A stretch of DNA of 36,768 bases from a virus. A model generated the notes under the pieces. It was not told where the DNA came from. It worked only from the letters and a program-made list of their open reading frames with translations, and searched no databases. The position numbers were made by a program, and so were the translations under genes. Numbering within the stretch: the stretch's first letter is position 1; every line of letters starts with the position of its first letter. Below, piece by piece: positions 1 through 36,768 of the stretch. The stretch spans positions 1 through 36,768 of IMG/VR virus record IMGVR_UViG_3300031141_000020, one strand, 5' to 3'.

Positions 1-246
1 TGGGGAATTAGTGTAATTCGTTGGAATTAAACGACCCATTATGTCTATTGGTATTGTTATCTTCATTCTATTTTGTCTTTTAAAGTCGTGAATAAACAAG
101 ACACTTATTGTATTGGGGAGGCGACCAAACCCCCCCTCTACTACTTAGGTCTGAAAAATTAAATGCTCTTGTAGGTCTTACCCTATATTTATTATTAATT
201 ATTTCCTAAGTGTTATTTTGTGTAATGCAAAGATACGAAAAATAAA
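1..246. other. Noncoding left edge, probable 5' leader of a leftward transcript
   Basis: No convincing gene lies here. A Bacteroidetes-type promoter at 228-258 points left, so most of this stretch would be an untranslated leader running off the window edge. It holds a G/C hairpin at 115-136. It also holds a short minus-strand reading frame that starts at 39 and leaves the window; if the ends are joined it stops after 23 codons. If the molecule is circular, the next gene would be the one starting at 36767. Confidence 0.5.
115..136 (-). promoter_or_regulatory. GC hairpin in the leader RNA
   Basis: GGGGAGG (115-121) and CCCCCCC (130-136) flank an 8-nt loop, giving a 7-bp stem with one G-U pair in an otherwise AT-rich region. 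No run of T follows on the minus strand, so it does not look like a complete intrinsic terminator. It sits about 90 nt inside the transcript expected from the 228-258 promoter. A role in leader stability or attenuation is inference. Confidence 0.35.
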
Positions 247-258
247 TTAAATTTCCAA
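228..258 (-). promoter_or_regulatory. Bacteroidetes-type promoter firing leftward
   Basis: On the minus strand TTG (258-256) is followed after 20 nt by TATCTTTG (235-228), then C. This matches the Bacteroidetes -33/-7 pattern. The upstream box lies inside the last codons of the primase-helicase gene. The transcript would start near 220 and run off position 1, which suggests continuation into the minus-strand genes at the right end of the window. Confidence 0.6.
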
Positions 259-1929
259 CTGATTTATCGTTTTTATATATGGAGAGTTATCTAAATGCTC
301 TCCCACCTCGTTATATCTGCCGTTCTGTAGGTTGTAATTAAACACAGCTTCTCCTATCTCTCCTATATGTCTGAACTTAACTTTCTGCACATAAACATGA
401 CTTAATCCTGTTTCAAAGTTTCTGTATACAGTTATTCCATTGTCCACTTGATTGTAAAAGTTGGCAGACCCTGCAATATCATAAAGTGTAGGAACGTCAT
501 ACAATCCATTATCTTTCTTCTGCATCTTACGAGGATGAGCAACTAAGAATATATGAATATCATATTTTTGTTTAAAGATAGTAAGTTTAGTTAAGAACTC
601 ATTAATATATTGAGTCTCACTTTGAGAGCCGAATGGAGCACTAATCTTATTATAAGGGTCAATAATCAATCCTTTAATGCCATGTCTTTTAATTAATCCT
701 GCTGCCGACTCTAATATAGCATCTATAGTAAACACATCTCCATCAGGTCTAATCCAATTAAAGCTATTAGATATAAAATCCTTTGCATGATTCAATTCCT
801 CTCTTGACATTCTTTCAAATTTATCCATATCTCTAAATGACTTACCTATAAACTTCTCTGCTAAAACTGAGAAATGTAATTGTAAAGGATAATGCTCAGG
901 AGAAAATACTCCAAACTTCCAGTCATTTTGTGCTGCCAACTTAATACACATGTGCTCAAGCCAGTTACTTTTACCATGAGTAGGTACTCCAGTAATTACA
1001 GTTAACTGAGAAGTAGTAAAGGAAAATAAATTATCAAATACCCTATGTCCAGTAGTATCTCCTCTCTGTAATCCATTCTTATATAAGTCATCAATATCAA
1101 TATCAAAACTATCAACTCCTAAAACTCCTTGTAAAGGATAGGCTTTAGCTTTTTCAATAAACACCGACAAGTCAAGTTCAAGAGCCTCATTTGCATCTTT
1201 ACAATCTTGAAAATCAACACGATAACAAATATCTCTCCCTATCCTTCTTGATAATTCCTCAGCAAGTTTTCTACCTGGCTCATCATTATCAGTTGCTATA
1301 TATACTTTTTTTAGATTATCAGGGAAATCTTTTAGATATTTTAACTCTAAATTAGAAGCACCATTAGGAACGGAAACACAATTCTTATATCCTGCCTCAT
1401 AAAATGATAGCTTATCAACCTCCCCTTCCACGATTATAACCTCCTCACAGTCTTTTAAATCATCTAAGCCATATAGAATCCTTTCAGCATCTTTAACAAG
1501 CTTAAAGTTCTTCTCAGCGTCTCTGTACTTAACATTGATTAATTCTGAGTCTTTATAGTAATTAAATTGAATTGTGTTTCTTTCAGCTTGAACTTGTGGC
1601 ATATATGTCATCCCTTCACTAACTTTATTTTCTATTAGTGTTTTCTCTGATATACCTCTGCCTGCAAAGTATTTTATCATGCCATCACTATATTTAGATA
1701 CAGTTGGTATATGTTTTGGTTTTACAAATATTGTTTTCTCCATGTAGTTGTTTTGTTTTTTTAATCCCCCCTTCCATCCACAGTTGTGGCAATTCCAAAC
1801 TCCTTCGTCTATATTTACTGACAAACAAGGGTCTGATTTCTTTTTCCTATCATAAGAACATTTTGGGCATTTTGTTTTAACCTGGCCTGCGTTCTTCTTA
1901 ATTGTGATTCCGTTTTCGTGAAATGTCAT
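247..1929 (-). CDS. Bifunctional primase-helicase (TOPRIM plus RecA-fold DnaB-type helicase)
   Basis: This 560-residue protein has the T7 gp4 layout. An N-terminal zinc ribbon uses C21, C24, C47 and C50. A TOPRIM primase domain follows, with EGE at 168-170 and DND at 214-216. A RecA-fold helicase has Walker A GVPTHGKS at 313-320, a Walker B-like LIID at 420-423 and VAHPRK at 462-467. It should unwind the replication fork and lay primers for the phage replisome. It is the last gene of the leftward replication operon, and its ATG overlaps the stop of the wHTH gene by 4 nt. Length and domain order are normal for the fused family. No stand-alone DNA polymerase is visible in the window, so host polymerase is probably used. 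Confidence 0.9.
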   Translation of the reverse strand: MTFHENGITIKKNAGQVKTKCPKCSYDRKKKSDPCLSVNIDEGVWNCHNCGWKGGLKKQNNYMEKTIFVKPKHIPTVSKYSDGMIKYFAGRGISEKTLIENKVSEGMTYMPQVQAERNTIQFNYYKDSELINVKYRDAEKNFKLVKDAERILYGLDDLKDCEEVIIVEGEVDKLSFYEAGYKNCVSVPNGASNLELKYLKDFPDNLKKVYIATDNDEPGRKLAEELSRRIGRDICYRVDFQDCKDANEALELDLSVFIEKAKAYPLQGVLGVDSFDIDIDDLYKNGLQRGDTTGHRVFDNLFSFTTSQLTVITGVPTHGKSNWLEHMCIKLAAQNDWKFGVFSPEHYPLQLHFSVLAEKFIGKSFRDMDKFERMSREELNHAKDFISNSFNWIRPDGDVFTIDAILESAAGLIKRHGIKGLIIDPYNKISAPFGSQSETQYINEFLTKLTIFKQKYDIHIFLVAHPRKMQKKDNGLYDVPTLYDIAGSANFYNQVDNGITVYRNFETGLSHVYVQKVKFRHIGEIGEAVFNYNLQNGRYNEVGEHLDNSPYIKTINQLEI

Positions 1930-2534
1930 AGTATCATCCCTTTTAAGTTGCCATTAGTTATGCCCTCACTTACAATACAAACCTCATCATTCCAACACTC
2001 TTGGTTTAACCAGGTAGTAGCATGTTTCCTGAATTTCTTATCAGGAGTTGACTTAGCGTAAATTGGTGCTATCTTAACACATTTATTACAATCAGCTAAA
2101 GATAACTTTATAAACTTATCTCTTGCAGGTTTCTTAGATGTTGGTTTGTCGTATAGTAACCAAAAGATTTCAAAAAGCTCATTCTTTTCTTTATTACTTG
2201 TATTATTAACTGTATTATTATGTATTAACTTTTGTTGGATAGGGTCTTTAACTTTTGTTAAAGAGGTCTTTAATATTCTTTTGTTACCCTCTGACTCTAA
2301 GATGTTTGAAGATACAAACCCTTTATTTACTAAGCTGTTTATCACTAATGATACTCTTGTAGTTGATAAACCAAAGAACTTAGCAAAGTAATTATTATTG
2401 GCATAACAACCATTAGCGTTATCTAATGAATCAATCTCAACAAGAAATACTTTCTCTTGTAGAGTTAAGCTTTGAGACTCCCATACATCAGCAGGAATCC
2501 AAATCCCTTTAAATTTTCTCTTAGTATTACTCAT
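1926..2534 (-). CDS. Winged-helix replication initiator-like protein
   Basis: This 202-residue protein starts with about 90 residues typical of phage replisome-organiser winged helices: a W/P-rich start, a helix with LTLQEKVFLVEI near 26-37, then a recognition-helix stretch, FFGLSTTRVSLVINSLVNKGF, at about 53-73. The middle is polar and N/K-rich. The C-terminus (about 120-190) has aromatic residues reminiscent of DnaD-like helicase-loading tails. It lies directly upstream of the primase-helicase with a 4-nt overlap, so a role in origin binding or helicase loading is likely by context. The DNA-binding domain is well supported; the loader role is inferred. Confidence 0.6.
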   Translation of the reverse strand: MSNTKRKFKGIWIPADVWESQSLTLQEKVFLVEIDSLDNANGCYANNNYFAKFFGLSTTRVSLVINSLVNKGFVSSNILESEGNKRILKTSLTKVKDPIQQKLIHNNTVNNTSNKEKNELFEIFWLLYDKPTSKKPARDKFIKLSLADCNKCVKIAPIYAKSTPDKKFRKHATTWLNQECWNDEVCIVSEGITNGNLKGMIL

Positions 2535-2535
2535 A

Positions 2536-2718
2536 TTATAAGTCTTTACCTATACGTGCTAACTTCACATAAGTATTTAGTGTTTCAGTTTTAGAATCAA
2601 GTTCCTTTTGAATTGCTTTAAGTTCTTTATACATTGAGAAGAACATCCATAATGCCCCAAGAAAAGCCCCCATACTAAATGATACGAATACCATTATTAA
2701 ATTTTGTGTTAATTCCAT
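2536..2718 (-). CDS. Small single-pass membrane protein
   Basis: This 60-residue protein has one hydrophobic helix near residues 6-30 (LIMVFVSFSMGAFLGALWMF), followed by a charged segment, about 31-58, that could form a short coiled coil. It sits 1 nt upstream of the wHTH gene in the replication operon, so it is very likely co-translated. Function is unknown. Membrane tethering of the replisome, or host-envelope modification, would be guesses. Confidence 0.5.
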   Translation of the reverse strand: MELTQNLIMVFVSFSMGAFLGALWMFFSMYKELKAIQKELDSKTETLNTYVKLARIGKDL

Positions 2719-2780
2719 TTTGTTTAGTTTTTAATTAGGAGGAGGCCATATTACCCCCTCCCTTGAATATCTTTCTACTT

Positions 2781-3053
2781 TTAGAACGGCAAGTCAGTCA
2801 TTAGCTCATCCTTTTTAACAGCCCCTTTCTTAGAATCTGGTTTCCATGGGTCAACCTGAACGTAATGAGTTATCCCTTTATCAGAAGCCTCTTTCCTTTT
2901 GTTAATTATAAGGTTAGCCCATCCATTATCTGATACAGCTTTTAACTCGTTGATGAAATCATCAACCTTAACACTCATCTTTAACTGAGTCCCTCCATTA
3001 TCAAATGTCTTTTCTTTGATAACAATTCCGTTTACATACTTCTTTTCTTCCAT
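2781..3053 (-). CDS. Small SSB-like protein with a DLPF tail
   Basis: This 90-residue, beta-rich protein ends in Thr-Asp-Leu-Pro-Phe, which resembles the acidic DDIPF/DLPF tip by which bacterial SSBs recruit replication and repair partners. The N-terminal 60 residues alternate hydrophobic and charged positions compatible with a reduced OB fold. It lies in the replication operon between the DnaA-like and wHTH genes. It is shorter than a normal SSB (about 150-180). The tail and the context support ssDNA binding; the fold is inferred. Confidence 0.55.
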   Translation of the reverse strand: MEEKKYVNGIVIKEKTFDNGGTQLKMSVKVDDFINELKAVSDNGWANLIINKRKEASDKGITHYVQVDPWKPDSKKGAVKKDELMTDLPF

Positions 3054-3108
3054 AATTTTATTGCTTTTTATTGTTGGAACTATTAAGGCTGTTCCATTAA
3101 CCTGTTTC

Positions 3109-3537
3109 TTAGTAATCTGCTTTTAGTAAGGCTCTCTGTTTTCTTTGAAGCCTGTTTATTAATCTCTCAAGAGAAGCTACCTGTCTTTTAATATCCTGCT
3201 TTTCTGCTGCTATATAGTTTCCCCAAAATGTTTCTGATATTTTAGTATATGTATCTCTATATCTCTTATACCAATCAAAATTATCTTTATGAACCTTACA
3301 GTAGTACACAACTGTTGAGTGGTCTCTATTTATTACTGACCCTGCCTGAACTACTGAAAGACCTAATTCCATATGTAATATATAGCCAACAATACTTCTT
3401 ACTATAACTCTCGGCCTTGCTCTTAATTTAGATTTTAACTCTTCCTCATTAATCCCAGTAACTACCTCTGCAATATGAAATAGAAGTTCTATTTTGTTGT
3501 TAACAATCTCTTCTTTATTATTAATAATATCTACCAT
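3109..3537 (-). CDS. Stand-alone DnaA domain IV-like DNA-binding protein
   Basis: This 142-residue protein carries the DnaA C-terminal helix-turn-helix signature. A helix with RVIVRSIVGYILHMELGLS (about 44-62) is followed by VVQAGSVINRDHSTVVYYCK, in which D-H-S-T-V matches the DnaA box-contacting motif. No AAA+ ATPase domain is present, so it can bind DnaA-box-like DNA but cannot assemble an ATP-driven initiator filament by itself. The C-terminal about 45 residues are K/R-rich and helical. It overlaps the upstream gene by 17 nt. It may mark the phage origin or compete with host DnaA; both are inference. Three DnaA-box-like 9-mers occur at 19090-19196. Confidence 0.7.
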   Translation of the reverse strand: MVDIINNKEEIVNNKIELLFHIAEVVTGINEEELKSKLRARPRVIVRSIVGYILHMELGLSVVQAGSVINRDHSTVVYYCKVHKDNFDWYKRYRDTYTKISETFWGNYIAAEKQDIKRQVASLERLINRLQRKQRALLKADY

Positions 3538-4042
3538 TCAATATATTTTTAGCCTTCCTGTAAGTTATTTTTAAATCCCTCTCCTTTACCGTTTCATTTA
3601 ATACTTTTAGGGCATGTAGTAATCTTTCTTTTGGATTTTCAATATCTTTAAATGTCTCTTCATTATTATCCAAAACATCTGTTAATTTCACCTCCAAACA
3701 ATCCTTAAAATATAATTCTAATGTTTTTGACTTTAAAGTAAAATCATGTATTCTTTCTCCAAGTAATCCAAGACCATCATACTTATCATCTCTGAAATAA
3801 AACACAGGACTGGTTGACCATAGTCTTAAAGGTATTTGTTCAAAGAACTTTATGTAATCATCTACTTTTATGTAAGGGGATTCAGGTGTTGCATCTATAA
3901 ATTCTTTTATCATAAAATTTAGAATACCTCTTACCTCTCTATTATTTGTGGTTTCGTCTAAGTACCTGCTGAAATTGGTCTCTACAGTCCCTTGGGCAAT
4001 CGTTTTCTTCAAGGTCTCTGATAATGTCTGCTGCTTCTCCAT
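3521..4042 (-). CDS. Unrecognised replication-operon protein
   Basis: I do not recognise this 173-residue protein. It is predicted mostly helical and acidic in the middle (LTDVLDNNEETFKDIENP near 120-137), with a basic C-terminus (about 150-173). Its 5' end overlaps the preceding gene by 101 nt and its 3' end overlaps the DnaA-like gene by 17 nt, as is usual in this compact operon. The ATG at 4042 is the only ATG that keeps the whole conserved-looking N-terminus; a shorter start would remove the overlap. A role in replication or recombination is suggested only by position. Confidence 0.55.
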   Translation of the reverse strand: MEKQQTLSETLKKTIAQGTVETNFSRYLDETTNNREVRGILNFMIKEFIDATPESPYIKVDDYIKFFEQIPLRLWSTSPVFYFRDDKYDGLGLLGERIHDFTLKSKTLELYFKDCLEVKLTDVLDNNEETFKDIENPKERLLHALKVLNETVKERDLKITYRKAKNILNGRYY

Positions 4043-4226
4043 AAGTTAAATCGTTTAAGTTAATATTTGAGTATTGTGATGCTGTTGCTGAGGTATGTAA
4101 TAGTTGTTCTATTCTACCCATTTGAAATAAAGAACACTGGTCATTAATATGTTCATCTATCCAATCGTATTCACTATCTTTTGAAGTCATCTGCCTCATC
4201 TTCTCCAAAGATTCCTCCCTGCTCAT
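3942..4226 (-). CDS. Small helical protein of the replication operon
   Basis: This 94-residue acidic protein has a C-terminal helix-turn segment, LTYGEAADIIRDLEENDCP (about 59-77), similar in style to short helical C-termini seen in phage recombination accessory proteins, where a Thr/Ser cap leads into an A-x-x-I-I-x-x-L helix. Its start lies 53 nt inside the end of the annealing-like gene, and its last 101 nt overlap the next gene. Function is unknown. It may be an accessory factor of the annealing-like protein, judged by position alone. Confidence 0.5.
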   Translation of the reverse strand: MSREESLEKMRQMTSKDSEYDWIDEHINDQCSLFQMGRIEQLLHTSATASQYSNINLNDLTYGEAADIIRDLEENDCPRDCRDQFQQVLRRNHK

Positions 4227-4560
4227 AAAAACCAGCGAGTTTTAAACAACTTCTACTCATGGCTCTCTTCTCTGCCATAGCAACTGGATAGGAGTTTTGA
4301 TTATTCATAGGAGCAGCCTCTCCATAAGTCTCAATAACCCTGTCCCCCATTTTAGCTGTTGCCTTTATAATAACACATTTAGTGTCGTCTGAGTTATAGA
4401 TTAAATCAAAATTGATTTCAATATTATTGGCAGCCTGAATTTTGTCTATGCCACTTCTTGTGATTATCGTGTAGAATTTATGTTTGAAAACATCTTCTTT
4501 TGTTAAATTATTTTGAATAAATAATCTTCTTAGTGTTTCTTGCTTAGTTTCTTTTTCCAT
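4174..4560 (-). CDS. Putative ssDNA annealing/recombination protein (Rad52/ERF-like)
   Basis: This 128-residue protein has an N-terminal alpha/beta domain with a strand stretch (INFDLIYNSDDTKCVIIKA, about 49-67). The stretch NSYPVAMAEKRAMSRSCLKL (about 89-108) follows, then an acidic FGEDEADDFK tail. The AMAEKRA-x-SR-x-x-LKLAG pattern with an acidic end resembles small phage proteins related to ERF/Rad52-type annealing factors, where it forms the helix next to the DNA-binding sheet. It is the second gene of the leftward operon, upstream of the DnaA-like and SSB-like genes. The assignment rests on pattern only, without alignment. Confidence 0.45.
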   Translation of the reverse strand: MEKETKQETLRRLFIQNNLTKEDVFKHKFYTIITRSGIDKIQAANNIEINFDLIYNSDDTKCVIIKATAKMGDRVIETYGEAAPMNNQNSYPVAMAEKRAMSRSCLKLAGFYEQGGIFGEDEADDFKR

Positions 4561-4717
4561 TTTCTTTTGTTTTTAATGTGTTAATGATTTGTTTTAATGA
4601 TTCTTGTTGATTTGGTTGTGCCAACTGGTAAACCTCTCTTTCGTACCTTTGAACTAAGGTTTCTTTAGATAATTCAAATTGTCTCATGTTTTCTAACAGC
4701 TTTTTATTTCCTCCCAT
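4544..4717 (-). CDS. First small gene of the replication operon
   Basis: This short reading frame of 57 codons begins MGGNKKLLENMRQFEL and ends KTKENGKRN. It is the first gene after the leftward promoter at 4743-4774, and its last 17 nt overlap the start of the annealing-like gene. The sequence is helical and amphipathic, with many Lys/Glu/Gln. No domain is recognised. Its position, its start 26 nt after the promoter and its overlap make it a credible real gene despite its size. Confidence 0.5.
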   Translation of the reverse strand: MGGNKKLLENMRQFELSKETLVQRYEREVYQLAQPNQQESLKQIINTLKTKENGKRN

Positions 4718-4742
4718 AGTGTTTTTTAATAATTAATATATA

Positions 4743-4774
4743 CAAATTAACAAAAAATATATTTAACTACCAAA
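4743..4774 (-). promoter_or_regulatory. Leftward early promoter, TTTGGTAG class
   Basis: On the minus strand TTTGGTAG starts at 4774, and 21 nt after its TTTG comes TAATTTGT. The same arrangement (TTTGGTAG or a one-base variant, then 17 nt, then a TAnTTTnT box) recurs on the plus strand at 14935 and 16592, and more loosely at 14027, all in the small-gene island. Here it should drive the whole replication operon. The intergenic 4718-4890 is the only divergent gap in the window. Confidence 0.6.
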
Positions 4775-4890
4775 TTTTTAGGCTATTATTTCACTTTATT
4801 CCACAAATTACCCAACCTGGGCCTAAAGTTGCTCCTAATATACTATATATATACGTAATATTGTTTTCTAAGACTAATATATACAAAAAT

Positions 4891-5862
4891 ATGAATTGGT
4901 ATAATATAAAAAATTTATCTGAATCCTCTACAGAAGTAGTCATTTATGACGAAATAGGAGCTTGGGGTGTAGATTCCAAATCCTTTATAGAGGAGGTAAA
5001 ACAAATATCCACAGAGAATATTCTTTTAAGAATAAACTCCCCAGGCGGTTCAGTTATAGATGGTCTATCTATACATGACGCAATTAAGCGTATGCCTCAG
5101 AACGTAACCGCCCAAATTGAAGGCTTGGCAGCTTCTATTGCTTCTATTATAGCATTAGGTGCAAATCAAGTAACTATGAGTGAAAACAGTTTGTTTATGA
5201 TTCATAATGTATGGGGTGGAGAAACAGGAGGGGCAAAAGATATGAGAAAAGCTGCTGACTTGATGGACAAGATGGGAGACAGACTCGTAAATATTTATGT
5301 AAGTAAAACTGGTTTAGACGAATCAACTATCCGTAATTGGATGGATGAGGAAACTTGGTTTACGGCAGACGAAGCTTTTGAGGCAGGGTTTATTAATTCA
5401 GTTGAAAAACCTATTGCTTTAGCAGCTAAGTATGATGTTCAAAAACTCAACTATAAAAACAAAAATTTAGCAGTTGATATGTTTAATTCTAATAAAAAAA
5501 ATAAAAAAATGGAAAACCAAATTGAAGAGTTAAAGAATTTTATCTCTGACCTTTTTAACAAAAAAGAAAGCGTTAAGGAAGTAAAAATCCTTGACAACGA
5601 AGAAGTGGTTGCTAAGATTAGTGCATTAGAAGAGTCTATTACAGATTCTAACAAAAATGTTGCTGACCTTACTGAAGCTTTGGGAGTAAAAGAATCTAAT
5701 ATTGTTGCTTTGGATGACGAAGTAAAATCTTTAGAGGAAAAAGTAGCTAAACTTAATGGAACTCCAAGTTCTATTGTTCCTGAAAATGACCCTAACCCAT
5801 CTGAGGATAGTGTAGTTGTTAATTCATGGGATGCTTTAGCTACAAACATATTTAATTCATAA
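4891..5862 (+). CDS. Prohead protease (ClpP/S14-like) with C-terminal scaffold domain
   Basis: The protease domain fills about residues 1-185. The oxyanion-loop motif INSPGGS is followed by GLAASIASIIALG, where Ser82 aligns with the ClpP nucleophile, and then by LFMIHN, where His105 aligns with the ClpP base. The segment WFTADEAFEAGFINSV matches the helix after the third catalytic position, although the usual Asp is not obvious. Residues about 207-300 are coiled-coil, Glu/Lys-rich and scaffold-like. It should process the capsid shell from inside the prohead, just upstream of the capsid gene. I chose ATG 4891 because the upstream TTG at 4861 overlaps promoter-like sequence. An in-frame ATG at 5509 could give a separate scaffold. 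Confidence 0.8.
   Translation: MNWYNIKNLSESSTEVVIYDEIGAWGVDSKSFIEEVKQISTENILLRINSPGGSVIDGLSIHDAIKRMPQNVTAQIEGLAASIASIIALGANQVTMSENSLFMIHNVWGGETGGAKDMRKAADLMDKMGDRLVNIYVSKTGLDESTIRNWMDEETWFTADEAFEAGFINSVEKPIALAAKYDVQKLNYKNKNLAVDMFNSNKKNKKMENQIEELKNFISDLFNKKESVKEVKILDNEEVVAKISALEESITDSNKNVADLTEALGVKESNIVALDDEVKSLEEKVAKLNGTPSSIVPENDPNPSEDSVVVNSWDALATNIFNS
5509..5862 (+). CDS. Possible internally initiated scaffold protein
   Basis: Inside the protease gene and in the same frame, ATG 5509 is preceded by an A-only/AT leader (AATAAAAAAAATAAAAAA), very like the leader of the capsid gene at 5887. The product would be the 117-residue coiled-coil tail alone, as in the lambda C/Nu3 pair, where scaffold is made from a start within the protease gene. 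The A-rich leader also encodes the K/N linker of the long protein, so composition alone could explain it. Confidence 0.4.
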   Translation: MENQIEELKNFISDLFNKKESVKEVKILDNEEVVAKISALEESITDSNKNVADLTEALGVKESNIVALDDEVKSLEEKVAKLNGTPSSIVPENDPNPSEDSVVVNSWDALATNIFNS

Positions 5863-5886
5863 AAACAAAAATAAAAAAATAAAACA

Positions 5887-6852
5887 ATGGCAAATATAAT
5901 CGCTTCACCAATTACATGGAGTCAACAAGATGCTGCAAAGTATTTCTTAGCTCCATTATTTATATCAAACAATGACTTAACTCATTTTGATGTAATGACA
6001 AACATCTCAGGCTCTTCTATTAAGCTTGACAAATACAGTGCATTGAAAGATGTTACTAAAGCTTTAAATGATGAATGCTTTGCAGATGATGCAACTCGTT
6101 CAACTAACACTGCTGTAACTTTAAACTTAGTTCGTTTAGAAGTAGAGCACAAGCAATCTGCACACGCATTATTCAATACAATTAAATCTCAATTCATGAG
6201 AAATGGTATTGAAAGAAATGATTTATCAGGTACTATGTTAATGGAAATGATTTCTGAAATCTTAATGGGAGGAATCTTAAGAGACTTTTCTACTATCTCA
6301 TGGTGGGGACAAACTGCTTCAGGTTCAGGAACTCAAGATTTAGCTAATGGTATCTGGGAGGCTGCAAATGGTATTCCTGCTGGACAACAAGTTGCTTACA
6401 CAGGAACTGCTATAACTGACCTTGCTACTTTAATGACTGCAAGAACTGCTGAATTAGCTGCTTCTGACCAAGTAATGTATGTTTCTCGTTCTTTTGCTGA
6501 TAAGTATAAAGCTGAATTAGTAGCTACTACAAGTGGATTAGCTTATGCTGACCTACAGTCTGGAATTGCTAACTTACAATACAATGGTATTGAAATGATT
6601 GTTAGACCTGATTTTGATGTAAATATCGCTGCTTATGGAGCTTCTTTATCTTCAAATGGGCCTACTGCTACTACTAAAGTAGAATGTGCTTTCCTTATGG
6701 CTAAAGGTGCTATCGCTATCGGAACTGATTGGGCTATCCAAGATGTTGACATGTGGTACAACAAAGATTGTAAAGAAAACAGATTCAGAATGAACTATTC
6801 ATTTGGAGCTGCTTTGAAAGACAATTCTCTTGTAGCAACAATTACTTACTAA
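5887..6852 (+). CDS. Major capsid protein
   Basis: This 321-residue protein lies directly after the protease-scaffold gene, behind an A-rich leader. Early residues (about 1-60) read as an N-arm. A long helix, NTIKSQFMRNGIERNDLSG (about 97-115), could be the HK97-type spine helix. The C-terminal part, with a FLMAKGAIAIGTDW stretch near 267-280 and a basic RFRMNYSFGAALKD end, looks like the P-domain/A-domain sheet. Small-residue-rich composition, size and context support capsid shell. HK97 fold is expected from family knowledge, not shown directly. Confidence 0.75.
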   Translation: MANIIASPITWSQQDAAKYFLAPLFISNNDLTHFDVMTNISGSSIKLDKYSALKDVTKALNDECFADDATRSTNTAVTLNLVRLEVEHKQSAHALFNTIKSQFMRNGIERNDLSGTMLMEMISEILMGGILRDFSTISWWGQTASGSGTQDLANGIWEAANGIPAGQQVAYTGTAITDLATLMTARTAELAASDQVMYVSRSFADKYKAELVATTSGLAYADLQSGIANLQYNGIEMIVRPDFDVNIAAYGASLSSNGPTATTKVECAFLMAKGAIAIGTDWAIQDVDMWYNKDCKENRFRMNYSFGAALKDNSLVATITY

Positions 6853-6878
6853 TTAATAACTTATAAAATAATAAAATT

Positions 6879-7445
6879 ATGGCAATTACAAAAGGACATC
6901 AAGTAGAATGTTGCGATAGAAACCGTAGAGGTGGATTGAAGAATATTTGGTTGATAGAACAAGGAAACGTATCGGCAACTGGAGTTACTGCAGGAGTAGT
7001 TACAACTTTCACAACAGATGACGCTTACCAGTTTGATTTTGATAGAGGGACTGCAGGATTTACTGCAAACGCTACAAGAGAAAATGGAAGTACAATTATA
7101 GCAATAGAGCTTGAATTTTACATCCCTAAGGTAACTCAGGAAGTAAATGAAAACTTAGACCAACTTGCAAGGTCTTGTGGATTATTTGCAATCGTTGAAT
7201 CTTATGCTGATGATTGTGCTGCTGGAACTGCAAACACTTATAAATTCGTATTAGGTTATGATGAAATATTTGAATTGACTGGTTACATGGAGTTCATGTC
7301 AGGAGAGCAAACTACAGGTGTTGGGCTTCAAGATGCAAATGGTACTCTTGTTAAAATTGGAGGAGAACAAGGAGAATATCCTTTAGAAATCTCTGCTGCT
7401 ATGACTGCAGGGGCAAATTATACTGACGCTTGGTCAGTAGCTTAG
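6879..7445 (+). CDS. Tail tube-like structural protein
   Basis: This 188-residue, beta-rich protein opens AITKGHQVECCDRNRRGGLKN. A conserved-looking pattern follows, with a F-x-A-x-x-T-R-E-N-G strand, a core L-x-x-L-A-R-S-C-G-L-F-A-I-V-E helix-strand, and a late G-G-E-Q-G-E-Y-P-L strand. This resembles tail tube proteins annotated in Bacteroidetes siphoviruses, which have a helix packed on a beta sandwich. It would build the tail tube. Its place right behind the capsid gene and far from the other tail genes leaves a head-decoration role as the alternative. Confidence 0.5.
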   Translation: MAITKGHQVECCDRNRRGGLKNIWLIEQGNVSATGVTAGVVTTFTTDDAYQFDFDRGTAGFTANATRENGSTIIAIELEFYIPKVTQEVNENLDQLARSCGLFAIVESYADDCAAGTANTYKFVLGYDEIFELTGYMEFMSGEQTTGVGLQDANGTLVKIGGEQGEYPLEISAAMTAGANYTDAWSVA

Positions 7446-7470
7446 TAGTATTCTATATTAAATAATGTTT

Positions 7471-7499
7471 TTTAGGGGAGTGGTTGACATTCCCCTAAA
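7471..7499. terminator. Hairpin terminator between tube-like gene and portal operon
   Basis: TTTAGGGGA (7471-7479) and TCCCCTAAA (7491-7499) form a 9-bp stem with an 11-nt loop. TTTCATT follows on the plus strand, and TTTAAA-type AT sequence lies on the other side. It falls 26 nt after the stop of the 6879 gene. The loop contains the TTG of the next promoter, so ending and restarting transcription are physically combined. Confidence 0.5.
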
Positions 7500-7513
7500 T
7501 TTCATTATATTTG
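7484..7513 (+). promoter_or_regulatory. Bacteroidetes-type promoter for the portal operon
   Basis: TTG (7484-7486), 19 nt, TATATTTG (7506-7513) then C. This is an essentially perfect -33/-7 pair. The expected start near 7520 leaves about 18 nt of A-rich leader before ATG 7538. It should drive the portal-connector-lysis genes separately from the capsid genes. Confidence 0.65.
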
Positions 7514-7537
7514 CACTTTAATTTAAAAATAAATACT

Positions 7538-7876
7538 ATGTATAAATTAAACAAAGAGTGGTTTAAGGAGAATACTTGTGAGACTATTCATTTTGGCAGA
7601 CATTCTAAGACCTCTAAATTTTTCCCTAAGATTGCTTTCTCTAATGAAGAGACAATGCTTAGTGTAGAGAAAAATCAGGTGATATTAGAAGAGCTTTATG
7701 AACTGGGTAAACCCTATGTTTGTTTAGTAAAAGAAGATTGCAAACCCAATGAGGATTGTGGTGTGTCTAAGAAATCTAATAAAAAAATAAAGAAATCATA
7801 CAAAAATGAGTCAAAAGAAAACGCAGGCAAGTACAAAAAAGAGCAAGTTTTACCAAAAGCCAGCGAAGAAGAATAA
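7538..7876 (+). CDS. Unrecognised protein upstream of portal
   Basis: This 112-residue protein is first in the portal operon. The N-terminal about 75 residues (MYKLNKEWFKENTCETIHFG onward) look folded and alpha/beta. The tail (about 80-112) is very Lys/Glu-rich and probably disordered. Its last 71 nt overlap the portal start. I chose ATG 7538 because it lies just after the promoter and an A-rich leader; an ATG at 7511 lies within the promoter's -7 box. Function is unknown. Its position suits a head-tail or portal-chaperone role, which is inference. Confidence 0.6.
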   Translation: MYKLNKEWFKENTCETIHFGRHSKTSKFFPKIAFSNEETMLSVEKNQVILEELYELGKPYVCLVKEDCKPNEDCGVSKKSNKKIKKSYKNESKENAGKYKKEQVLPKASEEE

Positions 7877-9110
7877 ACTTCTTGCTTATGGTTTTTCAAA
7901 GGATATAGCTCAAGATGCCCCTGAAGAAACGAAAAAGATAGATAGATTACAAAATGCCTGGATTCCTTTTGGGGATGATAATTTATTCCCTCAGCATTTA
8001 AGTGAGCTATCAAGATGTGCGGCAACGCATAGGGCAATTCTTAATACAAAAACAACATTTACCATGGGTGAAGGGTTACACACTCTTGACGAGGCTCTTG
8101 GTGAATATCTTACTGATGTAAACGCAAATGGCGATACAGCAGATGATGTTATCAGAAAGGTTGTTTCTGACTACTGGACATTTGGAAATGCTTACTTAGA
8201 GATTGTTGTAGGTAAGGGTTATGTTAATTTGTATCATCAAGACGCTACTACAGCAAGAATGGGGAAAAAGAATGATAAAGTTCTTTTCCATCCTGACTGG
8301 GCCAATGTTAAACGTACAGAAAGCAAGATAAAAACAGTAGATGTCTACCCTAAATTTAAGAAAACAGAAACAGATGTTCAGCGTTCTGTAATACATTTCT
8401 CTGATTACGAGAGTACATACTACTATTATGGGTTGCCAGACTATACTGCAGCTTTAGACCATATAAAAATAGCAAGTCAAATAGGAAAATTCAACTTAAC
8501 AAGATTTAAGAATGGTTTTATGCCATCTGCTATTATTGAATTAGGAGCTGACATGTCTGAGGAAGAAGCTCAAATATTTATTAACGAGGCAAGAGAGAAA
8601 CTTACTGGTGAGAATAATAACTCTAAGATATTATTTATAGCTAAGAATGGTGATGAGGCTGCCTCTAATGTTAATATCATTAATGATACGAGTGATGGTT
8701 CTTTTATGGAACTACAAACGATTACTAATGACAATATAATATCCTCACATAGATGGAATCCTGCTTTGTCAGGAATACAAGTTGCTGGTTCTCTGGGTAA
8801 TAACCAACAGATTTTAACTATATATGATATAGTTATGTCAACTGTTATTAAAGAACCTCAGCAAATGATTTTAAGAGAACTTAAAAAAATACTTAAGAAA
8901 CATTCTAACTTTAATGTTTCTGATTTACATATAGTTAATAAACCTCCAGTTACAATGCTTGGGGCAATTAACCCAACAGACTACATATCAGTTCAAGAAG
9001 GTAGAAAGATATTCCACCTACCTGAATTAGATGAGGCGGAATTGGATAGCTTATTAATAGAAAAAAATAAAATACAAAATGGCACTGATAACACCGACAC
9101 AAGTAATTGA
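7806..9110 (+). CDS. Portal protein
   Basis: This 434-residue protein is of portal size. Near the N-terminus it has WIPFGDDNLFPQHL (about 53-66), characteristic of portal proteins of Bacteroidetes siphoviruses. A TTFTMGEGL segment and a DYWTFGNAYLEIV strand (about 122-134) follow, the classic portal wing signature. The middle has long helices (IKIASQIGKFNLTRFKNGFM), and the C-terminus is acidic. It forms the dodecameric DNA entry ring at the head vertex and the docking site for terminase. It overlaps the upstream gene by 71 nt and the connector gene by 32 nt. Confidence 0.8.
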   Translation: MSQKKTQASTKKSKFYQKPAKKNKLLAYGFSKDIAQDAPEETKKIDRLQNAWIPFGDDNLFPQHLSELSRCAATHRAILNTKTTFTMGEGLHTLDEALGEYLTDVNANGDTADDVIRKVVSDYWTFGNAYLEIVVGKGYVNLYHQDATTARMGKKNDKVLFHPDWANVKRTESKIKTVDVYPKFKKTETDVQRSVIHFSDYESTYYYYGLPDYTAALDHIKIASQIGKFNLTRFKNGFMPSAIIELGADMSEEEAQIFINEAREKLTGENNNSKILFIAKNGDEAASNVNIINDTSDGSFMELQTITNDNIISSHRWNPALSGIQVAGSLGNNQQILTIYDIVMSTVIKEPQQMILRELKKILKKHSNFNVSDLHIVNKPPVTMLGAINPTDYISVQEGRKIFHLPELDEAELDSLLIEKNKIQNGTDNTDTSN

Positions 9111-10179
9111 TATAGCCTTTACTAATAAGAATACTGACAAGTATTTAGTTAAGCCAGCTTTCGTTGAGATTGCTGAATTAAACTTTGTACAACCATCTAT
9201 TGGTGCAGACTTATATAATGAGATACTTAATGATAAAGCTACCAATACTCCTTGGAGTAGTAGCCCAGTTATATATGATGTTATTACTTGTTCGGCAGAC
9301 TCAACCTCTGCACTACAGAACAATTATATTCAAATGCACTCTGCTAATAATTATTCAACAATAGCTGTTTATTTTGAATATTTAGCAGCACCAGTACCTG
9401 CAATATTACCTACACCACCTGGATTTGATGGCGTATGTCAGGTTGACTTATCATTAACCCCAACACCTACAGCGATAGAGCTGTGTAATGGTTTAGCCTC
9501 AGCAATCAATGGTAGTCCGTTTGGACTTGGTAGTGCTGTGTCTGATGGTGTTAATAAGGTTACTATAACCAGACCTGGAAATGCAAATGCACCGTATAAT
9601 AAGTTTACTTTAATGAACTCAATGTTATCATATTCAACATTCAGTGATTTCAATGTGACGGCTGGTAGTAATATAATAACCTGTTCTGCTAATAGTTTTA
9701 TCAAGGTTGGGGATTTTGTCTCTGGAGCTGACATACCTTTAAGGGAAGATGGAACTGACTCTTGTAGGGGGTTTAATACGGTTCTTACAGTAGATGTTCC
9801 TGGAGCAGTTACATCTATTACGATTTCAGGGACTCCAACAGTAACAAACGTAGTTTCAAATGTTTTATTTCAAAGACCAAACGGAAAGCTTGTTAATAGT
9901 TATATTAGGGATTATCTTGCGTTTTGCGTTAGGTTTGAAATGATACCTGATATGGCTTACAATTCAACCTCTCAAGGTTTGGTGGAAAGTTCTGGAGAAT
10001 TTTCTTTACCAGTAGATGCCAAGACATTAGGGTTTATGAGAACAGAAACATATAAGAAATCAGAAACATACTTAAGAAAAATGAAAGATTTTTTAAAGGA
10101 AAACTCAATATCTTATCCATTGTATTGTGATGATAACGCAGGTGGAGTTAGTAAATTAAACGGAATAATACTATATTAA
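9079..10179 (+). CDS. Head-tail connector with a large inserted domain
   Basis: The first about 62 residues (ALITPTQVIDIAFTNKNTDK, then FVEIAELNFVQPSIGADLYNEI) and the last about 99 (GKLVNSYIRDYLAFCVRFEM ... YLRKMKDFLKENS) together make a small helical connector of the DUF6712 type, usually about 170 residues. Between them, about 63-266, sits a Ser/Thr/Pro/Gly-rich beta domain. Its first half resembles residues 49-160 of the next protein: both begin I-T-C-x-x-D-x-x-x-x-L and contain an A-x-x-x-x-x-A-I helix. The core should link portal to tail. The insert probably projects outward as a decoration; that part is inference. Confidence 0.6.
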   Translation: MALITPTQVIDIAFTNKNTDKYLVKPAFVEIAELNFVQPSIGADLYNEILNDKATNTPWSSSPVIYDVITCSADSTSALQNNYIQMHSANNYSTIAVYFEYLAAPVPAILPTPPGFDGVCQVDLSLTPTPTAIELCNGLASAINGSPFGLGSAVSDGVNKVTITRPGNANAPYNKFTLMNSMLSYSTFSDFNVTAGSNIITCSANSFIKVGDFVSGADIPLREDGTDSCRGFNTVLTVDVPGAVTSITISGTPTVTNVVSNVLFQRPNGKLVNSYIRDYLAFCVRFEMIPDMAYNSTSQGLVESSGEFSLPVDAKTLGFMRTETYKKSETYLRKMKDFLKENSISYPLYCDDNAGGVSKLNGIILY

Positions 10180-10180
10180 T

Positions 10181-11326
10181 ATGGCAACAAATTTTCATTC
10201 AGACTTACCTAACAACCAAATACACAATCCTAAAGATTTTAGTGAAGCTAAGAACTCAAGTGTGCCTGTCAAAACTAATGCAGGTATATTGGAGTGGGTG
10301 GCTTCACCTTTTAATATAAGCACAACAATAACATGTGGGTCAGATACTGCAGGGGTTCTTCACAACTCTTTCTTTCATATCTTTTATGATAATACAGTAT
10401 CTATAGAGGTTCATTTCTCTGTAACAGGTGACGCTACTGCTTTTGTCCCAACTACAGGGTTTACACAATCTTCTGTTTCAATAGCAGCAAATGCAACAGC
10501 TATACAGGTTGCAGAGGCTATTAAAGTGGAGTTAGATAGATTAACCGCTGCAGGTACTGCCGCTTTTGTTACCAGTGTTAATGGAACAGGGAAGTGTACT
10601 TTTAGTGGAATGAGTAATACTATAGGTACGATTGATAAAGGAACAGGATTTGTATTTGCAAATACAAGAACGCCTTATGGTTCTCAAAATTTAGTATCTA
10701 TTAATGGTGAAATTCAATGGGAAACATCTTCTCCAGGAGGAGTTACATCTATAGTAGCAGGAACAGGTATAACTATTGCTCCAGCAGGAGGAACAGGTGA
10801 TGTTACAATTACAAACTCATCCCCTCCATCAAGTAACTTTATGTCTCAAAATATTGAGGGATATGGTAGTATAGCGGTAGGGATTGAATGGGCTTTATCT
10901 AACGCACAATATAACTCTGAACATAAGTTTACAACCAACTTAGGGTCTGTAGGGTCGGTTTCTATATCACCTAAGAACATGATGAATACATCAATTTGGA
11001 CAAATCCAACACCATCAATACCTGCTCGTTGGAATGGATGGGTATCTGGGGTAGGGACTATAACATTATCATTATTGCGTGTTAAAATGCAGTGTCCTAT
11101 TCCTGCTGAATATCCTACTACAGCGGATTTTTGTAGGATTGCTACTCAAACAATAATTTTAACTGGAAATTCAACTCCATTATGTTTTGATTTATCATCT
11201 TTCACAAATTGTGATGGATGGGATGAGCATATAGAAGTAAATGAGACGCTATGTATCACAGCCTCATGCACAGGTAAGTCAGCATCATTTAATATGAATT
11301 GTAATATTCTATTAAGTCAAGTATAA
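10181..11326 (+). CDS. Head/neck fibre-like structural protein
   Basis: The N-terminus (FHSDLPNNQIHNPKDFSEAK, then KTNAGILEWV) resembles an anchor found in appendage proteins of Bacteroidetes phages. Residues 49-160 match the insert domain of the connector gene upstream. A glycine-rich repeat, VTSIVAGTGITIAPAGG (about 188-204), is typical of fibre shafts. A C-terminal Cys-containing beta domain (about 220-381) could be a receptor-binding or capping domain. It starts 1 nt after the connector stop. The structural role is good; the exact location on the virion is unknown. Confidence 0.55.
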   Translation: MATNFHSDLPNNQIHNPKDFSEAKNSSVPVKTNAGILEWVASPFNISTTITCGSDTAGVLHNSFFHIFYDNTVSIEVHFSVTGDATAFVPTTGFTQSSVSIAANATAIQVAEAIKVELDRLTAAGTAAFVTSVNGTGKCTFSGMSNTIGTIDKGTGFVFANTRTPYGSQNLVSINGEIQWETSSPGGVTSIVAGTGITIAPAGGTGDVTITNSSPPSSNFMSQNIEGYGSIAVGIEWALSNAQYNSEHKFTTNLGSVGSVSISPKNMMNTSIWTNPTPSIPARWNGWVSGVGTITLSLLRVKMQCPIPAEYPTTADFCRIATQTIILTGNSTPLCFDLSSFTNCDGWDEHIEVNETLCITASCTGKSASFNMNCNILLSQV

Positions 11327-11356
11327 AATAAATAAATAACTTTAATATATATAATT

Positions 11357-11869
11357 ATGGCAACAACAGTAGTCAACTCAACATTCACATCAACAGTAAC
11401 AGATTCTATTTCATTAAACTCAAAGGCTTACGGTAACACTAATACAGTTACTATTAGCTCTTGTAATGAGGCTTATGAAAGGATATTAAGCATACCTGCT
11501 TATGCAGTTGAACCTGCACAGGATTTTATCCCAATTTTATCTTGTACTGCTGCTCCAGAAAGTGCTGGGGATGTTACTAATACGGAATTTGAATACGCAA
11601 GATTCACTAATCTTGATTCAGAATATCCAATCAAATTAAAATTCACTAATGCTGCAAGTGTTTGTGTTAACCCTTCAACAGCTACACAGGCCTTTGTTAT
11701 AAGCCTTGAGCCAGGAATGAGTTACGTAGTGCCTTCTGCCTTCTTTATGGCTTCTGCAGCTAATATTACTGGATTACAAGCTAATACAGGTCTTGGTAAT
11801 ATATGGACTGCATATGCTTTAGCTACTACTGGTATTTGTGATTTGGAAATGTTTGTTGTAACTAAATAA
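11357..11869 (+). CDS. Small beta-rich structural protein
   Basis: This 170-residue protein is rich in Ser, Thr, Ala and Asn, with a low charge typical of virion decoration proteins (for example TTVVNSTFTSTVTDSISLNS at the start). The middle has FEYARFTNLDSEYPIKLKF, a plausible beta strand pair. No domain is recognised. It follows the fibre-like gene and overlaps the lysis gene at TAATG (11867-11871). A head or neck decoration role is inferred from composition and neighbours. Confidence 0.5.
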   Translation: MATTVVNSTFTSTVTDSISLNSKAYGNTNTVTISSCNEAYERILSIPAYAVEPAQDFIPILSCTAAPESAGDVTNTEFEYARFTNLDSEYPIKLKFTNAASVCVNPSTATQAFVISLEPGMSYVVPSAFFMASAANITGLQANTGLGNIWTAYALATTGICDLEMFVVTK

Positions 11870-12336
11870 TGAAGTTAAAGGTTCTTAGGTTTAGTAGCCA
11901 AGAAGATTCTACATCAGGGTTGCTGATGGAAGAGAATGATTTAGGGGTTCATTTCCTATGTTATACTCTTGAAGATGAAAGGAGGGCCTTAAAAGTAAAG
12001 GGAGAGACGAGAGTCCCTGCTGGAGTGTATAATTTAACATTAAGAACTGAGGGTGGATTTCATAATAAATATGGCAAAAGGTTTCCAGGTATTCATAAAG
12101 GAATGTTATGGGTTAGGGATATTCCTAACTTTAAATACGTCCTCATACACTGCGGTAACACAGATGAGCACACTGCTGGTTGTCTGCTTGTTGGAGATAG
12201 TCAAGAAAATAATATAATCATTAAAGACGGTTTTATAGGGAAGTCTACAAACGCTTATAAAAGAGTTTATAAAGATATTGCCAAGCATTTATCACGAGGA
12301 GAAGAAGTTACTATAGAGTACATTGACTTAGATTAA
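11869..12336 (+). CDS. DUF5675-family protein, probable lysin
   Basis: This 155-residue protein matches the DUF5675 pattern. An early FLCYTLEDERR segment leads to ETRVPAGVYNLTLR and GGFHNKYGKRFP, and finally to FKYVLIHCGNTDEHTAGCLL, where H, G-N, T-x-G-C form an L,D-transpeptidase-like active-site motif. Such genes sit in phage lysis cassettes and are thought to cut or remodel peptidoglycan. Two holin-like genes follow directly, which supports a lysin role. There is no signal peptide, so export would depend on the holins. Catalysis is not proven for this family. Confidence 0.65.
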   Translation: MKLKVLRFSSQEDSTSGLLMEENDLGVHFLCYTLEDERRALKVKGETRVPAGVYNLTLRTEGGFHNKYGKRFPGIHKGMLWVRDIPNFKYVLIHCGNTDEHTAGCLLVGDSQENNIIIKDGFIGKSTNAYKRVYKDIAKHLSRGEEVTIEYIDLD

Positions 12337-12338
12337 AG

Positions 12339-12584
12339 ATGGCAACTAATAAAGACATAGTAAAGGAAATGGCATTAATGGAACATAGAATGGATTCAAT
12401 GGAAGAGAAATTAGATAAGATGGATGCTAAGTTAGATATGCTTACGGAAAGATTGCTTGACCCTGATAGTGGAGTGACGGCAAGAGTAAATAGAAACACT
12501 GCTGCCAGGAAAACTTTATCAAGGTCTCTATGGGTTCTTTATGGTATAGTTGCAGGATTTATAATGAAAATGTTTTTCAGTTGA
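12339..12584 (+). CDS. Tail-anchored coiled-coil protein, holin accessory-like (XhlA-type)
   Basis: This 81-residue protein has a heptad coiled coil at about 10-42 (MEHRMDSMEEKLDKMDAKLD) and one membrane helix at about 62-80 (SLWVLYGIVAGFIMKMFFS), a layout like XhlA haemolysin/holin partners. It starts 2 nt after the lysin stop. The protein ends immediately after the helix. A -1 shift near its end would add a second helix from the overlapping frame, noted separately. A role in membrane disruption with the next gene is inferred. Confidence 0.55.
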   Translation: MATNKDIVKEMALMEHRMDSMEEKLDKMDAKLDMLTERLLDPDSGVTARVNRNTAARKTLSRSLWVLYGIVAGFIMKMFFS

Positions 12585-12646
12585 TTTGGGTTTTTCTTTA
12601 TATTGGATTAATGTTATGTATTAGAAAGGCTTTAATAAATAAATAG
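12530..12646 (+). CDS. Tiny overlapping membrane peptide (uncertain)
   Basis: In another frame, 38 codons run from ATG 12530 to TAG 12646. The second half (LIWVFLYIGLMLCIRKALIN) is a membrane helix ending in positive charges. It overlaps the 3' end of the XhlA-like gene and ends 2 nt before the next holin gene, filling the only gap in the cassette. A TTG at 12581 would give just the helix. It may be a separate lysis peptide, a frameshift extension, or chance. Confidence 0.25.
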   Translation: MGSLWYSCRIYNENVFQLIWVFLYIGLMLCIRKALINK

Positions 12647-12648
12647 AT

Positions 12649-13041
12649 ATGAATATACTGAGTAAAATATTTTCAACTGGAGCTACAGAGCTTGTTAAGG
12701 GGGTAGGAAGCGTTATAGACAACCTACACACCTCTAAGGAGGAAAAGCTTAATGCAGAGCTTAAAATCAAAGAATTACTATCCAACTATGAAGTGAAGAT
12801 GGAAGAGCAAATAAGCTCAAGATGGGAGGCGGATATGAAGTCAGACTCTTGGCTTAGTAAGAACGTAAGACCACTAACTCTAATGTTTTTAGTTGTTTCA
12901 ACGGTTTTAATGGTGTTTATTGATGCAGGTGTTATATCATTTATCGTTGATGAGGACTGGAAAGAGCTTTTGAAAATGGTTTTAATTACTACTGTTGGGG
13001 CGTATTTTGGAGGTAGGTCTTACGAAAAAGTTAAGAGATAG
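12649..13041 (+). CDS. Holin of the three-TM gene-transfer/phage type
   Basis: This 130-residue protein matches the GTA-type 3-TM holin family (PF11351). A soluble helical N-terminus (about 1-65) is followed by DSWLSKNVRPLTLMFLVVST (about 66-85), a membrane hairpin through about 100, and a final helix MVLITTVGAYFGGRSYEKV (about 110-128). The SWLSKNVRPLT motif is the family hallmark. It should permeabilise the inner membrane for lysin release. It is the third gene of the lysis cassette. Confidence 0.7.
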   Translation: MNILSKIFSTGATELVKGVGSVIDNLHTSKEEKLNAELKIKELLSNYEVKMEEQISSRWEADMKSDSWLSKNVRPLTLMFLVVSTVLMVFIDAGVISFIVDEDWKELLKMVLITTVGAYFGGRSYEKVKR

Positions 13042-13072
13042 TTGTATATTTCAAATAAATTGTGTACTTTTA
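13042..13072 (+). promoter_or_regulatory. Possible Bacteroidetes-type promoter
   Basis: TTG (13042-13044), 20 nt, TACTTTTA (13065-13072). The -7 box has one mismatch to TAnnTTTG. It lies right after the holin stop and about 19 nt before ATG 13091, which would allow separate expression of the phosphoesterase gene. Confidence 0.4.
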
Positions 13073-13090
13073 CACAAACACAATTTTACT

Positions 13091-13852
13091 ATGAAATCAA
13101 AACAATTTAGACCTCGCTTAACTAAAAGTGAGAACGATATGCTTCAATCACACAGAAATGGAAACAATGTGGGAATCATAGGAGATACGCATGAACCTTT
13201 TTGCCATCCTGAATATAAAAACTTCTGTTATGAGGTTTTTTCTCGTTTTGGAGTATCAGAGATAGTACATATTGGAGATGAGGTTGATAATGCAGCCCTG
13301 TCATACCATGAATCAATGGTTGAAATGCCAAATGCAGAGAGTGAATCTGAACAGGCCCAGAAAGCTATGGAGAAATGGTACGAAACCTTCCCTGACGTTA
13401 AAGTTTGTGTGGGAAACCATTCGGCCCTTCCATTTAGGAAGGCTACTACAGCAGGAATACCAAGTAAATTCTTAAAAACCTATGAAGAAATCTGGAACGC
13501 ACCTGATGGTTGGAAGTGGGATTTATCCTGGGAGATAGATGGGGTTCTTTATGAGCATGGAACAGGTAGTAGTGGTATCTCAGGTGCAAGGAACAGAGCT
13601 AACGCCAATAGACAGTCTACAGTAGTAGGTCATAGTCATTCTTTTGGTGGAGTATCTTATATGGCGAGCAGAAACGACATTATATTCGGATTAAATGTTG
13701 GATGCGGTATAGATGTAGACCATATGGCCTTTAGTTATGGTAAGAACTTCCCTAAGAAACCTACTTTAGGTTGTGGAGTCGTAATTGATGGGGGTCGTAC
13801 AGGTATTTTTGTGCCAATGGACTTAGGTAGAAGAAATCTTTACAAATTCTAA
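13091..13852 (+). CDS. Calcineurin-like metallophosphoesterase
   Basis: This 253-residue protein has the full metal-ligand set: GDTHEPF (D32, H34), HIGDEVD (D63), VGNHSALPFR (N109, H110), YEHG (H156) and GHSHSFGG (H181, H183). These are blocks I-V of the calcineurin-like phosphoesterase fold with a two-metal site. Phage members hydrolyse nucleic acid ends, cyclic nucleotides or phosphoproteins; the substrate here cannot be read from sequence. It starts at ATG 13091, after its own promoter-like site and a short leader. It is the last gene before the accessory island and lies outside the structural logic of its neighbours, so a role in host or nucleotide metabolism is possible. Confidence 0.8.
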   Translation: MKSKQFRPRLTKSENDMLQSHRNGNNVGIIGDTHEPFCHPEYKNFCYEVFSRFGVSEIVHIGDEVDNAALSYHESMVEMPNAESESEQAQKAMEKWYETFPDVKVCVGNHSALPFRKATTAGIPSKFLKTYEEIWNAPDGWKWDLSWEIDGVLYEHGTGSSGISGARNRANANRQSTVVGHSHSFGGVSYMASRNDIIFGLNVGCGIDVDHMAFSYGKNFPKKPTLGCGVVIDGGRTGIFVPMDLGRRNLYKF

Positions 13853-13881
13853 CACATTCCCAAATTTATATATTCTCATAA

Positions 13882-13941
13882 GGCAAAAAGTCTTGGAGAA
13901 AACGCTTTAAGGGCAAAAAGTCTTGTAGAAATCCTTTTATA
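13882..13941 (+). repeat. Imperfect tandem pair of 30-bp repeats (copy pair 1)
   Basis: Two units with period exactly 30 start GGCAAAAAGTCTTG at 13882 and 13912, and diverge in their second halves. A remnant GGC follows at 13942. A closely related perfect pair lies at 17262-17321. Both pairs stand 80-100 nt upstream of an 8-5-8 palindrome. No spacers are present, so this is not a CRISPR array. Confidence 0.75.
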
Positions 13942-13984
13942 GGCGTGTATGCGTATGCGTTCATATACCCTCCCCTCAACCTCT

Positions 13985-14005
13985 TATTTAGAATGATTAT
14001 AAACT
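13985..14005. promoter_or_regulatory. 8-5-8 palindrome, copy a
   Basis: TATTTAGA-ATGAT-TATAAACT, with a degenerate right half. It is one of five copies in the island (also 14893, 17343, 17513, 18902), all preceded by CT. Its first base lies 42 nt before the TTTGGTAG box at 14027, the same distance as in copy b. It is probably an operator for a dimeric DNA-binding protein. Confidence 0.55.
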
Positions 14006-14035
14006 ACCAAACTTTATGCAAATATGTTTGGTAGT
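14003..14035 (+). terminator. Inverted repeat with following T-run, possible terminator
   Basis: ACTACCAAAC (14003-14012) and GTTTGGTAGT (14026-14035) form a 10-bp stem with a 13-nt loop, followed by CTTGTTTTTTATTT. This could terminate transcripts arriving from the phosphoesterase gene. The right arm is also the TTTGGTAG box of the next promoter, so the element may be a terminator-promoter composite. Confidence 0.45.
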
Positions 14036-14061
14036 CTTGTTTTTTATTTGGAGTATTGTAC
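14027..14061 (+). promoter_or_regulatory. Island promoter 1, TTTGGTAG class (weaker)
   Basis: TTTGGTAG (14027-14034) is followed by TATTGTAC at 14054-14061, two nt farther than in the other members of the class. AACAATAACTAAAACAAA and ATG 14085 come next. The downstream leader is nearly the same as that of the 14994 gene, which supports a common origin. The -7 box is the poorest of the class. Confidence 0.4.
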
Positions 14062-14084
14062 TAACAATAACTAAAACAAATAAT

Positions 14085-14252
14085 ATGAAAAGAGAAATTG
14101 CAGTAAACCAAATAGTAACCCTAACCTCTTATATAAGAATCTTCGATGGCAGTGTTGAGTATGACTTTGAGATGATGGCAGAAGAGTTTGAAAACGAATT
14201 GTCAAAATTAGATGATAGTGTAGTTATAATGGTTTCAGTAGAGGGTAAATAA
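14085..14252 (+). CDS. Small unrecognised island protein 1
   Basis: This 55-residue acidic protein begins MKREIAVNQIVTLTSYIRIF and has an E/D-rich centre. ATG 14085 was chosen because it follows the shared leader ATAACTAAAACAAA; an upstream ATG at 14016 would run through the terminator-promoter hairpin. It is the first gene of the island and lies 1 nt before the next. No domain is recognised. Confidence 0.5.
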   Translation: MKREIAVNQIVTLTSYIRIFDGSVEYDFEMMAEEFENELSKLDDSVVIMVSVEGK

Positions 14253-14253
14253 G

Positions 14254-14508
14254 ATGATAGTGAAAATACAACAAAGAAGTGTATATCATAAGTTTACTGA
14301 AATAGAAATTGAAGTGCCTAAAGATGTTCAAGTGGATGACTGGATATTGAATAATGAGGACTTATGGAGTGCAAAGATGGATGAAAAACACTCAACCTCA
14401 AAATATGTTTTCGGAACTGGATTATATGATATAGAAGGGATGGATGATGCAGAGTCAGACTCAGAATGGAGGTATCAATGCCCTGATGGATATGGGGGAC
14501 ACTTATAA
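14254..14508 (+). CDS. Small unrecognised island protein 2
   Basis: This 84-residue acidic protein has a beta-rich N-terminus (MIVKIQQRSVYHKFTEIEIE). The C-terminus carries SDSEWRYQCPDGYGGHL, whose E-x-R-Y and terminal G-G-H resemble short phage proteins of unknown function from Bacteroidetes hosts. It starts 1 nt after the previous stop, so the two are probably co-translated. Very low pI and small size suit a protein-binding inhibitor, which is only inference. Confidence 0.5.
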   Translation: MIVKIQQRSVYHKFTEIEIEVPKDVQVDDWILNNEDLWSAKMDEKHSTSKYVFGTGLYDIEGMDDAESDSEWRYQCPDGYGGHL

Positions 14509-14526
14509 TAACTAAAAACAAATAAA

Positions 14527-14733
14527 ATGGGAAAGTTAGGACAAAAGAATGAGCATATTGATAATGCTACAAATGATATAATGGATGAGATAAGAGACTA
14601 TTTTTGGCACGAACATAATATAGATTTAGAGGAATATACCCCTAACTTTATGGGTACGCCTGATGAGGTATTAAGAACGGCTGATGATGAAATTTACTCA
14701 ATAATACATAATAACTTAAAAAAAATGATATGA
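14527..14733 (+). CDS. Small unrecognised island protein 3
   Basis: This 68-residue, helical, acidic protein contains ATNDIMDEIRDYFWHEHNID (about 14-33) and DEVLRTADDEIYSIIHNNL (about 47-65). It has a leader ATAACTAAAAACAAATAAA. It overlaps the next gene by 4 nt (ATGA at 14730). No family is recognised. Confidence 0.5.
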   Translation: MGKLGQKNEHIDNATNDIMDEIRDYFWHEHNIDLEEYTPNFMGTPDEVLRTADDEIYSIIHNNLKKMI

Positions 14734-14927
14734 CAATAGAAGAAAGAGTGCTAAGAAATGTAATGGAGGACATGGAAAAAGAAGTTGAAGTGTTTGAGAA
14801 AATATATGAAAGGGATGAAGAATTTAATGAAGAATTTACTAACATATCTTATACTATGTATATAAATAGTATAGCAAGAATAAAGGAAGTCTTATTTAGA
14901 ATGAGTATAAATAACAAAGAAAGTTAA
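14730..14927 (+). CDS. Small acidic helical island protein 4
   Basis: This 65-residue protein is almost entirely helical, with charged heptads (VMEDMEKEVEVFEKIYERDE, about 11-30), suggesting a coiled-coil dimer. The end of the gene contains the palindrome copy b in its codons (14893-14913). It is translationally coupled to the previous gene through ATGA. Function is unknown. Confidence 0.5.
   Translation: MTIEERVLRNVMEDMEKEVEVFEKIYERDEEFNEEFTNISYTMYINSIARIKEVLFRMSINNKES
14893..14913. promoter_or_regulatory. 8-5-8 palindrome, copy b
   Basis: TATTTAGA-ATGAG-TATAAATA, one mismatch from perfect. It lies within the last codons of the 14730 gene, exactly 42 nt before the TTTGGTAG box at 14935. 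Identical spacing to copy a argues that palindrome and promoter act together. Confidence 0.6.
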
Positions 14928-14934
14928 AGAAACA

Positions 14935-14967
14935 TTTGGTAGTCTCAAAAATAAGCCGTTACTTTAT
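14935..14967 (+). promoter_or_regulatory. Island promoter 2, TTTGGTAG class
   Basis: TTTGGTAG (14935-14942), 17 nt, TACTTTAT (14960-14967), then AATATA. The stretch CGTTACTTTATAATATA is repeated at promoter 3 (16614-16630). The start should fall near 14975, ahead of the leader CAATAACTAAAACAAACAAA and ATG 14994. Confidence 0.55.
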
Positions 14968-14993
14968 AATATACAATAACTAAAACAAACAAA

Positions 14994-15362
14994 ATGGAAA
15001 ACGAATTTCAGACAAGATTAGAAAATATAGATGTAAATATCTATGGATTTGAGAAGTGGCAAGGAAGAGATGGGAATAACGATATATCAGCAGTAGCAGT
15101 TGTTCATTGGTATTTCTATACTGAAATGAGGAGTTGGGGGATTAAGGATGTAGGTGCTTATGCTACTTTTGTTAATGTTGAATTTGAGGTAAATTGGTGG
15201 AATGAAAATGATACTGAAGTGATAGAAGAATTTAGTATTAACACAAATGATAGTAATGAGTGGGAAATTAAGACTGAAATTGACTTAAACTTAGGAGATG
15301 GTATTTGCCCATCTGATGTAGAGGTAGATTATGATAATAAAACAATAACAATTAATTTTTAA
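14994..15362 (+). CDS. Unrecognised acidic island protein 5
   Basis: This 122-residue, Trp-rich, beta-rich acidic protein contains AVVHWYFYTEMRSWGI (about 36-51) and FEVNWWNENDTEVIEEF (about 64-80), followed by alternating D/N and I/V strands to the end. It could be a small all-beta sandwich. It is first after promoter 2. Strong negative charge raises the possibility of a DNA-mimic or inhibitor, but nothing in the sequence proves it. Confidence 0.5.
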   Translation: MENEFQTRLENIDVNIYGFEKWQGRDGNNDISAVAVVHWYFYTEMRSWGIKDVGAYATFVNVEFEVNWWNENDTEVIEEFSINTNDSNEWEIKTEIDLNLGDGICPSDVEVDYDNKTITINF

Positions 15363-15372
15363 ACTAAATAAA

Positions 15373-15621
15373 ATGGAAAACAAACTAAGAAAACGATTGA
15401 AATTAAGTGTAGTGAAATTCTCTTTTAAGAAGAAGAATGGAGAAACAAGATATGCTACTGGTTCAACAAATATAGAAATGATAAATTCTTTATTTGGAAT
15501 GAAACTGGATGAGTTTAAAGAAGAAGTAAATAGGGATGGTATAACTACTTACTATGATATTGAGAAAAGAAATTGGAGAAGTTTAAGGGATGAAAGTTTA
15601 ATTGAAATTATAAATAATTAA
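15373..15621 (+). CDS. WYL_2/Sm-like SH3-barrel protein (DUF2693)
   Basis: This 82-residue protein fits the WYL_2 (PF10902) pattern. VVKFSFKKKNGETRYATGST (about 13-32) gives the two first strands with R-Y-A-T-G-S/T. GITTYYDIEKRNWRSLRDES (about 56-75) gives the conserved Y-Y-D-x-x-K-x-x-W-R-S motif. The family has an Sm-like SH3 barrel and is widespread in phages, with no proven function; nucleic-acid binding is suspected. It sits 10 nt after the previous gene in the promoter-2 operon. Confidence 0.65.
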   Translation: MENKLRKRLKLSVVKFSFKKKNGETRYATGSTNIEMINSLFGMKLDEFKEEVNRDGITTYYDIEKRNWRSLRDESLIEIINN

Positions 15622-15623
15622 TT

Positions 15624-15926
15624 ATGAATTTAGATGAATATAAGTTAGGTAACCCTACTGATGATAGTGGGAAGAACAATATAGTAAGTAATTGTTGTGG
15701 AGAAGAAGTTGAGGATGATTTTTTAACATATTGTTGTGGGGCAAGATTTTGGAATGGAACTGATATTTGTGAAGATTGCAAAGAACATTCTGAAACAAGT
15801 GGAGAAGTATTTTGTGTAGAGTGTGGGGATGAGTGTGTAGAGGTTACTGAGACAGAATATAAGGAGTTAAGAAGAGATGATAAGGAAGAGATGGATAGAG
15901 ATGGCGAAAAGGATGAAAATAATTAA
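15624..15926 (+). CDS. Small double zinc-ribbon-like protein
   Basis: This 100-residue protein has Cys pairs NCCGEEV (about 23-29), YCCGARF (about 36-42), ICEDCKEH (about 48-55) and FCVECGDEC (about 63-71), consistent with one or two zinc-binding ribbons. The C-terminal about 25 residues are acidic and Lys/Asp/Glu-rich. It starts 2 nt after the previous gene. It could bind a host protein or nucleic acid through the ribbon. No specific family is named. Confidence 0.55.
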   Translation: MNLDEYKLGNPTDDSGKNNIVSNCCGEEVEDDFLTYCCGARFWNGTDICEDCKEHSETSGEVFCVECGDECVEVTETEYKELRRDDKEEMDRDGEKDENN

Positions 15927-15944
15927 TAACTAAAAACAAACAAA

Positions 15945-16193
15945 ATGAAAGTAATAAGCAAAAAGTATGTAGACAATAGTAGGTTTATGGAATTTATAGA
16001 TGAAATGGCACTAAATATAACTGAAATGAACTATGGGCAAGAAACTTATGAAGAGGTTAAAATTTATGAGGGCAATTATGAGACTCATTTAACGGCTGAT
16101 GCACAAATATACTATAATGAAGTGTATAGTGAATATGAGATGGTCGCAAATAATATCTTAGGAGTGTATAGTGATAATGATTTGAAAGAATAA
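15945..16193 (+). CDS. Small unrecognised island protein 6
   Basis: This 82-residue acidic, Tyr-rich protein begins MKVISKKYVDNSRFMEFIDE and has a helical C-terminal half (HLTADAQIYYNEVYSEYEMV, about 47-66). It follows a TAATAACTAAAAACAAACAA leader like those of the neighbouring genes. Unknown function. Confidence 0.45.
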   Translation: MKVISKKYVDNSRFMEFIDEMALNITEMNYGQETYEEVKIYEGNYETHLTADAQIYYNEVYSEYEMVANNILGVYSDNDLKE

Positions 16194-16194
16194 T

Positions 16195-16278
16195 ATGAGT
16201 AAAGATACTAAGGAGCTTATCATAGTGGCACTGGCTTTTTGCCTACTGATGTACTTTTGCTATGGAACAATAAACTAA
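16195..16278 (+). CDS. 27-residue membrane microprotein
   Basis: ATG 16195 lies 1 nt after the previous stop. The peptide has a charged start (MSKDTKE) and one membrane helix, LIIVALAFCLLMYFCYG, ending TIN. Its coupling to the upstream gene and the clean hydrophobic segment make it a plausible translated microprotein. Unknown function. Confidence 0.4.
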   Translation: MSKDTKELIIVALAFCLLMYFCYGTIN

Positions 16279-16302
16279 ATAATAATTAAAAAAATAAATA
16301 AT

Positions 16303-16374
16303 ATGTGGGGAACAATTTTTGTAGTAATATTTTTAGCAGTGTTAGGATTATATTCTGAAATGGGTAGACTTTAA
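16303..16374 (+). CDS. 23-residue membrane microprotein
   Basis: ATG 16303 follows an A-rich leader (AAAAAATAAATAAT). The peptide MWGTIFVVIFLAVLGLYSEM plus GRL is one membrane helix with a short charged end. It is next to another microprotein of the same type, and both sit at the end of the promoter-2 operon. Real translation is uncertain. Confidence 0.35.
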   Translation: MWGTIFVVIFLAVLGLYSEMGRL

Positions 16375-16390
16375 TTAATAAAACAAACAA

Positions 16391-16588
16391 ATGAATACAA
16401 TAGAATACAGAAACGGACAAATAAAGCAAATAAAGGTAGATGGTTATGAGTTAGCACAAAATGAGACTGATTATTATAAGATAAGTGTTAAATTTTGGGA
16501 CTATGAGAACAATAGCACAAATAGTTTAAGCATAACAAATAAAGAATTTAATCAGATAAAGAAAATTTTATTAAATAAAAGTAAATAA
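16391..16588 (+). CDS. Small unrecognised island protein 7
   Basis: This 65-residue protein, MNTIEYRNGQIKQIKVDGYE onward, has a beta-hairpin-like start and a helical, Lys-rich C-terminus (EFNQIKKILLNKSK). It is the last gene before island promoter 3 and has an AAACAAACAA leader. No family is recognised. Confidence 0.45.
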   Translation: MNTIEYRNGQIKQIKVDGYELAQNETDYYKISVKFWDYENNSTNSLSITNKEFNQIKKILLNKSK

Positions 16589-16591
16589 AAA

Positions 16592-16624
16592 TTAGGTAGA
16601 ATGGATTAATTGTCGTTACTTTAT
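16592..16624 (+). promoter_or_regulatory. Island promoter 3, TTTGGTAG class variant
   Basis: TTAGGTAG (16592-16599), 17 nt, TACTTTAT (16617-16624), then AATATAAC. It differs from promoter 2 by one base in the upstream box and shares the run CGTTACTTTATAATATA. It precedes ATG 16649. Unlike promoters 1 and 2, it has no palindrome 42 nt upstream. Confidence 0.5.
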
Positions 16625-16648
16625 AATATAACAAATCAATCAAACAAA

Positions 16649-17185
16649 ATGAAATACACAAACAAACAACAAATTGAGATGTACTTAGAATGGTTTAACA
16701 ATTACCTATCAACTACTAAATTTAGAGAAGATTATAACTTAGGTATGGCAGAGTGTGAAAATATCTTGGATAATGGCAGAGACTTGAATGAGGCAATAGC
16801 TACTGCAAATAAAATTAACAACTTAACAACTAAACAACAAACAACTATGAAAAATTTAAGAGAAGAAGTAGAAAATGCAATTATTAGAGAACAAATTGGA
16901 GACAAAGGAGGGGGAGTGGAAATTGATTTAGGGGTATTTAGTGAAGAATGGGATGGGCAATTAATGAGTGCATATCAAAACTACTTAGGAGGAGGGATGC
17001 TCGGCTCAATACAGAACGATTGCACGATAGATAACTGGGATAACACATGTATAGTAGGGGGGTACGATTTGAAGTCAGTAGGGGAAGAATTAAAGAGGTA
17101 TATGCACGACAAGACCAACCCTGATGATGATGTAGAGGGCAGTAGTTATGATGATAACCAAAAGAGAAGTGCATCAGCATATTAA
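16649..17185 (+). CDS. Unrecognised 178-residue island protein
   Basis: The largest island protein. The N-terminal half is helical (KQQIEMYLEWFNNYLSTTKF, about 6-25; GMAECENILDNGRDLNEAIA, about 32-51). The middle is glycine-rich, and the C-terminus is acidic and Asp/Ser-rich, so it is probably disordered. It is transcribed alone from promoter 3 and followed by a hairpin. ATG 16649 was chosen over an upstream TTG because it follows the CAATCAAACAAA leader. The N-terminal segment resembles helical domains of other small phage proteins. No function can be assigned. Confidence 0.5.
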   Translation: MKYTNKQQIEMYLEWFNNYLSTTKFREDYNLGMAECENILDNGRDLNEAIATANKINNLTTKQQTTMKNLREEVENAIIREQIGDKGGGVEIDLGVFSEEWDGQLMSAYQNYLGGGMLGSIQNDCTIDNWDNTCIVGGYDLKSVGEELKRYMHDKTNPDDDVEGSSYDDNQKRSASAY

Positions 17186-17214
17186 AGAAGTTTGTTTGTT
17201 TAGTTTGTAAATTT

Positions 17215-17246
17215 GGGGGGGATTTTATCTTCCCCATTTTACTTTT
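17215..17246 (+). terminator. Weak hairpin terminator after the 16649 gene
   Basis: GGGGGG (17215-17220) can pair with TTCCCC (17230-17235), four G-C and two G-U pairs, and ATTTTACTTTT follows. It is weak as a terminator but well placed, 30 nt after a stop codon and before the second repeat block. Confidence 0.3.
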
Positions 17247-17261
17247 ATATTCCTACAAAGT

Positions 17262-17321
17262 CAAAAAGTCTTGGGGAATTTCCTTTAGGGGCAAAAAGTC
17301 TTGGGGAATTTCCTTTAGGGG
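17262..17321 (+). repeat. Perfect tandem pair of 30-bp repeats (copy pair 2)
   Basis: Two identical 30-mers, 17262-17291 and 17292-17321, each start CAAAAAGTCTTGGGGAATTT and end CCTTTAGGGG. They match the diverged pair at 13882-13941 in the first 13 bases. The core GGGGAATTTCC is partly palindromic. An identical tandem pair implies recent duplication or active maintenance. Confidence 0.8.
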
Positions 17322-17342
17322 GGAGTATGGGTTATTCCTCCT

Positions 17343-17363
17343 TATTTAGACTCAATCTAAATA
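17343..17363. promoter_or_regulatory. 8-5-8 palindrome, copy c (perfect)
   Basis: TATTTAGA-CTCAA-TCTAAATA has both arms perfect. It is followed by GTGTA, as in copy e. It stands 22 nt after the tandem 30-bp repeats. No good promoter follows at 42 nt. Confidence 0.55.
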
Positions 17364-17512
17364 GTGTAATTGTTGATAACTTTATGTTGTTTGTCTTGTT
17401 TATATCAAAAAATTTGTTATTCGTGTGCACGTTCCTATCTATTAAAAATTAGTATAATCTATCTATGCAATAAAAAAAGCATAAAAGCAAATAAAAAAGC
17501 AATTACTTTGCT

Positions 17513-17533
17513 TATTTAGAATCATTATAAATT
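17513..17533. promoter_or_regulatory. 8-5-8 palindrome, copy d
   Basis: TATTTAGA-ATCAT-TATAAATT, two mismatches in the right arm. Its first base is 51 nt before the TTTG box of the 17564 promoter, 9 nt more than in copies a and b. Confidence 0.5.
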
Positions 17534-17563
17534 AGCATATTAATAAAAAAAAGTGCTATTTTG

Positions 17564-17594
17564 TTTGGTGGTTTAAAAAAGGGCTGTATCTTTG
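17564..17594 (+). promoter_or_regulatory. Bacteroidetes-type promoter for the distal island operon
   Basis: TTTG (17564-17567), 19 nt, TATCTTTG (17587-17594) then C: a perfect match to the -33/-7 pattern. The first box reads TTTGGTGG, close to the TTTGGTAG class. It should drive the genes from 17641 to the terminator at 18864. Confidence 0.65.
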
Positions 17595-17640
17595 CACTAT
17601 AATTACAAACAAATAAATAAAACAAACTAATACAAACACT

Positions 17641-17769
17641 ATGAAAACAACAACAACAAACACAAACAACAAACAAACAAACACTTTGAAAACAATAGGT
17701 GAAATTTTTAATATTACCGCTTTTATCACTTTTATAAGCTGGATAATTTTTACTATTGTAACTAATTAA
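17641..17769 (+). CDS. 42-residue membrane microprotein with T/N-rich N-terminus
   Basis: The peptide opens MKTTTTNTNNKQTNTLK, because the CAAA-rich leader composition continues into the gene, and then has one membrane helix, IFNITAFITFISWIIFTIV. It is first after the strong 17564 promoter, with about 45 nt of A-rich leader. Function unknown. Confidence 0.45.
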   Translation: MKTTTTNTNNKQTNTLKTIGEIFNITAFITFISWIIFTIVTN

Positions 17770-17770
17770 G

Positions 17771-17830
17771 ATGATACTATTAATAATAATAGGTTTTATT
17801 GTCTTACTAAGTATTACATTGAACATCTAA
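17771..17830 (+). CDS. 19-residue hydrophobic microprotein
   Basis: ATG 17771 lies 1 nt after the previous stop. The peptide MILLIIIGFIVLLSITLNI is one membrane helix with no charged residue. Its tight coupling to another membrane microprotein suggests a two-peptide unit. It is so short that chance cannot be excluded. Confidence 0.3.
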   Translation: MILLIIIGFIVLLSITLNI

Positions 17831-17867
17831 CAAACAACAAACAACAAACAAATAAATAAATAAACAA

Positions 17868-18233
17868 ATGGAAACAACAAACAACAAACTAAAAAACCAA
17901 ATTGCACACCTAAACAACAATATTACAGAGTATGCAAAACAAATTGAAACATTAAAAGAAACAAACAAACAAATGAAAACACAAACAACAAACAAACAAA
18001 TAAAAGCTTTTAACTTATCAGAAAGTAAAAATTTATCTTATGATTTGCAAAGCTATATTAATACAAATCTATTTGCCGATTGTATCACGATACAGAAAGA
18101 AGATAGAATAATATCTTATACCTGGAACTTCAGCCCACAAACTACAGGCACAAGCTACCAAAAAGAAACTTATAAACGAATAACAATAGAAAAGAAAGTG
18201 CAAACAATAAAAGAAACAATTTATAAAATTTAA
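17868..18233 (+). CDS. Unrecognised coiled-coil island protein
   Basis: In this 121-residue protein, residues about 5-45 form a coiled coil (LKNQIAHLNNNITEYAKQIE, then TLKETNKQMK). A mixed domain (about 50-121) has a Tyr-Thr-Trp strand and a Lys-rich helical end. It follows a long CAAA-repeat leader (17831-17867). Basic overall, unlike the acidic proteins of the first island operon. Unknown function; coiled-coil oligomerisation is likely. Confidence 0.5.
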   Translation: METTNNKLKNQIAHLNNNITEYAKQIETLKETNKQMKTQTTNKQIKAFNLSESKNLSYDLQSYINTNLFADCITIQKEDRIISYTWNFSPQTTGTSYQKETYKRITIEKKVQTIKETIYKI

Positions 18234-18273
18234 AGAAAGGTTACAAATAATATTAATAAAACAAACAAACAAC

Positions 18274-18567
18274 ATGAAAACAAAAGTAAAACAATTAAGA
18301 AGTAGAAACGGCAACCAGGTTGCAAATCAATTTGAAATCACACAAACTAAGAAAGATTATCAAGCCCATATATTTCAAAGCTATGATACAATAATATCTA
18401 AAATTATTTATAGCAAAGGTAAAAGGATAATCTATTTAGATAAAGAAGCTTTTAATTACAGCCGTACAACCTCTAAATATTTGTATCAGTTTATGATGAT
18501 GAATAAAAAAGAAATTGAAAACCTTATCACAAATAAAAAAGCAATCTTTAAAAATTTAAACAAATAA
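18274..18567 (+). CDS. Small basic protein resembling a conserved phage family
   Basis: This 97-residue basic protein has KVKQLRSRNGNQVANQFEIT (about 4-23), HIFQSYDTIISKI (about 32-44), IYLDKEAFNYSRTTSKYLYQF (about 53-73). Proteins with the order L-R-S-R-N-G-x-x-V-A-N-Q-F, F-Q-S-Y and Y-S-x-T-T-x-K-Y are short conserved proteins of Bacteroidetes phages and plasmids, which I recall under the DUF8033 label. Function is unknown. It has an AAACAAACAAACAAC leader. Confidence 0.5.
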   Translation: MKTKVKQLRSRNGNQVANQFEITQTKKDYQAHIFQSYDTIISKIIYSKGKRIIYLDKEAFNYSRTTSKYLYQFMMMNKKEIENLITNKKAIFKNLNK

Positions 18568-18596
18568 AACAAACTAACAAACAAATAAATAAAAAA

Positions 18597-18842
18597 ATGA
18601 AAACAAACACAACAAACAAAACAGAACTTTACAACCTAATGAATAAACTATTTAGCAATTGTAAACAAATTAATGGTAATTACATTGCAGGGATTGAAGA
18701 GACAGACAGACAGAAAACAAAGCATATTAGTAGAATAAAGGACTTTTGCTCTTCTAAGTTTGAAACTTACATACTATCTATTGTATTTATTGGTGGCATA
18801 TCTTCCGAATATCAAACGGCAATTAAAATAGAAATTGAATAA
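18597..18842 (+). CDS. Unrecognised small protein at the island end
   Basis: This 81-residue protein begins MKTNTTNKTELYNLMNKLFS and has a TYILSIVFIGGISSEY hydrophobic segment (about 57-72), probably a buried beta strand pair rather than a membrane helix. It is the last gene before the intrinsic terminator. No domain is recognised. Confidence 0.45.
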   Translation: MKTNTTNKTELYNLMNKLFSNCKQINGNYIAGIEETDRQKTKHISRIKDFCSSKFETYILSIVFIGGISSEYQTAIKIEIE

Positions 18843-18863
18843 ACAAAATAATATATTAAATTA

Positions 18864-18890
18864 AGGAGTGTAAAAGCTCCTTTTTTTTAT
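18864..18890 (+). terminator. Intrinsic terminator closing the island
   Basis: AAGGAG (18864-18869), an 8-nt loop, CTCCTT (18878-18883) and a continuing run of T. This is a textbook Rho-independent terminator, 22 nt after the last island gene. Confidence 0.75.
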
Positions 18891-18901
18891 GCTCAATTCC
18901 T

Positions 18902-18922
18902 TATTTAGAATGAGTCTAAATA
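18902..18922. promoter_or_regulatory. 8-5-8 palindrome, copy e (perfect)
   Basis: TATTTAGA-ATGAG-TCTAAATA, both arms perfect, followed by GTGTA as in copy c. It stands just after the island terminator, so the five palindromes bracket the island. Confidence 0.55.
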
Positions 18923-18927
18923 GTGTA

Positions 18928-18947
18928 GGGGGTGGTGGTGGGGGTGG
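18928..18947 (+). other. G-rich tract, possible two-tetrad G-quadruplex
   Basis: GGGGG T GG T GG T GGGGG T GG over 20 nt, in a genome region that is otherwise AT-rich. It can in principle fold as a two-tetrad quadruplex or bind a G-tract protein. It is close to palindrome e and to the presumed packaging genes. Confidence 0.4.
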
Positions 18948-19146
18948 TATTAGATAGGATTTTTGTATACATTATACAGCACAAGCCCCTCAGCTAAGCC
19001 CCTTCAGGAGTCGTGTAAGCCATTAATTCAAAAAAAATAAAGCAGAATAGCTGATTTACGTAAAAGAGCCTTATAATCAGGGTGGTCTGATATTCACAAT
19101 AGATTTCGGCCATCAGGTTATTATGCACGTTATGTAACATATTACC

Positions 19147-19177
19147 TTGACTTGTTAATTATTTTTACTTATCTTTG
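19147..19177 (+). promoter_or_regulatory. Bacteroidetes-type promoter for terminase/tail genes
   Basis: TTG (19147-19149), 20 nt, TATCTTTG (19170-19177) then C. Near-perfect -33/-7 pair. The transcript should start near 19185, about 20 nt before ATG 19204 of TerS. Confidence 0.65.
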
Positions 19178-19203
19178 CAAATAAATTTTATGCACAAGAA
19201 ATA

Positions 19204-19656
19204 ATGGAAGAGAAAGAAGATATGAGAGTTGAAATAAGTGCCACTGGGTTGGGCAATATTCAGACTAAATTTGAAGGTAAGGCTACTAAGTTAGAAGCCC
19301 ATAAGAGAACCTCTGAGATAGTTAGATTAGTTTTACAAGGAGTTAGGTATACTGATATAATTGAGTATTGTGATAACAACTGGGGCATCAAAAAGAGGCA
19401 AGCCTCTATATACTATAAGAGAGCCTTACAGTATTTTAAGGAACAATTTGATGAAGAGAAGCAATATGAAGTTGATAAGCACACTATGATGTTATACGAC
19501 TTATATACTAAAGGGTATAAGAGTGGAGATTTAAACATCTGTAGGTTGTTACTTCAAGATATAGCTAAGATGAAAGGAATAGCAATAGATAGGGTGGATT
19601 TAACAAGTGGGGGTGATTCGTTTGTGTTTAATTATACAAAGCCTGAAGATGAGTAA
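19204..19656 (+). CDS. terS: Terminase small subunit
   Basis: In this 150-residue protein, a central helix-turn-helix-like region (about 38-80), with SEIVRLVLQGVRYTDIIEYC then WGIKKRQASIYYKRALQYF, is followed by a helical oligomerisation segment (about 85-125) and an acidic tail ending GDSFVFNYTKPEDE. This is the layout of phage TerS proteins, which recognise the packaging site and regulate the large subunit. It lies two genes upstream of TerL and directly downstream of the noncoding segment that may hold the packaging site. Confidence 0.65.
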   Translation: MEEKEDMRVEISATGLGNIQTKFEGKATKLEAHKRTSEIVRLVLQGVRYTDIIEYCDNNWGIKKRQASIYYKRALQYFKEQFDEEKQYEVDKHTMMLYDLYTKGYKSGDLNICRLLLQDIAKMKGIAIDRVDLTSGGDSFVFNYTKPEDE

Positions 19657-19826
19657 TAAATATAATAAACCCAACCTCAATAGTTTTACAGGTTGTTTTG
19701 ACAAGCAAAACAATTACACATTTGTTTAAAGTAATTAATCAATCTGAAAAACAAAAGAGTTTTCAAAAATAATAAAAATAAAGTTAGTAATCAAGAACCT
19801 TTTAGAATAATTAAAACAATACAACA

Positions 19827-20168
19827 ATGCCAAGAGAAACAAGTTTACAAATAGATTTACGATTTACAGTGTCCGTTCTGGACACGAGAGGTAAAGAATC
19901 GGTTAGTGATAGCGGTTCTGTAATTAAAATGGAGATAACCTTTAAAACGCATAACTTCAAGGTTGCCGAATTAAAACTTTCCGAGGTTAGGGCTTTATTA
20001 GGAGCTACCACTGAATTTAGAGAGATAGAGGCTAATGCAACTCAACCATATGTAGGTGATGGAGAGATTCCAGTGGTTATTTCGTCTATGCCGCAAGAAA
20101 AGTTTATAGCTTGGGCAAAAACATTTGGAAATAGTCAAGCATTAATGATGTTAAACGAAGTAAAATAA
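19827..20168 (+). CDS. Unrecognised protein between the terminase genes
   Basis: In this 113-residue protein, the first about 60 residues are beta-rich (LQIDLRFTVSVLDTRGKESV; SVIKMEITFKTHNFKVAELK). Helices with FIAWAKTFGNSQALMMLNEV close the chain. It is preceded by 170 nt with no gene and an AAAACAATACAACA leader. Position suggests a packaging or head-completion accessory. No family is recognised. Confidence 0.5.
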   Translation: MPRETSLQIDLRFTVSVLDTRGKESVSDSGSVIKMEITFKTHNFKVAELKLSEVRALLGATTEFREIEANATQPYVGDGEIPVVISSMPQEKFIAWAKTFGNSQALMMLNEVK

Positions 20169-20173
20169 ATAAT

Positions 20174-20359
20174 ATGGAAAAAGAAACAGAAGTCATCAGT
20201 AAATACAAGAAATTTTTTAATAGTGAGAGTGGATGGGAATCTAACCTTTTAGCAATCGTTGTTCTTGCTTGGCTAACTCCAATATTACTCACTTACTTTA
20301 TTATTAAGTTTGGCATACTTCTTCCAATAGGTCGCTTGCTTGGCGGAAAGAATAAATGA
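20174..20359 (+). CDS. Small membrane protein upstream of TerL
   Basis: This 61-residue protein has one or two hydrophobic segments, LLAIVVLAWLTPILLTYFII (about 25-44) and the shorter LLPIGRLLGG. It ends in basic KNK. The last 4 nt overlap the TerL start (ATGA at 20356). Unknown function; a second holin or host-membrane factor is conceivable but unsupported. Confidence 0.45.
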   Translation: MEKETEVISKYKKFFNSESGWESNLLAIVVLAWLTPILLTYFIIKFGILLPIGRLLGGKNK

Positions 20360-21669
20360 AGATAGATTTCACGCCAACAATAAAACAGCATCAGGCCTGG
20401 GAATACATCCATGATAAGACCAGCTCTGAAATTCTCTTCGGAGGAAGTGCTGGTGGTGGAAAATCATACTTTGGGGCGGCCTGGCTGCTGTATTCGTGTT
20501 TGAGATACCCAGGTACAAGATGGCTTATGGGTCGTGCTGTATTGAAAACACTTAAAGAAACTACACTGAACTCATTTTTTAGTGTTTGCTCCGACTGGGG
20601 CGTGAAAAAAGGCGAGACCTATAAGTTCAATGCACAATCAAATGTTATTGAATTTGTGAATGGTAGTCAAATCTTGCTAAAAGACCTTTATCAGTACCCT
20701 GCTGACCCAAACTTTGATTCTCTTGGTTCATTAGAAATATCTGGTGCGTTTATTGACGAAGTTAATCAATGTACTGAGAAGGCTAAGAATGTTGTTGCTT
20801 CAAGGGTGAGATATAAACTTGCGGAATTTGACCTTCGGCCAAAAATACTTATGTCTTGCAATCCAGCGAAAAACTGGGTATATGATTTTTATAAACAATG
20901 GAGAGATGATAACTTGCCAGAGCATCAGAAATTTGTTCAAGCTAAGCTTAAAGACAATCCTCACATTTCGGAATACTATGAAGAGCAGTTGAGAAAGCTT
21001 GACCCTGTATCAAGGGAGAGGCTTTTACATGGTAACTGGGAGTATGATGAAGGAAAAGATAAGTTATTTGATTACGAGGCCCTATTAAACTGTTTTAAGA
21101 ACAAAGTAGAGGAAAGTAAGGAGAAATTCCTCTCTTGTGACGTAGCTTTGATGGGAAGTGATAAAATGGTCATCACTCGGTGGTCTGGTATGACTGTAGA
21201 GGAGATAATAACTAAAGATAAGAGTTCAGCTAATAGTATAGAGATATTAATAAAGAAATTGGCAGATACCCATAATATACCCAGAAAAAACATAATAATT
21301 GATTCTGATGGTGTAGGACAGTACCTTTCACACTATATGAAGGGTGTAGTGCCGTTTATTAACAATTCACGAGCTATGAAGTCTGAAAACTATAAAAATC
21401 TAAAGAGCCAATGCTACTATAAGCTTGCCGAACAAATAAATGCTGGTAACATCCATATTAAATGTAAGAAAATAGATATTAGAAATAAGATAATTGAAGA
21501 GCTTGAAGTTGTTAGAAGGAAAAATATTGACTTAGATGGGAAACTTGCTATACTTTCTAAGAAAGAAGTCAAGGCAGCCATAGGTCGTTCTCCAGATTAT
21601 GCCGATAGTTTAATGATGCGAATGAGATATTTATTTGATGGAGGTAATAAGATATTAGCATGGGGATAA
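20356..21669 (+). CDS. terL: Terminase large subunit
   Basis: This 437-residue packaging motor has Walker A GGSAGGGKS at 29-37 and Walker B AFIDE at 131-135. A coupling-like segment, ILMSCNPAKNWVYDFY, lies at about 164-179. The RNase H-like nuclease carries D262 (SCDVALMGSD), D316 and D318 (IIIDSDGVG), and D414/D417 (SPDYADSLMMR). It cuts concatemers and pumps DNA into the prohead through the portal. Its length and motifs are complete. The gene is far from the portal and capsid genes, separated by the accessory island. Confidence 0.9.
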   Translation: MKIDFTPTIKQHQAWEYIHDKTSSEILFGGSAGGGKSYFGAAWLLYSCLRYPGTRWLMGRAVLKTLKETTLNSFFSVCSDWGVKKGETYKFNAQSNVIEFVNGSQILLKDLYQYPADPNFDSLGSLEISGAFIDEVNQCTEKAKNVVASRVRYKLAEFDLRPKILMSCNPAKNWVYDFYKQWRDDNLPEHQKFVQAKLKDNPHISEYYEEQLRKLDPVSRERLLHGNWEYDEGKDKLFDYEALLNCFKNKVEESKEKFLSCDVALMGSDKMVITRWSGMTVEEIITKDKSSANSIEILIKKLADTHNIPRKNIIIDSDGVGQYLSHYMKGVVPFINNSRAMKSENYKNLKSQCYYKLAEQINAGNIHIKCKKIDIRNKIIEELEVVRRKNIDLDGKLAILSKKEVKAAIGRSPDYADSLMMRMRYLFDGGNKILAWG

Positions 21670-21720
21670 AAGTTCCAAACATTAGCCAAGAAAATGTAAA
21701 CTTTTTCTTATAATTGTAAA

Positions 21721-22119
21721 ATGTATAGTGAATACGAAATATTTTGTTTGAATAGATGGCACGAAGAGATAGTTTTAGACTATTTATCGGATGTGCAGGC
21801 TATAATTGATACGTCTACAGCAGATGATGACACTTACGAGGCTTTTTTAGATGTTTTAACACAAATAATCATAGTTCACAATAAAAATGGAGAAGATTCT
21901 TATTTAGACACAATATTCCGTAGTGATTGGCTTTACTCGCTACCAAACATGGTTTATTGGGCTGCACTTGGTTATCTTGCAGTTTTACCTAAAGATGAGG
22001 AGGAAATTGATGTAATAGTAACAAGATTAGCAAAACGATTAACGAAAGTCAATAATAGGATAGGAAAGATGGTTTTAATCAATCCTTTTGTTGATGGAGA
22101 TAAAACAATAATGAATTAA
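21721..22119 (+). CDS. Unrecognised helical protein before the tail chaperones
   Basis: In this 132-residue, acidic, helical protein, EIFCLNRWHEEIVLDYLSDV (about 6-25) is followed by YEAFLDVLTQIIIVHNKNG, then IDVIVTRLAKRLTKVNNRI near the end. The stop overlaps the next start (TAATG at 22117-22121). The TATAATTG just upstream is too close to the ATG to be its promoter. Its place between TerL and the chaperone fits a neck or tail-assembly accessory, as inference. Confidence 0.5.
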   Translation: MYSEYEIFCLNRWHEEIVLDYLSDVQAIIDTSTADDDTYEAFLDVLTQIIIVHNKNGEDSYLDTIFRSDWLYSLPNMVYWAALGYLAVLPKDEEEIDVIVTRLAKRLTKVNNRIGKMVLINPFVDGDKTIMN

Positions 22120-22805
22120 TGAAAAGTATTACAATAAACGAAGTAGAAATAGACATCCCAACATCCTGGGTAGACGTAACCTTTGAAAGGTTTAAGGGAT
22201 TTAATGACATTGTAAATGCACAACCATCAATGGAAGAAGTTGAGGAGATGTTTGCTGATTCAAATGAAGAGGTTAGACAGCTTGAATTAAGCCTATTAAA
22301 TATAAATCAGAATACAAAGCTCGCTTGTTACTGGACTGGCCTAAGTGAGGACGAAATATCTATGTGTGGTCTTGATGAGATAGAGGAGGTTATATCCACT
22401 GTACAATTCTTAAGTGACCCTTACAATCCGATAGCATTAGATAAGTTCACATTTAATAATGCTGTATATTATTTACCAGACCCAGGAATGGCTAATGAGA
22501 ATTTTGGCACATTTATTGAAGCTGAACAAATAGAGCTTCATAATAAAAAACTGGAGACTGGAGATTTAACAGTGTTAACAAAACAAGTTGCTATTCTATG
22601 TAAGCAGAAGGGTGATAAAAGAGGTATAGTGAATGATGCTCTGGTGGATAAGAGAGCTGAAGAATTTAAACAATTAGATATGGCAACCATTTGGGATGTC
22701 GGTTTTTTTTTGATACAGCACGAAAACGCATTGATGAAACTTTTCCTAACCTCAACTCTTCAGGAGGAGACTCAAAAGCTAAAATCGCTGCTTCAAGAAC
22801 TATAG
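22119..22805 (+). CDS. Tail assembly chaperone, short form (gpG-like)
   Basis: This 228-residue protein begins MKSITINEVEIDIPTSWVDV, a start typical of tail-chaperone N-domains of Bacteroidetes phages, followed by acidic helices (SMEEVEEMFADSNEEVRQLE). Near codon 195 the message has GG plus nine T. Reading straight through gives this form ending SLLQEL. Slipping back one base joins residue 197 to the 22709-22987 frame. The pair mirrors lambda gpG and gpGT, which chaperone the tape measure before tail tube assembly. The usual neighbours (tail completion, tape measure) follow downstream. Confidence 0.65.
   Translation: MKSITINEVEIDIPTSWVDVTFERFKGFNDIVNAQPSMEEVEEMFADSNEEVRQLELSLLNINQNTKLACYWTGLSEDEISMCGLDEIEEVISTVQFLSDPYNPIALDKFTFNNAVYYLPDPGMANENFGTFIEAEQIELHNKKLETGDLTVLTKQVAILCKQKGDKRGIVNDALVDKRAEEFKQLDMATIWDVGFFLIQHENALMKLFLTSTLQEETQKLKSLLQEL
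22703..22711 (+). other. Slippery T9 run for -1 frameshift
   Basis: Nine consecutive T, read GGT TTT TTT TTG in the zero frame. Two tandem Phe codons can re-pair perfectly after a one-base backward slip (heptamer T TTT TTT), leading into TTT GAT ACA of the downstream frame. A sequencing indel in the homopolymer could mimic this, but the two frames match the G/GT arrangement. Confidence 0.6.
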
Positions 22806-22987
22806 GAGGGTACGGCTGGCTAAACAGTGTTTATGATGTAGCTAAAGCAGGAATATTTACATTACCAACACACTCACCTGTTAATAGTGTATTGTTAACA
22901 GAGTTGTATGAAGTTTTAACATATTTGTCTTGGAAAAACGCATGCGTTGACTATGAAAAGACTTATAACGATTTAAATAAAAAATAG
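22709..22987 (+). CDS. Tail chaperone frameshift extension (gpT-like part)
   Basis: This 92-residue frame is open across the end of the short form and beyond it. It reads FDTARKRIDETFPNL early, then IGGYGWLNSVYDVAKAGIFT and LTELYEVLTYLSWKNACVDY, a pattern seen in C-terminal extensions of tail chaperones. It has no good start codon of its own near the overlap, which supports production by frameshift. The fused protein would be about 289 residues. The T domain binds the tape measure protein in the lambda model. Confidence 0.6.
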   Translation, partial: FDTARKRIDETFPNLNSSGGDSKAKIAASRTIGGYGWLNSVYDVAKAGIFTLPTHSPVNSVLLTELYEVLTYLSWKNACVDYEKTYNDLNKK

Positions 22988-22990
22988 AAT

Positions 22991-23257
22991 ATGGCAGCAA
23001 AGGAAATAAAAACATGTGCACATTGCGAGGGTAATCTTAGCACTTGTTCTTGTGCTTGGAAGGGAACTACAGATAAAAAACTTGTTCACATGCACTGCTA
23101 CACTGAATACGAGGCAAAACTGAAAAACCAACCAATAACGTGTGGTTTTTGCGAAAAGGTTTTTACTACTGACCCATACTTTAAAACACAGGACGGAAAG
23201 TTTGCTCACTTTGCCTGTCAACATAAATACGAACAAAAATTAATTAATAAAAAATAA
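22991..23257 (+). CDS. Small double zinc-finger-like protein in the tail operon
   Basis: This 88-residue protein has Cys/His clusters CAHCEGNLSTCSC (about 9-21), HMHC (about 33-36), CGFC (about 51-54) and HFAC (about 72-75), consistent with two treble-clef or LIM-like zinc sites. It starts 3 nt after the chaperone extension and ends 2 nt before the next gene. It could be a small assembly factor. No family is named with confidence. Confidence 0.5.
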   Translation: MAAKEIKTCAHCEGNLSTCSCAWKGTTDKKLVHMHCYTEYEAKLKNQPITCGFCEKVFTTDPYFKTQDGKFAHFACQHKYEQKLINKK

Positions 23258-23259
23258 AA

Positions 23260-23955
23260 ATGGCTATTCCTTTAACATACAATTTATTTCAACTTATGAG
23301 GGACTTTAAAACCTGTGCAAATGCTGCTGGGTTTTGTTCTGTAAAATTTGGGCCTCCAGAAAGAATAAATTTTGACCATAACATTTGTTATGATTTACTA
23401 AACATAGACTACCCATCATCTTACGTGGTGGAGGGAGTGAAAGAAGTTTATAGCTTCAGCTTAGTAATAGCAAGACCTATACAGTCAGGTAGCACGCAAG
23501 GTGTACAGATTTTTGATGATGACACTGCGTCTATAATGGCAGAACTTGAATTAAAGCTATGGAATATGTTATCTTGCCTTGCACTTGGAATTAGTGGAGG
23601 TGGTGGGTGTAAAGCTCATGTACCTAAGCATAAAGTAACGATAAGTAGAGAGTTTGGAGTTTTTAACGATAAATTAGTAGCTTTACGTGTTGAGTTTGAT
23701 GCTATAGCTAATATTGCACAAACTGTAGATGCCTGTAGTGGAGGCCCAGCAGAGCCTGCATCAGGTTGTGAATCACCTTGTTCTGATTACTTTGGAGCTT
23801 GTGGGTGTACTGACCCTGCAGCTATCAATTATGACCCTGCAGCAGGTGTTGATGATGGAACTTGTTGTTATACTGGAATAGATGACCCTTGTTCTGATGG
23901 AGCTCCTGCTTTCCCTCCTGTTTTCCCTGGCTCTGAAACTTCAAATCCAGAATAA
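23260..23955 (+). CDS. Tail protein (terminator-like) with Bacteroidetes Asp/Cys repeat
   Basis: Residues about 1-155 form an alpha/beta domain. A phase-typical strand, KVTISREFGVFNDKLVALRV (about 125-144), precedes a low-complexity Cys-rich tail. The core has the size and neighbourhood of tail terminator or completion proteins. The tail contains GCTDPAAINYDP then AAGVDDGTC (182-202), a single copy of the thrombospondin type 3-like Asp/Cys motif common in Bacteroidetes exported proteins. It overlaps the next gene at TAATG (23953-23957). A calcium-binding or disulfide role for the tail is inference. Confidence 0.5.
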   Translation: MAIPLTYNLFQLMRDFKTCANAAGFCSVKFGPPERINFDHNICYDLLNIDYPSSYVVEGVKEVYSFSLVIARPIQSGSTQGVQIFDDDTASIMAELELKLWNMLSCLALGISGGGGCKAHVPKHKVTISREFGVFNDKLVALRVEFDAIANIAQTVDACSGGPAEPASGCESPCSDYFGACGCTDPAAINYDPAAGVDDGTCCYTGIDDPCSDGAPAFPPVFPGSETSNPE

Positions 23956-24482
23956 TGTTAGAGGAGATAGCAAGATTATTATTACAATCTCAAGGTAACC
24001 CTGTTAGGCTTATGCAAAATAAGCTTAACAAGGCTATCAGAAAGGGTAATAAAAAACCACAAACTAATACAGGGGCTACAGCAGCAAGTATAAAGGCTGA
24101 AGCACCAAAAATAGTAGGAGCACGACTTAAGTGGGATTTTCAATCAAGCAACTCAGCTATAAGATTAAATAATGGTGGTTCTTTAAAAGGAAAGGGTAGT
24201 TCTGACGTTCCTTACAGTGGTAAAGGAGGAGGAGGTAAAAGTGATTATATAGGAGCTTTAATGTTGTGGGCACAAAACAAATACCAAGTCAGCCCAAAAG
24301 AAGCTAAGATGATAGCCTTTAGAGTTGCAGCAGCAGCAAAGAACAACGGAAAGACAGTTAAAGCTGACGGATGGTTAGATGATGCTAAAAAAGCTATTGA
24401 AACTCAAATTGATAAAGACTTAACAGCAATAATAGCTTCCGTAATCAATACGAAAATAAATAAAATAATGAAATTCAAGTAA
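23955..24482 (+). CDS. Tail completion / head-tail joining protein (HK97 gp10-like)
   Basis: In this 175-residue protein, an N-terminal helix (MLEEIARLLLQSQGNPVRLM) leads to TNTGATAASIKAEAPKIVGA and a Gly-rich loop (SGKGGGGKSDYIGALMLWAQ). A further helix and the C-terminal GWLDDAKKAIETQIDKDLTA follow. The early T-G-A-L/A-x-x-S strand and the late D-x-x-x-x-I-x-x-x-I-x-x-x-L helix resemble HK97 gp10 and related neck/tail completion proteins, which seal the tail end to the connector. It is coupled to the previous gene. Confidence 0.55.
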   Translation: MLEEIARLLLQSQGNPVRLMQNKLNKAIRKGNKKPQTNTGATAASIKAEAPKIVGARLKWDFQSSNSAIRLNNGGSLKGKGSSDVPYSGKGGGGKSDYIGALMLWAQNKYQVSPKEAKMIAFRVAAAAKNNGKTVKADGWLDDAKKAIETQIDKDLTAIIASVINTKINKIMKFK

Positions 24483-24483
24483 A

Positions 24484-25860
24484 ATGGCAATAAATTGGAA
24501 TGTATCACAACAACCTCATGGTAAATTTGTCTCAAGTCAAAGACCTATAGTTATTGAAGTAAGAGTAACTGGAACTACTATACCTGCTTTTTTTAGGGGT
24601 ATTTTATGGTTGGAATCCACTAATGGAAGTGGTAATTATGTAGACACAGGTATTCGTATGAATGGATATTCTGATTCTGCTAATGGAGTTTACTCTTTTA
24701 ATGTAGCTGAATATTGTAGGCAATACTTTACGGAAGAGGGGGCATTTTACAAGCAGGACTGGTGTACTTCTTTTGATAAAATGTTAGGAAGAGGGTTTAA
24801 ATTAGAGATGTTCCCTGTTCAATATGCTATAGGAGGGGGTTTATCACCAGATTCCAGTAATAATAAATTCACAAATTCCTTTATAGCTGTTCCTTTGAAT
24901 ACTACTACTCAAGAATCCAATTCTACAGCTAATGATTACATAAGAGTTGATAAATATGTGTGTAATGGGACTAACAATAGTCAAACCCCTTGGACTTCAA
25001 GTGCTTTTAATCGCTTCACAACTAATATGCCTCCATACAATGTTATGGATGTTAGTCAAGGATTTTATTATTTTCTCCCTGTAATTCATAGGGGAGCAAC
25101 TAATAGGATTGGAGACATGCACGTTACAAATTCTGCTGGGGTAACCGAACATATTCCATGCTTAGATTCTTCATACACCAGGCATATAGGACTTCACATA
25201 CATCCTATTATACTTGATTTTTGGTTATCTCTTTTCGCTGGAGCTGTAGTTAATCACCTAACAGATGCTACTGGTAATTTAACAGGAAGCCAGATGGGAA
25301 TACAAATAAAATATAATAACGCAACTACAGGTGCATATATAAGGAGTGGGCCTATTCAGCATTATAAATTAATAGATAGCACTAAGCATTGTGCTGATTC
25401 TAATGGAACAAACTTTATATTTAGAAATATGCTTGGGAATTTTGATTTCTTTAGAGCTACAGGGACAGAGAGCAAGGAATTACTAATGTCTGGAACTGAA
25501 TTTGATAGGCACACAAACTTTCAAAGGAGTTCTACAAAAGATTTTGGTATTATGAGAGGGCAACATAATACAACAAACTTATGGGGAAAAAGACAGGAGA
25601 TGATAACTGTTTTTTCACAACCATTAAGTAGGGAACAGGTTAAGTGGATAGAAGAAATGATAATGTCTCCTCAAGTTTGGATAACAACTAAAATAGAGGA
25701 TTTTGTTACAGATTTAGCAAGAAACACTTATCAAAATATAGGTCTTACCGCTATTAATATAATTAAAGGTTCTTATAAATTATATAGTACAGATAAAAAC
25801 AGGTCTTTTATAGAGTTTAAATATAAGTTTTCAGAAAGTACACTAACACAAAAAATGTAA
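24484..25860 (+). CDS. Beta-rich minor tail protein
   Basis: This 458-residue protein begins MAINWNVSQQPHGKFVSSQR and PIVIEVRV, a fibronectin-like strand pattern near the N-terminus. A long Asn/Ser/Gly-rich middle precedes a C-terminal domain with REQVKWIEEMIMSPQVWITT and KNRSFIEFKYKFSEST. Proteins of this size next to a giant tail protein in Bacteroidetes siphoviruses are annotated as minor tail or baseplate components. It starts 1 nt after the completion gene. Adhesion or distal-tail function is inferred from context. Confidence 0.5.
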   Translation: MAINWNVSQQPHGKFVSSQRPIVIEVRVTGTTIPAFFRGILWLESTNGSGNYVDTGIRMNGYSDSANGVYSFNVAEYCRQYFTEEGAFYKQDWCTSFDKMLGRGFKLEMFPVQYAIGGGLSPDSSNNKFTNSFIAVPLNTTTQESNSTANDYIRVDKYVCNGTNNSQTPWTSSAFNRFTTNMPPYNVMDVSQGFYYFLPVIHRGATNRIGDMHVTNSAGVTEHIPCLDSSYTRHIGLHIHPIILDFWLSLFAGAVVNHLTDATGNLTGSQMGIQIKYNNATTGAYIRSGPIQHYKLIDSTKHCADSNGTNFIFRNMLGNFDFFRATGTESKELLMSGTEFDRHTNFQRSSTKDFGIMRGQHNTTNLWGKRQEMITVFSQPLSREQVKWIEEMIMSPQVWITTKIEDFVTDLARNTYQNIGLTAINIIKGSYKLYSTDKNRSFIEFKYKFSESTLTQKM

Positions 25861-25861
25861 T

Positions 25862-28800
25862 ATGGCTCAATCATCTCAAGCAAAAGAAGTAATTTTAGAG
25901 GTAGGTGAAAAAGATGCAGGTCTTTCAACTATAACTTCATACGTTCAAAATGGAACTACATCATCTGATATTTTCGGAGAAGGTTGTAAGGGTTATTGTG
26001 ATTGGGCTAATTCGTATGGCCCACTAAATGCCAATGAAGATTTTGGTAATTTTATGGGATGGTATGACATGGAAATTAATAACTTTGCTATATACGGAAA
26101 CACCCCAAATAATCCTACGTGGAACGGAGTGTCTAACGCTTCAACAGGAAGTACAACAGCACTAAGCTATTCTTTCCCATCTCAAACTGGAGGGTATCTA
26201 TCAGCTCAGATTATTAAATTATCTTTCAATAAGTCTGATGGCTCAAATCCAGACTTTGAAGGACAACAAACATCTGTTTGGCACTCTGTACCTTTTACTT
26301 ATGTGAATAACATGAAGAGAGATGGTCGTAGTGATACAGAGCAGGGTAGGATGCTTTATCTTTATCCTACTGCAGCAAGTGGTCTTGACGCTTCTATATC
26401 TCTTGAAATCTTAGAGGGTGATGGTCATCATTTGTTTCTTAGAGGCCCAGGGTGTGATAATTTAGCTAATTATTTATCATCAACATTTCCTTCAGTAGAC
26501 CCTCCAGATTTTTTCACAGCAGCATTTTGGCAAAACTTCAGGGGGTATATCACTCCTTATGTACATACAGCAGCCTGGAAATACGATATAGGAAGTATCA
26601 CTTATGATTCTAATAGAAGAAATATTCACGCATCTTATGCTTCAGCTCTGGGTAGCCCTGTAAATTTTGCATCTGTAGTTAATAATAATGTTAATTTTGG
26701 GCTTAGAAGTTCGCATGAGTTGTTTCAATGTAATGACTATGAGTCTAAAGGATATAAGATGAAAATAACCATAGACGCTATGTCTGGGTGTGAAGTGGAG
26801 GTATTAACATATATAGATTTTATTTCAACAGGTAGTTATGTTAACACCACAGGAGTTCAACAGAGTGATATACAATATGCTTTAGATTATAAAGGGGTTG
26901 ATACATCACAAAAACCTTGGGTATGGCAAACGATAAAAACTCCAGGGACTTATGAAATATGCGTTCCTTTTATACCAGACATGGTTATTTATGAAGAACA
27001 GCAAGACCCAGTTATGGGAGGACTTCCTGGAGGGTGGTCTACAAATACTCGTATTCAATATGGTGGTAATGCTTATTCTCAAAAACATTTCTACAACGCA
27101 CAATATCAATTCTTAAGAGTTAAAGAGACAGGGACTCATTCAACACTAACTATGTCAAATTTTGAGATTAGAGAAGGTGGTGTGGAATGGGATGAGAATA
27201 CAACTCCTACGTATCAAGAGAATACTATGCAAGTTCAGACATATACTTATGATTATTTAGATACAATGAATAAGGACTCACTGCCTTTAGGATTAACTTT
27301 AAATAGTGGGGATTTAAGAGACCCAAGTAAAAGGTCAACTGGTTATTCTAAAACATTTGAACTACCAGCGAGTGCAAGAAATCAGAGAATTTTACATTCT
27401 ATGACTGCTGATGGAAGCCATAGAAACCCTGAAGATTTAGGGTGGAAGAAAGCGAGAATATCAGTTAATGGAGTTGTTTGTTTTAATGGGTTTGCAAGGA
27501 TAGAGCAGAGTGTTACAGGAGCTGGAGGAAAGTACAAATGCCATATACTACAAGACCCATCATATTGGCCTGAATTACTTAAGGATAAAAAACTTTGTGA
27601 ACTGGGGATGACTTCACATGAAAAGGATTATGCTACAGTGGTCGCAAGTTGGTCAAAGAATGTTGACCAAATAAATTATGTTTACCCTATCATTAACTAT
27701 GGAGAGTGGTTAAAAGATACAGACCCAAATATATCAGCACATTCACTTAAAGATTTACACCCAGCTATATATGTAAAGAGTGCTGTTGAGAAAATGTTTG
27801 AGGATATTGGATATACGATTGAGAGTGATTTCTTTCAGTCTCAAGAATTTAAAAAATTAATTATACCTTATACGTCTGGAGAGGATTATGATTTTGCTGG
27901 GAGCACAACACTTGGGGCAAATAGTGACTATTCAGCACACGCATCTAAGGCTGGAGAAGTAACTCTACCAACAATGCCTGCTACTGGTTCAAACTCAAAT
28001 ACTACAAGACATTTCTACCCTGTAATACCAACTCAAAATGGAGCTGCTCACTATTCACCAGGGAGTAGTAGTAGTGTGCAAAATGGATATGTTGTACCTT
28101 TTTCAGGTAGATATAATATATATTACAAGGCAACGGTTAAAGTATCTCAGAATGGTACTTCTGCAGATTCTGGTATGTGGGCTTCTCGTATTGTTGTTAA
28201 TGGACAGACTATGGGTTATAGTCAATATGGTGGTTGGGCTGATTGGGCAACTGATAGTGGTCAATATGTATTTAATCCAAATATAGGGCCTCCTACTACT
28301 CAGGATGGGGTAACAGCAACACAGCCTGTCGGATTACCAAATTGTGTTTGGAGACACACCTCAAATGGAGAGGCTTGGACAACAGAGGATTCTAATATGG
28401 AAATGAATCTAAGTGCTGGAGATGTAGTTCAAATTAGATTTTTTGGAATAAACTTTAAGGCATTTAGAGAGTGTAGAGCTTATATTAAGAATCAAGACTT
28501 TATGGTTTTTCCTGTAGTGGGACAAGCATTTGTACCTCCATTTACTGCGAGTGCTAATATGGCTCTTGGATGTGGAACAAAGCAATTAGAGTTTTTAAAG
28601 GGTATAACAGAAATGTTTAACCTGTATTGGGATGCAGACAACGAGCAGAAAAAAGTATTTGTTGAACCGTATGATGATTTTTATGGTTCAGGCAGGCTTG
28701 TTGATTGGAGTAAAAAATTAGATAGAACAAGTTGGAGTGATAAGTTTTTAATTGATGAACTTGCAAAATCAATATACTTTAGATATAAGAATGATAGTGG

Positions 28801-30181
28801 TGATAAAATTGTTCAAGCATATAATCAGTCAATGTCAAATGCTCTTGGTTATTCTAAAGAATTATGGGATTTCCGAATAACACATGAAGAGCTTTATAGA
28901 AAGTCAGAAAAAGAGTTAGGTACATCTGTAGTATCACCAACAATGAGAATGTACACTTCTGGTAATGGTTGCGACAACACATTCCCTCATACACCCTTTA
29001 ATAACCCACCTACAGTACCTTGCATGTGGTCAGGTAATCCGAATTGGGGTTGGTTTAACACTCTTGATAGACCTCCTAATGATACAAGCTTTGCTTTAAG
29101 AATATTAAATTATCATGGGTTAAGTCCAAATACAGGGACTTGGAAGTTAACAGATGGTAATGGAATCGCACAAAGTCATAATAGCTATCCTTATGCTTAC
29201 ACATTTAATTACGAGCATGCTTGCTCCGCTTCTTATGATGATAATTTAGCTTGGCATAATACCAGTGTAAACGGATGTATGCAAAGAGGTTTGTTTGATA
29301 GATATTATGGTAATTTCTTTGAAAAGGTTAGTGGAGGAGCTGCATTAAGAAGTTGTATGATGGATTTAAGTGCTACTGATATTGCTAATTTTGACTTTAG
29401 AAATATTATAAAAATAGTAATGGATGGTGGAATTTCAACTTACTGGACTGTTAATAAGGTTGCTGATTATAAACCAGGGCTGGATGAATTAACGAAGGTT
29501 GAATTAATTGAATGGAAATATGAAATTCCTGATAACGACAAAAAAGGGAAAAGAGCTAAATTAAAACTACCTCCAACTAATTATGGAAGTGTAGATGTTT
29601 TAAATCCTGACGGAGGTTCTGCTATTGTTAAAGAGAAAGATAGAACTATTATTTTATCAACAAATGGAGAGTATAGTATTATAGATAATAAAAATATACC
29701 AAAACCCAACTTATTACCTACAAGTAATAATGTTACTATTAAGAGTGAGTTAATGGAAGCTCCTGCTGCATCACAAGAGGCGTTAGTTATAAGTAAACAT
29801 AATGGTATTACAAATCAATCTTCTGCATATAGAGGGAGGGATATTAATGTTATTAATGGAGATGCTATCGCTTTAGGTAAGGGGTTACACTCTCATTCTG
29901 GACAAATTATTTTAGGATGCCACAATGAGGTAAATCCAAATGACATCTTCCAGGTAGGAAGTGGTTACAGTACAAAGGGAGGTAAAGTTACACAGAACGC
30001 AATTTCAGTAGATTCAGACGGAGACTTCTCTGTTTTCGGTGGAGAGGTAGTTGCTGAGTTTTCAGTGCAAGATTTAACAATGACTGGAGATGTTTATTAT
30101 ACAGACACAGACGGAATTAAGAAAAAGGTTTATTTAAGAACAAAACCAAATTTAAACACAACTAAAATAAATAACGACTAA
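25862..30181 (+). CDS. Giant tail tip / baseplate protein
   Basis: This is the largest gene, 1439 residues. The N-terminal about 440 residues are beta-rich carbohydrate-module-like sequence with many Tyr/Trp/Asn. Residues about 455-600 contain DSLPLGLTLNSGDLRDPSKR, then STGYSKTFELPAS, a block that recurs in tail proteins of Bacteroidetes phages and could be the hub core. A second beta-rich region follows (about 700-870), and the C-terminal part ends with VLNPDGGSAIVKEKDRTII and fibre-like Gly repeats. It probably forms the tail tip and contacts the host surface. A host-recognition module inserted before the hub core is inference. Confidence 0.55.
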   Translation: MAQSSQAKEVILEVGEKDAGLSTITSYVQNGTTSSDIFGEGCKGYCDWANSYGPLNANEDFGNFMGWYDMEINNFAIYGNTPNNPTWNGVSNASTGSTTALSYSFPSQTGGYLSAQIIKLSFNKSDGSNPDFEGQQTSVWHSVPFTYVNNMKRDGRSDTEQGRMLYLYPTAASGLDASISLEILEGDGHHLFLRGPGCDNLANYLSSTFPSVDPPDFFTAAFWQNFRGYITPYVHTAAWKYDIGSITYDSNRRNIHASYASALGSPVNFASVVNNNVNFGLRSSHELFQCNDYESKGYKMKITIDAMSGCEVEVLTYIDFISTGSYVNTTGVQQSDIQYALDYKGVDTSQKPWVWQTIKTPGTYEICVPFIPDMVIYEEQQDPVMGGLPGGWSTNTRIQYGGNAYSQKHFYNAQYQFLRVKETGTHSTLTMSNFEIREGGVEWDENTTPTYQENTMQVQTYTYDYLDTMNKDSLPLGLTLNSGDLRDPSKRSTGYSKTFELPASARNQRILHSMTADGSHRNPEDLGWKKARISVNGVVCFNGFARIEQSVTGAGGKYKCHILQDPSYWPELLKDKKLCELGMTSHEKDYATVVASWSKNVDQINYVYPIINYGEWLKDTDPNISAHSLKDLHPAIYVKSAVEKMFEDIGYTIESDFFQSQEFKKLIIPYTSGEDYDFAGSTTLGANSDYSAHASKAGEVTLPTMPATGSNSNTTRHFYPVIPTQNGAAHYSPGSSSSVQNGYVVPFSGRYNIYYKATVKVSQNGTSADSGMWASRIVVNGQTMGYSQYGGWADWATDSGQYVFNPNIGPPTTQDGVTATQPVGLPNCVWRHTSNGEAWTTEDSNMEMNLSAGDVVQIRFFGINFKAFRECRAYIKNQDFMVFPVVGQAFVPPFTASANMALGCGTKQLEFLKGITEMFNLYWDADNEQKKVFVEPYDDFYGSGRLVDWSKKLDRTSWSDKFLIDELAKSIYFRYKNDSGDKIVQAYNQSMSNALGYSKELWDFRITHEELYRKSEKELGTSVVSPTMRMYTSGNGCDNTFPHTPFNNPPTVPCMWSGNPNWGWFNTLDRPPNDTSFALRILNYHGLSPNTGTWKLTDGNGIAQSHNSYPYAYTFNYEHACSASYDDNLAWHNTSVNGCMQRGLFDRYYGNFFEKVSGGAALRSCMMDLSATDIANFDFRNIIKIVMDGGISTYWTVNKVADYKPGLDELTKVELIEWKYEIPDNDKKGKRAKLKLPPTNYGSVDVLNPDGGSAIVKEKDRTIILSTNGEYSIIDNKNIPKPNLLPTSNNVTIKSELMEAPAASQEALVISKHNGITNQSSAYRGRDINVINGDAIALGKGLHSHSGQIILGCHNEVNPNDIFQVGSGYSTKGGKVTQNAISVDSDGDFSVFGGEVVAEFSVQDLTMTGDVYYTDTDGIKKKVYLRTKPNLNTTKINND

Positions 30182-30182
30182 T

Positions 30183-33100
30183 ATGGCTAATACTGGAACG
30201 CTTTTCACATTTAAAGCAAATCTAAAAGATTTAATTGCACTAAATAATAAGCTTGATGCTGCTAAGTTAAAGATGCAACAATTAAAGGCTGCTAACAAGA
30301 GTTATGCTGGAGCAAAGAAAGAAGTTCAGCAACTTGGAACTGCTTTTAATAAAAACGCAGCAGCTATGTCTAAAGCTACTAATGCCGCCAATAAGATGAA
30401 TAAAGCTGGTGGTGGATTAGTTAGTACATTTAAGTCAGCAGCAGTGGCTATAGCAGCAGCATTTGCTGTAAGAGCTGTTGTAGGGGCTGTGAGAGGTATT
30501 ATAGAATCCTTTAGTGCATTTGAAAAGCAGATGTCAGCGGTAAAAGCAATATCTGGAGCTTCAGCAGAAGAATTTAAGGTTCTACAGGAGGCTGCTTTAA
30601 GGCTTGGTTCTACAACTGTATTTACAGCAACACAAGTGGGTCAATTACAAGAAGAGTTTGCTCGTTTAGGGTTTTCAACCGAAGAGATTGATTTAGCTAC
30701 AGCATCAACACTTGATTTAGCTGCAGCTACTGGAGAATCATTATCTAATTCAGCTCAGGTTGCAGGTACTACACTTAGGGCTTTTAATTTAGATGCTTCT
30801 TTAACTAAAAACGTAACAGATGTAATGGCAGCTTCATTTACATCTACAGCATTAAACCTTGATAGATTTACGGAGTCAATGAAATTTGTAGCTCCAGTAG
30901 CAAGAGCAGTAGGGTTTACTCTTGAAGAAACAACTGCCTTATTAGGTCAGTTAGCGAACAATGGTTTAAGTGGTTCTATTGCTGGTAATGCCTTAAAAAA
31001 TATAATGCTTAAGTTAGGGGATGCAAATTCTAAGTTAGCGAAAAAGCTTGGAGGCCCAGTAGTAGGAACAGAACAACTTGCAGTAGCTATGAGAAAACTA
31101 TCTGCAGAGGGTTTCTCAGCAACAGAGGCTGTAGATTTATTAGATAAAAGGTCAGCACCTGCTTTTCTTGCTTTAATAAAGAATATTGACGGAATACAGG
31201 GAAGTGTTGAGATTCTTAATAATGCAGAAGGAGCTGTAACTAAGATGGCAGCAATTAGATTAGATAACCTTTCTGGTGATATGACTCTATTAAAGTCCGC
31301 AACAGAAGGATTAAGTATTGCTCTTGGAGATAAGTTTGACACTTCAATGAGGGGAACTATATTTTCATTAACAAACTTTGTACAAGGAATTGTAGAGAGT
31401 GAGGGAGCTTTAAATGCAATTAGAACAGTTGTACAGTTGGTTGGTGTTGCTTTAGTTGGTTTAACAACAAGGTTTGCTATGTTAGGATTAAACTCATTAA
31501 GGGTTGGTCTTGTAGGAATGTTTAGGTCTATGAGTATGTTAATTCCATCTATCAGAGCAGCAGCAGTAGCACAAGGACAGCTTAATGTTGCTGTGTCATC
31601 AAACCCTTATGTTGCTGTAGCTACAGTGGTAGCCACACTTGCAGCAGCTTACTTTATGCTTGGGGAGGAAATGAGTGCGGCAGAGCAGAAACAAGAAAGG
31701 TTGAATCAGGCTATGAATGAAGATATAGATAATGTGTTAGACTACACTAAGAATAGTAAGAAGAGAGCTGAATCTATGAGAATATTTAAAGATGAATTTG
31801 ATGAGGTTCTTGGGCTTATGGATATAGAGCTTGCTAATGAAAAACAATTAAAGGAAATTAGAAGTCTAAATACTAAGCAGGCTGATAGAAAAGTTGATTT
31901 AATTGCAATTAAAGAAGAAATAAAACAAGTACAACTACTTCAAGCGGAACGTGATGAGGCTGATAAAGCTTATATGAAAATCAGAGAAGGACAATTAGCC
32001 GCAACAGGGGATAATGAAATAACAAGCAGAAGGAAAAGAAGGTCTGTTATGATGGAATTTCAGTCTAAGCAAACAGCTATAAGTGATAGGCAGATTAAAT
32101 TAGATGGACTTAAACTTCAATATACTGATATTACTACTGCTCTTAATGAAGAATTAGCAGCAACTGACACTTATCAAGAGCTGAAGCTTCAGGGGGATAA
32201 AACATATAGAGAGAAGAAGAGAAAGCATTATGATGACTTATTAGCCGCATATAGAGAGATGGGGACTGAAATGAAAAAGAAAACCATCAAAGACAATGAT
32301 GCACTTTTAGCTGAATTAACTTGGGTTTCAGAATATAGAGCACTTTTAGATAAGGAATTAGGATTAACAGGAGAGCTGCTTATTGACGCACAAACGAATA
32401 CAGAAAATTATGCTGCATCAGCTCTGGAGTTAGGGTTTAATGTTAAGACATCAGGTAGGGATATTAGAAAGACTAATATTGAACTTACTGTGTTAGAGAA
32501 ATTAATGTCAAATCTTGATGCTCCTATAACAAGCACTGCAGGTAAAATTAAGACAATGGGAAAAGCATTTACCTTTGCTTTAAATAAAACTAAGGATTTC
32601 TCAAAACAAATGTCTAAACTTGTAGATGACTTAATGCAAGATTCATTTGGGGTAGCTATGGCTCAAGCAACTGCAAGCAGGGATGAAGCTGTAAAATCAG
32701 CACAGGAAAATTTAGCATTAATAGTAACTAACATAGCTAACATAGAGCATTTTCAAGCTAAGGCTAAACAAAAAGAGCTTCAATCACTTATAAAAAGTAA
32801 TAAGCAAAAATATGATGTTATAAAGAATTTATCTGTAGAGGATTTTAGGCTTATAACTGGGGGCGTAGCATCACTTGACAAAGCGTTAGCAGAAAAAGTT
32901 ATTAGTCACGCTACATACGAAGCTGAAATAATTAAATTAAAAACCCTAACAAGTACAGTTGCTCAAGGGATGATAGATGAAGAGAAAGCTAAAAAAGAAA
33001 CAAATGATGCCTTGCTTTTACAATTAGAGAGGAGTTTTCAAGAGAAGATGCGTCAAATTAAATTTAATGCTGGTATGCAAGCTGCAGCAGACGCTAAATC

Positions 33101-34262
33101 AGCACAAGACCTGTCAATTAAAGATGAGTATGGTAGGGGTACTGGTTTAATTAGGATAGTTAAAGAGAATGGTAAGATAAAAGTTAAAACACTATTCGGT
33201 ATGCTAAAAGAAGAGAAGGCTGCAAGAGATGTAGCTGGAGCAGCACAAATTGCATTAATTGAAGGTAACTTTAAATCTGAGAAAACAATACTTGACAAAC
33301 AAAGGGCTGATGGGATTATTAGTGAGGCAGAATACCAAAGACAACTACTGGTTATAAAGAATAAAGCCGCAATAGACTCTGGGAATGTTACCCAAACAAA
33401 TCTGGACGCTGATGTTGCTGCTCAGACAGCGGCTATACAAACCATAGCAAATGCTTATAGCACAGCTTTTGATGCTTTCTCTACATACATGAATAACAGA
33501 TGGGAGTTAGAAAAGAATATAATCAATGAAAGAAGAGACCTTGAGTCAGAGGATTTAGCTACAGAGTTAGAGGCGAAGCTTGAAGCATTAGAAGGTAATG
33601 AAGAGGCTCAGGAGGATGTTAGAGACCATTACGCTTTAATTCAAGAAGCTAACGACTTAAAAAGAGAAGAAGAGCTTAGAGCTATCGCTAAGAAGGCTTT
33701 TATTATGGATAAGGCAAATAAACTTGCTCAAGCAGCTATTAATGGGGCATTAGCTTTAACTATGATTTCTGCACAGACAGGTGTTTTTGCAGCAGCAGCT
33801 ATGCCTATAATGGCAACTCTTATTGCGGCACAAATAGCGGCTATTGCCTCTACAAAATTTACTGGAGCTAAAGGTGGTGTTATACCAGAATTTGCTAACG
33901 GTGGAATGGTTAATGGGCCGAGTCACGCTAACGGAGGTGTTAAATTTGGTGTAGGAGGTTCTGTTGCTGAATTAGAAGGAGGAGAGGCTGTTATTAATAA
34001 AAGAAGTACAGCTATGTTTAGAGGAGAGCTTTCAGCTATGAACGCTGCAGGAGGAGGTGTTAAATTTGCTGCAGGTGGTGTTACTTCAGGAACTTCAAAT
34101 AGAATACAATCATCCAGTAATAACCAAAGCTCTCAATTTGATATTTTAGCAGCTAACATTGTTGGTGGTATAAATAACAAAACGGTTACTGTTTCTGAAG
34201 TTGATATTACAGGCTCACAAGAGAGTGTTAGTATTTCTGAACTAACAGCTACTATATTCTAA
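30183..34262 (+). CDS. Tail tape measure protein (TP901 type)
   Basis: This 1359-residue protein has helical N-terminal repeats. A hydrophobic segment (VAIAAAFAVRAVVGAVRGII, about 88-107) is followed by the TP901 core, with FEKQMSAVKAISGASAEEFK and LGSTTVFTATQVGQLQEEFA. Long Lys/Glu coiled coils fill the middle. A second hydrophobic stretch (ALTMISAQTGVFAAAAMPIM) lies near 1195-1235, then a Gly-rich end with GGEAVINKRST, a common tape-measure C-terminal motif. It sets tail length and is ejected with DNA. At about 0.15 nm per residue the tail would be near 200 nm. It starts 1 nt after the giant tail gene. Confidence 0.85.
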   Translation: MANTGTLFTFKANLKDLIALNNKLDAAKLKMQQLKAANKSYAGAKKEVQQLGTAFNKNAAAMSKATNAANKMNKAGGGLVSTFKSAAVAIAAAFAVRAVVGAVRGIIESFSAFEKQMSAVKAISGASAEEFKVLQEAALRLGSTTVFTATQVGQLQEEFARLGFSTEEIDLATASTLDLAAATGESLSNSAQVAGTTLRAFNLDASLTKNVTDVMAASFTSTALNLDRFTESMKFVAPVARAVGFTLEETTALLGQLANNGLSGSIAGNALKNIMLKLGDANSKLAKKLGGPVVGTEQLAVAMRKLSAEGFSATEAVDLLDKRSAPAFLALIKNIDGIQGSVEILNNAEGAVTKMAAIRLDNLSGDMTLLKSATEGLSIALGDKFDTSMRGTIFSLTNFVQGIVESEGALNAIRTVVQLVGVALVGLTTRFAMLGLNSLRVGLVGMFRSMSMLIPSIRAAAVAQGQLNVAVSSNPYVAVATVVATLAAAYFMLGEEMSAAEQKQERLNQAMNEDIDNVLDYTKNSKKRAESMRIFKDEFDEVLGLMDIELANEKQLKEIRSLNTKQADRKVDLIAIKEEIKQVQLLQAERDEADKAYMKIREGQLAATGDNEITSRRKRRSVMMEFQSKQTAISDRQIKLDGLKLQYTDITTALNEELAATDTYQELKLQGDKTYREKKRKHYDDLLAAYREMGTEMKKKTIKDNDALLAELTWVSEYRALLDKELGLTGELLIDAQTNTENYAASALELGFNVKTSGRDIRKTNIELTVLEKLMSNLDAPITSTAGKIKTMGKAFTFALNKTKDFSKQMSKLVDDLMQDSFGVAMAQATASRDEAVKSAQENLALIVTNIANIEHFQAKAKQKELQSLIKSNKQKYDVIKNLSVEDFRLITGGVASLDKALAEKVISHATYEAEIIKLKTLTSTVAQGMIDEEKAKKETNDALLLQLERSFQEKMRQIKFNAGMQAAADAKSAQDLSIKDEYGRGTGLIRIVKENGKIKVKTLFGMLKEEKAARDVAGAAQIALIEGNFKSEKTILDKQRADGIISEAEYQRQLLVIKNKAAIDSGNVTQTNLDADVAAQTAAIQTIANAYSTAFDAFSTYMNNRWELEKNIINERRDLESEDLATELEAKLEALEGNEEAQEDVRDHYALIQEANDLKREEELRAIAKKAFIMDKANKLAQAAINGALALTMISAQTGVFAAAAMPIMATLIAAQIAAIASTKFTGAKGGVIPEFANGGMVNGPSHANGGVKFGVGGSVAELEGGEAVINKRSTAMFRGELSAMNAAGGGVKFAAGGVTSGTSNRIQSSSNNQSSQFDILAANIVGGINNKTVTVSEVDITGSQESVSISELTATIF

Positions 34263-34284
34263 ATATTTTTACTATATTTGCAAA

Positions 34285-34518
34285 ATGAAAGCAATAATAA
34301 ATATATTTTGGAATCTAATAATAGGTAAGGGGCTTAAAAAAGCCTCAGAAAAAACCTTTAAGAAAAGAATGAAGATTTGTCAATCCAATAAATGTGGGGT
34401 ATATAAAAAGCCACTAAACATAAAGGCTCTTGAAAATTGTGGAGATTGTGGTTGTTTTCTTAACTTAAAAGCAAGAGTGGATGAGTTTTATATTGATTGC
34501 CCAAAAGGTTTGTGGTAA
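34285..34518 (+). CDS. Small zinc-ribbon protein
   Basis: This 77-residue basic protein has C32, C37, C52, C55, C57 and C72. The second half, NCGDCGCFLNLKARVDEFYI then DCPKGLW, matches a short zinc-ribbon family common at the end of tail operons in Bacteroidetes phages (C-x-x-C-G-C-F-L-x-x-K-x-R, then C-P). The TATATTTG at 34273 is only 4 nt before the ATG, so it is unlikely to be its promoter. Role unknown; nucleic-acid or protein binding. Confidence 0.55.
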   Translation: MKAIINIFWNLIIGKGLKKASEKTFKKRMKICQSNKCGVYKKPLNIKALENCGDCGCFLNLKARVDEFYIDCPKGLW

Positions 34519-34754
34519 AGTTTACTAACCCTAAAGGGTGGGATTTCATTAGTTCTTCTGATAAAAATAAAATAATATTAGCATTAGATGAAATTAAAAA
34601 CCCACAATCAGATAGGACTTCTATTTTAGATTTTCTATTTGATATGTATAACCTCCACTTTGGAGGAAGTTATCGTAGAGGAGCACAAACATGCCCAACT
34701 TGCGTGAGAACAGTTATTAATACTTTTAATAAGAAATTAAATAATGGCAAATAG
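34512..34754 (+). CDS. Small unrecognised protein with a Cys pair
   Basis: This protein of about 80 residues reads VKFTNPKGWDFISSSDKNKI, then helices and a late CPTC motif (about 65-68). No ATG is available. GTG 34512 gives a 7-nt overlap with the previous gene, TTG 34497 a 22-nt overlap; I prefer GTG. Its last 11 nt overlap the next gene. It belongs with the zinc-ribbon gene as a pair by position. Function unknown. Confidence 0.5.
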   Translation: MVKFTNPKGWDFISSSDKNKIILALDEIKNPQSDRTSILDFLFDMYNLHFGGSYRRGAQTCPTCVRTVINTFNKKLNNGK

Positions 34755-35073
34755 AAAGGAAGTTATTTTTGAATTTAGAGACAATGTTTCTGAGCAACTA
34801 ATAAAAAGGTTTGGAGACGACCATACTCTTAAAGATACTATATTACACTTATCAAGCATAGGGCTTATACCTCCAAAGGTTTTAAGGAACTACATGATGA
34901 TTAAAGACTTTGATAAGTTTATTGTTATCAACAGAGGCCATGTAGGACATACGTTTATTGATATATCAATTAAATATGATATTTCAGAGAAACAAGCTAA
35001 AAACATAGTTTATAAACAGAGAGATAGATTTAACTCTTCTGCTAACATACGCCAAGGTTACTCCCTGTCATAA
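34744..35073 (+). CDS. Small helix-turn-helix-like protein
   Basis: In this 109-residue basic protein, the C-terminal part has FIDISIKYDISEKQAKNIVY (about 77-96), a good helix-turn-helix candidate, while the N-terminal half is helical with FGDDHTLKDTILHLSSIGLI. It is the last plus-strand gene, and its final 32 nt overlap the 3' end of the convergent rusA gene. It could be a late regulator or transcription factor. Not assigned to a family. Confidence 0.5.
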   Translation: MANRKEVIFEFRDNVSEQLIKRFGDDHTLKDTILHLSSIGLIPPKVLRNYMMIKDFDKFIVINRGHVGHTFIDISIKYDISEKQAKNIVYKQRDRFNSSANIRQGYSLS

Positions 35074-35422
35074 AAGCCATACCACCTTCTTCAGCCCAAA
35101 TCTTTTTAGCATATATAGTGTGAACGTGTGAATCTTCTTTAAACAAGCAATCCATAACTCCTTTAACAAGATTATCAATATCTGGCCTTTGCTGATGTAC
35201 CTTCCCTATATGTTCCTTCTTCTTTTTCTTACTCCAAGATTTAGGCATAGGTATTTCAAACTCAAGATATAACTCATCATTAATCTCAACACCACTCTCC
35301 TTTATTTTAGCCAATAAATCATCTTTATAGGCCCAGTATCTAACTACACATGGTCTTTTCCTCCATGTATCAGCTCTTGTCATCCGAGGCTTCGGAACTG
35401 GAATTATCTTTATTCTTTTCAT
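35042..35422 (-). CDS. rusA: RusA-family Holliday junction resolvase
   Basis: In this 126-residue protein, the N-terminal IPVPKPRMTRAD strand-loop is followed by the catalytic segment RPDIDNLVKGVMDCLFKEDS, which supplies D81, D83, K87 and D97, matching the E. coli RusA acid set. The enzyme cuts four-way junctions formed during recombination-dependent replication and helps clear DNA for packaging. It is the last gene of the right-hand minus block. Its 3' end overlaps the plus-strand HTH gene by 32 nt, and its 5' end overlaps the zinc-ribbon gene by 53 nt. Confidence 0.85.
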   Translation of the reverse strand: MKRIKIIPVPKPRMTRADTWRKRPCVVRYWAYKDDLLAKIKESGVEINDELYLEFEIPMPKSWSKKKKKEHIGKVHQQRPDIDNLVKGVMDCLFKEDSHVHTIYAKKIWAEEGGMAFMTGSNLGVC

Positions 35423-35648
35423 TTTCTTTATTTTTTTCCATCATAGTATTAATCCCCTGCATAATCCCTCTCGCAGTTACGTCTTTATCTACATACTTCT
35501 TACATCCTGGACACTTAAGATGCTTTTTAGTCCTATACCAATTTCTTTGGCAGCAAGATGTTTTCATTAAGTCATCATCTTTTATAAAATGCTTATCAAA
35601 TTCATCTTGACTCACACTACTTGTATCGTACCCTTTATTCTCCGACAT
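35370..35648 (-). CDS. Small zinc-ribbon protein upstream of rusA
   Basis: This 92-residue protein has C32, C33, C46 and C49 (TSCCQRNWYRTKKHLKCPGC, about 30-49), which can make one zinc ribbon. The start is acidic and the C-terminal about 25 residues are Lys/Glu/Asn/Ser-rich and probably disordered. The end overlaps rusA by 53 nt and the start overlaps the DUF3310 gene by 14 nt. Function unknown; association with recombination is by operon only. Confidence 0.5.
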   Translation of the reverse strand: MSENKGYDTSSVSQDEFDKHFIKDDDLMKTSCCQRNWYRTKKHLKCPGCKKYVDKDVTARGIMQGINTMMEKNKENEKNKDNSSSEASDDKS

Positions 35649-35946
35649 CTCTTATTTTTTCTAATTCAAATTCTAAATGTGCAATAGCCTTAGTAATACA
35701 ATCTACAGGAGTATCGTGCTTGTGATATGCTCTCAGGATGTATGTAGTGGCGGTTGCGAGGTGATAGGGGAGTTCAAAGTTATCACAAACCTTACGAGCT
35801 TCATATCCGTTTCTACCTCTATAATAATGTGGCACTCTCATATCCACTGCCGCTTCTGGTTCTGTAATTAATAAAGAGTCAGATGTATTAGATGGAGTCC
35901 ATCCATTTCTCCCTTTCTCTTTGTAGTGTTTATTGTATTTATCCAT
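35635..35946 (-). CDS. DUF3310-family protein
   Basis: This 103-residue protein has HYYRGRNGYEARKVCDNFEL (about 40-59), then YHLATATTYILRAYHKHDTP and an amphipathic helix, ITKAIAHLEFELEKI. This is the DUF3310 (PF11753) pattern: H-Y-x-x-G-x-x-G-x-E-x, a buried F helix, then a Y-I-x-R-A helix and a final L-E-x-x-I helix. The family is common in phage early regions and is often linked to nucleotide metabolism, but no activity is known. It overlaps its neighbours by 14 nt and 8 nt. Confidence 0.7.
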   Translation of the reverse strand: MDKYNKHYKEKGRNGWTPSNTSDSLLITEPEAAVDMRVPHYYRGRNGYEARKVCDNFELPYHLATATTYILRAYHKHDTPVDCITKAIAHLEFELEKIRDVGE

Positions 35947-36355
35947 GGTTTGTTATTTTTATTTCGTTATCTAAATCTAATTTATGTTTAAGGTAATTGA
36001 TTTGTTCCATATCCCTCTTCATACTCTTATATATAGCCTGCTGACTTCTTATTCTCTGACCAAGACTCAATACATACTCCTCAAGCTCTTCTAAGTTGTC
36101 TGTAATGTAATAACCCTTACTGTTGGAACAAAGCCCTACAAGTAGTTGTTCTACTCTTATATGGTGGATTATCTTACGAAGTCTTGGCCCATTTATTTTA
36201 TACCCAACCTTAGTTAAAGCCTCACACATTGTTTTATTGGTTATGGAATTTTCCTTACCATGTTTTGTGCTTAACCCTTTTATAACTATAGGCAGAATAT
36301 CATATTGCTCATATTCAGTTAACTCGTATGTTATATCTTCAAAAAGCGTTATCAT
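35939..36355 (-). CDS. Winged-helix-like protein with coiled-coil tail
   Basis: In this 138-residue protein, residues about 15-85 fit a winged helix: LPIVIKGLSTKHG, SITNKTMCEALTKVGYKING as the turn and recognition helix, and VGLCSNSKGYYITDN as the wing. Residues about 88-130 are a coiled coil (EELEEYVLSLGQRIRSQQAI). It probably binds DNA as a dimer. Similar proteins occur in Bacteroidetes phage early operons. The stop overlaps the DUF3310 start by 8 nt, and its start shares the last base of the preceding gene. Confidence 0.55.
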   Translation of the reverse strand: MITLFEDITYELTEYEQYDILPIVIKGLSTKHGKENSITNKTMCEALTKVGYKINGPRLRKIIHHIRVEQLLVGLCSNSKGYYITDNLEELEEYVLSLGQRIRSQQAIYKSMKRDMEQINYLKHKLDLDNEIKITNHG

Positions 36356-36594
36356 TAGTTAATCATTCTATCTTCATCAATAGTTACAATACCCTCTATT
36401 GGTTTTGTTACTATCTCTAAGTTATCAGTTCCATCATAAATTACTCCTACAACTCTATCTATACCTAAAGACTCTATCTCTATAATTTTATCATTTAGTT
36501 TCTTAGTCTTTATATACACACCGCCCTCAGCAGTTCCACTAACCTTTAAGTCTATAAAGGCTCTAATGTCTGTTTCTTCTCCTTGTTTCTTCAT
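36355..36594 (-). CDS. Unrecognised small beta-rich protein
   Basis: This 79-residue protein alternates polar and hydrophobic residues (AFIDLKVSGTAEGGVYIKTK, about 12-31; then EIESLGIDRVVGVIYDGTDN), predicted all-beta. It overlaps the upstream gene by 4 nt (ATGA at 36594-36591) and the downstream one by 1 nt. No family is recognised. Confidence 0.5.
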   Translation of the reverse strand: MKKQGEETDIRAFIDLKVSGTAEGGVYIKTKKLNDKIIEIESLGIDRVVGVIYDGTDNLEIVTKPIEGIVTIDEDRMIN

Positions 36595-36767
36595 TTGTTT
36601 AATTTATTTAGTAATTGATTTGATGTGAAAATCCTGTCCTCTCCTGAGTAATTCTCATAGATGCAAGTAAAGTTATCATCTTTCCAAGTCCACAAAGCCC
36701 TGACATTCTTTTTGATATTATCTTTTAATATCCATTTAATTGTTTTGTATGTTCTTTTTTCTTCCAT
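36591..36767 (-). CDS. First gene of the right-hand minus block
   Basis: 58 codons, beginning MEEKRTYKTIKWILKDNIKK and ending FTSNQLLNKLNK. It is basic, with a WTWKDDNFTCIYENYSG strand in the middle. It ends in an ATGA overlap with the next gene, so it is translationally coupled. Its ATG is 1 nt from the window edge. If the ends join, an in-frame stop lies a few codons upstream in positions 1-35, which fixes this start. Transcription would come from the 228-258 promoter. Confidence 0.5.
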   Translation of the reverse strand: MEEKRTYKTIKWILKDNIKKNVRALWTWKDDNFTCIYENYSGEDRIFTSNQLLNKLNK

Positions 36768-36768
36768 A

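Follow-up and report, generated by a model that had tools for sequence, protein, structure and literature searches.

Fur-type boxes in helical phase with island promoters suggest that host Fur may activate genes of Bacteroidota phages

Five copies of a palindrome accompany an island of small genes in the window, the whole 36,768-base stretch of marine phage DNA analysed here, and raise the question of which protein reads them and with what effect on the neighboring promoters. The initial annotation had proposed an activator or a looping operator, with a tentative link to a host regulator of the Fur type.

Palindromes and promoters of the island

Scanning of the whole window for TATTTAGA-N5-TCTAAATA with up to three mismatches returned exactly five matches, carrying 3, 1, 0, 2 and 0 mismatches for copies a to e, each directly preceded by CT (Table 1). 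This confirmed the positions, the two perfect copies and the leading CT read from the sequence at the outset. No other match was found anywhere in the 36,768 bases, so the motif is not equally frequent outside the 13.9-19 kb region. The copies fit the 8-5-8 shape originally assigned to them, but a 10-1-10 palindrome, TATTTAGAAT-N-ATTCTAAATA, with a 7-1-7 core describes the motif better. The statement that they bracket the island proved loose, since b, c and d sit inside it, while box b does lie, as noticed earlier, within the last codons of a preceding gene (ORF 14730-14927). Two classes were distinguished: a, b and d have a TATAAA right half and precede TTTGGTRG, whereas c and e have a TCTAAATA right half and no TTTGGTRG after them.

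Table 1. Boxes, promoter elements and gene blocks of the island (window coordinates)
Feature	Position	Strand	Remarks
Fur-type box a (TATTTAGAATGATTATAAACT)	13985..14005	+	kept in L125
TTTGGTAG, -33-type element of promoter a	14027..14034	+	weak -7 element TATTGTAC at 14054
First block of small island genes	14085..17185	+	no assigned function; downstream of boxes a and b
Fur-type box b (TATTTAGAATGAGTATAAATA)	14893..14913	+	21/21 identical in L125 and L129
TTTGGTAG of promoter b	14935..14942	+	-7-like TACTTTAT at 14960
Fur-type box c	17343..17363	+	perfect palindrome
Fur-type box d (TATTTAGAATCATTATAAATT)	17513..17533	+	
Promoter d, TTTGGTGG-N15-TATCTTTG	17564..17594	+	canonical Bacteroidota -33/-7
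Second block of small island genes	17641..18842	+	no assigned function; downstream of promoter d
Fur-type box e	18902..18922	+	perfect palindrome; 20-21/21 identical in relatives with diverging flanks

At up to three mismatches the count is in modest excess (5 seen versus 1.63 expected, with at least five in 4 of 100 shuffles). At up to one mismatch, the window holds three copies, whereas 150 palindromes with permuted half-sites averaged 0.01 in the same window. The enrichment extends to 805 kb of related phages, with 9 perfect copies and 15 at up to one mismatch versus 0.00 and 0.11 for permuted controls. The near-perfect copies are not due to chance. Nor are they missing from close relatives: all five recur, in unchanged order, in the closest one, L125 (TerL 96%).

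The Bacteroidota sigma-A promoter combines a -33 element, TTTG, with a -7 element, TAnnTTTG, at a separation of about 19-23 nt. Comparison with it revealed a full match at d, a near match at b and a weak one at a. Recalculation upheld the spacing reported for them: boxes a and b start 42 nt before TTTGGTAG and box d starts 51 nt before TTTGGTGG, which places their centers 32-41 nt upstream of TTTGG. Unlike at a Fur-repressed promoter, these three boxes overlap neither the -33/-7 elements nor the start site; they lie upstream of -33 and clear of the core promoter, as in a class I activator-dependent promoter. Box c is a partial exception, its center falling at about -36, with a conserved -7-like TAACTTTA that begins 34 nt after the box start, an offset that recurs in other phages. 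Box e, just 3′ of a terminator-like hairpin and T run (about 18863-18887), has no promoter at any phased distance. The island proteins match only PHROG families of unknown function.

Spacing in whole helical turns

The fixed spacing that had hinted at an activator or a looping operator was found to be kept in whole helical turns in many phages. With 29 spacings allowed, the distance from box to TTTGGTRG was 40/41 or 50/51 nt at 74 of 76 IMG/VR sites; strict de-duplication left 14 sites, of which 12 showed these values (p about 3e-9). When the spacing was left unconstrained, the offset from box to -7 element peaked at 34, 54, 64 and 75, with a best period of 10.25-10.5 bp (p at most 5e-4). Orthologous promoters gave the same picture through shifts of exactly 10 nt in opposite directions, box b of L129 lying 10 nt further from its promoter and box d 10 nt closer. 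Steps of one whole turn, whether between 40/41 and 50/51 or through 10-nt indels, are those that class I activator-dependent promoters allow. Such spacing across many phages favors an activator contacting RNA polymerase. Some phage boxes, at offsets 26-28 and 34, overlap promoters and may serve repression.

The motif occurs in at least 120 viral stretches, compared to none for a permuted control, while box and TTTGGTRG together gave a single match in 296 Bacteroidota genomes. This layout, in which a box precedes a viral promoter by one or more full turns of the helix, recurs in at least five unrelated phage lineages that have no protein in common. Among cultured phages, a nucleotide search with the region gave no match. 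The closest by TerL (52.8% identity), Flavobacterium phage 11b, is of similar size and has no motif copy at up to three mismatches; a search for cultured relatives of two of the lineages (D and E) yielded only one weak 171-nt match.

These constraints also dispose of two structural readings: an attachment, dif or recombination site, as no direct-repeat conservation extends beyond the palindrome (a/b/d and c/e differ) and the conserved feature is the spacing to promoters, and an RNA hairpin or terminator, as e follows a terminator, b lies in a coding end and the constraint is on the distance to the promoter.

Identity of the boxes and their probable reader

Fur from Riemerella anatipestifer binds ATTTAGAATTATTCTAAAT in gel shift assays (PMC5609570) and ATTTAGAATTATCCTAAAT with a Kd of 4.3 nM in an Mn2+-dependent manner (PMC10986502). 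The phage 10-1-10 palindrome contains ATTTAGAATTATTCTAAAT, with the same 19-bp inverted repeat, and the inverted repeat ATTTAGAATNATTCTAAAT, the 7-1-7 core of the Bacteroidota Fur box, is present in the phage copies. Box e agrees with the published Fur site at all but 2 of its 19 positions, the central N being one of the two, and the other copies are close. Bacterial genomes with the motif are mostly Bacteroidota, although the search also matched Streptococcus loci, presumably PerR-type sites. The 88 genes next to bacterial copies included 17 with a TonB plug domain, 6 for solute-binding proteins, 4 IscA-like, and two each for SufB, FUR, FeoA and Fe/Mn-SOD. Genes that the motif precedes include those for siderophore receptors as well as feoA, suf and fur. 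The resemblance to metalloregulator palindromes was therefore well seen, extending to a site bound in vitro and to host iron-uptake genes, and supports the assignment of the phage palindromes as candidate Fur boxes of the Bacteroidota host type. Two further papers were uninformative: that on Porphyromonas gingivalis Fur gave no usable Bacteroidota consensus, and a Flavobacterium psychrophilum transcriptome paper does not mention Fur in its main text. The Fur sites known from Bacteroidota repress host genes and are found no more than about 100 bp from a start codon, whereas the phage boxes sit on phage genomes, upstream of promoters and in fixed helical phase.

A search for the FUR domain (PF01475), which detected the family in 13 of 14 control genomes, found it in none of 30 related or architecture-bearing phage records, which leaves no phage Fur homologue as reader. 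A common phage regulator fared no better, as no protein is common to the lineages sharing the layout, and no cluster links the window to G021 or G024. Taken together, these two results indicate that the reader probably comes from the host. Host genomes have 1-3 genes of the Fur family. The recruitment of a host regulator, first raised as speculation, thereby gains support. The phage wHTH proteins suggested as readers lose ground in the Pfam search: the one at 1926 is a DnaD/HTH_36-like replication protein, and those at 34744 and 35939 match no Pfam family.

Proposed activation by host Fur and competing readings

We consider it rather probable that the phage island is activated by host Fur in a helix-phased, class-I-like manner. 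Motif identity, conservation, phasing, the absence of a phage Fur and the host gene classes are supported by computation, and we infer binding, activation and iron dependence at the phage boxes. The phage would carry host Fur boxes; after infection host Fur, iron-loaded in its canonical mode, would bind boxes a, b and d, all on the same face of the helix at about -66 to -77. Bound at these positions, it would help RNA polymerase onto the TTTGGTRG/TAnnTTTG island promoters as class-I-type activators do. The phage would thus tap into that branch of the host circuit on which iron-using genes also depend (respiratory complexes, cytochromes, ferredoxins, heme synthesis), and the island would be on in hosts with enough iron. 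In this scheme box c would be a variant at -36, and box e may have a structural or auxiliary role.

Class I sites of CRP lie at -61.5, -71.5 and beyond, one helical turn apart. The phage boxes are likewise lone palindromic sites upstream of -33 with allowed positions one turn apart; CRP belongs to another regulator family, and a corresponding alpha-CTD contact at the phage boxes is putative. A parallel within the Fur family comes from norB, aniA and nuoA of Neisseria meningitidis, activated respiratory genes, Complex I included, with Fur boxes upstream of the promoter. The Neisseria boxes lie about 100 bp upstream, whereas those described here belong to phages and to a different phylum and keep strictly to 10-bp phasing, at about -56/-66/-77. 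Control of a phage gene through a host Fur box is known from the stx1 promoter of Shiga-toxin phages, where one repressor site overlaps the promoter of one gene, in contrast to the several upstream sites in several phage lineages reported here.

In host genomes, ordinary boxes overlap promoters. Where a box sits at a phased upstream offset instead, it stands before iron- or heme-using genes (NuoB, NqrA, multiheme cytochrome c, ferredoxins, CcmE and PPOX), gene classes that were judged after the offsets had been seen and not blind. These sites are rare (37 in about 550 genomes, orthologues included), and some front genes not linked to iron, as at L449-L452; the HemA sites, at offsets 58 and 69, are off the main phase. 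The periodicity of host box offsets is weak (p 0.01-0.03) and was taken as a hint of phasing, suggestive only. In R. anatipestifer, several respiratory genes are down under iron restriction and also down in a fur mutant (PMC5609570). A drop in both situations means that this respiratory iron response is not simply Fur-dependent, and the dataset gives no clear support to the activator reading.

The main competitor, which we regard as unlikely, is repression: Fur at the upstream boxes would wrap or bend DNA on one face and block or trap RNA polymerase, so that the island would be on in iron scarcity. Fur is mainly a repressor (PMC3788343), and Helicobacter pylori holo-Fur represses arsR from class-I-like upstream high-affinity operators by DNA compaction or wrapping (PMC5007355). 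Looping or wrapping would also give helical phasing, and part of the phage boxes overlap promoters. However, host boxes of the repressed type overlap the promoter, phased upstream ones accompany iron-using genes expected to be on when iron is plentiful, and a lone upstream box with a strict 10-nt step suits a point contact more than wrapping.

Fur-like specificity could instead reside in a phage-encoded activator, the likeness to host boxes being convergence or capture. Phages frequently have their own activators, and the sites are phage-enriched and stand before the phage-typical TTTGGTRG; yet the empty FUR search of 30 phage records, the want of a protein common to the lineages and the agreement with the host Fur box in center and arms make this improbable. 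We give still less credence to another host Fur paralogue, of the PerR or Zur type, with peroxide or another metal as the signal. Many hosts have two or three Fur-family proteins and the motif picks up the Streptococcus loci, but phased boxes also occur in assemblies with a single detected Fur gene, the downstream genes are iron genes and the published EMSA was done with Fur. Least probable of all, to our mind, are decoys, by which replicated phage DNA would titrate Fur and derepress host iron uptake. Fur titration assays offer a precedent, several copies occur per genome, and c and e are perfect palindromes, e lacking a promoter; a decoy would nevertheless need no fixed distance or helical phase to a promoter.

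For activation by host Fur, the natural promoters that vary box position by whole helical turns offer a direct test of contact with RNA polymerase, a point stated as unknown for Fur-activated genes (PMC3788343). The discussion that we found in the Bacteroidota Fur literature concerns repression only. That Bacteroidota Fur is a dual regulator which switches on iron-using genes by helix-phased polymerase contact, and that many unrelated phages have independently wired their promoters into this activating arm, with viral expression gated by host iron, seems to us an evenly balanced proposition. It predicts iron-activated Complex I, Nqr, cytochromes, ferredoxins and perhaps heme synthesis in Bacteroidota, and the box-promoter layout can serve as a signature by which promoters of this kind are recognized in the sequences of uncultured phages. 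If true, viral expression in marine and soil Bacteroidota would be tied to cellular iron without a phage regulator.

The palindrome in the window and its relatives

The five palindromes of the initial annotation were all recovered, each directly preceded by CT, and a window-wide scan allowing up to three mismatches found no others. The claimed distances from the box start to TTTGGTAG/TTTGGTGG also held (42 nt for a and b, 51 nt for d), as did the embedding of copy b in a gene. At three mismatches, five sites represent a modest excess (1.63 expected; 4 of 100 shuffles reach five). At one mismatch or fewer, the window has 3 sites, and 805 kb of contigs from viral relatives have 15, against 0.01 (mean) and 0.11 for 150 permuted palindromes with identical but reordered half-site letters; near-perfect copies far exceed chance.

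Coordinates of the boxes and neighbouring features in the window
Feature	Position	Remark
Box a	13985	
Box b	14893	at the end of ORF 14730-14927
Box c	17343	
Box d	17513	
Box e	18902	
75-nt repeat	13880-13954; 17258-17332	just 5′ of boxes a and c; two ~33-nt tandem copies (GGCAAAAAGTCTTGG..CCTTTAGG)
Inverted repeat	14005-14050	ACTACCAAAC-N-GTTTGGTAGT, then a T run
Region around box e	18863-19203	terminator-like hairpin, box e, G/GT-rich tract, ~280 nt noncoding; next gene at 19204
Leftward replication operon	4774 (minus strand)	TTTGGTAG element; no box at up to three mismatches

Relatives of the phage were gathered by a TerL search. The closest, contig L125 (TerL 96%), keeps the five copies in unchanged order, while four are retained in L129 and three in L133; the palindrome arms are constant among relatives, and the N5 letters and flanks drift. 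Behind box c, TAACTTTA at a 34-nt offset is conserved in all four relatives checked, and this promoter may be class-II-like or repressed. Box e, without a promoter at a phased distance, always follows the last island gene's terminator and precedes the terminase region.

Several other elements adjoin the boxes. Copies related to the 75-nt repeat, a possible site for a second regulator, stand 5′ of boxes in the contigs L128, L129 and L133. The inverted repeat, preserved in L125 with wobble pairs, resembles an intrinsic terminator, and its right arm is also the TTTGGTAG element of promoter a. The region around box e is a candidate packaging site.

Identity and reader of the boxes

An alignment of the copies gives TATTTAGAAT-N-ANTMTAAATA, a 10-1-10 palindrome around a 7-1-7 core, which is the symmetry of Fur-family sites. 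Matches to TATTTAGAATNANTCTAAATA in bacterial and archaeal genomes fell mostly on Bacteroidota contigs and were mostly intergenic. The palindrome does stand upstream of host iron-uptake genes, and iron homeostasis and acquisition genes are over-represented next to it. Of the 88 adjoining genes, 17 encode a TonB plug domain (according to NCBIfam, siderophore and heme receptors), and others encode solute-binding proteins, IscA-like, SufB, FUR, FeoA or Fe/Mn superoxide dismutase. Fur from R. anatipestifer binds ATTTAGAATTATTCTAAAT-type sites in metal-dependent gel shifts, with a Kd of 4.3 nM at one promoter (PMC5609570, PMC10986502). Given these gel shifts and the Bacteroidota iron-gene context, the Fur link, first offered as speculative, is well supported at the sequence level, and the palindromes are very probably Fur-family boxes.

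Many Bacteroidota phages share the box. The Fur-type pattern occurs in at least 120 IMG/VR stretches, whereas a palindrome with its letters permuted but its composition kept has no match there. The neighbours of these sites include head protease, portal and tail genes of phages, which places the sites on viral DNA.

No FUR-domain protein was detected in 30 phage records bearing the architecture or belonging to the window family; the control search found one in 13 of 14 genomes. Protein clustering of 22 records separated at least five lineages (the window family; G016 and eight others; G017/G022/G033; G018/G020/G024; G021). No protein occurs in every lineage, and none of the clusters joins the window to G024 or to G021. 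The factor common to the lineages is the host.

Helical phasing of boxes and promoters

IMG/VR was searched for boxes with TTTGGTRG 13-41 nt downstream, a pattern that does not impose the spacings found. The search matched 63 contigs, which together with the window's own three sites gave 76 sites; counted from the A of ATTTAG, 74 stand at 40/41 (39 sites) or 50/51 (35 sites), and the others at 44 and 56. Strict de-duplication leaves 14 sites, of which 12 fall on those four values among the 29 possible (binomial p ~3e-9). One further promoter carries its box another turn closer, at 31. The layout itself is viral: in 296 Bacteroidota genomes, box plus TTTGGTRG matched once, at neither spacing peak, and in ten host genomes the promoter form TTTGGTRG-TAnnTTTG does not rise above background.

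An unconstrained test, dispensing with TTTGGTRG, took 420 non-redundant oriented viral boxes and measured how far each lies from the -7 element TAnnTTTG. Peaks lie at 34, 54, 64 and 75 (best period 10.25-10.5 bp, p ≤5e-4), with a smaller one at 26-28, a repressor-like position. Taking the -7 element as -12 to -5 (PMC9723704), box centres fall at about -36, -56, -66 and -77. Orthologous promoters of the window and L129, within one family, have shifted by exactly one turn in both directions, visible as a 10-nt gap in alignments: 42 versus 52 at site b, 51 versus 41 at site d.

Perfect boxes 34 or 26-28 nt 5′ of -7 occur in many other viral contigs (L203, L210, L213, L223, L224, L229, L235, L291 and others), and boxes in the scan covering these contigs stand before head protease, portal and tail genes; this is a different use, perhaps repression. 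In lineages D and E (L366, L394, L381), GCTCTTTGACWTAYTG lies 92-96 nt past the boxed promoter and resembles an rRNA boxA antitermination leader.

Host boxes and the proposed role of Fur

At host loci the box lies on the promoter, with -7 starting 12-14 nt ahead of the box start or 19-28 nt past it, the arrangement that repression would give. Upstream boxes are the minority: those 51-79 nt 5′ of -7 were found at 13 and 24 sites in 247 Bacteroidota and 299 family-level genomes, against one site in each set for a reversed control pattern. When this search is pooled with an earlier host site set, the boxes at phased offsets from -7 stand before NuoB (66, 67), NqrA (66, 74, 75), multiheme cytochrome c (54, 66, 76), ferredoxins (54, 77), other Fe-S proteins (65), CcmE (63, 64) and protoporphyrinogen oxidase (54); HemA sites, at 58 and 69, are off the main phase. 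Box positions at NqrA and the cytochrome gene differ by about one turn between genomes. A single Fur-family gene was detected in some genomes with these upstream boxes. Among them is genome G379, where boxes precede SufS (promoter-overlapping), a 4Fe-4S protein (65) and HemA.

In hosts (L482, L485/L497, L505 and L473, L477, L483), Fur-type boxes recur before hemA and similar boxes stand at AraC-type regulator genes, which suggests that heme synthesis in Flavobacteriaceae is under iron control.

A phage gene with a host Fur box is known in stx1. The literature searched, with little coverage of subscription journals, contained no report of phage promoters from several lineages with upstream Fur boxes in helical phase, nor of the matching host promoters at iron-using genes. 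Neisseria norB, aniA and nuoA are Fur-activated from boxes ~100 bp upstream, the contact of Fur with RNA polymerase being called unknown (PMC3788343). Fur might instead repress from upstream sites, as H. pylori Fur is able to do through DNA compaction (PMC5007355). In R. anatipestifer, several respiratory genes drop under iron restriction in a fur mutant too (PMC5609570), which leaves direct activation by Fur unestablished for genes of this kind in that species. In view of these two findings we consider activation by Fur moderately probable and Fur-family identity of the box very probable; box identity, conservation, phasing, the lack of a phage reader and host precedent have support from the analysis, and binding, activation and the iron signal are inferred from them.

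Overlapping boxes at uptake genes and phased upstream boxes at iron-using genes, with gene classes assigned non-blind and orthologues non-independent, are what a repressor of the first and activator of the second would leave. In the phage, host Fur would bind boxes a, b and d and, bound, would aid RNA polymerase at the island promoters by a class I type contact on one helical face, with iron as the probable signal.
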